Part shown: positions 1 to 64,000 of the stretch, one piece after another
Layout of the letters: every line of letters begins with the position of its first letter
How positions within the stretch are numbered: position 1 is the stretch's first letter
NCBI GenBank assembly: GCA_029263715.1
Contig: JAJUFP010000008.1
Span: 1-64,000 of the forward strand
Direction: 5' to 3'
DNA from: Nitrososphaera sp.
Lineage (GTDB): Archaea; Thermoproteota; Nitrososphaeria; Nitrososphaerales; Nitrososphaeraceae
DNA: 64,000 bases
Made by a program: the position numbers and the translations under genes
The notes under the pieces: model-generated
Database searches by the model: none
Seen by the model: only the letters and a program-made list of their open reading frames with translations
What the model was told of the DNA's origin: nothing

Positions 1-54
1 ATGCCTGATCGTTACCTGGCTGACAAGCTCTTCATTGAAAAAGAGTCTGGCCAC
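1..54 (-). CDS. Partial ORF running off the window start
   Basis: A minus-strand frame opens with GTG at 54 and stays open to base 1 (18 codons). It starts 3 nt after the stop of the preceding gene, and a purine-rich GAGGTG lies just upstream, as in the other members of this gene string. The visible residues begin MARLFFNEEL and do not allow a family call. It is probably the next member of the coupled operon; the short length keeps confidence low. Confidence 0.35.
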   Translation of the reverse strand, partial: MARLFFNEELVSQVTIRH

Positions 55-56
55 GT

Positions 57-764
57 CTATGCACCTCTGAGCTTTGGCGTGTTGAGCATCAGGTAGACGG
101 TACGCTTGTCCGGCCTTGCGGTGGCAATGACGGGGATGATGCGATCTTCGATCTCCAGTGCAGTTTCATATTCCCAAGGTTCGGACAGCCTTGCAATCTC
201 GCTTTTCAGCCCCTCAATTTCCTTGCGGGCTTCCTTCAGCCGGGCTTTGAGGTTGAAATTCTCGTTAAGGACCTGACCCTCAAAAGTCGACGTGTCGGCG
301 TACTGTGTTGTTTCCTTTTCTTCCTGGACTTCCTTTGCCGCCTGTTGCCACAGGGCCGTTGCGTTAATGTCGCCTTCCTCGTTGTAAAGCGGAACGCTTT
401 GACCACCCGTTGTTATTGCCATCAATGGGTTTTCGGCTTCCCGACTCGCCGATTCTGCGGTTTTCGTTGAATTAGCTTGACTAGTCAAGCTAATTTTCCT
501 TGATTTCGCACCACGGCGCCCGCTTTCGGCTCTTTCTGGATTCTTGTAGTTTGAATCAAGAATCTTGTCAACCCAGCTTGGATTGACCCATCCTTTTAGC
601 TGGTGTTTGATTTCCTCTGCTATCTGGTAAAGCGGCAGATAGCGTTCAAGGTCCTTTGCAAGCTGCTCTATGATTCGCTTCTTTCCTCCTTGGGCTTGCT
701 TGTTGATGTTGTCGATTTCTGAACGGGCCTGTTCAAAGAGTAGTGCAATGTCGGCTTCGCTCAT
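57..764 (-). CDS. Hypothetical coiled-coil protein of the integrated element
   Basis: A 235-aa protein with no recognised domain. It is highly charged, and roughly residues 160-200 (NLKARLKEARKEIEGLKSEI) form an obvious coiled coil. The ATG at 762-764 is preceded by GGAGGTG, a good ribosome-binding site, and abuts the TAG stop of the upstream gene, so the two are probably translationally coupled. The middle of the protein is low-complexity Ser/Thr/Glu. As the last complete gene of the element's minus-strand string it may act in element maintenance, but this is inference only. Confidence 0.6.
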   Translation of the reverse strand: MSEADIALLFEQARSEIDNINKQAQGGKKRIIEQLAKDLERYLPLYQIAEEIKHQLKGWVNPSWVDKILDSNYKNPERAESGRRGAKSRKISLTSQANSTKTAESASREAENPLMAITTGGQSVPLYNEEGDINATALWQQAAKEVQEEKETTQYADTSTFEGQVLNENFNLKARLKEARKEIEGLKSEIARLSEPWEYETALEIEDRIIPVIATARPDKRTVYLMLNTPKLRGA

Positions 765-1175
765 CTAAGCCACCTCCGGAAACTGGTTTAGTGGACACCT
801 AGCGAACCACCAACCACAACGGTACACTTCATACGCACGCGTACCGTCTGCAGTCAGATAGAAGGTGTTATATTCCCGTAGGTTGTCGGCGTCGGAAACT
901 GGGTGTATCAGGTTAACGTATCTTACCCCACAACCATAGCATTCAGAAATGAACTCACTGGTTCCCGGCATAAAGTAGGGAAGATGTGTGCAATCCCTGT
1001 ATTCCTGTGGCTTCTGGGTTGTTCTGATAGTGTTAAGACGAATAAATTCTCTGTCTGTTTCATGGCATAGACAGTCGCAGCCAACCGAAGTCAGACTTGA
1101 CTTATGCCAGGTGGTGCAATGCATGTGGTCGTTTTCTGCGCATTTTTCTGATAACATTGTCAGGGCTTCGCTCAT
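765..1175 (-). CDS. Hypothetical Cys/His-rich protein
   Basis: A 136-aa protein with many Cys and His residues (CDCLCHE near residue 33, ECYGCGVRY near 79, YRCGWWFARC near the end), which suggests metal binding, probably zinc. I recognise no named family. Its ATG overlaps the stop of the 53-aa gene upstream as ATGA, and its own stop abuts the next ATG. It therefore sits inside a tightly coupled operon of the integrated element. Confidence 0.6.
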   Translation of the reverse strand: MSEALTMLSEKCAENDHMHCTTWHKSSLTSVGCDCLCHETDREFIRLNTIRTTQKPQEYRDCTHLPYFMPGTSEFISECYGCGVRYVNLIHPVSDADNLREYNTFYLTADGTRAYEVYRCGWWFARCPLNQFPEVA

Positions 1176-1333
1176 GGTGATCCCGCCTTGGTAAAGGCTT
1201 CATCAAGAAAGCGCATAGCGTCTTCATTGCCGAGCTGAGCCTCACGCCTGACCACCTGGATAAGTTTTAATCCAAAGGCGTAAGGATCTATTGGGGAGAG
1301 TTTCTGCTCACTGGTTGCTTGCGAGGCGGTCAT
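1172..1333 (-). CDS. Small (53 aa) hypothetical protein, translationally coupled
   Basis: This short gene begins at the ATG at 1333 and ends at the TGA at 1172-1174. It overlaps the upstream regulator gene and the downstream Cys-rich gene by 4 nt (ATGA) on each side. The product starts MTASQATSEQKLSPIDPYAF and is acidic and probably helical, with no family recognised. The exact ATGA overlaps on both sides are the main evidence that it is real. Confidence 0.6.
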   Translation of the reverse strand: MTASQATSEQKLSPIDPYAFGLKLIQVVRREAQLGNEDAMRFLDEAFTKAGSP

Positions 1334-1611
1334 TGGGCCGAGACCTCCCTTCCGTCCATCATGGCGATTGCACGGGTGTAAGTTTCCAAGGCCTTCAGTC
1401 CTAGTTCTGTGATAGCATACTGGCCTTCTGCAGTGATAGTTACATGGCCATGCTTGACTAGCTTCATGCAGTAATCGTCGAAGGCATAGCCAGAGATGTT
1501 GGCCAGTCTGCAGATTGTAGTCTTGATTCGAGGTCCGTCTTTTATCACTGATAAGAAAGCATAGTGAATGCGGACCTCGGAACGTTTTTCTGTTGTCATT
1601 TCTGACATCAT
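1330..1611 (-). CDS. Winged-helix DNA-binding regulator
   Basis: A 93-aa protein with the layout of small archaeal winged-helix regulators: an N-terminal helix (HYAFLSVIKDG), a helix-turn-helix around residues 30-55 (TTICRLANISGYAFDDYCMKL) and a wing (HGHVTITAEGQYAITELGL). It heads the minus-strand operon, and its promoter region holds two perfect palindromes at 1615-1665. It probably binds these sites and controls itself and the divergent gene at 1707. Start alternatives are the adjacent ATGs at the N-terminus. Confidence 0.75.
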   Translation of the reverse strand: MMSEMTTEKRSEVRIHYAFLSVIKDGPRIKTTICRLANISGYAFDDYCMKLVKHGHVTITAEGQYAITELGLKALETYTRAIAMMDGREVSAQ

Positions 1612-1614
1612 TTG

Positions 1615-1632
1615 TTACCGTAATTACGGTAA
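1615..1632. promoter_or_regulatory. Perfect 18-bp palindrome (operator candidate 1)
   Basis: TTACCGTAATTACGGTAA is identical to its reverse complement. It lies 4 nt upstream of the winged-helix start codon, in the gap between divergent genes. It shares the TACGGTAA/TTACCGTA half-sites with the palindrome at 1650-1665, and the two centres are about 34 bp apart. A dimeric regulator binding site is the natural reading. Confidence 0.8.
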
Positions 1633-1649
1633 TCTATCTATTAAAACAT

Positions 1650-1665
1650 TACGGTAATTACCGTA
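1650..1665. promoter_or_regulatory. Perfect 16-bp palindrome (operator candidate 2)
   Basis: TACGGTAATTACCGTA is a perfect palindrome with the half-sites of the 1615-1632 palindrome in swapped order. It sits next to the A/T-rich CTTTAAAAAG (about 1666-1675), the likely TATA box of the plus-strand gene at 1707. A bound repressor would block that promoter directly. Confidence 0.8.
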
Positions 1666-1706
1666 CTTTAAAAAGAGTTTAGATATAACAATGATCAGTA
1701 CAACAT

Positions 1707-2174
1707 GTGCCAAAACCAGGCTGGACAAGTATTACTTTACCGGATAAGCTTCTTGTTGAATTAAACAAAATCAAGCCGGAAAGTACACCTGATTCAACCT
1801 TTATTCAAACACTTCTTGAAAAGATATTATCTGGTAAGAAGGATCCGTCTGTAATTAATCTCAAGCCTGAATTAGTCAAATCTCTTGAAGCAATACAGGA
1901 TGAAGAGCTCAACAATTACATTGGAGAAATGGACTTTGAAAAATATGTCAATGGTCTTTTAGAAGCAGTCGTAAAAAAGTATGAGTTTAACAAGAAATAC
2001 TTTCCAGGACTTGCGATTGACGAGCTTGCAAGCAAGTCTATTTTAATCAGGGAAGGCAAAAGAAGCGTGAGGGTCAAATCAGAAGAAGGAGTACTGATTT
2101 GTGAGGCAGACAACAGTCGAGAGTGCGTTCATGTCAGGTTTGCCCTTGCGTCGGTGCGGGCGCCAAAGATTTAA
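1707..2174 (+). CDS. Hypothetical protein, ribbon-helix-helix-like N-terminus
   Basis: A 155-aa protein starting at GTG. The first 45 residues (MPKPGWTSITLPDKLLVELN) have the strand-then-helices pattern of ribbon-helix-helix DNA-binding proteins; the rest is unrecognised. It is divergent from the winged-helix operon and shares its operator region. Its 3' end overlaps the convergent recombinase gene by 4 nt. The neighbourhood suggests control of recombinase or element genes. The RHH call rests on the residue pattern only. Confidence 0.6.
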   Translation: MPKPGWTSITLPDKLLVELNKIKPESTPDSTFIQTLLEKILSGKKDPSVINLKPELVKSLEAIQDEELNNYIGEMDFEKYVNGLLEAVVKKYEFNKKYFPGLAIDELASKSILIREGKRSVRVKSEEGVLICEADNSRECVHVRFALASVRAPKI

Positions 2175-3247
2175 TACCTATTCGACATTTTTCCAGCTTT
2201 CCATTCTTTCAGCATTGCTCTAACATTCTCTATTTCGTTGACATATGTTTCCTTGTAAGCATCCCGCTCCTTTGTTACAGAGTCGAGCTTTACCTTTAGC
2301 CTGTTTTCCTCGTTGATAGTCAAAGCATCTACACCCTGCAGGTATGCTTGCAGCAGGTCTTCCATGGACGGCTTGTAGTACGAGCCTTTCAGGCCGATGT
2401 TGTGACCTAGCAGGATCTCTGTCAAGAGCGGGTTCTTTGTTGCCTTTGTCAGGTTAGTATCAAAGAACTTTCTAAACCCGTGGGCCATCATTATGTCATG
2501 GCGCTTGTGCTTCATACTTTCAGTTGGGCGCTGCCGAAGCCCACTGTCCTGTAGCAATATAAAAAGCAGGTGCTGTAGTCCTTCAAGCGATAACGTCTTT
2601 GCATACGCTGACTTGATAGGGTCATCCTTGTCGAATTGGTCCCTTATGAGTGGCGATTCAGGCCTGAGTTTTTCTCCATAGTTCCGCCGGTATTCCAGAT
2701 ATGAATCGATGGCCTGCGCACATTCCGGCGTGCAAAAAGTAATGTATTCTTCTTTTGTATTTTCATAGACAATAAACCGATAGATGTTATAATCATCCAG
2801 TTTTTTCAGATGTTTTAATCTCAATGCAGGAAGAGCGCCACGACGAATACCCGTTGAGGCCAGAGTCAATATGATAACCCGTTTACGCTCATCACACTTG
2901 TCAAGGATCTTTTTTATTTCTTGATGTGTGTACGGCCTGTCCTTGACGGTCCGTTCCGGCTCCGGTAGGAAGCGCTTCATCTTCTGCCAGTTCAAAGTGA
3001 TATCGTTTATCTCGAAAAGATGTTTCAAGGCACAATATTCGATGTAAACTGTCTGGTATGATACTTCTTCTTTACGCACTGTTATGTGCTTGATTATCAG
3101 CTCTGTTGCCACCTTTTGATCCAGGGCTATGATATCTTCCATTTTTGAAAAACTATATCTTTTCATGAAGCCCTTTATCATTTTGAGATATGTTTGTTTG
3201 GTATGTTTGCTCTTCAGTGACTCGGTGTAAAGAAGCAGTGCTTCCAT
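2171..3247 (-). CDS. Tyrosine recombinase / integrase (XerA-like)
   Basis: A 358-aa site-specific tyrosine recombinase that would cut and rejoin DNA through a covalent 3'-phosphotyrosine. Visible motifs are an N-terminal SAM-like core-binding region (about 1-95), the first catalytic Arg in STGIRRGAL (about 150), HGFRKFF (the HxxR pair, about 254), LLGHNIGLKGSYYKP (GH followed by the Tyr nucleophile, about 280-292), and a C-terminal coiled coil. The archaeal length and domain order fit. It probably integrated the element of which genes 1-2174 are part. No att repeat or tRNA is visible beside it. Confidence 0.9.
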   Translation of the reverse strand: MEALLLYTESLKSKHTKQTYLKMIKGFMKRYSFSKMEDIIALDQKVATELIIKHITVRKEEVSYQTVYIEYCALKHLFEINDITLNWQKMKRFLPEPERTVKDRPYTHQEIKKILDKCDERKRVIILTLASTGIRRGALPALRLKHLKKLDDYNIYRFIVYENTKEEYITFCTPECAQAIDSYLEYRRNYGEKLRPESPLIRDQFDKDDPIKSAYAKTLSLEGLQHLLFILLQDSGLRQRPTESMKHKRHDIMMAHGFRKFFDTNLTKATKNPLLTEILLGHNIGLKGSYYKPSMEDLLQAYLQGVDALTINEENRLKVKLDSVTKERDAYKETYVNEIENVRAMLKEWKAGKMSNRY

Positions 3248-3276
3248 GGCATTGTATGCTTTAGATGGTTATTTAA

Positions 3277-3804
3277 CTATAGGATATGGGAAGGGTAATA
3301 TGTCTTATTGTTTGTGGTGTTGTCTCTTCCAAGTTCCTTCAAAAGTTCGGCGAGACGATCCCAGCTTTCGCTTGCCCCTGCCTCCATCCCAGAATTGAGC
3401 ATACCGTCGCGATCCTCGACCGTCTGGAAGAGAGCTACGACCCGCAGCTTCGTCCTGCCTTCCTGTTCTTCAAACATTGCTGTTTCGACCGATACATGAC
3501 CCGACATGCCTTCAAATTCAAAGGTGCGGACAATCCGCCGGGGTGGCACGATCTCGCGATAAACGCCATTGAACGCGTACTCGTTGCCCTCCGAATCGCG
3601 CGAGATGTATCTCCAAGTGCCGCCTGGCCTCAATTCATCCTTATCAATAGTGGTCGTATAGCGTTTTGGTCCCCACCATTGCGGTATGAGATCTGGATCC
3701 GTGCATGCCTCGAACACCCGCTTGGGCGGAGCATCAAAGACACGCTCCATGACGATCTCCTTGTCTGACGGAAACGTAAACTGTGTGGTGTTCATTGAGT
3801 TCAT
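3277..3804 (-). CDS. SRPBCC/AHSA1 (Aha1-like) domain protein
   Basis: A 175-aa START-fold protein. It shows the AHSA1 signature: an N-terminal strand then VFDAPPKRVFEACTDPDLI, WWGPKRYTTT, and a C-terminal helix SGMEAGASESWDRLAELLKEL. These proteins bind small hydrophobic ligands, and the exact role is unknown. It begins 5 nt after the DUF1428-like gene, so the two form an operon. The family is common in bacteria, so transfer is possible. A later ATG at 3795 is an alternative start. Confidence 0.85.
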   Translation of the reverse strand: MNSMNTTQFTFPSDKEIVMERVFDAPPKRVFEACTDPDLIPQWWGPKRYTTTIDKDELRPGGTWRYISRDSEGNEYAFNGVYREIVPPRRIVRTFEFEGMSGHVSVETAMFEEQEGRTKLRVVALFQTVEDRDGMLNSGMEAGASESWDRLAELLKELGRDNTTNNKTYYPSHIL

Positions 3805-3809
3805 GCCGC

Positions 3810-4205
3810 CTACTGCCCGAGGCGGTTGAACCCGCCTGTGATAAGGTTCTTTCCTTGCGTGACTAGACCAAAGAACTCCTTCCCAAGCGGTTCAAGACTT
3901 TTGTCTTGCATCATCTTTGCGTAGACGTCTTTACAGTGCGTGCTGTCTCTAAAGTATTGCAGTTCTATCCAGATATCCTCGTCTTCGGCTGCGGAGAGCG
4001 TCTTGGCAATGCTCTGCATGCCTTCCATGGTCTGGCTATCGCCAAACTGGTAGTACTCAATTCTTACCCCGTGTTTTTCGAACCATGGCACGAATTGCTT
4101 CAGGTTCCGTGCAATGGCGTCATGGTTCTTTTTCGGTACCCGGTAAAGAAAGACTTCAAGGTGACTTCCAGTCTCTATTTCCTTAGAAGACTCGGTTTCG
4201 CTCAT
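3810..4205 (-). CDS. DUF1428-like protein (YbaA-type)
   Basis: The 131-aa product from ATG 4205 matches the DUF1428 pattern: VFLYRVPKKNHDAIARNLKQF, a central region, then FRDSTHCKDVYAKMMQDKSL. These are small ferredoxin-fold-like proteins of unknown function. The frame extends to 4277, but the ATG at 4205 is preceded by GAGGAACT and by a TATA-like TTTTATATTA about 20 nt further up, and it fits the family N-terminus better. It is first in an operon with the AHSA1 gene. Confidence 0.7.
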   Translation of the reverse strand: MSETESSKEIETGSHLEVFLYRVPKKNHDAIARNLKQFVPWFEKHGVRIEYYQFGDSQTMEGMQSIAKTLSAAEDEDIWIELQYFRDSTHCKDVYAKMMQDKSLEPLGKEFFGLVTQGKNLITGGFNRLGQ

Positions 4206-4241
4206 AGTTCCTCTACCAACAATAATATAAAATCTATTCCG

Positions 4242-4254
4242 CCCCAAGGGGAGG
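4242..4254. promoter_or_regulatory. CCCCAAGGGGAGG motif, copy 1
   Basis: A GC-rich 13-mer with inverted CCCC/GGGG arms around AA, upstream of the TATA-like box of the DUF1428-AHSA1 operon. The same 13-mer recurs at 6019-6031 before the winged-helix/MEDS operon. Identical placement next to A/T-rich promoter elements suggests a shared regulator site. Confidence 0.6.
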
Positions 4255-4384
4255 TCTCTTAGCAATTGGCCGGCCATCCAGTCGTACCTATAGCTTTGGG
4301 TGACAGATCAAGCTCGCCGAAAGATTATTCTGACTTTTGTTCAGGGTTTATGTTCTGCGCCAGCGGGCAAAGTCGACAAGCGAA

Positions 4385-5884
4385 TCAGACATGTCCGTCA
4401 CTCCCTGGCTCACGTGGGTTCCAAGTTGTTGTCGCAGACATCAATTTTTTCCTTGATACAAAAACTGCCATGGCGACGGATGCAATTGATACCAGCGACG
4501 CAACAATGAATATCCAGTTGTAGGCATTTTCTGTTGGAAATAAGCCTTCAAATCCCGGTGCGGTCCCTTGATATGCCTCTTGAAATATTCCGGCCAGAGC
4601 CGGACCCACCGACATCCCGACTAGGTTGAGAAGTAGCGTCATTCCGAGGGCAATCCCTGTTACTTGCATCGGCAAGGAAATCAGTATTACGTTGAATGCG
4701 CCAGTAATGGTAAGCGATAGACCCGCGGCAAGTATCGTCAACCCAATTGAAACCATTTCAGTGGTCGAATGGAACATGAGCAGAACAAAAAATCCAATGG
4801 CGGCAATTACAGTGCCAATTAGTGACAGCTTTGTGTTCTTAACTCTATTCAGTATAAATCCTGACATAACTGACCCGATCAGCAACACAACCATGAAGGG
4901 CAGCTGGACGGCTGCAACAGCAACATGGTCTCCCCCGAAGCCTAGCGGCGGCGGGCTCCTTACCATTACAGGGATAGTAAGGTATACCATAAAAATTGAC
5001 ATGAACGTCAACATAAGAATCATGGTTGGGGGAAGGAAGCTTCTGCTGGTCATCAACTTGAAGTCAAGTAGAGGCGACTTTACTCTCTTTTCAATCACGA
5101 TAAATGCTGCAAGCGATATTCCCGAAGCAACAAAGAGTCCTGCAGCCCGATAGTCTGTGCCTGCGCCGCCACCTTCCAGAAAGGTGAGCCCGGCGAGAAA
5201 CGAAATGATGGTAGCTGCGAGGGCCATGGTTCCCTTCATGTCAATTCTACGGCCATCCTGCACACTGCTACCGTCTGCGGCGTTTTCGCCTGCTATCGCT
5301 GCTGGAGTTCCGACGCGGATGAACTTCACTATTATCAGCCAGAGCACTATTGCAACAGGGAGTATTGCCAAGAATGTTGCCTGCCAACCAAAGTTTTGGA
5401 TTATGGCTGCGCCACCTACCAAGCCGACAACGGCCCCACCAGGAAATGTGGAGCTAAAAATCGTCTGACCAAGAGCCAGTTTTTTCTCAGGGAGCACTTC
5501 TCTGATAATCCCAAAAGCAATAGGGAACATCGCCATTCCAACACCCTGAAGCGCTCTCGCCGCAAGCATGAATTCGATATTGGTTGCAAATCGTCCTGCC
5601 AAGACTCCTACTATGTAGACGGCCATTACTATGAGCAGTATCCTTTTCTTACCATAGATGTCGGATAGCCTTCCCCCAATTGGCGTCATGACGGCCGCTG
5701 CAATTATGTAAGCCGAAAGCAGCCATGACGAAGTGCTGTACGAGATGTTGAAATCGCGAATGAAATCCGGTATCGCAGGCAGTATCATTGTCTCATCGAA
5801 AAGAACAATCAGGCCGAGACAGCTCAGGATGATGAGTGTTGCCCATCCTGAGCGATTCATATCTTGTTTCTCTACACTAACCAT
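4385..5884 (-). CDS. MFS drug:H+ antiporter, 14-TM DHA2 family
   Basis: A 499-aa integral membrane transporter. It has the motif A-like loop GGRLSDIYGKKR after TM2, the motif D-like FDETMILPAIPDF in TM1, the motif C-type GPALAGIFQEA late in the protein, and about 14 hydrophobic segments as in EmrB/QacA exporters. It probably expels toxic compounds by proton antiport. The neighbouring winged-helix and MEDS genes are on the opposite strand and may form its regulatory unit. The substrate cannot be inferred. Confidence 0.9.
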   Translation of the reverse strand: MVSVEKQDMNRSGWATLIILSCLGLIVLFDETMILPAIPDFIRDFNISYSTSSWLLSAYIIAAAVMTPIGGRLSDIYGKKRILLIVMAVYIVGVLAGRFATNIEFMLAARALQGVGMAMFPIAFGIIREVLPEKKLALGQTIFSSTFPGGAVVGLVGGAAIIQNFGWQATFLAILPVAIVLWLIIVKFIRVGTPAAIAGENAADGSSVQDGRRIDMKGTMALAATIISFLAGLTFLEGGGAGTDYRAAGLFVASGISLAAFIVIEKRVKSPLLDFKLMTSRSFLPPTMILMLTFMSIFMVYLTIPVMVRSPPPLGFGGDHVAVAAVQLPFMVVLLIGSVMSGFILNRVKNTKLSLIGTVIAAIGFFVLLMFHSTTEMVSIGLTILAAGLSLTITGAFNVILISLPMQVTGIALGMTLLLNLVGMSVGPALAGIFQEAYQGTAPGFEGLFPTENAYNWIFIVASLVSIASVAMAVFVSRKKLMSATTTWNPREPGSDGHV

Positions 5885-6016
5885 TTTGTTGACAACCCAT
5901 TTTGAATCTGCCCTTTGATCCCACGTTCTTGTTGGATTGCTGCTTTCTCCTGGTCCGATTGCCTAGGTCCGGTTTCATTCAGTGTCCTCTTTTCGTCAAT
6001 GAAATAAAAGGCATTA

Positions 6017-6031
6017 CTCCCCAAGGGGAGG
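6017..6031. promoter_or_regulatory. CCCCAAGGGGAGG motif, copy 2 (inverted repeat CTCCCC-AA-GGGGAG)
   Basis: This copy has 6-bp inverted arms CTCCCC/GGGGAG around AA and is followed by the TATA-like CTTATTAATTAG, about 28 nt before the winged-helix start at 6063. It repeats the 13-mer at 4242-4254. It is a good candidate operator for the adjacent regulator. Confidence 0.6.
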
Positions 6032-6062
6032 CTTATTAATTAGAAAGGGTCATTGATGATAC

Positions 6063-6356
6063 TTGCCCAAGCCGAAGCGGAACAAGATGGAGATATACAA
6101 CGATATCCTCAGCGCAATCAAGGTGGAATTGACAAACGGCGAGGCAAAACCTACCAGAGTGCAGTCCCTCAGCAACCTTGCTTATGATAAACTTGTCAGA
6201 TATCTAAATGAATTAGAAAGCAAGAAAATGATCGCGCAAAATCCGCTTCGAATAACCGAGAAGGGACACGATTTTCTGCAGGACTATGATCGGATCAGGG
6301 ACTTCGTCACCGCAATGGGCGTAAAGTATTTCGATACTCCGGGGAGAGATTTATGA
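6063..6356 (+). CDS. Winged-helix DNA-binding protein
   Basis: A 97-aa archaeal winged-helix regulator: basic N-terminus (MPKPKRNKMEIYNDILSAI), recognition region LSNLAYDKLVRYLNELESKKM, wing NPLRITEKGHDFLQDYD. The TTG at 6063 places the start about 28 nt after a TATA-like element; an internal ATG at 6087 is an alternative. The stop overlaps the ATG of the MEDS gene (ATGA), so the two are co-translated. It may bind the inverted repeat in its own promoter. Confidence 0.8.
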   Translation: MPKPKRNKMEIYNDILSAIKVELTNGEAKPTRVQSLSNLAYDKLVRYLNELESKKMIAQNPLRITEKGHDFLQDYDRIRDFVTAMGVKYFDTPGRDL

Positions 6357-6955
6357 GTCCTGAAAATTACCGGCCAACAAAGTTCCTTGACCAGATGGAA
6401 GGGAATAGCCACATAGTCCTACTATACGACGATCAAAAATATGCTGATTTGATTATAGCCCGGTATCTTTTGAATGGCCTGAATAAAGGAGAGTCTTGCA
6501 TTTTCTTTACTTCTGACGATCCTAAAACAATTGAAAAAAGATTATCTGCCTACGGTATTGATGTCGATTCGTACAAGCGGGCAAACTCTTTACGCATCTT
6601 TCGCATTGAAAAGTCCGATGCAAATAAGCGGGACGCACTTGGCACCCTCAAAAGCATAAGAGAAGAGGCCACTAGAGGCATGAAACCGCCCTACAGATTT
6701 ATCGGCAGGACGATAACGGACACGGAAACGACAGAGGGAATGAAACTGGGACTGGTGGTGGAAAGAACAGGTCATGAACATTTTGAGAGCTTTGACTGTA
6801 CACAGATGTGCTATTATGATATCTCCGCAATAGAGCAAACGAGGAGGGATGAGTGGATCAGTGAGCTTTTGAAAAACCATCACCACGTAATTTATGCATC
6901 AGAACCTGACAAGGCTGTGGCGTTTGAAACCATGTTGCTAGAAGATGAAGAGTAA
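6353..6955 (+). CDS. MEDS-domain sensor protein
   Basis: A 200-aa protein made of one MEDS (methanogen/methylotroph DcmR sensory) domain. The RecA-like core is visible as NSHIVLLYDDQKYADLIIARYLLNGL, GESCIFFTSDD and ISELLKNHHHVIYASEP. The family is thought to sense small molecules, including hydrocarbon derivatives, and is common near archaeal regulators. It is coupled by ATGA to the winged-helix gene and may feed a ligand signal to it and, by inference, to the divergent MFS exporter. Confidence 0.8.
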   Translation: MSPENYRPTKFLDQMEGNSHIVLLYDDQKYADLIIARYLLNGLNKGESCIFFTSDDPKTIEKRLSAYGIDVDSYKRANSLRIFRIEKSDANKRDALGTLKSIREEATRGMKPPYRFIGRTITDTETTEGMKLGLVVERTGHEHFESFDCTQMCYYDISAIEQTRRDEWISELLKNHHHVIYASEPDKAVAFETMLLEDEE

Positions 6956-7481
6956 AGGTATATTGAAACGGATGGGTAGGTGAGGCCCGGGGCCTGCATC
7001 GGGAATCTAGAACAAGAGACTGGCCACATAGATGGACTCGACGATCGTCAGCAAATGCAAAAAAATCCGGGATAGATCTCCTCGGACAGCTGATGGGATT
7101 CAAACGATTATGGATGAAAAGCAAGTCGCAATGAACTAAACAATGTTTCTGAACTGCGGCAACTTGACAGGAAATGGTCCGCCCAGGAGTGGCCGCAGGA
7201 GGTACAAGACTTTACACGAAAACAAATCTGACAACAACGGTTATCATCTAGTAGTTAACGTCCTGACTGTCCTAGAGAGGGGCAGGTCGCAATACTAAGC
7301 AATGATGCGCCTAGCTCTACACTCTGTTACAGGTTGTGATGATATTTCGGGACCCTTAAGATTGGACACGCATAATGATCTTGTTTCTCACTTTTCACCA
7401 GACGGCCACAAAATACCTATTTTTGCCATCCCTTTCCTCCGTTCCGCAATTGTTGGCACAGCGATATGCGATCTATAATTA
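6956..7481. other. 526-bp stretch without a recognisable gene
   Basis: Only short frames are present; the longest starts at ATG 7305 and gives 57 aa with no family signal. There is no convincing promoter plus ORF and no tRNA-like fold that I can see. Short coding-like fragments around 7000-7230 suggest a decayed gene. Confidence 0.4.
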
Positions 7482-7625
7482 TTATCTGCCAATCTGCCTT
7501 TTTGGCCGGTACTCCTTCATCATAGAGCCGCAGTATACACAGCTGTAGACGTCAACCTGGCTGCCAGAAGACCGGTCAACTATGGAGGTAAAAGTCAGTT
7601 CGCGGTGACAGTGGATGCACTTCAT
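7482..7625 (-). CDS. Small zinc-ribbon protein (47 aa)
   Basis: The product begins MKCIHCHRELT and has a second knuckle YSCVYCGSMM, giving two CxxC pairs 23 residues apart, a classic zinc ribbon. The ATG at 7625 lies about 30 nt after a TATA-like CTTTTATACT (7651-7662 on the minus strand), consistent with a leaderless transcript. It stands alone in a gap before AMMECR1. The role is unknown; it may bind nucleic acid or protein. Confidence 0.7.
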   Translation of the reverse strand: MKCIHCHRELTFTSIVDRSSGSQVDVYSCVYCGSMMKEYRPKRQIGR

Positions 7626-7831
7626 TTCTGCGCGTATTTTCCATAGTGAGTATAAAAGTTCAACGGATCATGGTTCTGCTACATGAAAAGCATATTCTCA
7701 ACATAGTTTTGTAAACTCTTATAACTTTACTTGAAAATCAGATAATTTTATGATAAATTTCTGAACCCCAGATTACAGGCATCACCGGCAAAGTGACTTT
7801 TTATGTCCCTTTTGCCAAAGATATTACAGTC

Positions 7832-8437
7832 ATGTTCTCAGACACTGAAGGGGCATCGCTGGTCAGGCTGGCCCGGCAGGCAGTAGAGGACTATCTTGAC
7901 CGGTCTGTCATCATCGAGCCTGAGGCGTCTGATGTCAGAAAGTTCGGTGTTTTTGTCACGCTAAACCAGGTTACAAGAGCCAAGGAGTATTTGAGGGGCT
8001 GCATTGGCTTTCCGCTTCCCGAAAAGAGGCTGCACCAGTCGGTTGTTCACGCCGCCGTCGCCGCCGCTACGCAGGACCCGCGCTTTCCACCGGTGAGCAG
8101 AAAGGAGCTTGATAGCATCACCTTTGAAGTCAGCGTTCTTACAATCCCAGAAGAGCTCAGGACAAGCCAGCACCAGTACAGGGACCAGATCCGGATAGGC
8201 CAGGACGGGCTCATCCTGCGCTGGAAGTACGGCTCCGGCCTGCTCCTGCCGCAGGTACCGGTTGAGCTGCGCTGGGACGTCGACGAATACCTTGCCAACA
8301 TCTGCTACAAGGCCGGCGCGCCGCCGGACGTGTGGCTGGATCCGTCGTCAAAGCTGTTCAGGTTCCAGGCCATGGTCTTCAAAGAGATGGAGCCAAGGGG
8401 CCCGGTGACAAGGCTGGATCTGCATCAGTACAGATAA
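7832..8437 (+). CDS. AMMECR1-domain protein
   Basis: A protein of about 201 aa of the AMMECR1 family, conserved in archaea and eukaryotes, with unknown biochemical activity. The diagnostic LRGCIGFPLP (invariant Cys) and GVFVTLN are present, as are the Arg/Asp-rich core strands. The frame opens at GTG 7793. I prefer ATG 7832 because MFSDTEGASLVRLARQAVED matches family N-termini and CTTTTTAT lies about 28 nt upstream. Confidence 0.9.
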   Translation: MFSDTEGASLVRLARQAVEDYLDRSVIIEPEASDVRKFGVFVTLNQVTRAKEYLRGCIGFPLPEKRLHQSVVHAAVAAATQDPRFPPVSRKELDSITFEVSVLTIPEELRTSQHQYRDQIRIGQDGLILRWKYGSGLLLPQVPVELRWDVDEYLANICYKAGAPPDVWLDPSSKLFRFQAMVFKEMEPRGPVTRLDLHQYR

Positions 8438-8466
8438 TATTGCCCGGTGGACAAGGTGTTACACAA

Positions 8467-9636
8467 GTGTCAAAGGCCTATTTTGCTCCATACGGCGTAG
8501 GTCTGGGACATGCCAGCCGCCTTGTGATGGTGGCCGAGCACCTGCAGCAAAGCAACGTGCAGGTCAAGTTCTCGTCCTTTGGCGAGGCCGCAAGCTACGT
8601 CTCGATGCGCGGCTATCAGTGCGTTGTGGCACCACCGGTAGAGTTTGCCTGGAGCATGGAAGGCGGATTTTCCGTAAAGCACAGCATCGCCAACATCCCG
8701 GTTTGGTTTGCCAACTTCTCAAAGCAGATGAACCACGAGATCCAGAACATGACGATGTACGGTCCGGACGTCATAGTCTCTGACTCGAGGCTTTCGCCCA
8801 TATTTGCGGCCAGGCTGCTGGGCATACCGTCCATCGTGCTTTTGAATCAGGTCAAGCTCTTGCTCTCACCCCGCCTGCGCCAGTTCGCCGTCTCGAGGCT
8901 GTTTGAGAAGATGACCGGCGAGTTTCTTGGCACGATGTGGAACATGGCAGACAGGATACTGGTGCCGGACCTGCCACCGCCCTACACCATATCTGCCCAC
9001 AACGTCTGGGATGTCGATTCTGCCGCCAAGCTGGAATACATCGGCTTTACGGCGCCAAAACCCCGTATAAGCCAGGAGCAGGTAGAGGAGGTGGCAGCAA
9101 GCCTCGGTTTTGATAGGTCCAGGCCGGTGGTGTTTTTCCACATAAGCGGGCCGGCAGAAACCCGCATGCCGCTTATACGGCTCTGCCTTGAGGCCGCAAA
9201 GGGCCTGGACAAAAACATCCAGTACGTGTTTTCAGAGGGCAAGGCCAAGGGCTCGCCCCAGCCGGTAAAGGTAGGCGAGTCCGGCTGGTACTACGAATGG
9301 TGCCCTGTAAGAGACGAGATCTTTGCCATGAGCGACATCATCGTCCTCAGGGGCGGCCACACGGCCCTTTCCCAGGCAATACAGTTTGGCAAGCCGGTGG
9401 TTACCATCCCCATCGAGAATCATGGAGAGCAGCTGGGCAACTCTGAAAAGATTGCCGGGCTTGGGCTTGGAGTCATGCTCCATCCAAAGGGACTAAAGCC
9501 GGAACAGATAGTCAATGGAGTAGAGCAGGCACTATCTAGCCCAGAATACAAAAAGAAGGCAGAGGAGGCCATGAGGATGACTGACAGCCTAAACGGAATC
9601 GATAATGTTGTAAAGATAATCCGGTCCTACCTCTAG
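8467..9636 (+). CDS. GT-B glycosyltransferase (MurG/UGT-like)
   Basis: A 389-aa GT-B fold sugar transferase. The N-terminus YGVGLGHASR is the Gly-rich acceptor-side loop of archaeal predicted glycosyltransferases, and the C-terminal half carries the nucleotide-sugar site (MSDIIVLRGGHTALSQAI, then KPVVTIPIENHGEQLGN). The GTG at 8467 is the first in-frame start past the AMMECR1 stop. It may act in glycoprotein or lipid glycosylation. The last 48 nt overlap the convergent THUMP gene. Confidence 0.85.
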   Translation: MSKAYFAPYGVGLGHASRLVMVAEHLQQSNVQVKFSSFGEAASYVSMRGYQCVVAPPVEFAWSMEGGFSVKHSIANIPVWFANFSKQMNHEIQNMTMYGPDVIVSDSRLSPIFAARLLGIPSIVLLNQVKLLLSPRLRQFAVSRLFEKMTGEFLGTMWNMADRILVPDLPPPYTISAHNVWDVDSAAKLEYIGFTAPKPRISQEQVEEVAASLGFDRSRPVVFFHISGPAETRMPLIRLCLEAAKGLDKNIQYVFSEGKAKGSPQPVKVGESGWYYEWCPVRDEIFAMSDIIVLRGGHTALSQAIQFGKPVVTIPIENHGEQLGNSEKIAGLGLGVMLHPKGLKPEQIVNGVEQALSSPEYKKKAEEAMRMTDSLNGIDNVVKIIRSYL

Positions 9637-10647
9637 CCGGAGGGTTTTTGTGTCTTTTATGGAGATAGAGCCGAGATACTTTTGAAGGCTTTTGGCAGAG
9701 ACGGCGCGCATCCTTTTGGCCAAAGCCAGATCCCTTTCATCAAGGCCCGGCTCTCTGTCCAGAAACAAAAGCGGAGCGTACGGAACCTTTCCGGCCGCAT
9801 AGATTTCCTGCATGGCAGACTCGATGAACCACTGTGGATGGAAGGCCAGTGAAAGTGGGAGGATGGCCCTTTTTTCAAGCATTGAAGAGACGGCAGTCAA
9901 AGCAAGCCTTTCCATCAAAAGCATCCTGACTGCATCATCGCGGCAATCTGGCAGAACCGCACGGCCTATACGGATGGTATCCAGTTTGGTGACTTTGGCT
10001 TTTGAGACCTTTTCGGCAAGTTTGGCGTTTTGCCTCAGGGCGTCGTCGTCATCATAAAGCAAGAATATGTCGATGTCAAAGCCGGAGCCAATAGCTTGCA
10101 GGCAGGAAGCTGCAGACAGTGGGCCGCAAATAGCGGAGCAGGCCCTGCCATGAGAGCCGTAAAGCGCGCCGCCAACCCCATCAACAGTCTGGATGCAGAC
10201 GTACGATGATTTGCCGATGTACGCGACTATGGTTTTTTCTGCCTCCACCTCGCTTTTTGCTGGTCTTGCGCCGGTGGATGCGAGTTTGGCCGTCAGTGTT
10301 CCGGTGGAGTAAAACTCCACATCCCTTGTGGTAAAGTCCAGCTTTGGGTTGCTGGCCAGCACCTTGACAAAGAACCTCTGGCCGGGCAGGACGGCGGCCT
10401 TTCCAGCATCGGATACGGCCTTTGAAACTGCCGGGAACAAGCTTGGCACCCTTTTTGCAATGCAAACTTTGTCGATTCCCGGCACGCCGGCCAGTTTTGA
10501 CGCCAGCTCAACAGGATCGGTCGCTTCGCAGACCACAAAGCCGGTTTCCAGGACTGCCCCTCTGATGCCGGGGAGCCTTCTAACGACACGCAGCACCTCT
10601 GCCTCTGTGGTATGGACAGAAGGGTGCACCAGCACTACGTCGTTCAA
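9589..10647 (-). CDS. THUMP-domain ThiI-like protein without a PP-loop
   Basis: A 352-aa protein. Residues about 5-120 form a THUMP RNA-binding domain (VHPSVHTTEAEVLRVVRRLPG, then KLDFTTRDVEFYS). The C-terminal half resembles the ThiI nucleotide-binding region, but where the PP-loop SGGxDS should be it reads GPLSAASCLQA, so adenylation of tRNA is doubtful. ThiI makes 4-thiouridine in tRNA; this paralogue may only bind RNA. It is convergent with, and overlaps, the glycosyltransferase. Confidence 0.7.
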   Translation of the reverse strand: MNDVVLVHPSVHTTEAEVLRVVRRLPGIRGAVLETGFVVCEATDPVELASKLAGVPGIDKVCIAKRVPSLFPAVSKAVSDAGKAAVLPGQRFFVKVLASNPKLDFTTRDVEFYSTGTLTAKLASTGARPAKSEVEAEKTIVAYIGKSSYVCIQTVDGVGGALYGSHGRACSAICGPLSAASCLQAIGSGFDIDIFLLYDDDDALRQNAKLAEKVSKAKVTKLDTIRIGRAVLPDCRDDAVRMLLMERLALTAVSSMLEKRAILPLSLAFHPQWFIESAMQEIYAAGKVPYAPLLFLDREPGLDERDLALAKRMRAVSAKSLQKYLGSISIKDTKTLRLEVGPDYLYNIIDSV

Positions 10648-10725
10648 GCAGCAGCGAAATATGGACTTGGTTATAAATAATTGCCGTAAAAATAAGATAA
10701 AAAGGGCGTAAAGCCCCGGAATTTT

Positions 10726-10968
10726 TTACCAGTGGTGTTTTTCGTCTGGAATCTGGCCGATCTGTTCTCGCTCAAAGTACCTTTCCAGTTCTTGGGTCCA
10801 CTTTTCCTTTGCAGTTCCACCGCCAAGACCCTTCCTCCTGAGCCAGAAGGCGATCACACCCAGCAGGAACACCGCGAACAGCATGGTTCCGAATATGTAG
10901 ACCATGACGTCGTAGAACAGCGGGTCGTAGTTCGGACCGATCTGCCCAATTAGACTTCCGAAGTTCAT
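10726..10968 (-). CDS. Small single-pass membrane protein
   Basis: An 80-aa product with one transmembrane helix (about 20-44, FYDVMVYIFGTMLFAVFLLG) and a basic then acidic cytoplasmic tail. ATG 10968 is chosen because GTATATATC lies about 27 nt upstream; the frame also offers TTG 10974. No family is recognised. It neighbours a secreted, membrane-anchored protein on the same strand. Confidence 0.65.
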   Translation of the reverse strand: MNFGSLIGQIGPNYDPLFYDVMVYIFGTMLFAVFLLGVIAFWLRRKGLGGGTAKEKWTQELERYFEREQIGQIPDEKHHW

Positions 10969-11088
10969 TATCAATAGTCCAATATGTTCAAAGATATATA
11001 CATTTTGGTTGCTGTGCAGGACACCTGAACGGCTGCAGGATCAAAAATTTGAAAAAATAATTAAACAAAAAGTAAAGGTGGGGGGCGT

Positions 11089-11460
11089 TTAGCTCGGCGG
11101 TGCTGCGCCTCTGCCTCTGAAGAAGAACGCTGCTGCTACACCACCAAAGATGGCTGCCAAGATACCAATGAACACCCATGTTGTGCTGGCTTCTTGGGCG
11201 ATCATACTTGTGCCAGAGCCCTCCGGGTTGTTACCGTAGGCGGTCTGCCGGGCAGTGATCAGCCTCTCTTTTGCGATGACATTAAGTTCGGTGCAGTTTT
11301 CTCTTGGGATGCCATATTGTTCGCACTTGGCTATCGTCTCTTCGGTTACAATATCCGTTCCGGATCCGGCATATCCTTGAGCATATGCCTGTTGTATACC
11401 CATCACGGAGACGCCCGCCGCGAAGAATACAGCTAAAGCCACTAGGATTGGCTTGTTCAT
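11089..11460 (-). CDS. Secreted, C-terminally anchored small protein
   Basis: A 123-aa product with a signal peptide (MNKPILVALAVFFAAGVSVM, cleavage near AYA), a short extracellular part with two Cys (KCEQYGIPRENC, possibly a disulfide) and a C-terminal membrane helix (WVFIGILAAIFGGVAAAFFF). The ATG at 11460 has a GAGGTAG ribosome-binding site; the longer frame to 11616 is rejected. No known family; a cell-surface role is inferred. Confidence 0.75.
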   Translation of the reverse strand: MNKPILVALAVFFAAGVSVMGIQQAYAQGYAGSGTDIVTEETIAKCEQYGIPRENCTELNVIAKERLITARQTAYGNNPEGSGTSMIAQEASTTWVFIGILAAIFGGVAAAFFFRGRGAAPPS

Positions 11461-11589
11461 ACCAACTACCTCTTTCGAATTCAGATATTTAACCTTTATG
11501 AACGCACTGAATTGCATTTCCCGTGGCGCAGGTCTGTGAAAAATATACAAGTAACATTTAAGACCTCCATTCATGTAGTTTTCAGACGT

Positions 11590-12039
11590 ATGGCACGAAT
11601 TCATGTTCATACTCATGGAAAGTCACATTCTACACGTCCTATATCCAGGACCCTGCCAACGTGGTCCAACGAGACAGCAGAGCAGGTGTCTTCGCTTGTA
11701 TCCAAGCTTTCCAAGGAAGGCCTCAGTCCAAGCGCGATTGGAATCAAGTTAAGAGACGAGCACGGTATCCCCCTTGCCAGGTCTGTAACAGGCAAGACGG
11801 TGAGCCAGCTGCTGGCAGAGAACAACATCAAGTCAGACATGCCAGAAGACCTAGACGTCCTAGTGCGCAAGGCCGTCGGCCTCCAGAAGCACCTGAGGGC
11901 CCACAACAGCGACCACAGAAATGTCAGATCCCTTGAACTGGTCGAGGCCAAGATCCACCGTCTGGCAAAATACTACAAATCAATAGGCAGGCTGCCGGCC
12001 AACTGGAAATACGCTGCAGTGATAGCCCAGCTAGAATAA
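11590..12039 (+). CDS. rps15: 30S ribosomal protein S15 (uS15)
   Basis: A 149-aa archaeal uS15. It has the archaeal/eukaryal N-terminal extension (MARIHVHTHGKSHSTRPISR) and the conserved four-helix core ending in SLELVEAKIHRLAKYYKSIG. It binds 16S rRNA in the central domain of the small subunit. ATG 11590 gives the family N-terminus. It is first in a run with the RecJ-like nuclease, Pcc1 and SerS. Confidence 0.97.
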   Translation: MARIHVHTHGKSHSTRPISRTLPTWSNETAEQVSSLVSKLSKEGLSPSAIGIKLRDEHGIPLARSVTGKTVSQLLAENNIKSDMPEDLDVLVRKAVGLQKHLRAHNSDHRNVRSLELVEAKIHRLAKYYKSIGRLPANWKYAAVIAQLE

Positions 12040-12058
12040 GTGCAGGGTTCTTGGCAAG

Positions 12059-13498
12059 ATGGGCGACAGCTCCAAGCTTGTTCAAGCTCTGAAACCTTTT
12101 TGCGAGAATTTACGAAATGTTGCTGAAAGCGGCAAAGATATTGCCATCATCACGCACCTTGATGCCGACGGCATAACCTCCGGGAGCATAATGGCCCTTG
12201 CGCTGGCAAGGATGAACGCCAAGTTCTCGGTAAGGACCGTTTCTGACATGAACCAGTCCGTCATTGAAAGGATGAAGGCCGAGGACCACGACTTTTATAT
12301 CATTACCGACCTTGGGGGCGGGATGGCCTCCCAGTTCCGCAAGGCGCTTGGCAGCCGGTGGGTGGTTATAGACCACCACCAGATCCCAGAAGAAGAGATA
12401 CTGACCGACGACGCCGGCCAGGTGATGAACGCCTGGAGGTTTGGCATCGACGGTGGGATGGAGGTTCCTGCCGGCGGCATGGCGTACATGGTGGCAAGCA
12501 CCCTGGACAGAAAGAACCGCGACCTGTCGAGTCTGGCAGTGGTGGCCGCTGTCGGCGACAGACAGGACCAGGCAAGCAAGCGCTCGTTTCTGGGGCTCAA
12601 CCAGGAGATACTGGAGACGGCCAAGTCCCTGGGACTTGTAAACGTAGAACTGGACATCATGCTGACGGGCCGGGAGACAAGACCGCTGCACGAGGCTTTG
12701 GCCTATACATCGTTTCCGTACATCGACGGCCTGACATGGAACACCAGCAGCTGCCATACGCTGCTCAAAAACGCAGGCCTAAAGCTGAAAGACAACGGCC
12801 GCTGGCGTGTTCCGTCAGAATTTTCACAGGAAGAGAAAAGCGCCATAGTTGACGCGATAACAAAATTCGTTGTTACTTCCAGCAAGGCACCCACCAGCGT
12901 CATCGACGAACTTGTCGGGTACGTCTACACCCTTGCCGGCGAGGACCGGCGCAGCCAGCTTCGGGACGCAAGGGAGTTTTCCACGCTGCTCAACGCCTGC
13001 GGACGGATAGGCAGGTCTGGTGTGGGAATTGCCATATGCATGGGTGATAGAAATGCGATGCTTAGCGCCGGCGAGCAGATAAACGCCGAGTACCGCACCA
13101 CGCTTCGGAACTACATCTCCACCATATTCAGCGAAAAATGGCGGCTGAGCGATGATGGAAAGGTTGCAGTGGTCAACGGCGACGGCGTTGTTGCCGAAGA
13201 CATGCTTGGCGCCGTATCGTCACTGCTGAGCGGCTCGCCATCGCTTCCTGGAAGGCTGCTGTTTGTCAGGACATTATCAAAGGACAGCACGTACAAATTC
13301 TCGTCCAGAAAGTCGCTTGGCTGCAAATCGCCGGCCAACCTGGGCCTCATAATGCGCCACTGCGCCGAGGGGGTGGGCGGAAGTGGCGGCGGGCATGCTG
13401 CCGCTGCAGGTTGCAGGATCCCGCATTCCGCGCTGGAGGACTTTGTTTCCAGACTGAAGGTTGCCATCAATGACCCAAGATTCTCGACGGCAGCCTGA
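12059..13498 (+). CDS. Archaeal RecJ-like DHH nuclease (GAN-type)
   Basis: A 479-aa single-strand nuclease of the DHH superfamily. Visible motifs are THLDADGITSG (motif I), the metal ligands of ITDLGGG, WVVIDHHQIP (DHH) and the DHHA1 motif GGSGGGHAAAAG near residue 445. Archaeal members associate with GINS in the replisome and act in repair and replication. It starts 19 nt after uS15, and its last 29 nt overlap pcc1. Confidence 0.9.
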   Translation: MGDSSKLVQALKPFCENLRNVAESGKDIAIITHLDADGITSGSIMALALARMNAKFSVRTVSDMNQSVIERMKAEDHDFYIITDLGGGMASQFRKALGSRWVVIDHHQIPEEEILTDDAGQVMNAWRFGIDGGMEVPAGGMAYMVASTLDRKNRDLSSLAVVAAVGDRQDQASKRSFLGLNQEILETAKSLGLVNVELDIMLTGRETRPLHEALAYTSFPYIDGLTWNTSSCHTLLKNAGLKLKDNGRWRVPSEFSQEEKSAIVDAITKFVVTSSKAPTSVIDELVGYVYTLAGEDRRSQLRDAREFSTLLNACGRIGRSGVGIAICMGDRNAMLSAGEQINAEYRTTLRNYISTIFSEKWRLSDDGKVAVVNGDGVVAEDMLGAVSSLLSGSPSLPGRLLFVRTLSKDSTYKFSSRKSLGCKSPANLGLIMRHCAEGVGGSGGGHAAAAGCRIPHSALEDFVSRLKVAINDPRFSTAA

Positions 13499-13742
13499 CT
13501 ACGAGGTCTCGGTTCAGGTCAGCATCCCGTTTCCGGACGCCCGGTCGGCAAGGGCCGCCATGAAGGCATTAATACCAGACAATGTCAACATGCCGGAAGG
13601 TTTGTCCATAAGCATGTCCTCGAAAGGCGGCACGGTTCAGATCATAGTTACGGGAAGCATGATCCCCATGAATACTGTTGTAAACACGGTTGATGAGATC
13701 CTGGAGCACATCTCCGTCGCCAAGAAACTGGTGGAAGGATGA
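13470..13742 (+). CDS. pcc1: KEOPS complex subunit Pcc1
   Basis: A 90-aa Pcc1/Gon7-type subunit of KEOPS, which makes the universal t6A37 modification of ANN-decoding tRNAs. The family pattern is seen: a strand with VSIPFPDARSARAAMKALIPDN, a second strand pair, and a C-terminal helix VVNTVDEILEHISVAKKLVE. ATG 13470 is preferred over the TTG three codons earlier. It overlaps the RecJ-like gene and lies 3 nt before serS. Confidence 0.85.
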   Translation: MTQDSRRQPDYEVSVQVSIPFPDARSARAAMKALIPDNVNMPEGLSISMSSKGGTVQIIVTGSMIPMNTVVNTVDEILEHISVAKKLVEG

Positions 13743-13745
13743 CTG

Positions 13746-15020
13746 ATGCTTGATCCAAAATTGCTGAAGGAAAATCCAGAGGCAGTGCGCGAGCTTTTAA
13801 GGCGGCGGCAGATGGATTTTCCGCTAGACGAGCTTGTAGGCCTCGATAGGCGCCGGCGCGAGCTGATAGTCGAGACACAGGACCTGAAGCACAAAAAGAA
13901 CCTGCTTTCAGAGGCGGTGGCCGTCAAGAAAAAGTCCAAACAGGATGCTACGGCCGAGCTTGAGCAGATGAGAAACGTCAGCTCAGGCCTGGATAAGGCA
14001 GGACAGGAGCTTGCCTCCGTCGAGGAACGGTTTCAGCGCCTTGCCATGCGCCTTCCAAACATACTTCATGAATCGGTGCCGGTGGGCAAGGATGAAACAG
14101 AAAATGTGGTCATCAGGACCAGCGGTGCCATAAAGGACATCCCAAAGCCAAGGGACCATGTTGACATTGCAGCGGCCCTGGATCTGGCCGATATTGAGCG
14201 TGCTGCCAAGATCTCCGGCGCTAGATTCTATTTCCTGAAAAACGAGCTTGTGCGGATGAACTACGCGCTGGTGCAGTTTGCTTTAGAGTTTCTTGCCGGG
14301 AAGGGGTACACGCCCATTCAGCCACCATACATGATAAGAAAAACTCCCATGGAAGGCGCCGTGATTCTGGGCGATTTTGAAGATGTCATTTACAAGCTGG
14401 AAAACGAGGACCTGTACATGATAGGCACGTCGGAGCACGCCATTGCCAGCATGCACATGGATGAAATTTTGGACGGCAAAAAGTTACCGATAAAGTACGC
14501 GGGCTTCAGCCCCTGCTTTCGAAAGGAGGCCGGTGCTCACGGCAAGGACATGAAGGGCATATTCCGTGTCCACCAGTTTGAAAAGGTGGAGCAGTTCGTA
14601 TACTGCCGGCCGGAAGACTCTTGGCAGGAGCATGAGCGGATGCTGGCCACGTCGCAGGAGTTCTTTGACAGACTTGGCATACCCTACCGCGTCATGCTTC
14701 TGTGCTCCGGCGACACCGGCAAGGTCTCCGCCAAGACCTACGACATAGAGGCATGGATGCCCGGTCAGAATGCGTACCGCGAGATAGTCTCCTGCTCAAA
14801 CTGCCTTGACTACCAGGCCCGCCGGCTCAAGATCCGGTTCCGAGACCGGACAAACGAAGAGACGCGGCTGGTGCACACCCTGAACAGCACGCTGGTGGCC
14901 ACCGAGCGAACCATGGTGGCAATCATGGAGAACTACCAGACACCCAGCGGCACCGTCCTAGTCCCACAGGCCCTCCAAAAGTACATGGGCGGGATAGAGG
15001 AGATTGGCCAGAAGCCCTGA
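13746..15020 (+). CDS. serS: Serine--tRNA ligase
   Basis: A 424-aa class II synthetase of the standard (not methanogen) type. The N-terminal coiled-coil arm (about 25-110) binds the long variable arm of tRNA-Ser. Motif 2 is FRKEAGAHGKDMKGIFRVHQ, and motif 3 is LNSTLVATERTMVAIMENYQ. Length and motifs are complete. It is transcribed with pcc1 upstream and is followed by the eS1 promoter. Confidence 0.97.
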   Translation: MLDPKLLKENPEAVRELLRRRQMDFPLDELVGLDRRRRELIVETQDLKHKKNLLSEAVAVKKKSKQDATAELEQMRNVSSGLDKAGQELASVEERFQRLAMRLPNILHESVPVGKDETENVVIRTSGAIKDIPKPRDHVDIAAALDLADIERAAKISGARFYFLKNELVRMNYALVQFALEFLAGKGYTPIQPPYMIRKTPMEGAVILGDFEDVIYKLENEDLYMIGTSEHAIASMHMDEILDGKKLPIKYAGFSPCFRKEAGAHGKDMKGIFRVHQFEKVEQFVYCRPEDSWQEHERMLATSQEFFDRLGIPYRVMLLCSGDTGKVSAKTYDIEAWMPGQNAYREIVSCSNCLDYQARRLKIRFRDRTNEETRLVHTLNSTLVATERTMVAIMENYQTPSGTVLVPQALQKYMGGIEEIGQKP

Positions 15021-15058
15021 CGAACAATATATATTCTGGATGGCAAGTGTGAACTCCG

Positions 15059-15769
15059 ATGGCTAAAGGAGCTAAGAAGGGAGGCAGAGTCCGCGACAAA
15101 TGGCGAGACAAGCAATGGGTCATTGTAAACAAGCCATCCGGATTTGAGCCACCTGGATCTGTAAATTATGTTCCCGTTACCGATGCCGAGCAGGCAAAGG
15201 GCCGGGTAATTGAAAATACACTTCATGACATGATGAAAGGTAACCCCGAACAGAGCATGGATCAGCACCAGATCAAGGTATTCATCCAGATAGAGAACAT
15301 CAACGATGGAACTGCGACTACCCGGTTCAAGGGGCACGAATACGCCAAGGAGTTCCTCCGCAGCCTGATTCGGCGCGGAAGCTCGATGATCACCTTCGTG
15401 CACGACTACACCACCATGGACGGTTACGTCTTCCGTGTTGCCGTATCGGCGTTTACCCAGAGGCGAGTCAACGCTTCCAAGAAACACGAGATAAGGATGA
15501 TAGCCCACAGGATACTGTCAGACAGGATCTCCAAGATGAACGTCGACCAGTTCGTCCAGGAAGTCACTGGAGGCAAGGGCGGCGACATTCCGCGGGAGAC
15601 AAACAGCATCATCGGCGCCGAGATCCTGGCCGAGGCAAGGAAGATCTCCAATATCCGGCACCTGGGCATCAGGAAGACCAAGCTGATATCGACCCCCGCG
15701 TCAAGGGCCGTCGAGGAAGCCAAGCCCATCGAGTCGGCAGTAACCGAGCAGCCGCCGTCTCCACAATAA
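15059..15769 (+). CDS. rps3ae: 30S ribosomal protein S3Ae (eS1)
   Basis: A 236-aa archaeal/eukaryal eS1. It has the basic N-terminus (MAKGAKKGGRVRDKW), the core (RFKGHEYAKEFLRSLIRRGS) and the RRVNASKKHEIRMIAHRI helix. It sits on the small-subunit platform near the mRNA exit. An A/T-rich TATA-like AATATATATT lies about 25-35 nt before the ATG. It heads a run with the COG1325 protein, Rpp30 and Pop5. Confidence 0.96.
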   Translation: MAKGAKKGGRVRDKWRDKQWVIVNKPSGFEPPGSVNYVPVTDAEQAKGRVIENTLHDMMKGNPEQSMDQHQIKVFIQIENINDGTATTRFKGHEYAKEFLRSLIRRGSSMITFVHDYTTMDGYVFRVAVSAFTQRRVNASKKHEIRMIAHRILSDRISKMNVDQFVQEVTGGKGGDIPRETNSIIGAEILAEARKISNIRHLGIRKTKLISTPASRAVEEAKPIESAVTEQPPSPQ

Positions 15770-15802
15770 CTTTTTAGCCTCTTTAATTTTCTTGTCTTTT
15801 GG

Positions 15803-16243
15803 ATGGAAGAGATCAGATTTTCTGCTGCAGAAGCTAACCTTGTCCTTCATGCGACGGAGGACCATGACAAGGTGCTCCAGTCCATTGACAAGGTGCTTTC
15901 CATTCCTGCCAGCAGTTTTGCCGGCACGAATTCAGACGGGCATTTTGGTAACAAGATTGTTCTGTTCAAGTCCACGCTATCGAGCAAGGAGGCTTCAGAT
16001 CTGGCCCTCCGGATCCTGTCTCTTCTCAACAGGATAGACAGGCAGCAACTTTACGACCGGCTTGAGGATTACTGCGACGAGAAGGGCAACCTGTACCTGA
16101 GGCTGGACAAGCAGAGGATCTGCCAGGGCAAGGTCTCGCTGTCAGAGTCTGATGCCATCAGGATACGCTTCAAGCCCATAAGACGCTACAAGCCTTCAGG
16201 CAACATCGACACGTACAGGGGGCTGCTGTCTTTAATCGAATAG
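15803..16243 (+). CDS. RNA-binding protein, COG1325 (exosome-associated type)
   Basis: A 146-aa member of the archaeal RNA-binding COG1325 family, which is usually encoded beside RNase P or exosome genes. The family pattern EIRFSAAEANLVLHATEDHD at the start and the basic C-terminus (IRIRFKPIRRYK) are visible. The function is not established. Its TAG stop overlaps the proposed AUA start of the Rpp30 gene (ATAG), which suggests coupled translation. Confidence 0.8.
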   Translation: MEEIRFSAAEANLVLHATEDHDKVLQSIDKVLSIPASSFAGTNSDGHFGNKIVLFKSTLSSKEASDLALRILSLLNRIDRQQLYDRLEDYCDEKGNLYLRLDKQRICQGKVSLSESDAIRIRFKPIRRYKPSGNIDTYRGLLSLIE

Positions 16244-16764
16244 ACCTCTGCGTAGGCGGCGATTTTGACTTTCTTGCGATAGCAAAGGCATTGGCCATAG
16301 ACCGCGTCGCGGCTGCTGACAGCGTTGGTCAAAATGTCATCCACAGGCTTGAAAAGCCGCCAGTAACGCCGGTCGATTACCAGTACCTGCTTGTATCCAG
16401 AAACATCAGGGATGCCCAGCATGTAGACGTGCTTACCATCAGCGATTTTAGGCAGGTCAAAGACCGGCTAAAAAAAGAGGTCAAGTCCGGCGTTGGGATC
16501 GAGATGACCGTTGCCGCGGCAAGGAAGATGGACGCAACTGATGTGGGCAGCTGGATCTTGCAGATTCGTGAACTTTACAAATTCTGCCGGCTATCAAGAT
16601 GTCAGTTCATACTTTCCAGCGGAGCGGACTCGCCGTACAGCATGGTCTCCGGCCCGTGTTTTGACGCGCTGCTCAAGGTATGCGGCATAGACCCGCAGAA
16701 TTACTGGCCAGACCTTGAGGGCTGGCTAGAGTCAAGGCTAGCAAGGAGGGTTACAACATGCTGA
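16240..16764 (+). CDS. rnp3: Ribonuclease P protein component 3 (Rpp30)
   Basis: A subunit of RNase P, which trims the 5' leader of pre-tRNA. The PHP-like TIM-barrel pattern is clear: VGIEMTVAAARKM, then CRLSRCQFILSSGADSPYSM and a C-terminal helix. The first standard start, TTG 16291, would cut off the first strand (DLCVGGDFDFLAIAKALAID). Upstream to the in-frame stop at 16150 there is no ATG, GTG or TTG. I place the start at ATA 16240, which overlaps the previous stop as ATAG. TTG 16291 is the alternative. Confidence 0.8.
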   Translation: MDLCVGGDFDFLAIAKALAIDRVAAADSVGQNVIHRLEKPPVTPVDYQYLLVSRNIRDAQHVDVLTISDFRQVKDRLKKEVKSGVGIEMTVAAARKMDATDVGSWILQIRELYKFCRLSRCQFILSSGADSPYSMVSGPCFDALLKVCGIDPQNYWPDLEGWLESRLARRVTTC

Positions 16765-17066
16765 GAAGGCGCGAAAAGAAGCGTTACTTGACCATTTTGC
16801 ACAGCCAGCCAAGGGCAGTCGAGGAGCTTCAAAAACGACATGCAGAACTTTTTGGCCAGATATCTGCAAAAAAGGCAGGCATCAAGGAAATGTGGTCTGA
16901 CCAGCAAGTCACCGTGGTCCGCTGCAGCCTGGAATCCACAGACAGCGTTCTGGCGTCTGCGGCCCTCTGCTATCCGCCCATGTGCGTGCTGGACGTGTCT
17001 GGCACGATAAAACGCCTCAGGCGGCGGCTTCCGGCAAAGGTTAATACCGCTGCAAGCCCCAGATAG
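16758..17066 (+). CDS. rnp2: Ribonuclease P protein component 2 (Pop5)
   Basis: A 102-aa Pop5/Rpp14-family RNase P subunit. It starts REKKRYLTILHSQP, the family's basic first strand, and ends with the helix-strand SVLASAALCYPPMCVLDVSG, in which subunits pack on Rpp30. It overlaps rnp3 by 7 nt. Pop5 and Rpp30 form the catalytic-domain heterotetramer in archaea, which fits their coupling here. Confidence 0.88.
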   Translation: MLRRREKKRYLTILHSQPRAVEELQKRHAELFGQISAKKAGIKEMWSDQQVTVVRCSLESTDSVLASAALCYPPMCVLDVSGTIKRLRRRLPAKVNTAASPR

Positions 17067-17166
17067 TTTTGGGGATGAGGTGAGTTTCGCTGCTCCAGAC
17101 TGAGTCAAAAACGATGAAGATCTCGCGACGAACCGACCCGCAAAGTTATAATTATTTGCCAAGCAG

Positions 17167-18057
17167 ATGAATCGCATGGAGCTTTCGTACGATTACCCGC
17201 TTTACAGGCCGCCCTCAGAGGCCAACTCGATGATATTTCAGGTAACCCTGGGCTGCTCCTTTAACAAGTGCTCGTTTTGCAACATGTACCGGACCAAGGA
17301 TTATGCTGAGCGGCCGTGGGACGAGATCAAGGCCGAGATGGACTTTATGTCCAAGTTCTACCCCGAGACTGAAAGGGTGTTCCTTGCCGACGGCGACGCA
17401 CTTAACCTGTCCAAGGACAGGCTGGTGCAGATACTGAAGCATCTGTATGCAGTGTTTCCAAATCTAAAACGCGTGTCCTGCTACGCGATGCCAAAGAACC
17501 TGCTGCAAAAGACCGACGACGAGTTGCAGGAGCTGCGGGCTGCCGGTCTGCAGATGTTCTACGTGGGAATTGAGAGCGGCAGCGACGTGATCCTCAAAAA
17601 GGTCACCAAGGGCGCGACTTACAAATCCATAGTGCAGGCCTGTCTGAAGGCCAAAAAGCACGGCTTTATCCTGTCATGCATGGTGATACTTGGACTCGGC
17701 GGCCGGACTTATACCCGAGAGCACATCTCCGACACGGCCAAGGTGCTGAGCGAGACTGCTCCAGACTATGTGGGCGCGCTGACGCTTTACCTTGAGGACG
17801 GCGTGCATGACGAGTTCATGGCTAAATTTGGAGAGCCCTTTGTCTTCCTTGAGGATCTGGAAGTGCTTGACGAGCTTGAGCGGCTGGTAACAGAGTTCAA
17901 CCCCAAAACTCCGGTGGTGTTTCGGGCAAACCATGCCTCAAACGTATATTCCATTGGGGGCACTATGCCAGACGATAAAGAAAAGATCCTTTCGTTCATC
18001 AAAAGCCTCAAGTCCAGGCCGGAGATGCTCAAGCCCAAGTTCCTGCGCAGGTTCTGA
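17167..18057 (+). CDS. Radical SAM protein
   Basis: A 296-aa radical SAM enzyme. The FeS motif CSFNKCSFC (CxxxCxxC with one more Cys, about residues 31-39) follows FQVTLG. The partial TIM barrel includes VFLADGDAL, MFYVGIESGSDVIL and SCMVILGLGG. The reaction is not known; the family resembles COG1032-type proteins without a B12 domain. It is monocistronic in appearance. ATG 17176 is an alternative start. Confidence 0.88.
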   Translation: MNRMELSYDYPLYRPPSEANSMIFQVTLGCSFNKCSFCNMYRTKDYAERPWDEIKAEMDFMSKFYPETERVFLADGDALNLSKDRLVQILKHLYAVFPNLKRVSCYAMPKNLLQKTDDELQELRAAGLQMFYVGIESGSDVILKKVTKGATYKSIVQACLKAKKHGFILSCMVILGLGGRTYTREHISDTAKVLSETAPDYVGALTLYLEDGVHDEFMAKFGEPFVFLEDLEVLDELERLVTEFNPKTPVVFRANHASNVYSIGGTMPDDKEKILSFIKSLKSRPEMLKPKFLRRF

Positions 18058-18109
18058 TCCGCACAAGTATCAAAAGGATTAATAGCCTGACGGCGCATTC
18101 CGCTTGTAA

Positions 18110-18763
18110 ATGTACAGCGGTGAGCTGGAAGTTCAGGCCAAGAGAAAAGCCTTGGCTGTTTTGCAGGACGAAATAACCAGGATCTTGAATTCTTCACGTG
18201 ATTTGGCAAATCTTACCAATCTTATAATCAAGGGTGATGAAAAGGAAATCCAGGCCTGCCTTGACAGGATGCGCAGCACCGAGGAGGAAGTTGAAAACCT
18301 CAGAAGAAAGATCACCCGCGAGGTTTCAGAGATCGGCGGCCTGATGGCAAACAGAGAAGACATACTTCGGACGGCGTACGTCATGGACGACATCGCCGGC
18401 TACATCAGCGGCATTGCATTCCGTCTGGCCAACATGAAGGGCTCCACGCTGAAAAAGGCACAGTTTGACGAGGATCTGAAGGAGCTTGTGGGCATGGTGG
18501 TTGACACTATTTTCAAGATAAACGAGATGGGCAGGGCGCTGAGCATCAACCCGGCCAACACCATAGAGCTGGCGCAGGATGTACAGAAACTGGAGCGCCA
18601 GGTGGATGCGAAATACAGGGCAGTCATCATCAAGGCTCTGGGCGAGATCTCTAACAACAAGGATCTGCTGCTTTTCAAGGACGCCATAGAGGGGATCGAA
18701 GGCATGGTGGACAAGTGCCAGGAAGCCTCTGACTCGTTTACCATACTTGCACTGGGCATGTAA
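18110..18763 (+). CDS. PhoU-like DUF47 protein
   Basis: A 217-aa all-helical protein of the DUF47/PhoU-like family, often linked to phosphate transport by Pit permeases. Typical helices are seen (LANLTNLIIKGDEKEIQACL, DDIAGYISGIAFRL, EGIEGMVDKCQEASDSF). No transporter lies next to it here; it directly abuts endA (stop then ATG with no gap), so the two are probably cotranscribed. Confidence 0.8.
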   Translation: MYSGELEVQAKRKALAVLQDEITRILNSSRDLANLTNLIIKGDEKEIQACLDRMRSTEEEVENLRRKITREVSEIGGLMANREDILRTAYVMDDIAGYISGIAFRLANMKGSTLKKAQFDEDLKELVGMVVDTIFKINEMGRALSINPANTIELAQDVQKLERQVDAKYRAVIIKALGEISNNKDLLLFKDAIEGIEGMVDKCQEASDSFTILALGM

Positions 18764-19312
18764 ATGTCGATCAGCGGCAGACTTGTAGGGAACAGGATAA
18801 TCATCTGGGATATCAATAACTCGCGTTCTCTTTACGGTTCAGGCTACTACGGCAAGCCCATCGGCGTGCCAAAGCCAAAGGGAATAGAATTTGACGCACC
18901 GCTGGTCCTAGACCTGATTGAAGGCTGCTATCTGGCCGAGAAGGGCCGGCTAAAGATAACCCAGATGGACGGCAGGGCAGTTTCCTTCACAGAGATAAAA
19001 AAGATGTGCAAAAAACAATACGCGGATTTTGATGCCAAGTACATCGTCTTTCAGGACCTGCGGGACAAGGGATACGTCGTCTCGCCTGGAATAAAATTCG
19101 GCTGCGATTTTGCCGTCTACGAGCATGGGCCGGGGATAGACCATGCCCCGTACCTTGTGCAGGTGTTCCGGTCCACCGACGAGATAACCGCGACCAGCAT
19201 AGTGCTTGCAGGGAGGCTTGCAACGACGGTAAAAAAGCAGTTCATCCTGGCCATCCCAAAGGTTACAGAAAAAAAGGTCGACTATGTCGGCTATGACTGG
19301 TGGCGCGCCTAG
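18764..19312 (+). CDS. endA: tRNA-intron (splicing) endonuclease
   Basis: A 182-aa alpha-type subunit that cuts the bulge-helix-bulge at intron borders of pre-tRNA. The catalytic triad is present: Tyr in CDFAVYEHGPG, His in IDHAPYLVQV and Lys in LATTVKKQF. The length fits a homotetrameric or small-subunit enzyme. It directly follows the DUF47 gene and overlaps the convergent gene by 4 nt. Confidence 0.93.
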   Translation: MSISGRLVGNRIIIWDINNSRSLYGSGYYGKPIGVPKPKGIEFDAPLVLDLIEGCYLAEKGRLKITQMDGRAVSFTEIKKMCKKQYADFDAKYIVFQDLRDKGYVVSPGIKFGCDFAVYEHGPGIDHAPYLVQVFRSTDEITATSIVLAGRLATTVKKQFILAIPKVTEKKVDYVGYDWWRA

Positions 19313-19944
19313 GTCGGCAGCTTGTCCTGCTTGGAGTCCTTTGGTAGGTCGAACTTGACAAAATTCTCGCCGGATATGGTCAGCCGCACAGAGAACTTGT
19401 CGGAGCCCTGCTCAAGCCAGCCCTTGTACCTGATGGAATTCTTGACAATGTCGGTGATGCTGGGCTTCTTTTCGCTGACCTCCTCGTAGCAGGACAAAAC
19501 CTCGCCGAACTTGACTTCCTGCTGCTTGTTGAATTTGGTCAGGTAGTAAACAAAGACAGCCGTCTTTTCATAGTGGTTGGCAGGCTTTTTTTCAGAGTAA
19601 AACTCGCGCAGCCCGACCTTGCTTTCGTTGGCCTTGAGGTCCACTGGAATCGGCGGGATGCTTGGAGAGACGCGGGGCGCATGCTTGACTTGGCTTGCCG
19701 GTTTTGGCTGAATATCGGTGCTTGGCATGTCCACAACTTCCTGCGGCAGGGCCGGCGAGGGTTCGGCCACCTTTAGCGCAACGCTTCTCTGCATGCCGCT
19801 TGTGATGGCCTCCTTGACGGCCATCTTGAATATCTCTTCAAACTTTTCTAGGTGTTTGTCAACGAAACTTTCCTTTCCTTCCAGCTCAACTATTCCTTCC
19901 TTGACGTTTATAGTAAACCTAGCTTCCGAGGATCCCGAGCTCAA
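19309..19944 (-). CDS. Conserved hypothetical protein, possible winged helix
   Basis: A 211-aa protein starting at TTG, about 30 nt after a TATA-like TTAATAAAAA. The N-terminal part (residues 7-45) looks like a small strand-helix unit (FTINVKEGIVELEGKESFVD), followed by a Pro-rich linker and a C-terminal domain (NHYEKTAVFVYYLTKFNKQQ, then KNSIRYKGWLEQ) that resembles a winged helix. I do not recognise a characterised family. Confidence 0.7.
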   Translation of the reverse strand: MSSGSSEARFTINVKEGIVELEGKESFVDKHLEKFEEIFKMAVKEAITSGMQRSVALKVAEPSPALPQEVVDMPSTDIQPKPASQVKHAPRVSPSIPPIPVDLKANESKVGLREFYSEKKPANHYEKTAVFVYYLTKFNKQQEVKFGEVLSCYEEVSEKKPSITDIVKNSIRYKGWLEQGSDKFSVRLTISGENFVKFDLPKDSKQDKLPT

Positions 19945-20081
19945 CTCGCATCTAGTTACGACTGGGGCTTTTTATTAATTTGGCGGTACAAAGCAGCAAC
20001 GCTTGCGGCAGAAAATCATTGAACTGGCTTTCCACCTTTCTTAAATACATCTGCAATCTAGACAAATATGCATTGTTTACC

Positions 20082-20291
20082 GTGAAAAAACAGGGCAAGA
20101 ACGGAATTTGGACCACCGTCAGCCTCATCGATGAGCACGGCTCCTTTAGAGGCGAGGCCAGATTTGAGACCCGCGAAGAGGCAGAAAGGTACCTCAAGGA
20201 TTACAAGAACAAGATCAAAAGGGAACAGGAGGTCAAGGTCTTCGAAGAACAGGTTGAAAAGAAGGCCAAGCCCAGCAAAAAGAGATCTTGA
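20082..20291 (+). CDS. Small basic hypothetical protein (69 aa)
   Basis: The product from GTG 20082 is MKKQGKNGIWTTVSLIDEHG then a charged helix ending in Lys-rich AKPSKKRS. The GTG is preferred because the frame to 19980 has non-protein-like composition and TTAAATAC lies about 35 nt before the GTG. Its stop directly meets the convergent HIT gene. Function unknown. Confidence 0.6.
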   Translation: MKKQGKNGIWTTVSLIDEHGSFRGEARFETREEAERYLKDYKNKIKREQEVKVFEEQVEKKAKPSKKRS

Positions 20292-20717
20292 TTAGTGCAG
20301 GTTCATCTTTAGCCTGATTTTTGAGGCCAGCTCATCTAGTTCTTCCGGAGGAGCCACGCGTCTTGCGGGCCATTTTCCGTCTGGGCTATCGTCGATAAAG
20401 CGCGGCACGATGTGCACGTGGACGTGCGGCACAATCTGGTTTGCGGCTATGCCGTTGTTCTGCCCGACATTGAAGCCGTCTGCCCCGACCGCGGATACAA
20501 CGGCCCTTGCGATTCCAGGAATCAGAGCATACAGCTTTCCAACCTCGTCTGGGGGCATGTGGAGCAGCGTGTCATAGTGCTTTGTGGGCACGACAAGGGT
20601 ATGGCCGGTGTTGATTGGGTACTTGTCCATTATTATGATAAAGTCCGAATCCCGGTATACCTCGGCGCTAGGAAGCTTTTTTGCGACTATTGAGCAGAAA
20701 ATGCATTGCTTGGGCAT
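20292..20717 (-). CDS. HIT-family nucleotide hydrolase
   Basis: A 141-aa histidine-triad protein that would hydrolyse or transfer nucleotidyl groups (AMP-linked substrates). The N-terminal zinc-type CIFCSIV, the substrate strand PINTGHTLVVP, and the active-site HVHVHIVPRF (HxHxHxx) are visible. The length is typical of Hint/Fhit-like proteins. Convergent with, and touching, the small basic gene. Confidence 0.93.
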   Translation of the reverse strand: MPKQCIFCSIVAKKLPSAEVYRDSDFIIIMDKYPINTGHTLVVPTKHYDTLLHMPPDEVGKLYALIPGIARAVVSAVGADGFNVGQNNGIAANQIVPHVHVHIVPRFIDDSPDGKWPARRVAPPEELDELASKIRLKMNLH

Positions 20718-20809
20718 CGCTTTTTCTTTACTACTGAATTCTTGTATGTTTATTTCTTGCTGCAGGATTTGGAGCCAATTTTAAATACCCCAATAATGCG
20801 ACCACTACC

Positions 20810-21001
20810 ATGGCTGAGACGGTCGAGCTGGAAAGCTTTGATGTCAACTTCTCGTTCCACTGCCCCAAATGTGATTATCTAAACGAAGAGATATCTGCCA
20901 GGGACCTTTCAAGTGGAAATGCGGAATGCGGCATGTGCCGGACCGTTTTCAGGGCAGAGGGCCTTGATGCCGTCAAGATTGTTGCAGAAATAGAAGAATA
21001 G
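20810..21001 (+). CDS. Small zinc-ribbon protein (63 aa)
   Basis: The product has a two-knuckle zinc ribbon, FHCPKCDYL and AECGMCRTVF, followed by an acidic helix. The ATG lies about 25 nt after TTTAAATACC, a good archaeal TATA box, so the mRNA is probably leaderless. It may be a transcription- or translation-linked factor; no named family is recognised. Confidence 0.75.
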   Translation: MAETVELESFDVNFSFHCPKCDYLNEEISARDLSSGNAECGMCRTVFRAEGLDAVKIVAEIEE

Positions 21002-21144
21002 AATTCCGCGAATCTTACATGCACTATGGAAGACAAAAATTAGCCTTTCCACCTTTCATAACTTTTGATAATAATTCATTCCAACCTGCCAGTCAGAAGA
21101 ATTTTCAAGGATGAAAGGTTATATCCGGCCGGAACCAAGATCTG

Positions 21145-21297
21145 ATGCTCATGCAGACAAGCAAGCCAAAAAAACCATCCAAGAAGGAAATAGAGTCGGT
21201 AAAACGCTCTGAGCAAGACCTCAAGGATGGCAAGTACCACACATTTCGGTCTGCAAAGGATTTCGACAGATATCTTGATAGTCTGCCGGAAGAGTAG
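21145..21297 (+). CDS. Putative antitoxin (50 aa)
   Basis: A small basic-then-acidic protein ending HTFRSAKDFDRYLDSLPEE. It ends 6 nt before a RelE-like toxin gene on the same strand, the usual antitoxin-first order. The C-terminal pattern resembles the antitoxin at 53604-53753 (FKSVSEYIKSLEED), so both modules belong to one type. ATG 21151 is an alternative start. Confidence 0.7.
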   Translation: MLMQTSKPKKPSKKEIESVKRSEQDLKDGKYHTFRSAKDFDRYLDSLPEE

Positions 21298-21303
21298 GCA
21301 CCC

Positions 21304-21585
21304 TTGTCTTGGAAACTAGTGACTACGTCCAACTTTGAGCGGGAAACAAAGAGGCTGAAAAAGACCGTCTATTATGACAAGTTTCTCAAGGTACTGGATG
21401 AACTAAAAGAATCAGAAGACCCAAGAAAGCTCGGGGAAGCAAAAACAGGCCAGCTGGCCGGGTATTTTGGTTACCCTCTTGGTTATAATGTCAGGATCCT
21501 GTACAAAGTGGACTTTGAAGCCAAGACCATTGTGTTCTATTCGGTAGGTCCACATGACACTGTTTACAGGAAACGCAGGCCATGA
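21304..21585 (+). CDS. RelE/ParE-family toxin
   Basis: A 93-aa RelE-fold protein: N-terminal helix pair (NFERETKRLKKTVYYDKFLK), then strands GQLAGYFGYPLGYNVRILYK and IVFYSVGPHDTVYRK. Members cut mRNA in the ribosome or, as ParE, poison gyrase; which applies here is unknown. It starts at TTG, 6 nt after the antitoxin. Confidence 0.85.
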   Translation: MSWKLVTTSNFERETKRLKKTVYYDKFLKVLDELKESEDPRKLGEAKTGQLAGYFGYPLGYNVRILYKVDFEAKTIVFYSVGPHDTVYRKRRP

Positions 21586-21628
21586 AGGGATGGAGCTGAC
21601 ACAAGTAGAGCCGATAACGTCGCACTTT

Positions 21629-22384
21629 TTACGACTTTATTTCTTGATAGTGTTGGTCTATTATTTTATGAACTATCTCCACCATTTGAATGAATGAGGG
21701 TTCTTTAGTACTTTTGACAAGTTCACGTTCTCTACATACTATCGGATCCTTCATGTACTCTTCAAATTCCTTGGTCCCAACGGGTGGAATCTCTATCCAT
21801 TTGTTTTCTCGGATAATTGCGCTCAGGCTAAGTTTTGTCATAGTAAGAAAAACGGTAGACAATGCTTTTTTCTGAACCTTGTTAACGGAAGTGTATATGC
21901 TAAACCGTTGTGAATGACGCCAGTCCAAGTAAAGACAGTCTTGTTTTATTTTATTGTAGGAACGAAGAACACGTAACACGTTTTCCTTCGGCTTCTTTGC
22001 CTCTTCATGAGTAAGAGGATCTGACACTAGTCCGAGGTTTTTATTAATATACGCATGGATTAGATATTCTTCTTCAGGCATTTCATTCATACTTTGAATG
22101 GATTTATCATAGATTCTAGTAGACTTGAGGTTATGTGTCTTGTTACTGTGTGTGAGATTTTTCCATTCATCTATCTCAATATCTTTCCCAGATTTCAAGT
22201 GTTCTTGAATGAACTGTAACTTGGCAGTTTCTTCGAAGGCAAGGATGGATAGCGGAATAGAGGCGATGTACCTCTTATGTAATAGTTCACTGGAATCTAT
22301 GAGATTCTCAATATGCCTTGCACATTTGTCGAAACCCTCAATTCTAGAATGGGATCCAATAGGGATCTGGGAACCTACCGCCAA
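21629..22384 (-). CDS. AbiV-like HEPN abortive-infection protein
   Basis: A 251-aa protein. The first 100 residues match the AbiV pattern: a helix HIENLIDSSELLHKRYIASI, then PLSILAFEETAKLQFIQEH, then NLTHSNKTHNLK, which resembles the His/Lys segment of HEPN-type AbiV proteins. AbiV of Lactococcus aborts phage translation. The C-terminal 120 residues are helical and unassigned. It is convergent with the RelE-type module, making a small defence pair. The start at TTG 22384 is not certain. Confidence 0.65.
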   Translation of the reverse strand: MAVGSQIPIGSHSRIEGFDKCARHIENLIDSSELLHKRYIASIPLSILAFEETAKLQFIQEHLKSGKDIEIDEWKNLTHSNKTHNLKSTRIYDKSIQSMNEMPEEEYLIHAYINKNLGLVSDPLTHEEAKKPKENVLRVLRSYNKIKQDCLYLDWRHSQRFSIYTSVNKVQKKALSTVFLTMTKLSLSAIIRENKWIEIPPVGTKEFEEYMKDPIVCRERELVKSTKEPSFIQMVEIVHKIIDQHYQEIKS

Positions 22385-22609
22385 CCAGGTGTTGAGGCTT
22401 ACAAAATCTCAGTGCAGGCTGGTTATTTACAAAGTAGATGTAACAAAGATGCTTTTTCAAGGAAAATGACTACCGGTACATAGTGAATGACAAGTGGCTA
22501 ATAATGTACAATCAAAATAAGGTAGAACCGAGCAAAAAGTGAATCTGCGGCCTTTTTTAGAACAGCTGCAGGCAATGTATAATAATATTCAACGTATGCA
22601 TTTTTGCAG

Positions 22610-23476
22610 ATGAAAGACCAGAAACCTTCCCTGCGGGAGCAGCTTGAAGACAGCAAACGGATCATTGTGCTGCCCGGCGTGTTTGACGCGCTAAGCGCCA
22701 GGATAGCCGAGCAGGTGGGCTTTGAAGCGATGTTTCAGACCGGCTACGGGTCCTCCGCCGCGCTCTTGGGGATGCCGGATTTTGGATTCCTAAATGCAGG
22801 GGAGACCGTCGACAACGCTCGCCGGATAATACGGGCAGTACAGGTTCCTGTTCTGGTGGACGCCGACACGGGTTATGGAAACCCCCTCAACGTCTGGCGT
22901 CTTGTGCAGGACCTTGAAAGCCTGGGCGCGGCCGGCATATTCCTTGAAGACCAGATCTGGCCCAAAAGGTGCGGCCACATGGTGGGAAAGGACGTCATAC
23001 CAAAGGACGACTATCTGCCAAAGCTCAAGGCAGCCCTAGAGGCAAGGAAAAGCAAGGACTTTATCATAGTTGCCCGGACCGATGCAAGAGCGCCCCTTGG
23101 TCTTGAAGAGGCCATAGAAAGGGGCAAGGCCTACAGAAAGGCCGGCGCCGACGTGGTGTTTGTCGAGGCTCCAAGGACCGTCGAAGAGCTGAAGCGGGTT
23201 GCAGACGAGATAGACGCGCCGCTGGTTGCCAACATGATAGAGGACGGTGTCACTCCAAACCTGCCGGCCAGAGACCTTCTCAAGCTTGGATACCGGATAG
23301 CCGTGTTTCCGCTTTCCGGCCTGTACAGCGCAACCTACGCCATGCGGGAAGTCTTTACAGAACTGAAAAAGACTGGGGCCACCAGCAAGACCCGCAAGAT
23401 GATGGTACAGTTCAAAGATTTCAACAAGTTTGTAGATCTGCAAAAATACATGGGTCTGGAAAAGAGGTACAGCTAG
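22610..23476 (+). CDS. PEP mutase / isocitrate lyase superfamily enzyme
   Basis: A 288-aa TIM-barrel enzyme. Visible motifs are LPGVFDALSARIAEQ, the metal-binding VDADTGYGNP, ILEDQ-type IFLEDQIWPKRCGHM (catalytic-loop Cys) and FIIVARTDA. Candidates are methylisocitrate lyase, oxaloacetate decarboxylase or a PEP-mutase-like lyase; I cannot choose. ATG 22610 lies about 28 nt after TATAATAATA; the TTG two codons earlier is less likely. Confidence 0.85.
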   Translation: MKDQKPSLREQLEDSKRIIVLPGVFDALSARIAEQVGFEAMFQTGYGSSAALLGMPDFGFLNAGETVDNARRIIRAVQVPVLVDADTGYGNPLNVWRLVQDLESLGAAGIFLEDQIWPKRCGHMVGKDVIPKDDYLPKLKAALEARKSKDFIIVARTDARAPLGLEEAIERGKAYRKAGADVVFVEAPRTVEELKRVADEIDAPLVANMIEDGVTPNLPARDLLKLGYRIAVFPLSGLYSATYAMREVFTELKKTGATSKTRKMMVQFKDFNKFVDLQKYMGLEKRYS

Positions 23477-23488
23477 AAGGTAGACACG

Positions 23489-23659
23489 GTGGCAAAAAAG
23501 AAACTTGGTGTAGAAGATGAGCAACTGGCCGTACTGCGAGAGATACTGGCCGAGCTGAAAAGGCTTAACGCAAACCTGGAAAGAAGGCCGGCGGCAGCAC
23601 CGGAGATGACGGAGATAGAAGAAGACGATGATTCTGAAGAGCTGGACTACTTTGAATAG
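23489..23659 (+). CDS. Small acidic coiled protein (56 aa)
   Basis: The product from GTG 23489 is a short Lys-rich start, a helix (DEQLAVLREILAELKRLNAN), then a strongly acidic tail ending EELDYFE. It begins 12 nt after the PEP-mutase-family gene, so it may be its small partner. The helix heptads suggest oligomerisation. No family recognised. Confidence 0.55.
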   Translation: MAKKKLGVEDEQLAVLREILAELKRLNANLERRPAAAPEMTEIEEDDDSEELDYFE

Positions 23660-23722
23660 GTAACCCCCTCCCTCTTTGGTACTGCTTGGGTTATATCGCC
23701 AGGCCAGAACCTTGCCATCTAA

Positions 23723-24586
23723 ATGGCTTACAGCACAAAGTATGATTCTAAAACCGTCAAGATGCAGTATTTCTGCTCCAGATGCAATGCTGTTTTAAAA
23801 GAGACGCGCAGCCCCATAATCCGTATTTCAACTACCGAAGAATGTCCATCCTGCGGGTCTCTGCTTATAGAAAGCCTGCGGGAGCGGTTGCAGGCCAGCG
23901 GCAGGGACAAACAATTCCCGAATTTTCAGACGGCCCATGAAACCAAAAGCAGGCTGTCCTTTGGCATCGAAAAGGTAGATTCTTTTGTCAGTCTTGGACC
24001 CGGCGACCGGATCTGCATTACTGGCAGATATGCAGGCATCCTTGTCTCGAGGTTGTGCGTGCGCGCCCTAGTTCCTGCAAGGCATGGAGGGCTGGGCTCT
24101 TGCTGCGTGTTGTTTATAGACGGGGGCAACAGCTCCGACCCCTCCCTGGCTGTCAACTTTGCAAGGCAGTACGGCCTGAACGCAAACAAAGTATTGCAGA
24201 GCGTGGTGGTAAGCCGGGCCTTTACCGTTCACCAGCTGGCAGGGCTGCTCATATACGAGCTTCCAAAAGCCATCAAGCGGTTCAATCCAAAGGTAGTGGT
24301 GGTATCTGAACTGCTGTCCATGTTTGTCCGGGACCCGAGTGTTGATGGCCGGGAAGTCAAACGCTTGCTATCAGAGATCGCCGGCGCCCTAGACAGGCTT
24401 GCCGGCGATGTCATTGTCGCCGTGTCTGCAAGAGGACTTGCCTACAGCGAAGTTCTGCCGCGGTTTGATGTGCGTGTCGAGACCCTTGCCGTTATGGGCC
24501 GGCCCTACCTGAGGCTGCACCGTGACCGCCAGACAACGGAGATATCCCTGCCTGAATCAGAGTTGCTCACAGTAAAGCAGCGGTGA
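23723..24586 (+). CDS. Zinc-finger RecA-superfamily protein with degenerate P-loop
   Basis: A 287-aa protein. Residues 14-50 carry two zinc knuckles (YFCSRCNAVL and EECPSCGSLL). The rest has a RadA/RadB-like core: LSFGIEKVDSFVSLGPGD, the Walker-B-like FNPKVVVVSELLS, and a final strand. The Walker A site reads ITGRYAGILVSRL, lacking the Lys-Ser/Thr, so ATPase activity is unlikely. It may be a structural RadA paralogue; the true RadB-like ATPase is at 50894-51547. Confidence 0.75.
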   Translation: MAYSTKYDSKTVKMQYFCSRCNAVLKETRSPIIRISTTEECPSCGSLLIESLRERLQASGRDKQFPNFQTAHETKSRLSFGIEKVDSFVSLGPGDRICITGRYAGILVSRLCVRALVPARHGGLGSCCVLFIDGGNSSDPSLAVNFARQYGLNANKVLQSVVVSRAFTVHQLAGLLIYELPKAIKRFNPKVVVVSELLSMFVRDPSVDGREVKRLLSEIAGALDRLAGDVIVAVSARGLAYSEVLPRFDVRVETLAVMGRPYLRLHRDRQTTEISLPESELLTVKQR

Positions 24587-24635
24587 TCTGCGTGGGAAGA
24601 ACCGTACCTTCTTTTCGTCTGTCCCACGGACTTGA

Positions 24636-24794
24636 ATGGAGGAATTTCCACCGCAGAGCAAGGAAGACAAAAAGGCGTTTGATGATATGTTTGCCAATTC
24701 ACGGCCTTGCATCCTGTCCTGCTCGTACGCTGTCAAACCTGTCAGGATACAGCCGGTCTTCATGATCATGGTCTTTCACAACTACAGCAGCTGA
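24636..24794 (+). CDS. Small hypothetical protein (52 aa)
   Basis: ATG 24636 opens MEEFPPQSKEDKKAFDDMFA, which reads like a real acidic N-terminus, followed by SRPCILSCSYAVKPVRIQPV. It lies between the RecA-like gene and the interrupted gene at 24814. The end is hydrophobic. No family is recognised, and it could be a gene remnant. Confidence 0.45.
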   Translation: MEEFPPQSKEDKKAFDDMFANSRPCILSCSYAVKPVRIQPVFMIMVFHNYSS

Positions 24795-24813
24795 CCTGCA
24801 TTGTAGAGAGACT

Positions 24814-25060
24814 ATGGGCATGAGCTTGTTTTCAGACGACGACATCCTGTCCAAAGAAATAGAATCCTAGAAGGGGTTTGTCGACAGCCTGCGAAAAAAA
24901 GACCGCGAGCTGTTCAGCAGGATGCTAAACGACTGTTACCGGTATTTGGAGGCCATCCATGCCAAAAGGGCTAACTTTCATGTAGAAACTACCGTGCTGC
25001 ATGACAATACGGCCCGTGCCCTCGAAGCGGTGTATCTATTATACTCATCTTCAGGCCGGA
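24814..25060 (+). pseudogene. Interrupted gene with an in-frame TAG
   Basis: From ATG 24814 the frame reads MGMSLFSDDDILSKEIES, then TAG at 24868-24870, then KGFVDSLRKKDRELFSRMLN and on in the same frame. The two parts read as one helical, acidic protein; a single TGG-to-TAG change would explain the stop. After about residue 55 the reading becomes unlike protein, suggesting a further frameshift. I call it a decaying gene. Confidence 0.6.
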
Positions 25061-25063
25061 AGT

Positions 25064-25186
25064 CTAACCATGAATGGCAGACCAGCAACAACATTCCTCG
25101 TAGGCACAGTTTGGACACTCCTTGGGCGAGGGGCTGTCCCTGCATTCGGAAGGCAGACAGCCACAATCGGCGCACCTTATTTCCAT
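25064..25186 (-). CDS. Tiny Cys-rich metal-binding protein (40 aa)
   Basis: The product starts MEIRCADCGCLPSEC and continues with KECPNCAYEECCC: ten Cys in 40 residues, arranged as paired knuckles. The ATG at 25186 follows a TATA-like TTAAAAAG by about 25 nt. Zinc binding is the likely role; partner unknown. It overlaps no real gene, only the degraded region at its 3' side. Confidence 0.65.
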   Translation of the reverse strand: MEIRCADCGCLPSECRDSPSPKECPNCAYEECCCWSAIHG

Positions 25187-25381
25187 ACGCCTTGATACGC
25201 TGCCATGCTTTTTAACTTACCCACCGATGACTTGGCGAAAATGATTGGCATTCTGTTCAACTGAAAGCGCCAAGCCTAGTACGTAAAAGTGCATGGCGAT
25301 GATGTATCCCCTAAAAAATTTGGACTTGTACAATCCAAAGGTTCATAAATTGATTTTAGGGACCGTATCGTGTACGATATT

Positions 25382-25984
25382 ATGTTTGCCATAGTGCACA
25401 TGGGCGACGTTGTCAGGATTCCTCCAAGCAGGCTGACTGGCTCCCTGAAGGATGCTGCTATCCAGATACTGAAGGAAAAGTATGAAAGCATGCTCTCTCC
25501 AGAGGTGGGCTACGTGGTCATGATCACCGACGCGGAGGTCAGCTCTGTGGGCAAGCTGGTGGCCGGCGACGGAGCCACGCACCACAAAGTTACGTTCAAG
25601 GCACTTACATTCTACCCCAAGCTTCAGGAGATCGTGGAAGGCGAGATTGTCGAGATAACCGATTTCGGAGCGTTTGTAAGGATAGGCCCCACCGACGCGC
25701 TACTGCACCTGTCGCAGATAACCGACGATTACCTGAAAAGCGACGTCAAGCAGGGCGTTATCGTGGCCAACCAGTCGGCAAGGAGCCTCAAGATAGGATC
25801 CAAGATCCGTGCACGGGTTACCGCAGTCAGCTTGGGCAAGGGCGCCGGCATGGGCAAGATAGGCATCACCTGCAGGCAGCCGTTCCTTGGCGCGCTGGAC
25901 TGGATCCAAGAAGAGCTCAAGAAGGCCAAGCAGCCGCAGGCAGCAGGCCAGCCAGCTGGCAAGGAAAAGAAGGGGGGCAAGTAA
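25382..25984 (+). CDS. rpo7: DNA-directed RNA polymerase subunit Rpo7 (RpoE1)
   Basis: A 200-aa subunit that forms the stalk of archaeal RNA polymerase with Rpo4. The N-terminal RNP-like domain starts MFAIVHMGDVVRIPPSRL, which aligns with family starts, so ATG 25382 is chosen over GTG 25370. The S1/OB domain is at about 80-165 (VEGEIVEITDFGAFVRIGP). A Lys/Gln-rich tail ends the protein. It directly abuts spt4. Confidence 0.95.
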   Translation: MFAIVHMGDVVRIPPSRLTGSLKDAAIQILKEKYESMLSPEVGYVVMITDAEVSSVGKLVAGDGATHHKVTFKALTFYPKLQEIVEGEIVEITDFGAFVRIGPTDALLHLSQITDDYLKSDVKQGVIVANQSARSLKIGSKIRARVTAVSLGKGAGMGKIGITCRQPFLGALDWIQEELKKAKQPQAAGQPAGKEKKGGK

Positions 25985-26173
25985 ATGGCCAAGGAAAGGG
26001 CGTGCAGAAAATGCAAGGCCGTTACAACCGGCAAGGTCTGCCCCATCTGCAAGTCTTCTGACCTGAGCCCGGACTGGTCTGGAATCATACTCATCTTTGA
26101 CCCGGAAAAATCCCTGGTGGCCGGGACCCTTGAGATAAAAAAGCCAAGCAAGTACGCGTTAAAGGTTACATAA
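25985..26173 (+). CDS. spt4: Transcription elongation factor Spt4 (RpoE2)
   Basis: A 62-aa zinc protein with knuckles ACRKCKAV and VCPICKSSDL, and the Spt5-binding strand GIILIFDPEKS. With Spt5 it clamps on RNA polymerase and aids processivity. It begins at the base after the rpo7 stop, the usual archaeal arrangement. Confidence 0.95.
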   Translation: MAKERACRKCKAVTTGKVCPICKSSDLSPDWSGIILIFDPEKSLVAGTLEIKKPSKYALKVT

Positions 26174-26177
26174 ACAG

Positions 26178-27023
26178 ATGGACTTGCAGACGTTTCTTGA
26201 CGTCCGAGAGATGCTTGCAGGTTTCTTGCAGGAAGACATAGGCCAGGGCGACATTACAAGCGACAGCATTGTTTCGGCAGACATGAAGGTAAAGGCCGAG
26301 ATACTGTGCAAGACTGACGGCGCCATAGTCTGCGGCCTAGAAGAAGCCAGCATCATCTTTGATTTATGCGGTTGCAAAAGCAGGGCGCTGGTCAAGGACG
26401 GCTCCAAAGTAAGAAAGGGCAAACCGGTGATGACGGTTTCCGGCCCGGCAAGGTCCATACTCAAATCCGAGCGCGTCGCGCTAAACCTGATGATGAGGAT
26501 GAGCGGCATTGCCACCGAGACGCACCGACTTTCAGAAGCCGCCCGTCCTGCAAAGATAATGGCAACCCGCAAGACCGCGCCGGGCCTGCGCTACTTTGAC
26601 AAGAAGGCAGTGGTGATGGGAGGAGGCCTTGCCCACAGGATGCGGCTTGACGACATGGTCCTGATAAAGGACAACCACCTGGTTCTTGGAGGGACGCCGG
26701 AAAAATGCGTCCAGCTTGCCAGGCAGAACGTCGGCTCTAAAATCAAGGTGGAGTGCGAGGCCCGCAACAAGAAAGAGGCCATCTCCGCCATACAGGCCGG
26801 TGCAGACGTTGTGATGCTGGACAACTTTACGCCGGGGCAGGCTGCCAGCGCAATAAAAGAGATAACACGCCTTGGCCTGCGCAAAAAAGCCAGAATAGAG
26901 ATCTCGGGCGGCGTCAACTACAAGAACATAAAACAGTATGCAAGGGCCGGTGCCGACTATATCTCGATGGGGTACATAACCCACTCGCCAAGGGCGGTGG
27001 ACCTGAGCCTAGAGATCCTCTAG
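26178..27023 (+). CDS. nadC: Nicotinate-nucleotide pyrophosphorylase (quinolinate PRTase)
   Basis: A 281-aa enzyme making nicotinate mononucleotide from quinolinate and PRPP. Visible motifs are EDIGQGDITSDSI, the active-site region TRKTAPGLRYFDKKAV, the His-Arg pair HRMRLDDMVLIKDNH, and GADVVMLDNF. It starts 4 nt after spt4 and overlaps convergent nadA by 4 nt; with nadA and nadX it completes NAD synthesis from aspartate. Confidence 0.96.
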   Translation: MDLQTFLDVREMLAGFLQEDIGQGDITSDSIVSADMKVKAEILCKTDGAIVCGLEEASIIFDLCGCKSRALVKDGSKVRKGKPVMTVSGPARSILKSERVALNLMMRMSGIATETHRLSEAARPAKIMATRKTAPGLRYFDKKAVVMGGGLAHRMRLDDMVLIKDNHLVLGGTPEKCVQLARQNVGSKIKVECEARNKKEAISAIQAGADVVMLDNFTPGQAASAIKEITRLGLRKKARIEISGGVNYKNIKQYARAGADYISMGYITHSPRAVDLSLEIL

Positions 27024-27970
27024 GATATGGCCAGCATCCTGTCTATGGCAAGGCGCGCCCTGTCGGCAACGTTTTTGGGCACCCTGACTTCGTAGACGTT
27101 GTACGCCAGCGAGTTGTAGACCTTCTCAAGGCTGATCTTTTTCATGTACTTGCAGACGGCGTCTTCCTTGACTGGAACAAACTCTTTGCCCGGGTTTTCC
27201 TTCTGCATCCGGTACAGTATTCCGGTCTCGGTGGCCACCACGAACTGCTTTGCTTCAGAGGACCGTGCATGCCTCATCATGCCTTCCGTGGAAAGCACGT
27301 ATCCGGTCTTGGCCAGGTCGCCCTTGGCCATGTGGTACATTGTAGATGAAGTGCAGCTGCATTCCGGATGGACCAAAAAGTCGGCGTTCTTAAACGTGGC
27401 CAGCATCTTGTTAATGTCCTCGGCCTTTATGCCGGCATGCACATGGCATTCGCCGGGCCAGACGTACATGTTCTTGCGCTTTGTCACCTCCGCAACATAG
27501 GCACCAAGGAACATGTCTGGCAGGAACAGGACCTTCCTGTCGGTAGGAATGCTAGAGACTACTTTAACTGCATTGGCCGAGGTGCAGCAGTAATCAGACA
27601 GTGCCTTGACCTCGGCGGTGGTGTTGACGTAGCTAACTACAACCGCATCGGGGTGCTCTTCTTTCCAAGCCAAAAGCTCCTTGGCGTTGATGGCCGAGGC
27701 AAGCGAGCATCCAGCATCCAGATCCGGTATCAGAACTTTCTTGTCCGGGCAGATTATGGACGCCGTTTCAGCCATAAAGTGCACGCCGCAAAATACAATC
27801 AAGTCTGCTTTTGTGGTTGCCGCGTTTCTGGAAAGCGCCAGCGAATCGCCGATAAAGTCGGCAACGTCCTGCACCTCCGGTACCTGGTAGTTGTGGGCCA
27901 AGATCACCGCGTTGCGGCTCTTTTTCAGTTCTAGGACCTGCTTTTTGAAGTCCGTTGCAAGCATGGTCAT
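27020..27970 (-). CDS. nadA: Quinolinate synthase
   Basis: A 316-aa 4Fe-4S enzyme that condenses iminoaspartate with dihydroxyacetone phosphate. The three cluster Cys are seen in VFCGVHFM, HPECSCTSS and EDAVCKYMK; triplicated-domain motifs AHNYQVPEVQD and YVNTTAEVKA are intact. The start ATG 27970 has a second ATG two codons later. Convergent with nadC. Confidence 0.96.
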   Translation of the reverse strand: MTMLATDFKKQVLELKKSRNAVILAHNYQVPEVQDVADFIGDSLALSRNAATTKADLIVFCGVHFMAETASIICPDKKVLIPDLDAGCSLASAINAKELLAWKEEHPDAVVVSYVNTTAEVKALSDYCCTSANAVKVVSSIPTDRKVLFLPDMFLGAYVAEVTKRKNMYVWPGECHVHAGIKAEDINKMLATFKNADFLVHPECSCTSSTMYHMAKGDLAKTGYVLSTEGMMRHARSSEAKQFVVATETGILYRMQKENPGKEFVPVKEDAVCKYMKKISLEKVYNSLAYNVYEVRVPKNVADRARLAIDRMLAIS

Positions 27971-28496
27971 GTCTATCTATATACAGGATGCTGATCTATG
28001 GGTTCTACATTTAAATCAGCACAATTCAGGAGATGTCTGCCCGGATTATGCAGGTTGCAGGCAATACTTGCCACATTCCGCAAGATGCCTGCAGGATGTT
28101 TGGTAGACGCATGGATTTGTATCATTCGTTGGTAAATTTTGAATCACCAGAGTTTTATTCGACATGCAACATAACGCAGCGGATCCCGGACCGTATCAGC
28201 AGTACTTCGGGCTTTGACGGTTGTGCGAGTTGATGAAAGAAAGACATCAGCAATATCCAAATTGTTTAATATTTTTCTAACGAAAAATCAGATCTATACA
28301 AACTCAAGATAAATCTATCATGAAAAATAGACACCCAAACAATGCTTAAGTATTTCAGTGTCGGTAGGTCGTTAATGGTGCCTGCTGATGATATAGCCCA
28401 TAATAAACATAAATGCCGCTCAACCCGGATTTCTACCCAAACTTTCAAAGCATGCCAGACGATTTATAATGGGTGAATTCTAATTTGTCGTTGCCG
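27971..28496. other. 525-bp intergenic stretch, no supported gene
   Basis: It holds the likely nadA promoter (TTTAAATG near 28010 and TATATAG near 27979 on the minus strand) and the TATA box of the next gene (TTTATAATG near 28463). A 66-codon frame at 28033 has a TATA-like element at the right distance, but no family signal and poor composition. I see no RNA gene. Confidence 0.4.
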
Positions 28497-28739
28497 ATGA
28501 ACATCGCAGAGGCTTTGCACAAAGACCGCCGATACTGGGACGATGTTGATTGGGCCATCACTCACATCCGCGAACTTGACGCGTATCCAGATGAGTGGGT
28601 GGCAATATTTAACCAGAAAGTTGTCGCGCATGGGAAGAGCAAAGAAGAGGTCAGACGTGATGCGATGAGGGTAAAGGGTGTAAGGCGTCCATACATGTTC
28701 CGCGTAGAATGCAATCCTCGGTATATCTTTGTTAACTAA
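28497..28739 (+). CDS. DUF5678-type small protein
   Basis: An 80-aa protein whose centre YPDEWVAIFNQKVVAHGKSK matches the DUF5678 pattern (a strand pair with W-V-A-I and a following helix). The end RRPYMFRVECNPRYIFVN is likely a strand. ATG 28497 is chosen because TTTATAATG lies about 30 nt upstream; GTG 28473 is too close to it. Function unknown. Confidence 0.7.
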   Translation: MNIAEALHKDRRYWDDVDWAITHIRELDAYPDEWVAIFNQKVVAHGKSKEEVRRDAMRVKGVRRPYMFRVECNPRYIFVN

Positions 28740-28811
28740 CTTTATTAGTAGACCTAAAACTCTTCGGTATTGAGGCCGGTAGACAGGCTGTCTCTAGATG
28801 TAATAAGATAG

Positions 28812-29276
28812 GAGAGCGGCAGTTTAGGAAAATCAATCCCCGGTTTTAAAAATATCAGGATAGACGCACAATTTTCTATAGCAAAAAAAGACAACACAGT
28901 TCCGGATGTCATACAGGCAATCATCGATACCGGTTCTCCAATAACGATTATCCCCAAAGATTTGTGGGAAAACGCCGTAGTCGAACCGCTTGGAAAATAT
29001 ACGATGCACGGCGTAAACCCGGATGAAAATTGCGGAGTTGAAACCGTAGTCGTGTATGTTTATAGTTTGATTTTAAACCGCAAACATGTAAGCAGCAAAC
29101 CTCTAAAAATTCCCGCTCTTTTGACAGACAAAAATATCGAGAAGCCCATCATAGGCCTTGGTGGCATACTGGACGGCTATTCATTTTATTGTGATTTGAA
29201 AAGCAATGAGGCTTACCTTCAAGGAGAATTTTACGATTACTCGGAAGATGCAGAAAAATCAAACCTTGAAAAATGA
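28812..29276 (+). pseudogene. Retropepsin-like aspartic protease fragment without a start codon
   Basis: The frame reads FSIAKKDNTVPDVIQAIIDT then GSPITIIPKDLWE, the DTGS active site of retropepsin-fold proteases, and continues to IIGLGGILDGYSFYCDL near the end. The in-frame stop is at 28809-28811, and the first ATG/GTG/TTG after it is TTG 28962, which is past the catalytic Asp. So the gene either uses a non-standard start or has lost its 5' end. A start at 28962 would give a 104-aa product without the active site. Confidence 0.55.
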
Positions 29277-29446
29277 AGCGGTGGGAAATCACCGTTCCTA
29301 GTTTGCAATTTGGTCTGATGCCTATCGTTTAAGACAACCCAATTTGACAAAAACATTCAGACACATACAAAAATGGCGCCCGACAGGGGTTAAAGCCGAT
29401 GCATACAAATATAAGTATTGAACCTGGAATTTCCAGTCGAAGATAG

Positions 29447-29623
29447 ATGCCAACACACGGATCGTTGACCAAGGCCGGCAAGGTCAGGGGCCAGACGCCA
29501 AAGATACAGGCAAAGCCACGCTCAAGCCCGATCGCAAGAATCCGCAACAAGGACAACTTTGTCAAGCGGTTTGAAAAGAAGAGGCTGCCGGGTCAAAAGA
29601 AGCCGGAACGCAGACGAAGATAA
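29447..29623 (+). CDS. rps30e: 30S ribosomal protein S30e (eS30)
   Basis: A 58-aa very basic protein beginning [20 protein letters not shown], the standard eS30 start, and ending in an Arg-rich tail. It binds the small-subunit head/shoulder near the decoding site. A TATA-like AATATAAGTATT lies about 30 nt upstream. nadX follows 40 nt later on the same strand. Confidence 0.95.
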
Positions 29624-29663
29624 GGCAAGGGTATAATTCCCCCATTTTCCAATTTGTTAGCTG

Positions 29664-30485
29664 ATGCGTAAAGTAGGCATTATCGGCTGCGGGACCATTG
29701 GAGGCCAGCTGGCCATGGCCATTGATTCCGGGTCTGTGCAGAATGCATCGCTGGTTTCGGTTTTCGACGTCATCGAGCCCAGCGCACAAGCGCTGAAGTC
29801 AAGGCTGCGGCAAAGCCCGCAGGCATTCTCGGATTTTGAAAAATTCATCTCCACCGACATAGATATCGTAGTCGAGGCCGCGTCGCAGCAGGCCGTGAGG
29901 AACTTTGCTAGGACCGTGCTTGACGCAGGAAAGGACCTCATGGTAATGAGCGTCGGCGCGCTGGCCGACGGCGCCTTTCTTTCAGAACTCTTGCAGGCTG
30001 CGGCAAAGAATTCCTGCATGATCTACATCCCCACCGGCGCGATAGCAGGAATCGACGCCATTCGCGCAGTAAGGCATTTGCTTGATTCTGTCACGCTAAC
30101 TACAACAAAGCACCCAAGGGCGCTTGCTGGAGCCCCCTTCTTTGAGACAAGCAGGATAAAACTGGAGCAGATAACTCAAAAGACCGTCATTTACGAGGGG
30201 CCGGCTTCAGAAGCCGTCAAGGCATTTCCTGCAAACGTCAACGTTGCAGCCGTCTTGAGCCTTGCAGGGATCGGAGTCGACAAGACCAAGGTAAGGATAG
30301 TTGCCGACCCGACGGCAAACACCAACCAGCATGAAATAACTGCAAGGGGGAGTTTTGGCGAGCTGAACATAACCGTAAACAACGTGCCCAGCCCCGGAAA
30401 CCCGAAAACCAGCTACCTGGCCGTGCTTTCTGCCATTGAATGCCTCCGGTCCGTATCCGGCAGCGGCATGAGGATAGGCTCATGA
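29664..30485 (+). CDS. nadX: L-aspartate dehydrogenase
   Basis: A 273-aa NAD(P)-dependent enzyme that oxidises aspartate to iminoaspartate for NadA. The Rossmann motif is VGIIGCGTIGGQLA at the N-terminus; the family core IPTGAIAGIDAIRA, the proposed active-site region around ANVNVAAVLSLAGIG, and DPTANTNQHEI are all present. It replaces the flavin oxidase NadB, as usual in archaea. nadA and nadC lie 2.5 kb upstream. Confidence 0.95.
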   Translation: MRKVGIIGCGTIGGQLAMAIDSGSVQNASLVSVFDVIEPSAQALKSRLRQSPQAFSDFEKFISTDIDIVVEAASQQAVRNFARTVLDAGKDLMVMSVGALADGAFLSELLQAAAKNSCMIYIPTGAIAGIDAIRAVRHLLDSVTLTTTKHPRALAGAPFFETSRIKLEQITQKTVIYEGPASEAVKAFPANVNVAAVLSLAGIGVDKTKVRIVADPTANTNQHEITARGSFGELNITVNNVPSPGNPKTSYLAVLSAIECLRSVSGSGMRIGS

Positions 30486-30536
30486 CTGGCTTTCCATGGT
30501 TTATATATGGTCTAAGCTTGTCCTTTCTTACAAGGT

Positions 30537-30791
30537 ATGAGTTACGGAAGAAGAGATAACTTCGGCCCAAAGCCGGTAGAACAAGGTAATGAATACGACG
30601 TACAGATCACGGAAATCAGCCGCAAAGGAGACGGAATTGCAAGGATTCAAGGATTTGTAATCTTTGTAAAGGAAGGTAAGGTAGGTCAGAACGCAAAGAT
30701 CCGCATTAGCCAGATCGGACCAAGGTTCGCTACTGCCGAGATAGTCAACGGTTCGGCAACCCCAGCGACAGACAATCCAGCACCAAACTAA
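30537..30791 (+). CDS. TRAM-domain RNA-binding protein
   Basis: An 84-aa single TRAM domain: EYDVQITEISRKGDGIARIQ and VFVKEGKVGQNAKIRISQIG are the family strands. Archaeal one-domain TRAM proteins act as RNA chaperones, similar to bacterial cold-shock proteins. A TATA-like GGTTTATATATGG lies about 35 nt before the ATG, and a T-rich terminator follows. Confidence 0.92.
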   Translation: MSYGRRDNFGPKPVEQGNEYDVQITEISRKGDGIARIQGFVIFVKEGKVGQNAKIRISQIGPRFATAEIVNGSATPATDNPAPN

Positions 30792-30817
30792 ACTACTGCG
30801 TTCTGACGAATGCAGTG

Positions 30818-30842
30818 AGGTTTCTTTTTTGTTTTTTATTTA
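30818..30842 (+). terminator. T-rich terminator after the TRAM gene
   Basis: About 30 nt past the stop there are runs of T (TTTCTTTTTTGTTTTTTATT) without a strong hairpin, the usual archaeal termination signal. Confidence 0.6.
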
Positions 30843-30999
30843 GATTAGTTCTATCTTATTTTGTGAATTGGATAACAACCGAACGGCATTCAAAAATCCA
30901 TATCTTTAAACTGTTTCATTGAGCAAAAGTTATCAAATAACGACTTTACATGAATCATACCGCCAAACTTTATATGTTTACTACTGTACATCTGTAAAC

Positions 31000-31134
31000 A
31001 TGGCATCCGACTCCAAGGCCGTTCATCGGAAGGATCAGGAATTGATAAAAAGTCTAGATGCCATAATGGAAGAACATCCAGATCTGTATGACGCCCTTGC
31101 AAATGAAGACGTAACCAAGATCAAGGAAGACTAA
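31000..31134 (+). CDS. Small acidic protein (44 aa), opposite a Doc-like gene
   Basis: The product starts MASDSKAVHRKDQELIKSLD and is acidic and helical (HPDLYDALANEDVTKIKED). ATG 31000 lies about 30 nt after ACTTTATATG, a good TATA box. Its 3' end overlaps the convergent Doc-like gene by 14 nt. It might be an antitoxin-like partner, although convergent order is unusual. Confidence 0.6.
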   Translation: MASDSKAVHRKDQELIKSLDAIMEEHPDLYDALANEDVTKIKED

Positions 31135-31513
31135 CAATCCTTTCCTTTATGAATACTTCAAGGTCGCTGTAACCCTTCTTTGCATACATTATGTCGGTCA
31201 GAATCTCGAGCACTTCTATCCTTTGCTTTTTACTTTCAATAGGCAGGTCATAGCCGTTCCGCCTGAGCCAGTAAATACCAAGCAACAGAGCCGTCGTCTT
31301 GTTGCCGTCAAAGAATGGCTGTTTGAAAGTAATCGCGCCTATGAGGTAGGCGGTTTGTTTCAGGATACGTTCCTGTTTGTTTGAAATGTGATTATAATTA
31401 TTGTTGAGCTTGAACACAATATCTGCAAGAATGTCTAAATCAACATCAAATTCCACGCCGCGTTTTTCCACGACGAATTTGTTGGCGTCAATTACATCAT
31501 CGATCGTGTACAC
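31121..31513 (-). CDS. Doc/Fic-like protein lacking the catalytic His
   Basis: A 130-aa protein with the small Doc-type Fic fold. The motif region reads TFKQPFFDGNKTTALLLGIY, where active Doc proteins have HPFxDGNKRTA; the His is Gln and the Arg is Thr. Fic/Doc enzymes transfer AMP or phosphate to targets using that His. The protein may be catalytically dead or act by another route. No antitoxin precedes it on the same strand. Confidence 0.75.
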   Translation of the reverse strand: MYTIDDVIDANKFVVEKRGVEFDVDLDILADIVFKLNNNYNHISNKQERILKQTAYLIGAITFKQPFFDGNKTTALLLGIYWLRRNGYDLPIESKKQRIEVLEILTDIMYAKKGYSDLEVFIKERIVSLP

Positions 31514-31764
31514 GTGAATTATTTCTAGGGTCTTACTGTTTTATATGCAGTTGGTTAAGAAGTGTCAAGCATAAATAACTCACAAGCATCAAAAGATTTA
31601 GGAAAGGTAAGAACTGGAACCGCAAAGATGACAACATACGCCGGGTTTGAATCAAACCAAAGAAAGTAATTTTTCACCAGAGACACATTGCCTACACTCG
31701 ATAGTTCAGCTGACACGCGTTCCATCTGAAAAGGAATTTAGGTGCATTCTGACAATCTGCATCG

Positions 31765-32151
31765 TTGCTGCGAAACAACATCATTGCCATAGTGGCCATC
31801 TCCTTTATCGCTGTCGGCGCCATGTGGGGAATTGGAAACCTCCTAAACCCGCCGGAGGAAGCCGAACTGCCAAACGTGGAAGGAGTCCTTCTGGTGGCCA
31901 GGGACAACCTGTTTAACGGGACCAACCCGGACATCCATGTCAAAGTCGGCGTCCCAAAGAAGCTGGTAGTAGTCAACAACGATTTTTCACGCCATGACCT
32001 GGTGGTTGACGAGCTGAACCTGAACACCGCTTACCTGCGGGGTGGCCAGGATTTCAAGACGGCCATTGTCACAGAAGAGCCAGGCGTGTACGAGTACTAT
32101 TGCTCGCTGCATCCAGATACGATGCGGGGCAAGATAATTGCAGATCCCTAG
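31765..32151 (+). CDS. Membrane-anchored cupredoxin (blue copper protein)
   Basis: A 128-aa protein: N-terminal membrane anchor (IIAIVAISFIAVGAMWGIG), then a plastocyanin-like domain. Copper ligands are His in NDFSRHDLVV and Cys-His-Met in YYCSLHPDTMRG. Such proteins are abundant electron carriers in ammonia-oxidising archaea. TTG 31765 is about 27 nt after AATTTAGG. The 3' end overlaps the DRG GTPase gene by 4 nt. Confidence 0.88.
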   Translation: MLRNNIIAIVAISFIAVGAMWGIGNLLNPPEEAELPNVEGVLLVARDNLFNGTNPDIHVKVGVPKKLVVVNNDFSRHDLVVDELNLNTAYLRGGQDFKTAIVTEEPGVYEYYCSLHPDTMRGKIIADP

Positions 32152-33269
32152 AGCGCGCCGGCCACCTTGACTATGGTGAGCACGTCTTCGTCGGTAAGCC
32201 GGTGATCCAAGCCAACCTTCTGGCCGGCAAACTTGGCGCTTTTGCCCCACACCATGCCGTAACGAAAGTTTCTAGACATGTTGCGGTGGATCCTGTTGCA
32301 GACATCCAGGACTGTTGCACCGTTCTTTATTATCATGGGCTCCTGGTAATCGGTCTCGCCGCCCTTGGGGCGCAGGTATACCCGTATAAAGTCCAGCTTC
32401 TGGTAGATGGCCTCCTTCAGCGCGTCGATGTTGACAGTGGCGTCAGCAGAGATGGGGATAAAGCTGTTCCCTATCTGGGACTGGACCTCCTTTATGAACC
32501 CCTGGTTTACCAGGTCTATCTTGTTTAGCACCGCAATCGAAGGTATGTATACTCGGTTCTCGGAAAGAACGTCTATCAGCTGGTCGTCGGTCAGGCCCGG
32601 CTCGCGGATAATGACCCGGCCGTTGTGAACGCCGTAAACCCGCAGGATCTCCTTGACGGTTTTTTCCGACATCTTGATGGGCACCTGGCAGTTGACCGAT
32701 ATTCCGCCGGTGGACGTCTTTTCAATGACCACGTCTGGAGGCTGGTCGTCCAGCTTTATGCCAGCCTCGGCCAGCTCCCTTTTAAGCAGGCCGACATGCT
32801 GCGGCTGAAACACGTCCAGCACAAGAAGTACAAGGTCTGCGCCTCTGGCTACAGAGATGACGCGACGGCCAAAGCCCTTGCCGGATGCGGCGCCTTCAAT
32901 GATTCCTGGCAGGTCCAGCACCTGAATCTTGGAGCCCCGGTAGTCCATCATGCCGGGCACCGCCGTCAGGGTGGTGAACTGGTACGAGGCAACCCGGGAC
33001 TTTGCGTTGGTCAGCCGGTTAAGCAGCGTGGACTTGCCCACGCTTGGAAGACCTATCAGAACCACCGTGGCATCGCCGGCCTTTCTTACGTCAAAGCCGA
33101 CGTTCTCGCCGCCGGTATGCATGGTCCGGCCGTGGATGTTTTCCTCCATCTCGCGCTTGAGCCGGGCTATCTTGGCCTTCAAAAGCCCTATGTGGTGCTC
33201 AGTGGCCTTGTTGATCTGGGTCTTGTGGATCTCGTCCTGTATGGCCTTGATTTTTTCTGGAATCCCCAT
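32148..33269 (-). CDS. DRG-family OBG GTPase
   Basis: A 373-aa translation-associated GTPase. It has the helical N-terminus, G1 GLPSVGKST (about 73), G2/switch FTTLTAVPGMMD, G3 DLPGIIEGA, G4 NKID (SIAVLNKIDLVNQG) and a C-terminal TGS domain (PKGGETDYQEPMIIKNGATV). Archaeal DRG is close to eukaryotic DRG1/2, which bind ribosomes. Complete in length. Confidence 0.95.
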   Translation of the reverse strand: MGIPEKIKAIQDEIHKTQINKATEHHIGLLKAKIARLKREMEENIHGRTMHTGGENVGFDVRKAGDATVVLIGLPSVGKSTLLNRLTNAKSRVASYQFTTLTAVPGMMDYRGSKIQVLDLPGIIEGAASGKGFGRRVISVARGADLVLLVLDVFQPQHVGLLKRELAEAGIKLDDQPPDVVIEKTSTGGISVNCQVPIKMSEKTVKEILRVYGVHNGRVIIREPGLTDDQLIDVLSENRVYIPSIAVLNKIDLVNQGFIKEVQSQIGNSFIPISADATVNIDALKEAIYQKLDFIRVYLRPKGGETDYQEPMIIKNGATVLDVCNRIHRNMSRNFRYGMVWGKSAKFAGQKVGLDHRLTDEDVLTIVKVAGAL

Positions 33270-33368
33270 GGATAGCGGTTATTGGTAGACAGAAAGGGGA
33301 TAAATTTATTCTGGTAAGCATGATGCCTAAATAGTACCGTGCGCATATAGGATCAGCCGGCGGTCTGG

Positions 33369-33533
33369 TTGTCGTCTACATCGAAGCAGACAGCCAAAGA
33401 AAACCCGCCCTGTCCATGCTGCGGGGTACCCATGGATTTGTACGACAAGCCTTATGCTGCAAAGGTCAGCATCGACGGCACCGATTATTACTGCAACAAC
33501 CCCTCATGCTGTTGCGATTACAGGCCCCGGTAA
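33369..33533 (+). CDS. Small Cys-rich protein (54 aa)
   Basis: The product has two metal-binding knuckles: NPPCPCCGVPMDLYD and YYCNNPSCCCDYRPR, seven Cys in all. TTG 33369 is the only start in range and lies about 20 nt after GCATATAGG. The spacing resembles treble-clef or rubredoxin-like sites. No family named. Confidence 0.6.
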   Translation: MSSTSKQTAKENPPCPCCGVPMDLYDKPYAAKVSIDGTDYYCNNPSCCCDYRPR

Positions 33534-33682
33534 GGCTGTGCGATTATGGCCACAATGATCGTTGCGTATCATGGGCTGTGACAGAATTGGAGATAAACTC
33601 CAAGATTTGGTAGGAATGTGGCCTAGATGCATGTAACAAAATCTACAACCTTTTTCAACATGTCATGTGATATAATCCATGG

Positions 33683-33811
33683 ATGGCGTTTGGCCTTGAC
33701 GACCTGTCATGGCTTGCGGCCGTGATCGCGCTTTCGGTAGGCGTTACGGCGCTCATCCTTTACATGCTTGGATTCTTTTCAGAAAGGCAGACTAGAAGAA
33801 AGTATCGCTAG
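33683..33811 (+). CDS. Tiny single-pass membrane protein (42 aa)
   Basis: The product is MAFGLDDLSWLAAVIALSVG, continuing as a membrane helix to ALILYMLGFF, with a basic cytoplasmic end RQTRRKYR: a clean positive-inside single-TM design. It overlaps the convergent gene by 4 nt. No RBS is seen, and a TATA-like GATATAATCC is close upstream. Function unknown. Confidence 0.45.
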   Translation: MAFGLDDLSWLAAVIALSVGVTALILYMLGFFSERQTRRKYR

Positions 33812-34071
33812 TCCGACGGCATCAGGACGCCGGCCACCGCCTCGTCTTCTTTGATGGAAAACTTGATTTTCGACAACTCTTCAGCCTTGTGGCCCTTGGC
33901 GTTTACGACGAATACCTTGAAGCCTTCCTTTTCTTTCCTTGTATTTACCACTGCCAGCTCAAGTTTGATCTCCCCGTTCACAACAAAGCCGGTGCCCTTC
34001 ATGCCCTCCTTGATGGCATCAACAACGCCTCTAATGTATTCGGACAATTCCGTGCCTTCCGGGACCTTCAT
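33808..34071 (-). CDS. Trypco2-like small protein
   Basis: An 87-aa protein: helix ELSEYIRGVVDAIKEGMKGT, then strands FVVNGEIKLELAVVNTRKEK and GFKVFVVNAKG, ending in KIKFSI. This resembles the trypsin-co-occurring domain 2 (trypco2), which is found with proteases in predicted conflict systems. No protease lies next to it. The family call rests on pattern and is moderate. Confidence 0.5.
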   Translation of the reverse strand: MKVPEGTELSEYIRGVVDAIKEGMKGTGFVVNGEIKLELAVVNTRKEKEGFKVFVVNAKGHKAEELSKIKFSIKEDEAVAGVLMPSD

Positions 34072-34197
34072 GTCCTTTACTAAAGGCGAGGTTAGAATTT
34101 AGGATTTTGGAGCCAGACAGGGGTTTTTGCCGACATTGAAATTAACGTTGATGAGGAAGTTAGGTTTTTAGCACCGTCACCCTCCACTTCGTTTCGG

Positions 34198-34273
34198 GCT
34201 CCGGTGGTGTAGTCCGGTTAAGCATTTCGCCCTCTCAAGGCGGAGATCACGGGTTCAAATCCCGTCCGGAGCA
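34198..34273 (+). tRNA. tRNA-Glu (anticodon CTC)
   Basis: A complete cloverleaf: acceptor GCTCCGG pairs with CCGGAGC, discriminator A at 34273, D-arm with GTAGTCCGGTTA, anticodon loop CTCTCAA between TCGCC and GGCGG, and T-arm CACGGGTTCAAATCCCGT. CUC reads the Glu codon GAG. No intron and no encoded CCA. A TATA-like GGTTTTTAGC lies about 30 nt upstream. An AT-richer accessory stretch starts right after it. Confidence 0.96.
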
Positions 34274-34338
34274 TTTTTCCTTATTATACGGATTGTGAAT
34301 GACGGCAATCGAGCAAATTTAACTAAATGATTGGTGAC

Positions 34339-34824
34339 TCACTCATTAGTCTCTGCTTCCCATTTTATCCAAATCTTATTTGGCGGTGCTAGAACGTCAG
34401 TTATTCGAAAAACATTAAACTTGATCTTGCAAAATAGTGCTGTTTCTTCTTGATGCTTAGATAACTGGCTTGCACCGGTCTTAACCTCAACCCAGCTAAA
34501 ATCTTTGACATCCCTATTGTTAATTTCGCCATTAACTGCCCAACCGTCACCTAATCTACACGTCAAAAAGTCGAAAACGAAACTTGGGTTACCGTCAATA
34601 TCCGTTGGCTTGCAAATGTGTCTTATTTCATCAACTATGGATTCGGGAATTTGAATGAGGATACGGTCAAAACCATACTTGAATTCTAGAATATCTTGCG
34701 GCGTAAAGGTATTGTAAATATCTTCTAAACGAATGTAAGCGTAACCACGTTGCTGGCAAAGGTGTTTGAAGTATAGCTCTCCAAGGTCACCACGAAGTTC
34801 GGGCGTTATTTCCAATTCGGCCAT
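34339..34824 (-). CDS. PD-(D/E)XK nuclease-like protein
   Basis: A 161-aa protein with a likely nuclease core: Glu in ELRGDLGELYFKHLC, Asp in FVFDFLTCRL and the ExK pair in FSWVEVKTGASQLSKHQEE, similar to VRR-NUC/Holliday-junction-type nucleases. It lies just past the tRNA-Glu gene and is divergent from an exonuclease-like gene. The A/T-rich composition is unlike the core genes and suggests transfer. The target is unknown. Confidence 0.65.
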   Translation of the reverse strand: MAELEITPELRGDLGELYFKHLCQQRGYAYIRLEDIYNTFTPQDILEFKYGFDRILIQIPESIVDEIRHICKPTDIDGNPSFVFDFLTCRLGDGWAVNGEINNRDVKDFSWVEVKTGASQLSKHQEETALFCKIKFNVFRITDVLAPPNKIWIKWEAETNE

Positions 34825-34877
34825 AACCTAGTTATCAATAGAGTTAAAGTTAAAAATATTCTATTACAATTGTTGTT

Positions 34878-35474
34878 GTGTTGTCCACAATTTACTATTG
34901 GACTTATTTTGATATCGAGACATTAGGTTTGGACCCGGAAAAAGATAAGATCGTTACTATTCAGTATCAAAATCTTGTTTACGATGAGGACGGTAAGCCT
35001 ATGCACGATAAACAGGTAAAAGGATGGTTTAAACCGGGTTTACATATCTTAAAGGAATGGAAGTCTGACGAAAAGACGATCCTAAAACAAGCGTATGATG
35101 ACTTACTATCGAAAGGAAGGAGGAAGGATTTTGAGCCTGTGGGAAACAATCTATCTTTTGAAGGTAAGTTCCTGAAAGCAAAACTTATGAAATATGGGAT
35201 TATTGGGAAGAACGAACACCTTCGATTTGGACATCTGAAAATGATTGATCTACTTCCAGTTATGAAGTTAGTAAACGGCGGGGATGCCAGAACGGCTAAA
35301 TTCTTTGGTAAGGTTGGCGATAACAAGAATATCCCGGATTGGTATATGAACAATGAGTACAATAAGATTGAAGAATATATTCACAAAGAAACGCGATCTT
35401 TCGTTAAAACAATGGATTACCTCATGGTCAAGCTACCCCAATTAAAGAATGAGATTTTGGCACTACATACCTAA
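34878..35474 (+). CDS. DEDD/RNase H-fold exonuclease-like protein
   Basis: A 198-aa protein starting at GTG. The first motif, YFDIETLGLDPEKDKIVTIQ, is typical Exo I (DxE) of DnaQ-like 3'-5' exonucleases. A second region, GNNLSFEGKFLKAKL, sits where Exo II (N-x-x-F-D) would be but has Glu in place of Asp, and KMIDLLPVMKL follows. Divergent from the nuclease-like gene, so the pair may act together. AT-rich, accessory. Confidence 0.65.
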   Translation: MLSTIYYWTYFDIETLGLDPEKDKIVTIQYQNLVYDEDGKPMHDKQVKGWFKPGLHILKEWKSDEKTILKQAYDDLLSKGRRKDFEPVGNNLSFEGKFLKAKLMKYGIIGKNEHLRFGHLKMIDLLPVMKLVNGGDARTAKFFGKVGDNKNIPDWYMNNEYNKIEEYIHKETRSFVKTMDYLMVKLPQLKNEILALHT

Positions 35475-35506
35475 AGCCGTAATAGTCACACACATTAAGA
35501 TGAATT

Positions 35507-35860
35507 ATGCCCACTTTATACAGTGGAGAACTAAAGTTTGACTCCTTTAGTCACTTCTATCTAGAACGTGAAAAGAAGAACATTGTTCGCATCGATGTTG
35601 AATCTACCGATCATAGCATCTATACTAGCCTAAAGTTTAGCCTAGATCAAGCATCAGATATTATCAAGGAAATTGACCTTAGATCATCAGATTCAGAAGA
35701 AATGGTAGAATATGAACACATAGAGCATGTTGAACTTTTGGAAGATGAAGGAAAATGGATTTTGGATATTGGATTAGATTCTAGCTGGACAAGCTTTCGT
35801 TTTAACAACAAGGACGATGTCAGAAGGCTATTATCTGAACTAAGAAAAGCGTCCGAATAA
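35507..35860 (+). CDS. Hypothetical acidic protein
   Basis: A 117-aa acidic protein (VESTDHSIYTSLKFSLDQAS, SSDSEEMVEYEHIEHVELLE) 32 nt after the exonuclease-like gene on the same strand. Mixed strands and helices; no domain recognised. Low GC, like its neighbours. It probably belongs to the same accessory unit. Confidence 0.65.
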   Translation: MPTLYSGELKFDSFSHFYLEREKKNIVRIDVESTDHSIYTSLKFSLDQASDIIKEIDLRSSDSEEMVEYEHIEHVELLEDEGKWILDIGLDSSWTSFRFNNKDDVRRLLSELRKASE

Positions 35861-35920
35861 ACGAACGTAACGTCCCGCCGCAGCCATAAGAATAAAGCAA
35901 AAGAACAGATAACTTATACT

Positions 35921-36615
35921 ATGTCTGCCGAACCATTACGCTACTACATCAAGGATCATTCATCATTTCGCCGTTTTATGTGGTTTCATAATAACAAGCT
36001 TAATGAAATGCTTATGGGATTCTACGGATTAAAGAACAAACAGCCGCGGCTTGGCTACATGTTTCCAGATAGGATTGTCGCCGAAGCAGACCTTTCAAGC
36101 CTACACTTCGAATATTCCAATCTTGTGAAGATAGGAAAACAAGCTGGTCATATAACTTGCCATTCTGATGGCACATTTCATAATTAAGACAATAGTTGAC
36201 GAGGATGTCTATCGTGATACGGTAAAGTGGCAAGAATCACTAGGTACAGATACCAAAACCTTCCTAGACTTTATCATTATCAGCGATTTATCACAGAAAT
36301 CTGCATTTCAACATCCACACCTAAATTGCCGCACATTTGGATGGAAAACAAGCCAAGGCAATTCTATATTGTCGAAGGGAAATTTTCTGGTAGTAAGTAT
36401 CCGGTTGAAGCGGAAATGGCCGCACGTGCCACAAGAATAATGAATCCGGCGCCAACACTGGTGTTAGCGGTTCCACGATAAAGGGCATATTATGGCCAAG
36501 AGTTACGTCAGTGCCACCAGAAATACTCGCCAAGCATCCACAAGGGACTATCGTTATCTTCAAGTTCCCTAGCAATGATGATGCTTATCTGATAAAGGGT
36601 TTCGTTTTTAGTTGA
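35921..36615 (+). pseudogene. Frameshifted hypothetical gene
   Basis: A protein-like reading starts at ATG 35921 (MSAEPLRYYIKDHSSFRRFM), shifts frame near 36180 (continuing KTIVDEDVYRDTVKWQESLG), returns to the first frame near 36300 (PHIWMENKPRQFYIVEGKFS), and shifts again near 36480 (ILWPRVTSVPPEILAKHPQG) to end at TGA 36613. Each piece looks coding, and together they would make about 230 aa. Decay or sequence errors explain it. No family recognised. Confidence 0.6.
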
Positions 36616-36852
36616 ATATTTGCTAAGGAAGAATCAGTGTAATGCCTTGCCAAAGCACTATAGATTGACAGAAGTTGCTTTTACCAGATCATTTCATGAA
36701 CGGTTCTAAAGACAACGATCTGGAAACGCCTCCACTGAATCCGCTAACTAAACCTAGTTATCAGAAAATCAACGACTTCGACCCGGTTCTGGCACAAAAA
36801 GGTTAGGACTCCCGGACTCTGATCCAATGAGGGAGCTATGCTGATTTTCCAC

Positions 36853-37002
36853 TTAATGATAATCGTCAAGGTCTTCCACAAAGAACTCGTAATTGCAGGA
36901 CGTGCAGACATACCTGCACTTTCTGGTAAACCGGCCCTTGCATGATACCTGCTCGGCCGTCCTTTTCCCGCAGTTCTCGCAGTATAGGATAGCAGCTAAC
37001 AT
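36853..37002 (-). CDS. Small zinc-binding protein (49 aa)
   Basis: The product starts MLAAILYCENCGKRT and has a second knuckle CRYVCTSCNYEFFVED, a zinc ribbon typical of small archaeal proteins. The frame extends further upstream through a hydrophobic stretch (about 37180-37250 on the minus strand), so a longer membrane-anchored form is possible, but that part overlaps the next gene's promoter. I favour the short form. Confidence 0.6.
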   Translation of the reverse strand: MLAAILYCENCGKRTAEQVSCKGRFTRKCRYVCTSCNYEFFVEDLDDYH

Positions 37003-37256
37003 CCTGTATCTAATATTACGACAAACCCACAAATTTGTCTTGTCATTTTGAGAATGGTCCAAAACATAATTGGATCGGGCTGCCGGCGTATGTAACGCGC
37101 TGTCTTGGTTCTCTTCTCCCCCGCCAGAACAGATCCCGTCCTGCGCCAACTCTTGTGTTTTTTGCAAGTTCGCTAGATTTCTAAGCAGATAAACAAGACT
37201 ATAGTACAATGACATTCCAATAAAGGATAATAGCAACCATGCGGTAATCAGACTGC

Positions 37257-37739
37257 TTGAACTTCGGGTATCCACTCTTTCTGTTTGGAGCCCTTTTCGT
37301 GCAATCATTTCACATGCTTGAACATATTGCGCAGGTTGTCGAGAAGTTCGCCCTGCAGTGGACCAAACCCTACGGGCTTTTGGGCACTGCATTGGATATA
37401 GAACCGGTGCATTTTGCCTACAATGCAGCATACCTGGGATTGATCGTAGTGACATGGCTGCTTTTCAGAAACAAGATTACAAAGTACAACAGTGCCATCA
37501 CCGGGTTGTTTGTATTTGCTATCGGCTCTGAATCCTGGCATTTCATAGAACACTCGATAAAACTAGAGCAGCATTTTGTCCAAGGTTGCGTATCGTGTCC
37601 AGGAATACTGGGTGTTTATTTTGATCCTGTGATGCTTCACTTTGTTTACAACATCGTGGTGTTTGCACCATATGTGGCAGTGTTCTTTCTTCTCAACAGA
37701 AACATGCTGCCAGAAAAGGTATCCGAGACCAAGCTGTAG
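37257..37739 (+). CDS. His-rich multi-pass membrane protein
   Basis: A 160-aa protein with about four membrane helices. His residues lie at helix ends: SFHMLEHIAQVV, DIEPVHFAYNAAY, SWHFIEHSIKLEQHF and DPVMLHFVYN, which suggests heme or metal ligands. It starts at TTG 37257; an in-frame stop lies 15 nt upstream. No named family. It could be an electron-transfer or metal-handling protein. Confidence 0.65.
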   Translation: MNFGYPLFLFGALFVQSFHMLEHIAQVVEKFALQWTKPYGLLGTALDIEPVHFAYNAAYLGLIVVTWLLFRNKITKYNSAITGLFVFAIGSESWHFIEHSIKLEQHFVQGCVSCPGILGVYFDPVMLHFVYNIVVFAPYVAVFFLLNRNMLPEKVSETKL

Positions 37740-38000
37740 ATATAAGTCCTCGAAGGTTTTGCAGCCAATCTTAAAGCGAGCCTAAGTGAAGTTCGCAGGA
37801 AGCCGTTAAACAGCAACAGACGTTTCTTTAGCTTCCATCTGCGCTTGGCGTATCAAGGCTTTACGCAATACCTGGCGCTATATCGGCTTTGTTTGGAATC
37901 TTTTCATAAAGCAACTTTCCAAACAGCGGCTTGAACAAAAATAATTCGCGCTTTGGACTATATCACCTCCACTCCGTTCATGATTCAGTGTTTGCACTCC

Positions 38001-38336
38001 TTACCATGGAAACGGCATCCATGGAAGGCTTGCCATGATGATTGCAGTAGCCACTATCAGCGAGGCCAGAAAAACCGTCATCCACCTCTTTACTGTGCCC
38101 ACGCTTTCTTTCCGTCCAAGGGTAAAGTACAGTCCGGCCCACAGAACGGCCCAGGCCAGAGTGGGATAAAAGAAAACGCCGCTGTAACCAGCCGCCGGAG
38201 TGTAAACTACAAGCCATTTCTGCGGGAGGTGTACCCATAGCGGCGTCAGAACACCAACCATCAGTATCGACACCGACGTTGCGATGAATACGGCGGCCAC
38301 CTTGCCAGTTGTTTTAACTGAATATGCTTTTTCCAT
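38001..38336 (-). CDS. Three-TM membrane protein
   Basis: A 111-aa membrane protein with helices near 13-34, 55-74 and 84-104 (VFLASLIVATAIIMASLPW). It begins 6 nt after the upstream membrane gene, so they form an operon and perhaps a complex. A few Trp and His (LTPLWVHLPQKW) lie in the first loop. No family recognised. Confidence 0.7.
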   Translation of the reverse strand: MEKAYSVKTTGKVAAVFIATSVSILMVGVLTPLWVHLPQKWLVVYTPAAGYSGVFFYPTLAWAVLWAGLYFTLGRKESVGTVKRWMTVFLASLIVATAIIMASLPWMPFPW

Positions 38337-38342
38337 CCCTGG

Positions 38343-38927
38343 TCACCCCTGCACGGAAGCTATCTTGGTAGGCACAATTCCCATCAGCGATATGAACAGG
38401 GCGTACATTATCGCCAGCGAGATCAGTGCGACCATCATGTTTTTGATTGCCGGGTTTGTAAACATCTGCTCCTTGTAATGCCATGCCAGGTATGCGATGA
38501 GGCCCGCCCACATGGTTCCAAGCAGGCCCATGTATTCCATGGTCTCAAACATGGGAGAATGGGCGTACGGGAACGTCGCCTTTATCTTTGACTTGGCGCT
38601 GTCCGGGTCTGAAAGCCGGTATTCAACGTATCCAATGGTGCCTGTTATCAGGATGACAAATACCGAGACTGCAGCTGCGATGGAAAGCATCCTTATGACG
38701 TTGACGGCATCATGATGCCGTTGGCTGCTAAATACCAGCACGCCGATAACTCCTGCTCCAGACATGATGGCAAAGGCAGTAAAGAAATCGTGCAGGATCA
38801 TTGCGCTCTCGATCTTCTTGTCCACCAGATGTCCGAGGATAACCATGCCTACGGATACGATGGTGGTGATTCCTATAATCAGGAACAATATCGTTTTTGT
38901 TGCTGTTAAAGGTCTAGATACTAACAT
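38343..38927 (-). CDS. Five-TM membrane protein
   Basis: A 194-aa membrane protein with about five helices (for example TILFLIIGITTIVSVGMVIL and AIKNMMVALISLAIMYALFI). His residues occur in MILHDFFTAF, SSQRHHDAVN, FPYAHSPMFE and YLAWHYKEQ, which could bind heme b or a metal. Operonic with the three-TM gene. It could be a small cytochrome-like pair; this is inference. Confidence 0.7.
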   Translation of the reverse strand: MLVSRPLTATKTILFLIIGITTIVSVGMVILGHLVDKKIESAMILHDFFTAFAIMSGAGVIGVLVFSSQRHHDAVNVIRMLSIAAAVSVFVILITGTIGYVEYRLSDPDSAKSKIKATFPYAHSPMFETMEYMGLLGTMWAGLIAYLAWHYKEQMFTNPAIKNMMVALISLAIMYALFISLMGIVPTKIASVQG

Positions 38928-39036
38928 GAAAGTTACTGCAGAAGGACAATTGGATTTATACTGTTGAAGCGTTTTCCTGTTCTTGTTCTAGCAGTCTGGA
39001 ATCACTGCCGAGAAACGGCCGTTGAAATAAATAGAC

Positions 39037-40869
39037 TTACCTGACCAAGTTCCTTGCCTTGAGTGCCTCAAGGCCGATCAGCGCACCCCTGTGGCCGGGT
39101 TTTGCTTCCAGAGCCTTGTTGTAATAGTCTTGGGCCGCGGCATAATCCCCAAGCCGGTACGAAACGTTTCCAAGGCCCACCAGCGCGTTGGGATTATCCG
39201 AATCGACTGCCAGTGTCTCATTGTACAGCCTTGTGGCGTTTTCATAGTCGCCCCTTTGAAATGAGACGTTGGCCAGCCCGTTCAGCGCGTTGGCGCTACC
39301 CGGATTTATCGTCAGCACCAGTTCATAGGTGGTCAGAGCCTCGTCCAGCATGTCAAACTTATAAAGCTCGTCGGCGGTCCTGATCAACTCCTTTGTCAGG
39401 TCTATCTTTTGCCCGGCCTGCTCAAAGTACTGCGATGCCTCCTCGGTTCTGCCCTGCAGGTGGAGGACAAAGCCAATCCCCAGCAGTGCATAGGGGTCAT
39501 CAGGCCTTGCCGCAAGCACCTGCTGGTAGTATTCATTGGATTTGTCCAGGTCGCCGGCGATGCTGTAGGCGTAACCAAGGCCCCTTATGGCGCCCATGTT
39601 GCCGGGATCGAGGGACAGAGTCTTTTCGTACTGCGATACGCCGGCGGCTAGCAATCCCGTCCTGACGTAGACGTTGCCCACACCGTTGATGGCGTCGGTG
39701 CTGGATTTGTCCAAGGCCCGTACATGGTTGTAGTACTGGCCGGCGGCCTGGTAGTCCTCCAGTTCATAGTATGCGTCTCCAAGACCTATCAAGGCGTCTA
39801 GGTCATCTGGATTTCTGGCCAAGACCTGCTGGTGATACATCAAAGCCTGCTCCGCATAACCGGTCGCCGTCAGGACGCGCCCCTTTCCATTCATCGCCCT
39901 TGCATTTTCCGGATCCATCTGAAGGGCAGAATCATAGTACTCTGAAGAAATGTGGTAGTATTCTTTTTCAAAGAACTCATCGGCCTTTGCAACGACATAT
40001 TCTGCGCCCAGATCCGAGGCAAGACTTTCCCTAGCTATGTAGGCATTTGTAAATCTGACATCTAGCTCCCTGCTAGACACGGAACCTGGGAATCTGCCCT
40101 GCATGTCTTGAAACAGGACTCTGTTATTTGCAAGCGCCTGGTTTTCCGGCTCGATGGATAACGCCCTGTCTACCAGTGCCAGCGCTCCTTGGAGATCGCC
40201 GTTTCCAGCCTTGGCTATGGCAAGGTTGTTCATGGCCGGCACATTATCGCGTTTTACCTGCAGCACCCTGTCAAAGTACGACTCGGCTTTCTGGTAGTCC
40301 TTCTGCTGGATGCTGACTATGCCGGCGCTGTTGAGAGCAGGAAAATAGTTGCCGTCCATCGAAAGTATCCTGTCTAGAATCCTAGCGCCGTCCTGCTTGT
40401 AAATTTCAGATGAAACAAGGGCAGCCGCAACGTTGCTGCTGATTCCAAGGCCTGGGTTTTCATCTAGATGCCTGTTGTAGAATATACTTACTACCTCGTA
40501 ATTCTGCATCTGGATGAGAGAGTTCAGCTTGTTCTCAAATGCGGCATGGCTCCAGCCCATCTCCAGGATCTCGTTGTCGTATTTTATTGTGTCCTGATAG
40601 TTGCCACCAAGGTAACTTTCGTTTGCCTTCTTGTACAGGTCCAGCAATTTCTTGACGCGCTCTATCCTGTCCTGCGCGTCGTCCAGCTGATCCTGGTGCT
40701 TTTCCAGATAATCCAGCTTGGTCTCCATCAAACTTATCGCCTGGCTCTGGTCGTCGATTATCTGTATGAGCTGGACAGAGACTACGTTTTTGCTTAACAA
40801 CACCGTCAGAATGGCAAGCAGGGCTGCTGTGCCAACCACTATCGCAAAGACCTTGAGGAGCCTTTCCAA
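39037..40869 (-). CDS. Membrane-anchored TPR-repeat protein
   Basis: A 610-aa protein. An N-terminal membrane helix (about 7-28) is followed by a coiled coil (about 40-75) and then around a dozen TPR units from about residue 165 to the end, such as NALVGLGNVSYRLGDYAAAQ. TPRs scaffold protein complexes; the anchor places it at the membrane. It could organise surface or secretion machinery. Complete in length. Confidence 0.88.
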   Translation of the reverse strand: MERLLKVFAIVVGTAALLAILTVLLSKNVVSVQLIQIIDDQSQAISLMETKLDYLEKHQDQLDDAQDRIERVKKLLDLYKKANESYLGGNYQDTIKYDNEILEMGWSHAAFENKLNSLIQMQNYEVVSIFYNRHLDENPGLGISSNVAAALVSSEIYKQDGARILDRILSMDGNYFPALNSAGIVSIQQKDYQKAESYFDRVLQVKRDNVPAMNNLAIAKAGNGDLQGALALVDRALSIEPENQALANNRVLFQDMQGRFPGSVSSRELDVRFTNAYIARESLASDLGAEYVVAKADEFFEKEYYHISSEYYDSALQMDPENARAMNGKGRVLTATGYAEQALMYHQQVLARNPDDLDALIGLGDAYYELEDYQAAGQYYNHVRALDKSSTDAINGVGNVYVRTGLLAAGVSQYEKTLSLDPGNMGAIRGLGYAYSIAGDLDKSNEYYQQVLAARPDDPYALLGIGFVLHLQGRTEEASQYFEQAGQKIDLTKELIRTADELYKFDMLDEALTTYELVLTINPGSANALNGLANVSFQRGDYENATRLYNETLAVDSDNPNALVGLGNVSYRLGDYAAAQDYYNKALEAKPGHRGALIGLEALKARNLVR

Positions 40870-40907
40870 CTAGCCTTGGTGCATCAAAGAACGCCCATGA
40901 TTATAAA

Positions 40908-41744
40908 CTACTTTGTTCTGGCAGTGGCTATCAGCACGTCCCAGGGGAAGATTATCACTCCGTTATTTGTAAAATGCCTTGCAGATTCCCGGGCCCGCTC
41001 CTTGATCTCAAGGACAGTTTTTTCGCCGGCGGCTTGTATCTTGGAGCGTATGGAGGCAGCGGTGGTGGACAGGTAGTCAGACCAGTACTGCTCGAAGGTT
41101 CCGGCATCGTAGCTGTAGACAAACTTTTCAACGCTGACGTCTGCAAAGCCAGTGGATTCTATCACGTCCTTCAGGCTGGCCGGCTCGCCAAACCTGTGGA
41201 CCGTGGGCGCTCCTTCCGGCCGTATGTCCGGAAGCCGCTGCAGGACCGGCTCCATTATCGTGCTAAAGTAGGGAACACCCCTAGCAGTGCCATGGACGGC
41301 TACTGCCAGCACGCCATCCTCTTTGAGCAGCGTTCTTAAGTTGCCCAGAACCCTGGCAGGATCTGGAAAGAACATCAAGGCATACTGGCAGAGAATCCTG
41401 TCGAATCGGCCGTGCAGGCCGACGTTTTCTGCATCCATCTCAACAAAGTTGCCTGCTGGCACGGCAGACCTGGCAATCCTCAACGCCCCACGTGAAAAAT
41501 CAACGCCCACAATCAGTCCAGAAGAGCCAAGGATGCTGGCCACCTGCATGGATACTGCACCGGTTCCGCATCCAACGTCAAGGACAGAATCCCCCCTTAC
41601 CACCTGAGCTGATTTTACCAGCTGCGCGGTTGACCTAAAGGGCCCCCTTCCTGCGCCAGCCCAGCCGTTGTGGTATTCCGGGGCGACCAGGTTCCAGTTA
41701 TCCCTAGAACTCCACTTGTACTTGACAGGGTCATAAGCAGCCAA
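40908..41744 (-). CDS. Class I SAM-dependent methyltransferase
   Basis: A 278-aa methyltransferase. Motif I is VLDVGCGTGAVSMQ, motif II ends in VGVDFSRGAL, and motif IV-like region is FDRILCQYALMFFPDPARV. It resembles UbiE/COQ5-type small-molecule methyltransferases. It lies 130 bp from, and divergent to, the terpene-like pair; a role in modifying their product is conceivable but not shown. Confidence 0.88.
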   Translation of the reverse strand: MAAYDPVKYKWSSRDNWNLVAPEYHNGWAGAGRGPFRSTAQLVKSAQVVRGDSVLDVGCGTGAVSMQVASILGSSGLIVGVDFSRGALRIARSAVPAGNFVEMDAENVGLHGRFDRILCQYALMFFPDPARVLGNLRTLLKEDGVLAVAVHGTARGVPYFSTIMEPVLQRLPDIRPEGAPTVHRFGEPASLKDVIESTGFADVSVEKFVYSYDAGTFEQYWSDYLSTTAASIRSKIQAAGEKTVLEIKERARESARHFTNNGVIIFPWDVLIATARTK

Positions 41745-41893
41745 GGAACGTCACAAGGTATTGATCTTGTCGTTATATGTTGTATTTGCAAGTACACTTT
41801 GACCATTGGGCCCCTGCGAGGCAAAAAGATCAGAATCACGGATAATTTACAAGAATGCATATTAACTTAGGTTAGTTGGTTGTATTTTGTCTG

Positions 41894-42859
41894 TTGGAAA
41901 TCGACAGCAGTTTAAAAGAGCGAATCCTGTCCAGCATGGACAAGGCAGCGTCATTTATGATTCAAGGTTTGGAAGACAGGAAATTGTTGCTTACTGAAAC
42001 CTCGCCAAAAATTGCTTTTGGTGATGATCCATCTTACGTTTCATCTGTCTACATTCCAAGCTACATAGCACACAGTTTAGGCTTTGTAAAAACAACTGGA
42101 AGTATTTCTACAGCAATATCAGAGATCATGGGTTACCTGAAAAGCCAGATGGAGACTGACGGGACCTGGCGGTTCTTCGGAAAACAGGATGAATTTCCAC
42201 CGCCGGATTTTGATGACACGTGCTGTGCCCTGGTAGCATTGAAAGAAAATAACATCGAGGTCAAGACCGACGTGTGGAGCCTGTTGTCAAAGTTTAGAGG
42301 AGAATCTGGTTTGTACTACACATGGATTGATGAGTGGATGAACAAAGAGAGTTCGTATCATGTCGACGGTGTCGTAAATACCAATATCCTTTACTTTGCC
42401 GCGGTTTTCAAAAGGAAGCTGCCGGAGATTATCAAATTCATAGACCTTTACTCCCGCGTAAAGGAATTCTATCGTTTTAGCATCTATTCTGTTTCGGAAT
42501 ATTCGTCCATCTACCTTATTTCAAGAGCATACGGAGACGGCGAAATAACCGAGCTTGACCGTGCAATGCTCCACATCACGTATTATTTGATCGAACATCA
42601 ACGATCTGATGGCAGTTGGGGAAACCCCTTTGAAACGATCTTGGCCCTGGCCTCTTTGGCAAACGCCGGATATGCAGGCAATCAAATTGTCAGATCAATT
42701 GAATATTTACTAAAGAGCCAACAACCTTCTGGCGGGTTTCCTTCCCATGCCTTCTTTAAAGATTTCACGCCTGTCTATTACGGGTCACCTTATCTGACAA
42801 CGGCGATATTTTTGGAGGCCATGTCCAAAATGTTGAAACCGAAACAAAAGACACTGTAG
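41894..42859 (+). CDS. Class II terpene-cyclase-like (prenyltransferase/squalene-oxidase repeat) protein
   Basis: A protein of about 321 aa with alpha/alpha-barrel repeats of the Prenyltrans family. QW-like repeats are QMETDGTWRFFGK, HQRSDGSWGNPF and SQQPSGGFPSHAF. The key segment PPPDFDDTCCALVAL contains DxDDT, the general-acid motif of class II cyclases such as squalene-hopene cyclase. It is half the usual length (one barrel). TTG 41894 lies about 30 nt after a TATA-like ATATTAAC; TTG 41876 is the longer option. It is 4 nt before the class I-like gene. Confidence 0.75.
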   Translation: MEIDSSLKERILSSMDKAASFMIQGLEDRKLLLTETSPKIAFGDDPSYVSSVYIPSYIAHSLGFVKTTGSISTAISEIMGYLKSQMETDGTWRFFGKQDEFPPPDFDDTCCALVALKENNIEVKTDVWSLLSKFRGESGLYYTWIDEWMNKESSYHVDGVVNTNILYFAAVFKRKLPEIIKFIDLYSRVKEFYRFSIYSVSEYSSIYLISRAYGDGEITELDRAMLHITYYLIEHQRSDGSWGNPFETILALASLANAGYAGNQIVRSIEYLLKSQQPSGGFPSHAFFKDFTPVYYGSPYLTTAIFLEAMSKMLKPKQKTL

Positions 42860-42863
42860 GAGA

Positions 42864-43958
42864 ATGAATGCCGTGTCTAAAGATGTCAAGCAAGAAGACT
42901 TCAGCCAAGCAGTTCAGGCCCAGGTACACAAGATAATGCATGATTTCAATCTCAGAATTGAACCAAAAGAATGGAAACTTGAGATGGAACGGCAGAAACA
43001 GGAACTATCAGAAAAATGGAATCTGGTGTATCAGGAAATTCCTAGCAGCATAAGAGAAGAACTGCCTTCACATTACCTGGAGAAATTTCCAAGGCTGTTT
43101 AGCTTTGGTTATTCACTAGGTTACCAAATAAGCGAGATTCTTGGTGGCAGGAGCAGTGAAAATCACGAGGCTGGCGTCGCCTCTGCTCTTTTCAACCTGT
43201 ATGCTTCCCTATTTGATGAAATTTGCGACAATTACCCCCACCTGGTTTCCAGATTGACTGAAATAGTGAACGTTGAATCTCTTGCAAAAGTCATTGATGC
43301 CGGCGAAAAATTAGACACGTGTGTTCCTCTGACCGTTTCTGACCGAGACGACATTTTGCTCAAGACAGTTTGTCTGATTATGAATCAGTATTTTGCAAAG
43401 TGTCGAATTCAGAAATCGATAAACAGCAGAACGTATGAAGACTTCCAGAACCTGATTCTCGATATTTACAAGATGGAATTGCAGAGCCTGCGATGCACGT
43501 TTGCTTCGGGCACGAATTCTGCGGATATCTACCGGATACTTTTTACCAAGAGCGCCCTCCCCTCTTGGGCAATCTTTCTAACTTCTTTTATGTGCCTAAA
43601 ACGGGAACCCACGTGTAATTTAGTTGAATTAAAAAATGCCATAGTTGGCCTTGGAAAAGCGATATGGATTGTCGATGACCTGTCAGACATCTTTGAAGAC
43701 CTTGATAGAAACAGGTGGAGCTACGTCTGGCTAAAGCTTCACTTGGAGCATCGCGTTCCGCTGTTGCACAATGACGGCAAAGTGAGGAATAAAACAGAAC
43801 TGTGCGAAGATCTGCTGGCAACAAGTGTGGTAAGCGACTCGACTGCGGAGATGTGTAAAAGTCTTGTTGATTCCTTTGCGTTGCTACGTCGCCATGGATA
43901 CGATGTAGCAAAGTTTGAACGGAATATCATCGTCTGGATAAACAGCTGGATTGGCTAG
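42864..43958 (+). CDS. Class I isoprenoid-synthase-like protein
   Basis: A 364-aa all-helical protein. Two Asp-rich segments match the class I terpenoid synthase layout: LYASLFDEICDNYP (DExxD, about 110) and IVDDLSDIFEDLDRNRW (DDxxD, about 272), each able to bind Mg-diphosphate. It differs from ordinary polyprenyl synthases, and the first motif is atypical. It is coupled to the DFDDT protein, so the pair could ionise and cyclise a prenyl diphosphate. Product unknown. Confidence 0.65.
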   Translation: MNAVSKDVKQEDFSQAVQAQVHKIMHDFNLRIEPKEWKLEMERQKQELSEKWNLVYQEIPSSIREELPSHYLEKFPRLFSFGYSLGYQISEILGGRSSENHEAGVASALFNLYASLFDEICDNYPHLVSRLTEIVNVESLAKVIDAGEKLDTCVPLTVSDRDDILLKTVCLIMNQYFAKCRIQKSINSRTYEDFQNLILDIYKMELQSLRCTFASGTNSADIYRILFTKSALPSWAIFLTSFMCLKREPTCNLVELKNAIVGLGKAIWIVDDLSDIFEDLDRNRWSYVWLKLHLEHRVPLLHNDGKVRNKTELCEDLLATSVVSDSTAEMCKSLVDSFALLRRHGYDVAKFERNIIVWINSWIG

Positions 43959-44102
43959 TTACCATTAGTCTGTGTAACATTTGAAAACAATCCCACAAAC
44001 AAAGAAAATTTTAACTAATGAGACTTCAATACATAGATTCTATACAAGTTGCCTATTCGTTTATAGAAAGTGTTAAATTCTAGCCTTCTTATTTAGAGGA
44101 AG

Positions 44103-44342
44103 TTGCCTACCACTACACCCAACATAGAAGTATGCTGTCAGTATATTTGTCCTGTAAGCGGAACCGTCCATAAAGCAATGCAATCGTCCTCTACTGGTCA
44201 AATTCCAAATACCATTCCGGATCCTCAGGATTCAACACAATTCTGTGAGTTCGTCAGTTTTACAACTATGGAAAAATGCACTGGTACTGGCGGTGGAGGT
44301 AGTGGTGGCGGTAGCGGCGGTGGCCGCCGCGGCGGATGGTAG
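44103..44342 (+). CDS. 79-aa Cys-rich peptide with Gly-rich tail
   Basis: The product starts at TTG and reads MPTTTPNIEVCCQYICPVSG near the N-terminus, has two further Cys (TQFCEF, MEKCTG), and ends in a Gly/Ser run with RRGGW. TTAAATTC about 30 nt upstream is a suitable promoter. It is 145 nt after the class I-like gene on the same strand. The short size, five Cys and Gly tail recall a secreted or modified peptide, but no signal peptide or known leader is seen. Confidence 0.6.
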   Translation: MPTTTPNIEVCCQYICPVSGTVHKAMQSSSTGQIPNTIPDPQDSTQFCEFVSFTTMEKCTGTGGGGSGGGSGGGRRGGW

Positions 44343-44448
44343 AGCGCCAAAGAATCAGAGCGAAAGTAAGCGGGTTTCCTCCTAATGATGTTAAAGCGCG
44401 CACGCGACTGAGTAAGACTTTAATCCCTTCCTAATTAATCATGGGCCG

Positions 44449-44628
44449 TTGAAGGAATTCCGAGTCTTGTTGACCTGCACGGTATGCGGCGAGACGTTTG
44501 ACTCCGACTACAAGCTGATGAAGCACATGAGCAAGAATCATCCAATGGCAGAAAGGAAAGGCTGGGTGGGCGGAGAAGATGATCACAGCTGCAGCTGCGG
44601 CGGCCACATGCACCACGGCGAGCAGTGA
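44449..44628 (+). CDS. Small C2H2 zinc-finger protein (59 aa)
   Basis: The product contains TCTVCGETFDSDYKLMKHMS then KNH, a classical C2H2 finger (C-x2-C-x12-H-x4-H), followed by a second Cys/His cluster HSCSCGGHMHH. Starts are TTG 44449, 44467 or 44470; the first follows a TATA-like CTTTAATCC by about 30 nt. It is likely a nucleic-acid- or protein-binding factor, and it precedes the 200-aa gene by 7 nt. Confidence 0.65.
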   Translation: MKEFRVLLTCTVCGETFDSDYKLMKHMSKNHPMAERKGWVGGEDDHSCSCGGHMHHGEQ

Positions 44629-44635
44629 CGGCGAC

Positions 44636-45238
44636 TTGTGGGACAAGCCGGAGAAACTGTTCTTCATATACATCGCAAAAAGCGACGAATGGCAAAAGAG
44701 GCAGCAGGAGGACTGGGAATACGTCTCGTCCATGGTCCGCTTTTACCACTGGTGGGCCCGCCGGTTCTTCGATTACGAGATCTCGGTGGAGGCAGACATA
44801 CTCCCGGTGATACCCGGCAAGCTCTTTGACAGGATGTCCCTGGGTTACCTTCTCAGAGATCATGAGGAGCGCGGCAAGGACACGTACCACTTTTACCTGG
44901 CCAACTTCAAGCCCTTCTGGACCGACTGCCAGGCCGACGGTTATGCTGCAGACAATTTTGGCATGATCCACTGGAAGCGGCCAAAGGAGCAGGTCGGCGA
45001 GACGGCCAGAAACACCTTTTTTGCCGACGAGAACTGCCCCAAGGTATCGCACATGCTTGCCCACGAGATCCTGCGGCAGAACGGCAAAAAGAAGAAGGAG
45101 TACTTTGAAAAAGTTCACGAGCTGTGGCAGCAGCATAAAGAGAAGAAAAAGCCGTTTTTGTATTTTGATTCCCAGTTCAAGCGCACCAACGTCGCCGGCA
45201 CGTACCGTTTTGTTACCCTGGATGCCACCGAGCTTTAG
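44636..45238 (+). CDS. Conserved hypothetical protein (about 200 aa)
   Basis: A protein rich in aromatic and charged residues (MVRFYHWWARRFFDYEISVE, YHFYLANFKPFWTD, SHMLAHEILRQNGKKKKEYF). I recognise no family. TTG 44636 is chosen because the stretch from the ATG at 44579 is an out-of-frame read of the zinc-finger gene (a poly-Ala run). The middle NCPKVSHMLAHEILR could hold an HxxxH-like metal site. Confidence 0.65.
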   Translation: MWDKPEKLFFIYIAKSDEWQKRQQEDWEYVSSMVRFYHWWARRFFDYEISVEADILPVIPGKLFDRMSLGYLLRDHEERGKDTYHFYLANFKPFWTDCQADGYAADNFGMIHWKRPKEQVGETARNTFFADENCPKVSHMLAHEILRQNGKKKKEYFEKVHELWQQHKEKKKPFLYFDSQFKRTNVAGTYRFVTLDATEL

Positions 45239-45252
45239 AGCAAAGAATATCT

Positions 45253-45561
45253 GTGGCAAAAAGCCAAGCCGGATCGTTGCCTACTTCCGGAGGCTTGTTT
45301 TCAGAAGCAGGTGCATTTGTGGCCACTGCCGGCATCATCATGTTCTCGGCATTTGTGGTTATCCTGCTGATGTTTCCAGTCATAAAGGAATGCACCGCTG
45401 ACGACAGCTGCACATACACGTCCACGGCGCCGGAGCCGTACAACCTGGTGATAACCCAGTGGTTTTTGGCCGTATCGCTGCTCACCATCGCTGCTGGAGT
45501 GCTGCTCATACGCCTTGGCCGGTGGCTTGAGGCGAAGGCGGAAGCCAAAAAAGAAGAGTAG
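45253..45561 (+). CDS. Small two-TM membrane protein
   Basis: A 102-aa protein starting at GTG with helices near 22-44 (VATAGIIMFSAFVVILLMFP) and 69-88, separated by an outside loop with two Cys (KECTADDSCTY, perhaps a disulfide). A charged, Lys/Glu-rich tail ends it. It is 14 nt after the upstream gene. No family recognised. Confidence 0.7.
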   Translation: MAKSQAGSLPTSGGLFSEAGAFVATAGIIMFSAFVVILLMFPVIKECTADDSCTYTSTAPEPYNLVITQWFLAVSLLTIAAGVLLIRLGRWLEAKAEAKKEE

Positions 45562-45640
45562 GTCTAACTGCCCCAATAGTTGCAAGGTGTCGTGACAGAA
45601 AATATGTGGGGCGCGCAGCATCCATACGGCGGTCCGAGAG

Positions 45641-46573
45641 CTACTCTTTGAATTTCTTGATGAGTGTCTTTAGGTATCCGGTGAATTCTCTTACAAACCT
45701 GTAAAATTCCCTTTCATCAAGCTCGGCCAATAGCAGACCTTTTTCCGTTCCCCATTCGAAAATATTGTCTTGTTCAAGAAGCCTTCTCTTTGCATTCAAG
45801 TTAGTCCTGTATTTTGCGTAGAGCCGGAGTGCATGATCTGTCTTTTTGATAATACATTTTTCTACATCTTGCGGTTTGATGTCTATCTTCTTGGAAATGA
45901 AAAATATGTCGATGAAATCCCTGGCTTTTACACCCTCCCTTGTAAGCAGTGCCCTTACCTTCTCGCTCAGAACCTCGCTTGCGTCATACATTGCAAAAGG
46001 TATGGCATTGGAGTATTATCGGTATTCCGCTGGAAACAGGAAAGCGAGTTCCTCATGCCTGCCTTTAAGGAGGCTCCTCAGTTCTCCATTCCTTGGTTCT
46101 GCGCACATCTCTTCTACAAAATTTATCTGTACCTTGAAGAAAGTCTTCTTCCGCAAAACCTCAGAATAATACCATACCTTGAACGTGCAGGTCTTGCTGC
46201 TGCCGCCCAGCTCCACATAATTCTTGTTACCCTTTGCGCACTTGAAATCAAGCCCCCTCTTTGTGGCAATACTCTCGAAGGTCTTTCCTGCTTCGTCGAT
46301 AAGGGTGGATAGGTCAGAGCGGATTTTACCGGCCGTCTTCCCTTCAAACCGTGACTGGTCTTTCCATGTAAAGTCCATGTCTTCAGAGAACCTAAAGTAC
46401 CCTAGGTAGTGCTTTATCAGGCAAGTGCCGCCCTTGAAGAGCATGTTATTTGCAAAGGACCGGTCCATGGATAGGTCCGTCAGGACTTGGTGGAGCAGGA
46501 TGTCTTTCTCTACCATGTCCCTCCTCCTGATCCCTAGCTCTGAAGATAGCCTGTCCACAAAAGCCAGGCTCAT
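45641..46573 (-). pseudogene. abiEii: AbiEii nucleotidyltransferase toxin, split by an in-frame TAA
   Basis: From ATG 46573 the product has the nucleotidyltransferase core MLFKGGTCLIKHYLGYFRFS then EDMDFTW. TAA at 46016-46018 stops it at 185 aa; the same frame continues with NAIPFAMYDASEVLSEKVRA and LLTREGVKARDFIDIFFISK, the known C-terminal half, to 45641. One base change restores a protein of about 310 aa. The gene overlaps abiEi by ATGA. It may be dead, or made as two chains (46016-46573 and 45641-45991). Confidence 0.8.
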
Positions 46574-47199
46574 CTGATCATCATCTCTGCAATAGCTGCC
46601 ACTGTCTTTGGGTATTTCTTTGCATATTTGCGGAGCTTGTCTTTAGACAGGTTTGTAGTCCATGACGACAAGTCGGCAACAATCTTGTCCGCCGGGACGC
46701 CCTTCTGTCTGGCAAGGTAGACAAAGTCAAGGATGGTCTTCTCCGGGTCGGAATACCTGAGCATCCTTTCTTCCTCTATGCCAAAGCTTACCAGTGACGG
46801 CGAGAGCTTTACGAACCTGAACTTGTACCCTGCAATATCAAAAGGGTTTGCCCTGAATAACGAGTCGCTCACTACCTCTTCTATGGCAAAGTGCTCGTAA
46901 GTCATGTTGTTGAGCTTGAGCGCAGAGTGCAGGCCGAAGTACCAGTTCTTCACGCCCTTCAGCTCAAGGCCCTTTGCTACGAGCTCAAGGTGGTTGTACT
47001 TGCTCCTTCCCAGTTTTAGTTCCTCAAGTGACCTGACGTAGAATATCCCCCGGAAGATCCTGACGAGGTACCTTCTTGAAGCTAGGTAACGTATGACCAG
47101 AGTATAGTCCATCTTCATGGATCTGCAGTATTGTTTAAGCTCCTCAGACTTTACGAACTCTTTGTTTTCCATCCACAACCTCTCTACCAGTAAGCTCAT
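46570..47199 (-). CDS. abiEi: AbiEi antitoxin / transcriptional regulator
   Basis: A 209-aa type IV antitoxin. The N-terminal winged helix (about 10-60: VKSEELKQYCRSMKMDYTLV then RGIFYVRS) binds operator repeats, and the C-terminal region (VKNWYFGLHSALKLNNMTYE, then SDPEKTILDFVYLARQKG) matches AbiEi. In known systems it represses the operon and counters AbiEii. The operator-like repeats at 47210-47282 lie just upstream. The gene looks intact. Confidence 0.85.
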   Translation of the reverse strand: MSLLVERLWMENKEFVKSEELKQYCRSMKMDYTLVIRYLASRRYLVRIFRGIFYVRSLEELKLGRSKYNHLELVAKGLELKGVKNWYFGLHSALKLNNMTYEHFAIEEVVSDSLFRANPFDIAGYKFRFVKLSPSLVSFGIEEERMLRYSDPEKTILDFVYLARQKGVPADKIVADLSSWTTNLSKDKLRKYAKKYPKTVAAIAEMMIR

Positions 47200-47209
47200 C
47201 CTCGTCTTG

Positions 47210-47282
47210 TATCACAACCTCACACAAAGTGGGATATTCTGATATGTATCATAATATCACATAATGTGTGACTTTGTGATAT
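47210..47282. promoter_or_regulatory. AbiE operator/promoter with nested inverted repeats
   Basis: TATCACAA (47210-47217) pairs with TTGTGATA (47275-47282); CACAAAGT (47223-47230) pairs with ACTTTGTG (47271-47278); and CACATAATGTG (47259-47269) is itself palindromic. AbiEi proteins are known to bind inverted repeats in their own promoter, so these are likely its sites. The minus-strand ATATATCACAAAG could serve as TATA region. Confidence 0.75.
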
Positions 47283-47411
47283 ATATGGCTTTACGGACGA
47301 ATTCCCGATGGATTCCTTCAACTCAGGAATCACTTGTTATAGTCATGATTTCTACAAAGCCGAGCAGCGGCCCGCCTTTAAATACAGGAGCAGCCCCAGA
47401 CTAACACGGAA

Positions 47412-47816
47412 TTGAGCAGGATAACCTTTAGCAAGGCAGAAAGAGAGTTTCTGGCCGCAAACGAGGCCTGCAGGGTGGCCACATGCCACGACGGCATACC
47501 CCACGTTGTTCCCGTATCCTGTTACTTTGAAGACGGCATATTCTACTTTGCCACCGACCTTGAGACCAGAAAGCTGGAGAACATCAAAAAGAACAGCCGC
47601 GTGGCCTTGGCCATTGATGAGTACAGCTCGCTTGGAAACAAGGCCGTCTGCATCCAGGGCAGAGCCGAGATAATTGAAGGCGGCAGGGAATTTGCCCGGC
47701 TGTACAAGATCTTTGAGAAAAAGTTTGAATGGGTCAGGCAAGACCCTTGGAAGGAAGGCGAGGCCCCCTTCATCCGGGTTGTTCCCACCAACAAGGTCAG
47801 CTGGGGAATCAGATGA
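47412..47816 (+). CDS. Pyridoxamine 5'-phosphate oxidase-like (PPOX) protein
   Basis: A 134-aa split-barrel flavin or F420 protein. The family pattern is clear: ANEACRVATCHDGIPHVVPV, then YFATDLETRKLENIKKNSRV, then RVVPTNKVSWG. The cofactor may be FMN, F420 or heme. TTG 47412 lies about 30 nt after CTTTAAATAC. The stop overlaps the ATG of the MtrA-like gene (ATGA). Confidence 0.85.
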   Translation: MSRITFSKAEREFLAANEACRVATCHDGIPHVVPVSCYFEDGIFYFATDLETRKLENIKKNSRVALAIDEYSSLGNKAVCIQGRAEIIEGGREFARLYKIFEKKFEWVRQDPWKEGEAPFIRVVPTNKVSWGIR

Positions 47817-48289
47817 ATGTAAGAAAGAGACTGGATGATGTTGCCGGCGAGATATGCAAGGTGGTTCTGCCCATCAAGCAGGAGTACTACATCGGAAGTG
47901 GAAAGCGATTGTCCATATGCACGCTGTCAAGCATGGGACTTTTAGAAGAGATTTCAAGATCCAAGATAATGGAGAAAATTGCCGTTGCCGGAAGGCTTCT
48001 TTCTGAAAACAAGGGCATAGACGCCATAATCCAGTTTTCGCTAAACCACCCAGACCTGAAGCAGATTATTCTTTGCGGCAAGGAAGTAAAGGGCCACAGG
48101 GCCGGCCAGGCGCTTTTGGCCGTGCATGAAAACGGCATCGACGATTCGGGCCGGATTATCGGCGCGGCTGGCCCTTATCCCATACTCCAGTCGACAAGGG
48201 CGCAGGTAGACCGCTTTAGAAGGCAGGTTGCAATAACAAACATGATGGGCGTGACGGACCTTGACAAGATAATGCCGCTAGTATCCTGA
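47813..48289 (+). CDS. MtrA-like corrinoid protein
   Basis: A 158-aa homologue of MtrA, the corrinoid subunit of the methanogen methyltransferase. It shows ILCGKEVKGHRAGQALLAVH (with the His that ligates cobalt in MtrA), NGIDDSGRIIGAAGPYPIL and the C-terminal RFRRQVAITNMMGVTD. The MtrA membrane anchor is absent, and no other mtr gene is nearby. It is translated with the PPOX protein. A cobamide-carrier role is inferred. Confidence 0.8.
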   Translation: MNVRKRLDDVAGEICKVVLPIKQEYYIGSGKRLSICTLSSMGLLEEISRSKIMEKIAVAGRLLSENKGIDAIIQFSLNHPDLKQIILCGKEVKGHRAGQALLAVHENGIDDSGRIIGAAGPYPILQSTRAQVDRFRRQVAITNMMGVTDLDKIMPLVS

Positions 48290-48607
48290 CTTTTGACGAT
48301 CCTGGTTGACCTGGTTCTTTTTCTTGTATTCTGCCAGTATGTCTTGCGGCTCCATGCCCAGTTCTATGGACGCCTGCACCACGAAATGCCATATGTCTAT
48401 CAGCTCTTCTCTTGCGGCAGCCTCGTCAAAGGCAACGGGCTTTTTCCACCATTTCCAGGCAGTCAGCCTCTGAAGCTCGACGGCTTCATGGATTATCGCT
48501 GTTGATAGCGCCGAGATCCTATCCTCGGTGTTCTTGGGGTACCTCGACAGGTCCATCATATCTGCCAGCCACTTTTGCATTGAGAATATAGTTTCAAGGG
48601 AGTCCAT
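48278..48607 (-). CDS. dUTPase/MazG-type nucleotide pyrophosphohydrolase
   Basis: A 109-aa all-alpha NTP pyrophosphohydrolase. Motifs are HEAVELQRLTAWKWWK (metal-binding Glu pair), REELIDIWHFVVQ and EYKKKNQVNQDRQ, typical of the dimeric dUTPase subfamily, which splits dUTP to dUMP. ATG 48607 has a GAGGAAC site and a TATA-like CTTTTTACC about 27 nt upstream; GTG 48646 is less likely. Convergent overlap of 12 nt with the MtrA-like gene. Confidence 0.88.
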   Translation of the reverse strand: MDSLETIFSMQKWLADMMDLSRYPKNTEDRISALSTAIIHEAVELQRLTAWKWWKKPVAFDEAAAREELIDIWHFVVQASIELGMEPQDILAEYKKKNQVNQDRQKSGY

Positions 48608-48688
48608 CTTTGTTCCTCTCGTCGGCCCTCTGGTAAAAAGTTTCACAATTCGAAAGCTTTAATGGACTATTCGAAGAAATGAAAAGAC

Positions 48689-49657
48689 ATGGCCTCTGGC
48701 ACGCATTCCTCGCCAATTACAGATTCGGATCAACCTCTGGAAAACATCCTTTCATCTTGTCTGGACATGCTAAAGATCGAGGATGCAGATCTCCGCAGAA
48801 AGATGGCGGAATTCGCCCAGAGCGTTCCTGCAGCCACCGTGGGCACCCATGGCAAGTGGATAGTCTCCATAAAGGCCATTGCCGATGCCTTTGCGTCTGA
48901 GAACCGCATGTTCACCCAGTCGGAGCTGTGTGATTTTCTTACCGTGGCCGTCAAGGGCATAGACGCAAAAAAGGCAGGAACAAAGCCGGTCAATGATGCC
49001 ACTTTTTACATTTACATGGATATAATGCAGAACTACGAAGCAGCCAGCGAGAAACTAAAAGTCCATTACCCCAGAATAATAACTGACGTCATATCCATTC
49101 TGGACAAGGGCGTCGATACAAAAGGCGAGGCCGTGGGCGTTTACGGCATCGAAAGGTACTACCAGAAAAGAAAGACGACGGCCCTCTCCGAGGACCCGGC
49201 CGCAGGATACGCCGCCGTGCCCGCTTTTGAAGGCAAGCAGCCGCATGAACCAAAAACCCCTGTTTCTCTCAGCGACGAGCTGATGGAAAACCTCATCGGC
49301 CTGACCGGCCGGTCAAGAAAGGATCTCGAACGTTCTCTTGCCAGCCTTGCAGCGCCGGACGTAAAAAAGATCTCGGATCTATCATCCAACTACAAGAGGC
49401 TGCAAAAGTACCGCAAGACCACCACATCTGCAGAGCTAAAGAAGGAAGTTGAAAAAGACCTTGGACGCGAGCTTTCTGACAACCAGCTTCAGCATGCGGC
49501 CAATTCCATCAAGAAGACCAAGATCTACGTGGAAAACCTGCTGGACGGCAAGTTTGTCCCCCATGGAACGCACGGCATAAACCATGTAAAACATAACCTG
49601 GAATACGGCTTCCAGCTGATGGGCCTCATCGAGCCAAGAAAACGAAAGTCCGGCTGA
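48689..49657 (+). CDS. Conserved archaeal hypothetical protein
   Basis: A 322-aa protein of unknown function. The strongest feature is the C-terminus, KFVPHGTHGINHVKHNLEYG, with a dense His pattern (HGTHGINHVKHN) that could bind metal or phosphate. The N-terminal half is helical (RKMAEFAQSVPAATVGTHGK), and the centre is a charged linker. ATG 48689 is chosen; a TATA-like AGCTTTAATGG lies about 30 nt upstream. Confidence 0.75.
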   Translation: MASGTHSSPITDSDQPLENILSSCLDMLKIEDADLRRKMAEFAQSVPAATVGTHGKWIVSIKAIADAFASENRMFTQSELCDFLTVAVKGIDAKKAGTKPVNDATFYIYMDIMQNYEAASEKLKVHYPRIITDVISILDKGVDTKGEAVGVYGIERYYQKRKTTALSEDPAAGYAAVPAFEGKQPHEPKTPVSLSDELMENLIGLTGRSRKDLERSLASLAAPDVKKISDLSSNYKRLQKYRKTTTSAELKKEVEKDLGRELSDNQLQHAANSIKKTKIYVENLLDGKFVPHGTHGINHVKHNLEYGFQLMGLIEPRKRKSG

Positions 49658-49680
49658 CCCCGCCATCTTCTCGTCGTTCT

Positions 49681-50859
49681 TTAACTCCAGACTTTTTCCT
49701 TAAATGTCCATTTTTTGTTCAGCAAAAAGTTTCCTATGGATGCAACTGCCACCGCAACCACAAGCGCAACGGTCTTGTCCAGATGCTCGTTCTCGACAAG
49801 GAGATAAAGCACAGATATCTGGACCAGCGCTCCAAAGCCACTAAAGCCGGTAAACATCCCGTACTGCACCAGTGTTTTTTTGAGGGCAAAATCCCTGTCT
49901 TCAAAGGTCCACAGCTTGTTGAGGACAAAGTTTGAGGTTATGGAAAACATTATACCAATGATGGTTGCGTGGATGTACCAGAGACCGGTGAACGTCAGAG
50001 TAAAGAAAAGAGAGGCGAGATAGTTGACCAGCAGACCGCTGGCGCCCACCGTGTAAAACCGTCCGGCCTTGGACAGGAACCTAACAGACGTTCGCTTCTC
50101 GCTGGAATTGGCCCGGCCGTACCGGTAAAGCCGCCAGACAGCCTTGACATAGTCCAGCATCACTGCTCTGTCCAGCTTGCTTGAGCCGGACCTGCGGTTT
50201 GTAAAGGTGTACGGGATCTCCTTTACCCTGGCACCCCGGACTTTGACCAGCATTTCAAGCAGCATCTTGTAGCCTATGGGATCGAACTTGATCCCATCTA
50301 TTATGTGGCGGTAAAACGCGAAAAATCCCGACATGGGGTCTTTGACATGTCTGATGCCAAGACCATACTTGGCTATCTTTGTGGCCCCCTTGCTGATCAT
50401 CTTGCGCTTAAACGGCCAGCCGGTGATGGATCCTCCCTTGATGTACCGGGAGGCAACCACAATGTCGCAGGTGGAGTTCCGCAGCTCATGTATCATCCTT
50501 GGTATCGTCTGCGGAGGATGGGAAAGGTCGCTGTCCATCACCACCACTATCTCGCCGGATGCAGATTGGACGCCGGCCAGTATTGCAGAGCTGAGGCCCA
50601 GCTTTCCCTGCCGGCGCAGGACCTTTACATGGACTTTTTTGTTTCCTATTTTCTTGCCGTACTCACTGGCAATGTCTGCAGTCCCGTCAGGCGAATTATC
50701 GTCCACCACGACTATCTCGGCAGTCGTGCCGTATGGAAGCGCGTAAGCTATGGAATCGATCATACCAACGATGTTCTGAGACTCGTTATAGGTCGGCAGG
50801 ATCACGGATAGGGGAAACCTGCTTGGCCTGACAAGCCCCTGCTGCTTTGGAGCTTCCAC
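49681..50859 (-). CDS. GT2 glycosyltransferase fused to GtrA membrane domain
   Basis: A protein of about 392 aa. Residues 15-235 form a DPM1-like GT2 domain: LSVILPTYNESQNIVGMI, VVDDNSPDGTA, VVVMDSDLSHPPQTI, and PIGYKMLLEMLVK. The end is a four-helix GtrA domain (LSKAGRFYTVGASGLLVNYL onward). It probably loads mannose or glucose on a polyprenyl phosphate for surface glycans. GTG 50859 is about 27 nt after TTTTATAC; GTG 50877 is too close to it. Confidence 0.92.
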   Translation of the reverse strand: MEAPKQQGLVRPSRFPLSVILPTYNESQNIVGMIDSIAYALPYGTTAEIVVVDDNSPDGTADIASEYGKKIGNKKVHVKVLRRQGKLGLSSAILAGVQSASGEIVVVMDSDLSHPPQTIPRMIHELRNSTCDIVVASRYIKGGSITGWPFKRKMISKGATKIAKYGLGIRHVKDPMSGFFAFYRHIIDGIKFDPIGYKMLLEMLVKVRGARVKEIPYTFTNRRSGSSKLDRAVMLDYVKAVWRLYRYGRANSSEKRTSVRFLSKAGRFYTVGASGLLVNYLASLFFTLTFTGLWYIHATIIGIMFSITSNFVLNKLWTFEDRDFALKKTLVQYGMFTGFSGFGALVQISVLYLLVENEHLDKTVALVVAVAVASIGNFLLNKKWTFKEKVWS

Positions 50860-50893
50860 TGCCCTGTTTGTAAACACCCGTTGTATAAAACGA

Positions 50894-51547
50894 TTAGGAT
50901 TTGTCCTGTACCCCCCGCGAGGTGATGGTAAATTCAGCCGCCGGGCCCGGCGGTTTTACAAGCCAGGCGCGGAAACTGGAGATGGCCGGATCAAGTATCT
51001 CCAGCCTTAGCTTTACGTGCGAGCTGATGGACACGGTATTTCCAAGGTACTCGCGTTGCCTTGTTTCCTGCTCTGAAGGGATGCTGCGTACCATGTTGGT
51101 CACCACCACTGCGCAGTCGGAATTTATAGCAAAAAGTGCCAGCTCGTGGAGGTAGCTCATCACCGCAAGATGCCGGCCCGGCCCGGTAAACTCGTTTGAG
51201 AAGTTAAAAGTCAGGCTGTCCACCACCACAAGCCGCGCATCGACATCCTGCATCTTTTTTATCGCGTTCAGCTGGTCCTGCACGGTCATGGTGCGGATAA
51301 ACACTATCTTTTCCAGCACACTTTCAGATCCTGCTATCTCTGATATGCGCTCCGGCCTGAAGGTTCCAGCCGTGTCCACAAAGACAACCTGGCCGCCGCC
51401 ATTTACGCAGTTGACGGCAAGGGAAAAGCAAAGCTGTGATTTTCCAGAGCCGCTGGGCCCGTATATGTCGGTGACAAGGCCTGTCCGTATGCCGCCTCCA
51501 AGCAGTGCGTCGATGGACTTTGAACCCGTAGAGATGGTTGACTGCAT
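50894..51547 (-). CDS. RadB-like RecA-superfamily ATPase
   Basis: A 217-aa single-core RecA-fold protein. Walker A is YGPSGSGKSQLCF, Walker B is ARLVVVDSLTFNFS, and there are loops typical of RadB/Rad51 paralogues (VTDIYGPSG, VVVTNMVRSIPSE). It lacks the N-terminal helix-hairpin-helix domain of RadA. A recombination or repair role is likely. It lies upstream of the GT2-GtrA gene on the same strand. Confidence 0.88.
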   Translation of the reverse strand: MQSTISTGSKSIDALLGGGIRTGLVTDIYGPSGSGKSQLCFSLAVNCVNGGGQVVFVDTAGTFRPERISEIAGSESVLEKIVFIRTMTVQDQLNAIKKMQDVDARLVVVDSLTFNFSNEFTGPGRHLAVMSYLHELALFAINSDCAVVVTNMVRSIPSEQETRQREYLGNTVSISSHVKLRLEILDPAISSFRAWLVKPPGPAAEFTITSRGVQDKS

Positions 51548-51656
51548 CAGCGGACTGGGATCTATTGCTTTTCTGCTTTTTATGAGTTAACCCGGCTTCC
51601 AAGGCAACCTTTTTATTCGAGCCAAGATTTTTCAACTGGCAAAGTGATTAGTTAAC

Positions 51657-51908
51657 GTGTCTTCACCGTCACAGCAACAACCGAAACGACCGCTTTCCAT
51701 ATTGCAACGTTCCATAAACAAGAAGGTTGCAGTGAGGCTCAAAAGCGAGATCGAATACAAAGGAAGAATGAACAACGTGGATTCGTACATGAACCTGATA
51801 CTGACCGACGCAGAGGAATTCAACGGCAACGACGTCCTGGCCAACTACGGCAAGGTAGTCATCAGAGGCAACAACGTCCTGTTCATCAAACTGGAAAAAG
51901 ACATTTAG
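51657..51908 (+). CDS. Sm-like (Lsm) RNA-binding protein
   Basis: An 83-aa Lsm protein. Sm1 motif is [20 protein letters not shown] then [13 protein letters not shown]; Sm2 is [11 protein letters not shown] (RGxNV). Archaeal Lsm rings bind U-rich RNA. It starts at GTG, about 30 nt after AGTTAACG, and ends 16 nt before metK. Confidence 0.95.
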
Positions 51909-51924
51909 CTTGGGCGGCAACGAC

Positions 51925-53070
51925 ATGGTCAAACGTTGGCTTTTTACATCTGAAAGCGTGACGGAAGGTCACCCCGACAAGGTTTGCGATCAGATCTCTG
52001 ATGCTCTGCTAGACGAGTTCCTGCGGCAGGATCCCGATTCCCGCGTTGCGGCTGAATCGATGACCACCACGGGAATAGTGTTTGTGGCCGGCGAGGTAAC
52101 CTCCAAGGGTCATGTGGACGTCCAAAAAGTCGTCCGAGACACTATTAGAGACATCGGCTACGACAGGGCAGAATACGGCTTTGACTGCGATTCCTGCTCT
52201 GTGCTTGCGGCACTGCATGAGCAAAGCCCGGACATATCCATGGGCGTCACGGCTACAGAGAACAAGGAGCAGGGAGCCGGCGACCAGGGCCTGATGTTTG
52301 GATATGCCACCAAAGAAACGCCGCAGCTGATGCCGCTTCCCATAACCATGGCCCACCAGATCTCCATGAAGCTGGCGCAGGCCAGAAAGCGAAAAGAGCT
52401 GGACTGGCTGAGGCCGGACGGCAAGTCCCAGGTCTCCGTACTGTACGAGGACGGCATTCCAAAACGCATCGACACGGTCGTGGTTTCCACGCAGCACTCA
52501 CCGGACATCAGCATGAGCCAGCTGCGCGAGGAAGTGATAAGCAAGATAATCAAGCCGGTATGCGGCGACTGGATCAACGGCGGCACCAGGTACCTGGTCA
52601 ACCCCACCGGCAGGTTCGTCATAGGCGGCCCGCCCGGCGATACTGGCCTTACTGGAAGGAAGATCATTGCCGACACCTACGGCGGCATGGGAAGGCATGG
52701 CGGCGGCGCATTTTCCGGCAAGGACCCGTCTAAGGTAGACAGGTCTGCCTGTTACATGGCAAGGTATGTGGCCAAGAACATCGTTGCCGCAGAACTGGCA
52801 GACAAGTGCGAGGTCCAGGTGGCCTACGCCATCGGCGTTGCAGAGCCTGTCTCCATCATGATAGACACCTTTGGGACTGGCAAGATCCCAGAAGAAGAGA
52901 TCGAGGCCAAGGTAAGGAAGGTCTTTGACATGCGGCCGGCCGGCATCATCAAGACGCTGGACCTCAAACGCCCCATCTACCGCAAGACTGCGGCATACGG
53001 CCACTTTGGCAGAGACGAGCCGGGCTTTAGCTGGGAAAAGACAGACAAGGCCGACCTGCTGAGGGCCTGA
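51925..53070 (+). CDS. metK: S-adenosylmethionine synthase, bacterial type
   Basis: A 381-aa MetK of the bacterial/eukaryal family, not the divergent archaeal type. Signatures are [32 protein letters not shown], the P-loop [19 protein letters not shown], and [15 protein letters not shown]. It makes SAM from Met and ATP as a tetramer. ATG 51925 matches family starts; the TTG five codons earlier does not. A 17-bp repeat begins at the last base of the stop codon. Confidence 0.96.
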
Positions 53071-53086
53071 TATAACATAAAATACC
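53070..53086. repeat. 17-bp direct repeat, left copy
   Basis: ATATAACATAAAATACC starts with the A of the metK TGA stop. The identical 17-mer recurs at 55429-55445, just upstream of the SDR gene. The interval holds only accessory genes, as expected for an insertion with a target or att duplication. Confidence 0.75.
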
Positions 53087-53318
53087 TCGACGACAGCCAA
53101 GGTTGTATTCGCACTCAAACATACCTTTACTGATAACCTTGGACTGACAGCAACAGGTGAAACAAGAACACAAGCAGCAGCCCGCATCTGTCTATGATAC
53201 GAGCGATGAAAATCCTGCAAAGGAGGATCGAAACGAAACTGTCTGTGACGGCCTTCTGCCTAGCGTGGCGGCCCTCTTTGTCGGGCTGTCAGATTCAAAC
53301 AGGCGCGCAATCACCGAA

Positions 53319-53594
53319 CTAATCCTTCCCATAGATCCCTTTGTGATCATCGATATCGAGTATTTCTATCAGATGTTGTTCATCATATACATTGTAACTG
53401 ACTCGAAACGAACGGTCAAGCTCCGCCACAAAACAATTCACTTTTCTGCCTTTCTTAAACTGGCCTATCTTTCTGGGATTGTCAGAAGATTCAAAATCTC
53501 TTAACAGTTGAATGTATCGTTTCTTGTTGGGCTGGGATAGCTTTTTGAAGATTTTTCGGATATCTGGCGGTTCCTCTATTTCCCAATTTGACAA
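53319..53594 (-). CDS. RelE-family toxin
   Basis: A 91-aa RelE-fold protein: DIRKIFKKLSQPNKKRYIQL, then NPRKIGQFKKGRKVNCFVAE and FRVSYNVYDEQHLIEILDID. It is the second such module in the window and resembles archaeal RelE more than the one at 21304. TTG 53594 starts 9 nt after the antitoxin stop. It is inside the region bounded by the 17-bp repeats. Confidence 0.82.
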   Translation of the reverse strand: MSNWEIEEPPDIRKIFKKLSQPNKKRYIQLLRDFESSDNPRKIGQFKKGRKVNCFVAELDRSFRVSYNVYDEQHLIEILDIDDHKGIYGKD

Positions 53595-53603
53595 TCAGTT
53601 TCA

Positions 53604-53753
53604 TCACGTATCTTCTTCGAGGGATTTTATGTATTCTGAAACACTCTTGAACCTTCTGGACTTTCCAGCGGCTATGTCGGCCTTGTTTTTCAAGACTCGC
53701 TCTTCCTCTTCTGGCGTCATTTTGGCGACTCGTTTTTGCCGTGCTGCAGCCAC
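53604..53753 (-). CDS. RelB-like antitoxin (49 aa)
   Basis: The product from GTG 53753 is basic then acidic: MAAARQKRVAKMTPEEEERV, ending FKSVSEYIKSLEEDT. It lies directly before the RelE-like toxin, the normal order. A TATA-like CTTTTTATTC is about 30 nt upstream. Confidence 0.75.
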   Translation of the reverse strand: MAAARQKRVAKMTPEEEERVLKNKADIAAGKSRRFKSVSEYIKSLEEDT

Positions 53754-53930
53754 GATTAGACTTGCATTGTTTTGAATAAAAAGGTTTGCGGGAATGATTC
53801 ACACTCGAATTTCGGCACTGATTCCGAGATTTTGTCGCTTTTAGATTCCGAAGTTTCTTCCTTTCTGGGAGATCGACAAATTGTCGCCATTAGTTTCTTT
53901 TGTAAACTGTTTCGGTCTAAAACTTCTCTC

Positions 53931-53961
53931 GTATATGTATCTAATCACTAGATACATATAC
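53931..53961. repeat. Perfect 13-bp inverted repeat
   Basis: GTATATGTATCTA and TAGATACATATAC flank a 5-nt loop ATCAC. It lies downstream of the gene at 53985 and about 180 nt upstream of the antitoxin start, both on the minus strand. It could be an operator, a terminator hairpin or a recombination site; the A/T-rich arms resemble paired TATA boxes. Confidence 0.7.
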
Positions 53962-53984
53962 AAGAATATCGATGCCGTACTATT

Positions 53985-54299
53985 TCATTTCTCAAACCAG
54001 ACAGGCTTGTAAGGTTCTGGAGTGCCATACGACATGATTTCACCCTTGACTTGTCGAAGGATACCTCTTACCCGTTCAAGGCCCTCTATCTTTGTCCTAA
54101 GCAATTCGTTATCCGTATCCCTTCGATTCTGATCGTCCTTCTTTTCCAACCTGGCTATCATCTGGTCCAGTATCCCCAAGTCCCGGGGAGCTGTCCTAAT
54201 GGCGTCAATCTCTTTTTCCAGAATCCTCCTGGTTATCGGGTCTAGATGGTCTCCACTACCACTACCGCCGCTAATGTCCAGTATGCGCTGATGGTCCAA
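53985..54299 (-). CDS. Hypothetical coiled-coil protein
   Basis: A 104-aa helical protein from TTG 54299: DPITRRILEKEIDAIRTAPR and LLRTKIEGLERVRGILRQVK have heptad-like spacing. The reading upstream stays helical (VIEDRIRDAI) to an in-frame stop but offers no standard start, so the 5' end may be damaged. No domain recognised. Within the repeat-bounded region. Confidence 0.55.
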   Translation of the reverse strand: MDHQRILDISGGSGSGDHLDPITRRILEKEIDAIRTAPRDLGILDQMIARLEKKDDQNRRDTDNELLRTKIEGLERVRGILRQVKGEIMSYGTPEPYKPVWFEK

Positions 54300-54437
54300 G
54301 ATGGCATCCCTTATCCTGTCCTCGATGACTTAATGCAAGTATACCCGGCAATCCCGGATGACAGGAAGGGAACTAAGGGAAAAGGGAGGGTGTATTGTAT
54401 TTTTTCTTTACAACCAGTGTCAAGGAGTATGATTTGG

Positions 54438-54887
54438 TTATACAACAGTAATTTCTGAAACAAGAACCGCTGACAAAGGCTCGACTTCATCTCCTATGAA
54501 CGTGAGTGTGAACGCCCTTACCTCAAAGACCGTTGCAGCTGTCGCATCATCAGGGATAGTCCATGATGTGCCAAAACTGAACATATCATTAGGGCTTACC
54601 TCAGTACTCTGCCATGCGAGATAGATTGTTGTGCCATCCTTATCTCTTACTTCGACAAGTACCCTCAATGTTTTGTCTTCATCAAGATAGATGTCATTAC
54701 GAACAGATTCATGAATAACAATCTGTTGTCCTGCTGCGGCTTCTCTTATTATCTTACCTTGCACGTCTGAAAAAGTAGGTACCGATACATCTAGTGATGG
54801 GTAAGATGGAAACTGACCATGAGCATGTTGTAAAAATCCACTTACCAACACAATTGTGGCAAATATTGGTAGCAAAGATAACTGCAA
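54438..54887 (-). CDS. Secreted protein of unknown function
   Basis: A 149-aa protein with a signal peptide (SLLPIFATIVLVSGFLQHAH, cleavage near AHG) and an all-beta mature part (KTLRVLVEVRDKDGTTIYLA, then SFGTSWTIPDDATAATVFEV), like Ig-like or surface adhesion domains in archaea. TTG 54887 or 54875 are the starts in range. No family named. It lies inside the repeat-bounded segment. Confidence 0.65.
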   Translation of the reverse strand: MQLSLLPIFATIVLVSGFLQHAHGQFPSYPSLDVSVPTFSDVQGKIIREAAAGQQIVIHESVRNDIYLDEDKTLRVLVEVRDKDGTTIYLAWQSTEVSPNDMFSFGTSWTIPDDATAATVFEVRAFTLTFIGDEVEPLSAVLVSEITVV

Positions 54888-55022
54888 TTACTATTTTATT
54901 GACGTCTAGTTCGGGCTTTAACCTTTCTGTAATTTTATTTTCCTTTTGAAAATGGTTATCCCTTTGTTCTGCCATTCAATCCCTATTCAGTAATCCCGCC
55001 GGGTGACTTGTCTTTCAATCCT

Positions 55023-55211
55023 TCATACTACGGGTTTTGAAAAGTATAAAGCTGGCAGTCCTTGAATCCATTGTGTGCTGGTTTCACGCCTTGAAACAAG
55101 TGATTTTACAAGTTGATTAGTGCCTGACCAAACTAAATAACCCCCTCCGTAATCAGCTACGGCCAGTGCCGGGTCTCTATTCTGGACAATAATGAAAAAC
55201 ACTAGACCCAA
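55023..55211 (-). CDS. Short ORF, possible gene fragment
   Basis: A 62-codon minus-strand frame reads QNRDPALAVADYGGGYLVWS then RRETSTQWIQGLPALYFSKP. The middle looks protein-like, but there is no RBS, TATA box or known family. It may be the end of a larger lost gene in the inserted region. Confidence 0.3.
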   Translation of the reverse strand: MGLVFFIIVQNRDPALAVADYGGGYLVWSGTNQLVKSLVSRRETSTQWIQGLPALYFSKPVV

Positions 55212-55467
55212 ACTTGCCGCCTTTCAAAAGATATATTCCCTAACACCGTGTGGGAGAAGGAGGAGTTTTTCAGCCAACAAACTTGGCAAAATTCAACCAG
55301 TGGACTGGATGAACAATCCTTCATATGGTTCCTGTAACTCGACTGAACAGTCCTTTATATCCATCTTGTCAGTCATTGGATAGTCCTTGACTCTTTTTGA
55401 ACATAACATAACGTCCTTCAGTATTAATATATAACATAAAATACCGTTGCTTCGCTACCCATAACAA
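55212..55467. other. Gap with the SDR promoter and right repeat
   Basis: Together with 54888-55022 this is mostly non-coding. It ends with TTAATATATAACAT, a strong TATA region that includes the right 17-bp repeat, about 30 nt before the SDR start. I see no gene or RNA in the rest. Confidence 0.45.
55429..55445. repeat. 17-bp direct repeat, right copy
   Basis: ATATAACATAAAATACC, identical to 53070-53086, ends 22 nt before the SDR start and forms part of its probable promoter. It marks the right edge of the possible insertion. Confidence 0.75.
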
Positions 55468-56211
55468 TTGCTTAAAAGCAAAGTAGCACTGGTGACTGGT
55501 TCCGCAAAAGGGATCGGCTTTGAAATAGCCCGCGAGTTTGCTTTGCGGGCAGCCAAAGTCATCATCTGTTCAAGGAGACTGAAGGACGCGCAAGCGTCGG
55601 CAGCTCGCATACCAAACGCGGACGCGGCAGAACTGGACATTACTGACGATTCCTCCGTTGAAAGGCTTGCAAGCAAGCTGTCTGCAGATTACGGCAGACT
55701 TGATATTTTGGTAAATAATGCCGGCTACCCCTTTGACAGAAAGATATGGTACAAGGAATTCCACAAAGTTGACGATGATGAGTTCAAAGATGTTCTTGCC
55801 GTCGACCTGAGGGGCAGTTTTAGGATAACCCGCGCCGTCATACCGCTCATGATAAAGAAGGGAGGGGTGATAATCAACGTCTCATCCACGCCGGCAGTCT
55901 CTGGCCACACGGAGGGCGCGGCGTACACCATGGCCAAGTCGGCGCTGATAGCCATGACAAAACACATTGCCCTGGAGTACGGAAAGAAAAACATCCGGGC
56001 GTACACCCTGGCCCTGGGCAACATTGCAAGCGAGGCCACATTCAACTCCATGACCCCCGCGGAAAGAAAGAAGGCCGCAAACGAGAACGCGATGAAGAGG
56101 TGGGGTAGGCCAGAAGAGGTGGCCAAAGTCGCGGCATGCATCGCTTCAGATGACTTTTCCTTTGCCACGGGAAACACGATTATAATCGATGGCGGGACGG
56201 TGCTTCTTTAG
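55468..56211 (+). CDS. Short-chain dehydrogenase/reductase
   Basis: A 247-aa classical SDR. The NAD(P) motif is VTGSAKGIGFEIA, followed by ILVNNAGYPFD, catalytic Ser in IINVSSTPAVSGH, and the Tyr-Lys pair in AAYTMAKSAL. The C-terminal DFSFATGNTIIIDGG is typical of FabG-like enzymes. The substrate is unknown. cbiD follows 2 nt later, so they are cotranscribed. Confidence 0.9.
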   Translation: MLKSKVALVTGSAKGIGFEIAREFALRAAKVIICSRRLKDAQASAARIPNADAAELDITDDSSVERLASKLSADYGRLDILVNNAGYPFDRKIWYKEFHKVDDDEFKDVLAVDLRGSFRITRAVIPLMIKKGGVIINVSSTPAVSGHTEGAAYTMAKSALIAMTKHIALEYGKKNIRAYTLALGNIASEATFNSMTPAERKKAANENAMKRWGRPEEVAKVAACIASDDFSFATGNTIIIDGGTVLL

Positions 56212-56213
56212 CC

Positions 56214-57371
56214 ATGTCCGAAGCAGACAGGGATCTAGATCTGGCAGAGCTTGAGCAGGATCTTCCTGCAGAAGTCGAGGAGAAGAAGAAAAAGGGGGCG
56301 CTCCGGACCGGCTACACTACCGGCACGACGGCTGCGGCAGCCACAAAGGCTGCGCTTCATGCCCTGATAACCGGAAAGACGGTGGAGCAGGTCACGGTAA
56401 GCCTGCCAAAGAACAGGACTGCGACTTTAAAGATCGCATGGACAAAGATCGAGAACAGCAGCGTGACGTGCGCCGCCATAAAGGACGGCGGCGACGATCC
56501 GGACGTCACAAACGGGGCCGAGATATGCTCCACGGTCTCCTTCAATGCAAATTCCGGCAGGATAAACATCGATGGCGGCAGGGGCGTCGGCAGGGTGACA
56601 AAGCCGGGGCTGGGCCTTGAGATAGGAAGGCCGGCCATCAACAGCACCCCCATGAAGATGCTGCAGCAGGCAGTCATGGAGGTTGCAGAAAAGCAGTTGC
56701 AGGACCGCGGCGTTGACGTCGTAATCTCGGTTCCAAAAGGTGAAGAGATTGCAAAAAAGACAGACAACCCCCGCCTGGGTATTTTGGGTGGCATATCCAT
56801 ACTTGGGACCACCGGAATAGTGCTTCCATACTCTACCGCATCCTTTGCTGCGGCCATCCGCCAGAGCCTTGACGTCGCCATAGCCATGGGAGCTGACACC
56901 GCCGTGCTGACCACCGGCGGCCGAAGCGAGGATTTTGCCAGGGCGCTGTTCAAGACGCTGCCGGATCATTGTTTTGTGCAGATGGGTGACTTTGCCGGCT
57001 ATTCCATAAAACAGTGCGCCAGCAAAAAGATGCGCAGGGCCATAATCGCCGGCTTTATCGGCAAGCTGACCAAGATGGCCATGGGCATCAAGCAAACCCA
57101 CGTCAAGGGCTCGCACGTCGACATGGAGTTCATGGCCCGGCTTGCTGTGCAGTGCGGCGCGCCGCAGAGCGTTGTTGATGAAATAAGGCAGGCCAACACC
57201 GCAAGGCACGCCGGCGAGATAATCGCAAGAAACAGCATCCCCGGGTTTTTTGACCTGATCTGCAAGAACGTGTACGAGCAGATGAGGCAGCATTCCGCCG
57301 GCCAGCTTGAAATACAGGTCATCATGTTTGAGTTTGACGGAAAGGTGCAGGCAAGCTACCCGCCGCAGTAG
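56214..57371 (+). CDS. cbiD: Cobalt-precorrin-5B C1-methyltransferase
   Basis: A 385-aa CbiD of the anaerobic cobalamin route, methylating C1 of the corrin ring. Motifs LRTGYTTGTTAAAATKAAL, CAAIKDGGDDPDVTNGAEI and TTGGRSEDFARALF are present. An acidic/Lys-rich extension of about 30 residues precedes the domain. It sits apart from other cob genes but is coupled to an SDR. The MtrA-like protein at 47813 may be a user of the cofactor. Confidence 0.95.
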   Translation: MSEADRDLDLAELEQDLPAEVEEKKKKGALRTGYTTGTTAAAATKAALHALITGKTVEQVTVSLPKNRTATLKIAWTKIENSSVTCAAIKDGGDDPDVTNGAEICSTVSFNANSGRINIDGGRGVGRVTKPGLGLEIGRPAINSTPMKMLQQAVMEVAEKQLQDRGVDVVISVPKGEEIAKKTDNPRLGILGGISILGTTGIVLPYSTASFAAAIRQSLDVAIAMGADTAVLTTGGRSEDFARALFKTLPDHCFVQMGDFAGYSIKQCASKKMRRAIIAGFIGKLTKMAMGIKQTHVKGSHVDMEFMARLAVQCGAPQSVVDEIRQANTARHAGEIIARNSIPGFFDLICKNVYEQMRQHSAGQLEIQVIMFEFDGKVQASYPPQ

Positions 57372-57486
57372 TCGGATGCTTTGCGGGTGTTTTTCCGACG
57401 AGTGTGTTTCTGCGCCAGTCCAGGCAGCATCGATGCCGGAGTTTGACCCCAGAAAACCTAATGCCTAGTACTGCGTATAAAGATCG

Positions 57487-57948
57487 TTGGCCAGGGCTTC
57501 CGTCTCCAAAGTGATTTACGCTCCAAAAGACAGGGTGTGGGCCCTACTGGCGGATGTGGAAGGCTGGCCCAGCTGGGCTTCTCCAAATACAAAGAACCGC
57601 GTTATCTCTCATCCGATAGTGAGCAGGGAAGGCAACGTTGTCGTTTGCGATGAATACGAGCAGGCAGGTCTCATAAGGACCAGGCACAGGGATCGCTACA
57701 CACTGTACCCGACGGAGCGTCTCGAAGAAGAAATAATTCAAGGAGACGTGGCCGGAGGCATCATCCTGACGCTGAAATCAACGCAAGAAGGAACCCTTGT
57801 TCATGTGGATGCCGATGTATTGCCAAGAAACATGTGGGCCAGGTTCCTGAGCGCCCTGCTTGGAGGAGGGGACAAGATCCTCGCACAGTTCTGGGTTGAC
57901 CTGTTCGACCAGCTTGCAGCAAAGGCAGAAGGTCAGCCTCCAAGGTAA
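57487..57948 (+). CDS. SRPBCC (polyketide cyclase-like) protein
   Basis: A 153-aa START-like ligand-binding protein: ASVSKVIYAPKDRVWALLAD with WPSWASPNT is the family opening, and the end is FWVDLFDQLAAKAEG. It resembles coenzyme Q-binding/polyketide cyclase-type proteins. TTG 57487 keeps the first strand; GTG 57511 would fit the TATA-like GTATAAAG better but shortens it. Ligand unknown. Confidence 0.8.
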   Translation: MARASVSKVIYAPKDRVWALLADVEGWPSWASPNTKNRVISHPIVSREGNVVVCDEYEQAGLIRTRHRDRYTLYPTERLEEEIIQGDVAGGIILTLKSTQEGTLVHVDADVLPRNMWARFLSALLGGGDKILAQFWVDLFDQLAAKAEGQPPR

Positions 57949-58037
57949 AATAGATTTTGCTCATCCGGCTGCAATGATTTTGCAGACGCATCTGTGGATT
58001 CTTTGTGCCAAAAGATACCGGATCCTTTAGTCTCAAA

Positions 58038-58550
58038 TTACTTTTGTTTGGCTTTTCTAAACAAATAGAACGACGCTATTGCTCCGGCAATTGCCAGTCC
58101 GCCTATGACAGAGATTCCAGACAGACTGACATACCACTGAGATCTGCGGTACAAGTCCAGTTCTTCTGAAGTCGAGAAATCACCGATGTTGGATGGAGCC
58201 TGGTCGTTTACAAGATAGTAGGTGTAGACGTTGTGATTAGCAAAGTTATTCCTGGAATCTTTTTCTAGCCATGTGTTTAGCGTTTTACTCTCTATCGCCT
58301 TATCCATCTCTGCCTTTTTCATCTCCATCCAATCTTTTCCTTTCGAGTTGTAGTATTCCTCCCATACCTGCTTTAACTCGGTTTTGGAAGGAATGCCAGA
58401 GTCGTAGCACGGTTTTTCCGGCCAGTCTTCATCCATTAGACATTCTGCTTTGGCGCTTTGAAAGTTAGCAATTAGCGTGCATACCAAGATTGCCGAAATC
58501 GTTACGGCCAATGATCTGTTAAAGGGACGGATGTCTGAATAACCAGACAC
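58038..58550 (-). CDS. Secreted protein with C-terminal membrane anchor
   Basis: A 170-aa protein: signal peptide (SLAVTISAILVCTLIANFQS, cleavage near AKA), an extracellular helical part with two Cys (AECLMDEDWPEKPCYD) and a C-terminal helix SGISVIGGLAIAGAIASFYL with a basic end. The layout resembles the protein at 11089. Family unknown. Confidence 0.7.
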   Translation of the reverse strand: MSGYSDIRPFNRSLAVTISAILVCTLIANFQSAKAECLMDEDWPEKPCYDSGIPSKTELKQVWEEYYNSKGKDWMEMKKAEMDKAIESKTLNTWLEKDSRNNFANHNVYTYYLVNDQAPSNIGDFSTSEELDLYRRSQWYVSLSGISVIGGLAIAGAIASFYLFRKAKQK

Positions 58551-58674
58551 AGTTCGTTCTTCTGGCTGTCAAATAATAAGGATTATGTCGATTTCTTGCG
58601 TACGAATTTGACGCCGTTGTTGTAGTGCATATTTTTATAACCGCAGGACAAAGCCCTAAGCCTTTGCATGTTGT

Positions 58675-59076
58675 TTGCCATGCACTGCAGACATGTTCCT
58701 ATTATATCACGCCGCTCTTTTCATAAAGTGGATGACAAAGGCATTTCCGCTGCAGTACGAAAGGGAAAAAGCAAGAAAGGCATTTGACATCCTGCTCATA
58801 ACACGGGAGCAGGAGCTGAAGCAGCTGGCCCTTGATATAGGGTACCCTGCCACAGGAAGCGACTGGCAGGAAAAGGCACTCCTATTCTGCCTTGATGTAA
58901 ACAGCTGCTACATCGACCTGTCAAGAAACGAGATGGATGACAGAGAGATCCACAAGTGCATGACCCTGATGCAGAGAATGGCCCAGGACAGGCCGCTGAT
59001 AGAGCAGCAAAAGATACAGGATCTGGCGTACAACATTGCCGAGGACTTCAAGTCGCTTTACGCAAAGCAGGACTAA
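58675..59076 (+). CDS. Hypothetical helical protein
   Basis: A 133-aa mostly helical protein: PLQYEREKARKAFDILLITR, LFCLDVNSCYIDLSRNEMDD, and IQDLAYNIAEDFKSLYAKQD. Starts are TTG 58675, ATG 58693 or ATG 58729; the last matches the start of the regular helices. A TATA-like TATTTTTATAACC lies about 40 nt before the first. No family recognised. Confidence 0.65.
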   Translation: MPCTADMFLLYHAALFIKWMTKAFPLQYEREKARKAFDILLITREQELKQLALDIGYPATGSDWQEKALLFCLDVNSCYIDLSRNEMDDREIHKCMTLMQRMAQDRPLIEQQKIQDLAYNIAEDFKSLYAKQD

Positions 59077-59177
59077 CGGGAATGTCAGTGGCTTGAATCA
59101 CTAAAACATCCTGCTTTGGGTCCGCATCTTTTTTCACACAATGCTAATAATAATTGTCATGCCAACAATATCTGGTC

Positions 59178-60263
59178 ATGACTGTTGAAAGAATTCGCCA
59201 TACCCAGAAAATCCAGTACGAAACTGTGCTAGTGATGCAGGGCGGAGGTTCCCTCGGAGCATACGAGTGCGGCGTGTTCAAGGCTCTGACAGGACACGGC
59301 ATAAAATTTGACATTGTCGCCGGCACGTCTATCGGCGCGATAAACGCTGGCATAATCGCCGGATCAAAGACAGGCCATCCGGAAAAAGACTTGGAGGATT
59401 TCTGGATGTACGTATCAGAGACCGTCACGCCGGCCGCGATGCCGGACAGCCTGCGGGCCGCCATGTCATCGTCCTTTGGAGCGCTTTACGGCAACACAAA
59501 AGTCTTTCTGCCCGTCTGGTTTGGCCTGCCAAGCCTCCCGTATGGATGGCGCCACCTTTACGACATTACTGCCCTAAAAGACACACTTGGAAAATTCATT
59601 GACTTTGCAAAACTAAACAGTGAAGATGCGCCGCGGCTCATCGCTACCTGCACCGACATAAAGAGTGGAGATGCTGTGATATTTGACAGCGTCAAGACCA
59701 AGATTGACGCGGACCATCTGACAGCCTGTGCCAGCTACCCGTTTTACGGAATTGGGTGGGTGGAAAAGGACGGAAGGCACCTCTGGGACGGCGCGCTTTT
59801 GAGCAATACGCCCCTCAGGGAGGTCATCGATTCATCGCCAAAATGCGACAAGAAGGTGTACATAGTCAACCTGTTTCCCCGTGTTCAGGAAAAACTTCCA
59901 GAAAACCTGCTGGATGTCTGGCACAGGGCCAAGGACATCATGCACACCGACAAGACGGACCACAACATCAGGATGTCAAAGGTGATCTCCAGGTACCTGA
60001 TGCTTTTGCGGGAGATGCACGACATCATAAGCAATGCGCAGCTGGACGAGGAGCTGCACGACCGGTTCATGAAAATAGAACGCGAATATCACCGGCTGGC
60101 CGAAGAGCGCGGCGCCGTAATCGAGGAGATAACCAGAATTGAAAGGAGGGAGGACCTTCCCTTCCTGTTTGAGGATGCAGACTTTTCAGCTGCCACCATA
60201 AAGAAGCTGATAAGGCAGGGAGAGGAGGACGCAGAAGCGGTCCTGGCCAACAAGACACAATAA
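59178..60263 (+). CDS. Patatin-like phospholipase
   Basis: A 361-aa serine lipase of the patatin fold. It has the oxyanion motif QGGGSLGAYECGV, the nucleophile elbow VAGTSIGAINAG and the catalytic Asp in LWDGALLSNTP. A C-terminal helical region (about 270-361) is unassigned. ATG 59178 is about 33 nt after CTAATAATAA. It may act on membrane lipids; archaeal lipids are ether-linked, so the substrate is unclear. Confidence 0.9.
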   Translation: MTVERIRHTQKIQYETVLVMQGGGSLGAYECGVFKALTGHGIKFDIVAGTSIGAINAGIIAGSKTGHPEKDLEDFWMYVSETVTPAAMPDSLRAAMSSSFGALYGNTKVFLPVWFGLPSLPYGWRHLYDITALKDTLGKFIDFAKLNSEDAPRLIATCTDIKSGDAVIFDSVKTKIDADHLTACASYPFYGIGWVEKDGRHLWDGALLSNTPLREVIDSSPKCDKKVYIVNLFPRVQEKLPENLLDVWHRAKDIMHTDKTDHNIRMSKVISRYLMLLREMHDIISNAQLDEELHDRFMKIEREYHRLAEERGAVIEEITRIERREDLPFLFEDADFSAATIKKLIRQGEEDAEAVLANKTQ

Positions 60264-60271
60264 CAGGCAGA

Positions 60272-61099
60272 TCAGCGAAGAATCTGCCTTACCTGCTCTT
60301 GCAGTCTTGAAAGCCTTGTCAGCGGGATGCCGGTCTGGATTGAAAATTGATCCAACTGCACATCCAGCAGGTCTTTTGCTATCATGAAGCCGGCCTGCGA
60401 AAAGGCCGCCAACTCGCTTCTGGTTAATCGCAGCATCGTTACCGGGTAAAGCCCCTTTTCTTCTATCATCTTCTCAAGCCCCCGGTCCCGGGGGTGCCGC
60501 CATGACAGTATCAGTTGCCCAACGCAGGCAGAGTACTGCAAAACTTCATCGGTGACATTGGTGTTGGTGACAAGCATCTCCCGGTCAAAGGACCGGCTTG
60601 CTTCATTTAGATCCAGAAACCGGGCATGGGTGTACAGCGATTCTTTAAGACCTGTCCGAATTCCTGGCGTGTTGTGGTACTTGCATTCAACCATGTATTT
60701 TTCGCTTGATTCCCTGTTAACGGCCACGACATCGATTTCATGCTCTACGCACTTTCCTTTCACCTTGACGCCCACGGCTTCGACGGCGTAGTCATGATGC
60801 TCCAGCACCTGCCTTACGTAGCTTTCAAAGGCAAAGCCGGCCGGGCCCATGAGCATGAGGGATTCTTTTAACCGGTACCGGTGCTGCAGGCCCGGCTCGT
60901 CGGTTTCAAATGCCAGCGCGGCAAGAACTTTTCTGTAGATCTCTTTTGTGCTTATTCCGTCGTAGCATTGATCAAGGACGGATCTGGCTATCCTGGCTGC
61001 AGTGACCTTGCTGGCGCCGGCCCGGATGCAGGTGGCCTTTACCTTGTTTATGTCAAAGGGCGCGCGGCTTCCGTCGGCCTTTACCACGTGTATTGCCAA
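60272..61099 (-). CDS. ATP-cone domain fused to Mrr-like endonuclease domain
   Basis: A 275-aa protein. Residues 2-85 form an ATP-cone (HVVKADGSRAPFDINKVKAT, then GISTKEIYRKVLAAL), and residues 95-170 a restriction-endonuclease fold (FESYVRQVLEHHDY, then EHEIDVVAVN and YMVECKYHN with the D-ExK residues). The C-terminus is helical. ATP-cones sense nucleotides, so the nuclease could be nucleotide-controlled. Start is TTG 61099. The cleavage target is unknown. Confidence 0.85.
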   Translation of the reverse strand: MAIHVVKADGSRAPFDINKVKATCIRAGASKVTAARIARSVLDQCYDGISTKEIYRKVLAALAFETDEPGLQHRYRLKESLMLMGPAGFAFESYVRQVLEHHDYAVEAVGVKVKGKCVEHEIDVVAVNRESSEKYMVECKYHNTPGIRTGLKESLYTHARFLDLNEASRSFDREMLVTNTNVTDEVLQYSACVGQLILSWRHPRDRGLEKMIEEKGLYPVTMLRLTRSELAAFSQAGFMIAKDLLDVQLDQFSIQTGIPLTRLSRLQEQVRQILR

Positions 61100-61144
61100 A
61101 CTGTGTTGTTTATCAGTGCTGTCAATATTCTGTTTTGCGGATCC

Positions 61145-62686
61145 TCATCTTTCTAGGACAAAGGACCTTTTCACCACCGGCGACTCCTTTACCTTGTGGA
61201 TGAACATCTCCATCCTGTCACCGGTCCCCACAGGATTTTGCATTGAAAGGAGTTCCTCGGCCCGGGACAGCTTGCGGGACTTTTCTGCATAGACTGTAAA
61301 GAGGATCTCACCTTCCCGGACTTTGTCACCCTGCTTTTTGTTAAACACTATGCCGGCCCCCTTGTCTTTGGGCGCGCCAGCCGCCCTGGCTATGGACACC
61401 AGCAGGTCGTTGTCCATCCACAGCACCTGTCCGGATGTCGTTGCCCTGACAGGCAGGTCATGTTTTCCCAGGGCCAGGTCTTCGGGCTTGACGTTGGCGT
61501 CGCCTCCCTGCAAGGAGATTATCTCCCGGAGTTTCTTTTCTGCCCTTCCGGTCTGCAGTATCTCTTTTGCCAGCCCGTATCCACCATCCATGCCCACCAT
61601 TTCAAAGACCGCGCCGGCGATATGGCAGGCCTTGTCCACCAGGTCCGGAACCTGGGACCGGTTCATCAGCACTTCCAGGGCCTCCCTTGCCTCGGCTGTG
61701 GGCCCCATGGAAAAGCCGACCGGCTGCTCCCCGTACGTCAGAAGGCAGTGAGAGTTTATGCCAAGCCGCCTTCCAAGCTCTATTATGTCCTTGGCCAGAA
61801 AGTCGCCCTCGCCTATCGTCTTTATCTTTGCGCCTCTGCCGGTGGGTATGTCCACCACAAGGTGGGTGGCGCCAACGGCCTTCTTTTTGCTCATTATCGA
61901 CGGCAAAAGTAGCGGGTCTACCGACAGCGAGTACTCGGCCTTTACAAAGATGTCATCGGCAGGGGCAAGATTCAGCGCGCCGCCCCACACCACGCAGCCG
62001 CTGCATTTCTTGACGACGCCTTTCATTTCTTTGATGTCAAGGTCCACAGGCATCAGAACCTCGGCCCTGTCGGCGGTGCCGGATGCCGAGGTTATGGCCC
62101 GGGAGGATGTCTTTGGTATCACCAGTCCGGCGGCAGATACGATTGGAACCACCAGAAGCGTGGTCTTGTCTCCTGGCACCCCGCCAACGCTGTGCTTGTC
62201 CACTATTGTCTTTGCATCAAGCTCCAGCTGCTTGCCGGTCTCAACCATCGATGAGGCCAGGCTGGTGGCCTCGTCCAGATCAAGGCCCTGAATATGCAGC
62301 GCGGTGATGAATGCGGTTATCTCGCTTTCATTCAGGTTGCCGTCCACGACGTCTTTGACCACCTCGCGGATCTCGCCATAAAGCAGCTTTCTGCCGGCCA
62401 GCTTGTTGCGGATGAACTGCAGCGATTTTGGGAAGGGCGCCACGTTTACATCCACTGCATTACCGCGCCTCAGCGCCAGGGCCCGGCGGACCTCGTCGTT
62501 TACGCCGATCTGGCCTTTCCTGACAGAGGAAGTGATGTTCACGATGGCTGTGATGGACCGGTCTTTGGAGACCAGGTTCAGCCTTCCAGAAGCGGCGATG
62601 CCTATCTCTTCGGCGTCCAGTTTGTTTAGAAACACCACGGGTTTGCCACCCGATTCAATCCCAAGAATTTCTGTCCTCAGCAGCAT
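61145..62686 (-). CDS. deoA: AMP phosphorylase (archaeal thymidine phosphorylase family)
   Basis: A 513-aa enzyme that splits AMP (and CMP, UMP) with phosphate to ribose 1,5-bisphosphate and base. The extra N-terminal domain (1-85) and KHSVGGVPGDKTTLLVVPIV, then TSSRAITSASGTADRAEVL, are typical of archaeal AMPpase. ATG 62686 follows ATATATTG by about 30 nt; TTG 62710 is less likely. In some archaea it feeds a RuBisCO III route, which is not visible here. Confidence 0.93.
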   Translation of the reverse strand: MLLRTEILGIESGGKPVVFLNKLDAEEIGIAASGRLNLVSKDRSITAIVNITSSVRKGQIGVNDEVRRALALRRGNAVDVNVAPFPKSLQFIRNKLAGRKLLYGEIREVVKDVVDGNLNESEITAFITALHIQGLDLDEATSLASSMVETGKQLELDAKTIVDKHSVGGVPGDKTTLLVVPIVSAAGLVIPKTSSRAITSASGTADRAEVLMPVDLDIKEMKGVVKKCSGCVVWGGALNLAPADDIFVKAEYSLSVDPLLLPSIMSKKKAVGATHLVVDIPTGRGAKIKTIGEGDFLAKDIIELGRRLGINSHCLLTYGEQPVGFSMGPTAEAREALEVLMNRSQVPDLVDKACHIAGAVFEMVGMDGGYGLAKEILQTGRAEKKLREIISLQGGDANVKPEDLALGKHDLPVRATTSGQVLWMDNDLLVSIARAAGAPKDKGAGIVFNKKQGDKVREGEILFTVYAEKSRKLSRAEELLSMQNPVGTGDRMEMFIHKVKESPVVKRSFVLER

Positions 62687-62737
62687 GCATTGAAGAGATG
62701 GTGCTGTCAATATATGGTTTTTAGATTAATCGAATCG

Positions 62738-62768
62738 TAACATAACAAATTATGATTTGCTTATGTTA
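62738..62768. repeat. Imperfect 13-bp inverted repeat upstream of cas6
   Basis: TAACATAACAAAT pairs with ATTTG-C-TTATGTTA (one bulged C) around the loop TATG. It sits between the divergent AMP phosphorylase and cas6 promoters. It could bind a regulator of the cas operon or form a hairpin. Confidence 0.65.
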
Positions 62769-62861
62769 TGATAACCGCGAGAGTTAAATACGATCTTACC
62801 GATAATGCGTCAATACAACTTAAAATACGAAATTATTGCTTAATTGCTGAGTGCCAGAGAT

Positions 62862-63641
62862 ATGCGATTGCTGGTTAGACTTCGGTGTACGGAAGATGGC
62901 CCGTACGAAATGCAGTACCATTATCACCTGCAGGGCTTCATCTACAGGTTGCTTGAAGGAAGCAAGTACCACTACGTGCATGACAAGGAAGGCTACAAGT
63001 TTTTCTGCTTTTCAAATGTGTTTCCAGCCTATGATCTGAAAGCCGGAGATGTTCGGACGCTTATAATATCATCGCCTGACAGTGAGTTTATTGAATATCT
63101 GAAGGGTGTTCTGAACAAGCCTTGGAATGTTGATGTCAAGGTAGGGTCTATGAAGTTCAAAATTGATGGTGTTGATAAACTGGATGTCAGGCTCCCTGCC
63201 AACTCTCCTTTTACACTGATTACTGGCACTCCCATCACGATCAGAATCCCAAGAGAAAAGTACAAGACTTATGGTGCAGAGCCGAAAGGCAGCTATGAAT
63301 ATGTTTATTGGAGAAGCGATCAACCTATCGACCTGTTTGTATCGCAGATTGAAAACAACCTGACAAAGAAGTATGCGGAGTATTTTAGACTGGGTAATGG
63401 TAACAATGTAACAGAACGTAGTGAAAGAGAAATACCTCGTTTGTTTTTATTTCAAAAATTCAAGTTCAAAAAACAAATCTCTACACGTGTGCTTATGAAG
63501 GGCTTTGATCAGGTTGTAATAGGAACTGTATGGGAATTTGAGTTTAATGTAGATGCCAACAGAGATATGATTCAATTTGCACTTGATGCAGGTTTGGGAG
63601 AACGTAATTCCATGGGTTTTGGTTTTATGAATCTAAAATAA
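62862..63641 (+). CDS. cas6: CRISPR endoribonuclease Cas6
   Basis: A 259-aa Cas6, which cuts pre-crRNA within repeats. It begins MRLLVRLRCTEDGPYEMQYH, has tandem ferredoxin-like folds, and ends with the Gly-rich loop LDAGLGERNSMGFGFMNLK. His residues near QYHYHLQGF could serve in catalysis. ATG 62862 is preferred over TTG 62844. It heads a cas operon that continues past the window. Confidence 0.92.
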   Translation: MRLLVRLRCTEDGPYEMQYHYHLQGFIYRLLEGSKYHYVHDKEGYKFFCFSNVFPAYDLKAGDVRTLIISSPDSEFIEYLKGVLNKPWNVDVKVGSMKFKIDGVDKLDVRLPANSPFTLITGTPITIRIPREKYKTYGAEPKGSYEYVYWRSDQPIDLFVSQIENNLTKKYAEYFRLGNGNNVTERSEREIPRLFLFQKFKFKKQISTRVLMKGFDQVVIGTVWEFEFNVDANRDMIQFALDAGLGERNSMGFGFMNLK

Positions 63642-63680
63642 ATTAGATAACCTTAATAGAATCTTCTGATCCTGTGTTTT

Positions 63681-64000
63681 ATGAGTTCCATCGAGCTGCG
63701 GCGAACAGGTGATTTTTGGATTGATATGGGATTAATGGCTCTGTGGAGGATAATCGCGGCAAGAAGCAATCAGAACCCTGTTAAAATTGACAATGGTTTT
63801 AGAGTAGATATACACACTGACGATTTGTATAGTGACGGAAAAATTAGCGTTAATGCTACTCTATCTTCGACTAGTTTAGCCCTGCAATATACAGATGATA
63901 AAGCGTTGGATGAAGAGTTAACAAATGCACTAGAATCTATAAGACCTAATTACTTTGGCAAAGCAAAAACAGGTAAAATGTGGTGGCAAAGACTTGGTCT
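63681..64000 (+). CDS. Cas8-like (Cst1/Cas8a1-type) subunit, 3' truncated by window
   Basis: The frame from ATG 63681 stays open to the end (106 codons). It starts MSSIELRRTGDFWIDMGLMA, matching the N-terminal TGxxxxDxGxxAL pattern of Cst1/Cas8a1-type large subunits of type I Cascade, and contains IRPNYFGKAKTGKMWW. It lies 39 nt after cas6. The subtype (I-A or I-B) needs the genes beyond the window. Confidence 0.7.
   Translation, partial: MSSIELRRTGDFWIDMGLMALWRIIAARSNQNPVKIDNGFRVDIHTDDLYSDGKISVNATLSSTSLALQYTDDKALDEELTNALESIRPNYFGKAKTGKMWWQRLG

Follow-up and report, generated by a model that had tools for sequence, protein, structure and literature searches.

A predicted class II terpene cyclase encoded next to a class I-like protein on an apparently archaeal contig

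Described systems and layout of the locus

Separate class II and class I diterpene synthases form pairs in actinobacteria, Rv3377c/Rv3378c for example, and the class II enzymes of these pairs have two domains (beta-gamma). The locus described here resembles them in that two polypeptides would attend to protonation and to the diphosphate end, but its class II protein (ORF1) has the beta domain only and its host is archaeal. With prenyl diphosphate synthases (PF00348) the neighbouring protein (ORF2) shares a probable fold and the register of two Asp-rich motifs, but it lacks both the condensing-enzyme signatures and a PF00348 match. Monodomain class II cyclases are already known. In the HAD-TC-beta drimenol synthases (AsDMS and the fungal AstC and AacA), which gave the best profile and fold match to ORF1, a single-barrel class II domain carries the same catalytic DxD, Asn and Tyr residues. 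However, ORF1 is free-standing (327 aa and one barrel, in which neither Pfam, NCBIfam nor the predicted model matched a HAD phosphatase domain), an ORF2-type protein is encoded next to it, and it has DxDD rather than DxDT(T) and Ser for the phosphate-anchoring Arg/Lys. MstE, the merosterolic acid synthase of Scytonema, likewise stands alone as a single-domain class II cyclase and is similar to ORF1 in length and fold, although identity over the structural alignments is 14-16%; its substrate is described as a prenylated dihydroxybenzoate (geranylgeranyl dihydroxybenzoate), and the passages of the paper that describe it mention no class I-type partner (PMC9401909). In cyanobacterial and acidobacterial single-barrel proteins linked to UbiA (L005, L006, L007, L008, L023 and L024) the partner is this membrane protein and not a soluble ORF2.

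The initial annotation of the window (the whole stretch of 64,000 nucleotides analysed here) reported two terpene-enzyme-like genes 4 nt apart, with a methyltransferase gene divergent and adjacent. This layout was confirmed (Table 1). By its gene content the contig looks archaeal, because it encodes uL16 and the tRNA-intron endonuclease gene endA; endA scored above its model cut-off, as did uL16 with NF003239, whereas the archaeal/eukaryotic uL16 model TIGR00279 matched at E 2.8e-47 but below its cut-off.

Table 1. Features of the locus, in window coordinates
Feature	Position	Strand	Remarks
Methyltransferase gene	40908-41744	-	Pfam match; divergent from ORF1, 131 nt away
ORF1	41876-42859	+	327 aa from TTG; predicted monodomain (single-barrel, TC-beta type) class II terpene cyclase
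ORF1 start options	TTG 41876, TTG 41894 or ATG 41936		TTG 41894, the start used in the initial annotation, is 6 codons downstream of TTG 41876
ORF1 PDFDDT motif (residues 110-115)	42203-42220	+	D111 and D113 align with AsDMS D331 and D333
ORF1 N170	42383-42385	+	Putative counterpart of AstC N324, placed by spacing and not by direct alignment
ORF1 Y204	42485-42487	+	Counterpart of AsDMS Y427 by alignment
ORF2	42864-43958	+	364 aa; predicted all-helical, soluble, class I isoprenoid-synthase-like
ORF2 first Asp-rich segment, FDEICD (residues 117-122)	43212-43229	+	FDDVCD in paralogue; first-DDxxD position in the hhalign register
ORF2 second Asp-rich segment, DDLSDIFED (residues 271-279)	43674-43700	+	DDIVDVVKD in paralogue; D-x3-D-x3-D spacing; placed by the hhalign register

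ORF1 and its bacterial relatives

ORF1 had been read as a single-barrel protein with a DFDDT motif like the DxDD acid of squalene-hopene-type cyclases, and both its fold and its conserved residues bear this out. The predicted model (mean pLDDT 78.3, pTM 0.84) and its fold matches agree on a single alpha-alpha barrel. Foldseek ranks 1-37 were all terpene cyclases, toroids with other functions coming lower in the list, and ranks 1-20 were taken up by AsDMS/drimenol synthase (E 5.6e-11 for AsDMS), the monodomain cyclase MstE (6sbb-6sbg; E 3e-9) and 8pak/8paj; Rv3377c was also among the matches listed and Rv3378c was not. A profile search recovered the drimenol synthase 9mhs at E 3.4e-20 and MstE at E 0.0016. 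ORF1 scored below the squalene-hopene cyclase cut-offs (18.8 bits against 26.1 for PF13243), and its scores with TIGR01507 (19.3 against a curated 431.1) and TIGR01787 (32.5 against 322.7) set it apart from full-length squalene-hopene cyclases. Pfam also gave weak matches to TED and pectate lyase toroids.

In AsDMS, D333 is described as the catalytic acid and Y427 as hydrogen-bonding the catalytic Asp, and mutation of the residues that match the ORF1 network reportedly abolishes activity (PMC12365925); in AstC, N324 is described as orienting the catalytic Asp, with N324A and Y361F abolishing activity (PMC13244436). The ORF1 residues D111, D113, N170 and Y204 are invariant in all seven aligned sequences, ORF1 and six others (the published AsDMS numbers used here correspond to chain 9mhs + 10, as worked out by hand). 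At the place of the diphosphate-anchoring Arg/Lys (AsDMS R378, AstC K314) ORF1 has S160, with K157 nearby; Lys occupies this position in three of the other six sequences in the alignment. The D.DD[TS] pattern, picked after the motif had been seen, occurs in one of the 82 six-frame open frames of at least 200 aa on the contig, namely ORF1. Taken together, sequence and model give good support to ORF1 as a class II terpene cyclase, for which cyclisation activity is predicted.

Relatives of ORF1 were found among single-barrel proteins of cyanobacteria and acidobacteria, with 24-28% identity and the same motif set. A UbiA prenyltransferase accompanies the intact relatives in six of six loci (five genomes or records): it is fused in L005, L007 and L024 and adjacent in L006 and L023, and in L008 it lies some 1.6 kb off, encoded on the other strand. 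In three loci UbiA shares a single chain with PhyH and TPR domains, and none of the bacterial relatives was found beside an ORF2-like gene. The intact-locus count leaves out L025 (G447), a fragment with an internal stop, around which blastp detected no UbiA in 19.9 kb (best E 6.4). The tally of 12/244 genomes for the cyanobacterial phylum includes nine weak matches to open frames 528-678 aa long; presumed to be ordinary squalene-hopene cyclases, these were dropped. When the UbiA loci of the host genome were compared with the UbiA subfamily linked to the bacterial relatives, nothing was found at E 1e-3, the best match reaching E 0.003 with 22% identity.

The ORF1-ORF2 pair was seen in one genome among those searched, and viral contigs held no ORF1 relative. 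The module was probably acquired horizontally, since the other class genomes searched (299 for ORF2 and 199 for ORF1) gave no match and the GC content of the two genes, similar to each other, is under the median. Low GC is a weak sign of transfer here, as 7 of the 48 open frames in the window have a GC content under that of ORF2.

ORF2 and its paralogue

The suggestion that ORF2 is an all-helical protein with two Asp-rich segments like those of class I synthases received some support as well, weaker than that for the class II assignment of ORF1. ORF2 gave no meaningful match to Pfam or NCBIfam, PF00348 included, and its predicted model is poor (mean pLDDT 49.3). Foldseek with this low-confidence model nevertheless returned prenyl or terpene enzymes as 49 of the 50 PDB matches listed, the first being the GGPP synthase 1wmw (probability 1.00, E 0.028, TM-score 0.40 by query); TM-scores were low and none of the matches listed reached E 0.001. 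A paralogue of ORF2 lies on the same contig, after a gene for tyrosinase, a phenol oxidase family. The two sequences together were compared by hhalign with 28 archaeal prenyl synthases (the first 28 of 30 loci listed, drawn from 35 matches in 16 genomes including the host's own; two partial loci, L056 and L057, were left out). The alignment placed both Asp motifs (D118-D122 and D271-D279) in register at E 0.011, and in 0/200 column shuffles was an equally good result obtained, but the hhalign probability was just 3.9. The score of the pair alignment was 26.8, against 23.0 for ORF2 alone, 23.6 for the paralogue alone and 24.4 for the best unrelated open frame. A profile of the two proteins found nothing significant among PDB sequences (best E 0.6).

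A pair of D[DE]xxD motifs 130-170 residues apart, a pattern chosen once the motifs were seen, occurs in two of the 49 open frames of 250-600 aa, these being ORF2 and its paralogue, and in 10/5000 shuffles of ORF2 and 7/5000 of the paralogue. At the level of sequence, the motifs of ORF1 and ORF2 therefore exceed chance. ORF2 contains no hydrophobic 19-residue segment, compared with 6-9 in six UbiA sequences, and so does not have the make-up of a polytopic membrane protein. That neither protein resembles the standard lipid or quinone prenyl synthases, as the initial annotation had stated, holds for ORF2 and its paralogue: both lack GGKR (present in 22/28 archaeal synthases), HDDxxD (26/28) and [RK][RHNK]G within 30 residues past the first motif (24/28), and the host genome encodes two ordinary prenyl synthases elsewhere. 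ORF2 and its paralogue would constitute a class I-type family that standard profiles miss.

Searches with ORF2 found no relative beyond its own genome among 300 class genomes (299 others), 349 phylum genomes or genome contigs (ORF2 alone as query), none in viral contigs (ORF2 and alignment A1 as queries) and none in plasmids (ORF2 and paralogue as queries). Searches run without a positive control were likewise empty; they covered 247 genomes from the phylum of the acidobacterial MAG, 386 from the cyanobacterial phylum, and the sources of the ORF1 relatives (three genomes and one plasmid record). Further relatives may exist elsewhere. Tyrosinase matches occurred in 8/200 class genomes, the host included, but the short stretches around them contained no ORF2-like neighbour, and the tyrosinase-ORF2 pairing was rejected as a conserved unit.

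A possible two-enzyme terpenoid pathway

We propose that ORF1 and ORF2 probably form a two-enzyme terpenoid module in which ORF1 closes rings by protonation and ORF2 works on the diphosphate end. D113 of ORF1, kept in place by N170 and Y204 and with D111 as its partner, would protonate a C15-C20 isoprenoid chain at its far end and so bring about ring closure, whilst ORF2, as a soluble class I-fold enzyme, would bind Mg2+ through its two Asp clusters and act on the diphosphate end. The fold and residues of ORF1, the motif register of ORF2 and the tight gene spacing come directly from the computations; we infer the chemistry of ORF1 from its conserved residues, and also infer substrate, order, metal use and joint action.

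The order of the two steps could take either of two forms. One possibility is a labdane-like order, as in the two-protein class II/class I pairs of actinobacteria: ORF1 would make a cyclic diphosphate from FPP, GGPP or GFPP and release it to ORF2, which would ionise it to a hydrocarbon or alcohol. The absence of condensing-enzyme signatures from ORF2 is consistent with this, as is its D-x3-D-x3-D spacing, which we take to resemble the NSE/DTE triad. AsDMS and AstC, the relatives of solved structure nearest to ORF1, are moreover described as using FPP (PMC12365925, PMC13244436), but S160 at the phosphate-anchoring position of ORF1 and the UbiA partners of its bacterial relatives argue against this order. 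The alternative, nearly as likely, is a meroterpenoid order, in which ORF2 would be a soluble prenyltransferase, for an aromatic or another kind of acceptor, that replaces the bacterial UbiA and attaches the chain to its acceptor before ORF1 cyclises the prenylated product. MstE, a close structural match of ORF1, is described as acting in this way on GG-DHB (PMC9401909), and the position of the ORF2 paralogue after a tyrosinase gene points in the same direction; however, no gene for making an acceptor was recognised next to ORF1-ORF2, and ORF1 is nearer to AsDMS, an FPP user, than to MstE. The initial annotation had envisaged action on GGPP in the manner of fused diterpene synthases. An MstE-like route has about the same plausibility, because the bacterial ORF1 relatives sit with UbiA and ORF1 has S160 instead of the anchoring Lys/Arg.

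It is improbable that ORF1 and ORF2 are unrelated neighbours, or that ORF1 is inactive or a non-terpenoid alpha-alpha toroid: the restriction of the pair to one of the genomes searched, the different gene that precedes the ORF2 paralogue and the weak TED and pectate lyase matches would fit such an explanation, but the protonation network of ORF1 is complete, its top 37 structural matches are terpene cyclases, and the two genes share close spacing and similar GC. Still less probable is that ORF2 is a prenyl diphosphate synthase merely supplying chain length to ORF1, since its two DDxxD-like motifs are in register with those of archaeal prenyl synthases but the three condensing-enzyme signatures are absent from it and its paralogue, and the genome already has two ordinary synthases.

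For the two-enzyme module, what is new is the ORF1-ORF2 pairing, the archaeal host and the unrecognised class I-type family. There appears to be very little documentation in archaea of cyclic terpenoids made by class II and class I enzymes dedicated to them; a preprint, going by its title, is said to propose archaeal terpenoid biosynthesis. We suggest, tentatively, that ORF2 and its paralogue are the first members of a new class I terpene-enzyme family, to date seen in a single archaeon, and that ORF1-ORF2 is an archaeal cyclic-terpenoid pathway built from a portable monodomain class II cyclase and a new diphosphate-handling partner. If so, the small class II barrel may be a module that takes different diphosphate-handling partners by lineage (a HAD domain in fungi and marine bacteria, a UbiA protein in cyanobacteria and acidobacteria, and a soluble class I enzyme here), and one more class I-type family would have been overlooked by standard profiles. 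The paralogue and the tyrosinase would then represent a second terpenoid or prenylated-phenol branch, and the compact two-gene system would lend itself directly to expression and assay.

Overall, the earlier interpretation is supported in part: well for the class II nature of ORF1, more weakly for a putative class I fold of ORF2, and also for the unlikeness of ORF2 and its paralogue to standard prenyl synthases. The methyltransferase, in contrast, is probably unrelated to the ORF1-ORF2 pathway, because its GC content is host-like (0.559, against 0.433 for ORF1). Its similarity to the methyltransferases encoded close to two of the bacterial relatives of ORF1 is generic only.

ORF1 and the class II cyclases

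Monodomain class II cyclases are a known kind of terpene enzyme, and in the features tested, sequence and predicted fold, ORF1 (327 aa) conforms to this type. When ORF1 and its relatives were combined into a profile, drimenol synthase was the top match (5.8e-17 with five sequences, 3.4e-20 with seven), followed by squalene-hopene cyclase, the fungal HAD-TC-beta enzyme AstC and 8pak/8paj and, lower, by MstE of Scytonema (0.0016). The AlphaFold2 model (pLDDT 78.3, pTM 0.84) matched the drimenol synthase AsDMS at E 5.6e-11, with a TM of 0.73 by query, as well as MstE at 3e-9, and gave 74 PDB matches at E 0.001 or better; among the best 50 of these, ranks 1-37 were all terpene cyclases and the first other toroid stood at rank 38. 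D111, D113 and Y204 aligned with AsDMS D331, D333 and Y427 (paper numbering, derived by hand as chain 9mhs plus 10), each required for activity (PMC12365925). N170 is the counterpart, matched by spacing, of AstC N324 (PMC13244436), and all four ORF1 residues were invariant in the seven aligned sequences. By-hand mapping placed Y59, F100, F101 and Y302 at the AsDMS aromatic pocket (F281, F318, Y319, F518). The position of the diphosphate-anchoring Arg/Lys is not conserved, being S160 in ORF1 and Lys in 3/6 other aligned sequences. ORF1 is not a HAD-TC-beta enzyme; identity as a squalene-hopene cyclase was also rejected, the Pfam and NCBIfam matches to that family being only weak and under the curated cut-offs.

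Placement of ORF2

A class I fold is likely for ORF2 (364 aa), a placement that depends on a structure model of low confidence and on a family of two members. ORF2 had no NCBIfam match and two weak, unrelated Pfam matches (E > 0.05), and a two-sequence profile with its paralogue found nothing significant in the PDB (best E 0.6). The structure model was poor (pLDDT 49.3, pTM 0.49); with it, Foldseek gave no match at E 0.001, the first rank was the GGPP synthase 1wmw (E 0.028, probability 1.00, TM 0.40 by query), and of the 169 matches with E of 10 or less, 49 of the best 50 were described as prenyl or terpene enzymes. When the two-sequence alignment was compared by hhalign with 28 prenyl synthases from the own genome and relatives, 171 columns aligned with both Asp motifs in register, at E 0.011 for this single comparison and a probability of only 3.9. 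None of 200 column shuffles scored as high (best 24.87 versus 26.76), the reversed alignment scored 16.41, and the best unrelated single open frame 24.39 (47 frames tried, including ORF2 and its paralogue). Alone, ORF2 scored about 23.0, aligning only the first motif, and its paralogue 23.6, aligning only the second; both fell below this control, and the motif register therefore depends on the pair. Both lack GGKR (present in 22/28 synthases), HDDxxD (26/28) and the basic motif following the first DDxxD (24/28), and ORF2 is unlikely to be a chain-making prenyl synthase.

Gene pair, relatives and order of steps

Coordinates of features on C5 (contig JAJUFP010000008.1, genome G000) and at loci with ORF1 relatives
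Feature	Location	Strand	Remarks
ORF1	C5:41876-42859	+	
ORF2	C5:42864-43958	+	
Short open frame	window 44097-44339	+	Gly-rich C-terminal part
AbiEi/AbiEii-like pair	window 45641-47199	-	ORFs 46570-47199 and 46016-46573; adjoining ORF 45641-45991
Type I-B cas genes	L026 (G000:C5:64001-83000):1162-6824		Cas7b, Cas5b, Cas3, Cas4, Cas1
CRISPR array	L026, from about 7154		39 reported copies of a 30-nt repeat, about 66-nt spacing
Tyrosinase and ORF2 paralogue	L004:6719-8743 = G000:C5:99718-101742		
ORF2 paralogue	C5:100687-101742		351 aa; 22% identity to ORF2; DDVCD and DDIVD
Very large cyanobacterial proteins	L005:7871-11527, L007:7679-11563, L024:7519-12114		PhyH, UbiA, ORF1-like cyclase domain and TPR repeats in a single chain
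UbiA gene between ORF1-like genes	L023:1079-4260 (G300:C300)		one with DxDD, the other with DxDTT

ORF1 and ORF2, 4 nt apart, are known as a pair from one genome, of 1.92 Mb. The archaeal assignment of C5 looks sound because its uL16 and tRNA-intron endonuclease fit archaeal-type models. GC was 0.433 for ORF1 and 0.437 for ORF2 against a median of 0.5225 for 48 non-overlapping open frames of the window (0.559 for the divergent methyltransferase); this is suggestive only, as 7/48 frames fall below ORF2. What is new here is the pairing itself, its occurrence in an archaeon and the family to which ORF2 belongs, with overlap possible in the nearest literature; a literature search on archaeal terpene synthases, covering few subscription papers, listed no report of the pair.

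Among 200 Nitrososphaeria genomes, ORF1 relatives occurred in the own genome only. Elsewhere, they were found at three loci of the genome contig database (two cyanobacteria and one acidobacterial MAG) and in one Nostoc plasmid record; 12 of 244 cyanobacterial-phylum genomes had an ORF1 match, of ORF1 type in G300 (three copies, including the L006 gene), G418 and, as a fragment, G447. A UbiA-family gene was fused, adjacent or nearby at all six loci with intact relatives (five genomes or records). Pfam UbiA exceeded the cut-off at L005, L007, L008, L023 and L024; L006 had none at 0.001, yet its neighbour is 50% identical to the L007 UbiA domain. No UbiA was seen within the 19.9 kb around the G447 fragment. 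No ORF2-like protein was found near ORF1 relatives in the stretches compared, or in three whole genomes and one record carrying them (a search without a positive control).

We propose that ORF1 would protonate the chain end, leading to ring closure, and that ORF2 would act on the diphosphate end, a division that is probably correct. Two orders of steps are considered, with nearly equal probabilities, each well below even. One, put slightly ahead, is labdane-like, with a cyclic diphosphate from ORF1 then ionised by ORF2; the likeness of ORF1 to AsDMS and AstC favours it. In the other, ORF2, soluble where UbiA is a membrane protein, takes the place of UbiA and couples the chain to an acceptor, ORF1 then cyclising the product. 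The UbiA neighbours and S160 point this way, and the order would parallel MstE, which cyclises geranylgeranyl dihydroxybenzoate (PMC9401909), in that a chain-acceptor conjugate is cyclised.

The cyanobacterial fusion loci are apparently a meroterpenoid-type system; annotated genes for sulfotransferase and ABC transporter occur close to L005, and similar ones, read from its ORFs, close to L006. The DxDTT of L023 is the drimenol synthase variant of the motif.

Other loci on C5

The paralogue (GC 0.462) starts 3 nt after the tyrosinase gene (PF00264, 1.8e-43; GC 0.561), and this locus is a possible prenylated-phenol or terpenoid branch. Tyrosinase matches occurred in 8/200 class genomes, own included, with no ORF2-like neighbour in the stretches compared. 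The short open frame follows soon 3' of ORF2. The AbiEii-like match of the toxin-antitoxin pair spans just the initial portion of its models; the adjoining ORF may be the remainder of that gene in another frame. The cas genes, followed by the array, lie just past the window end.
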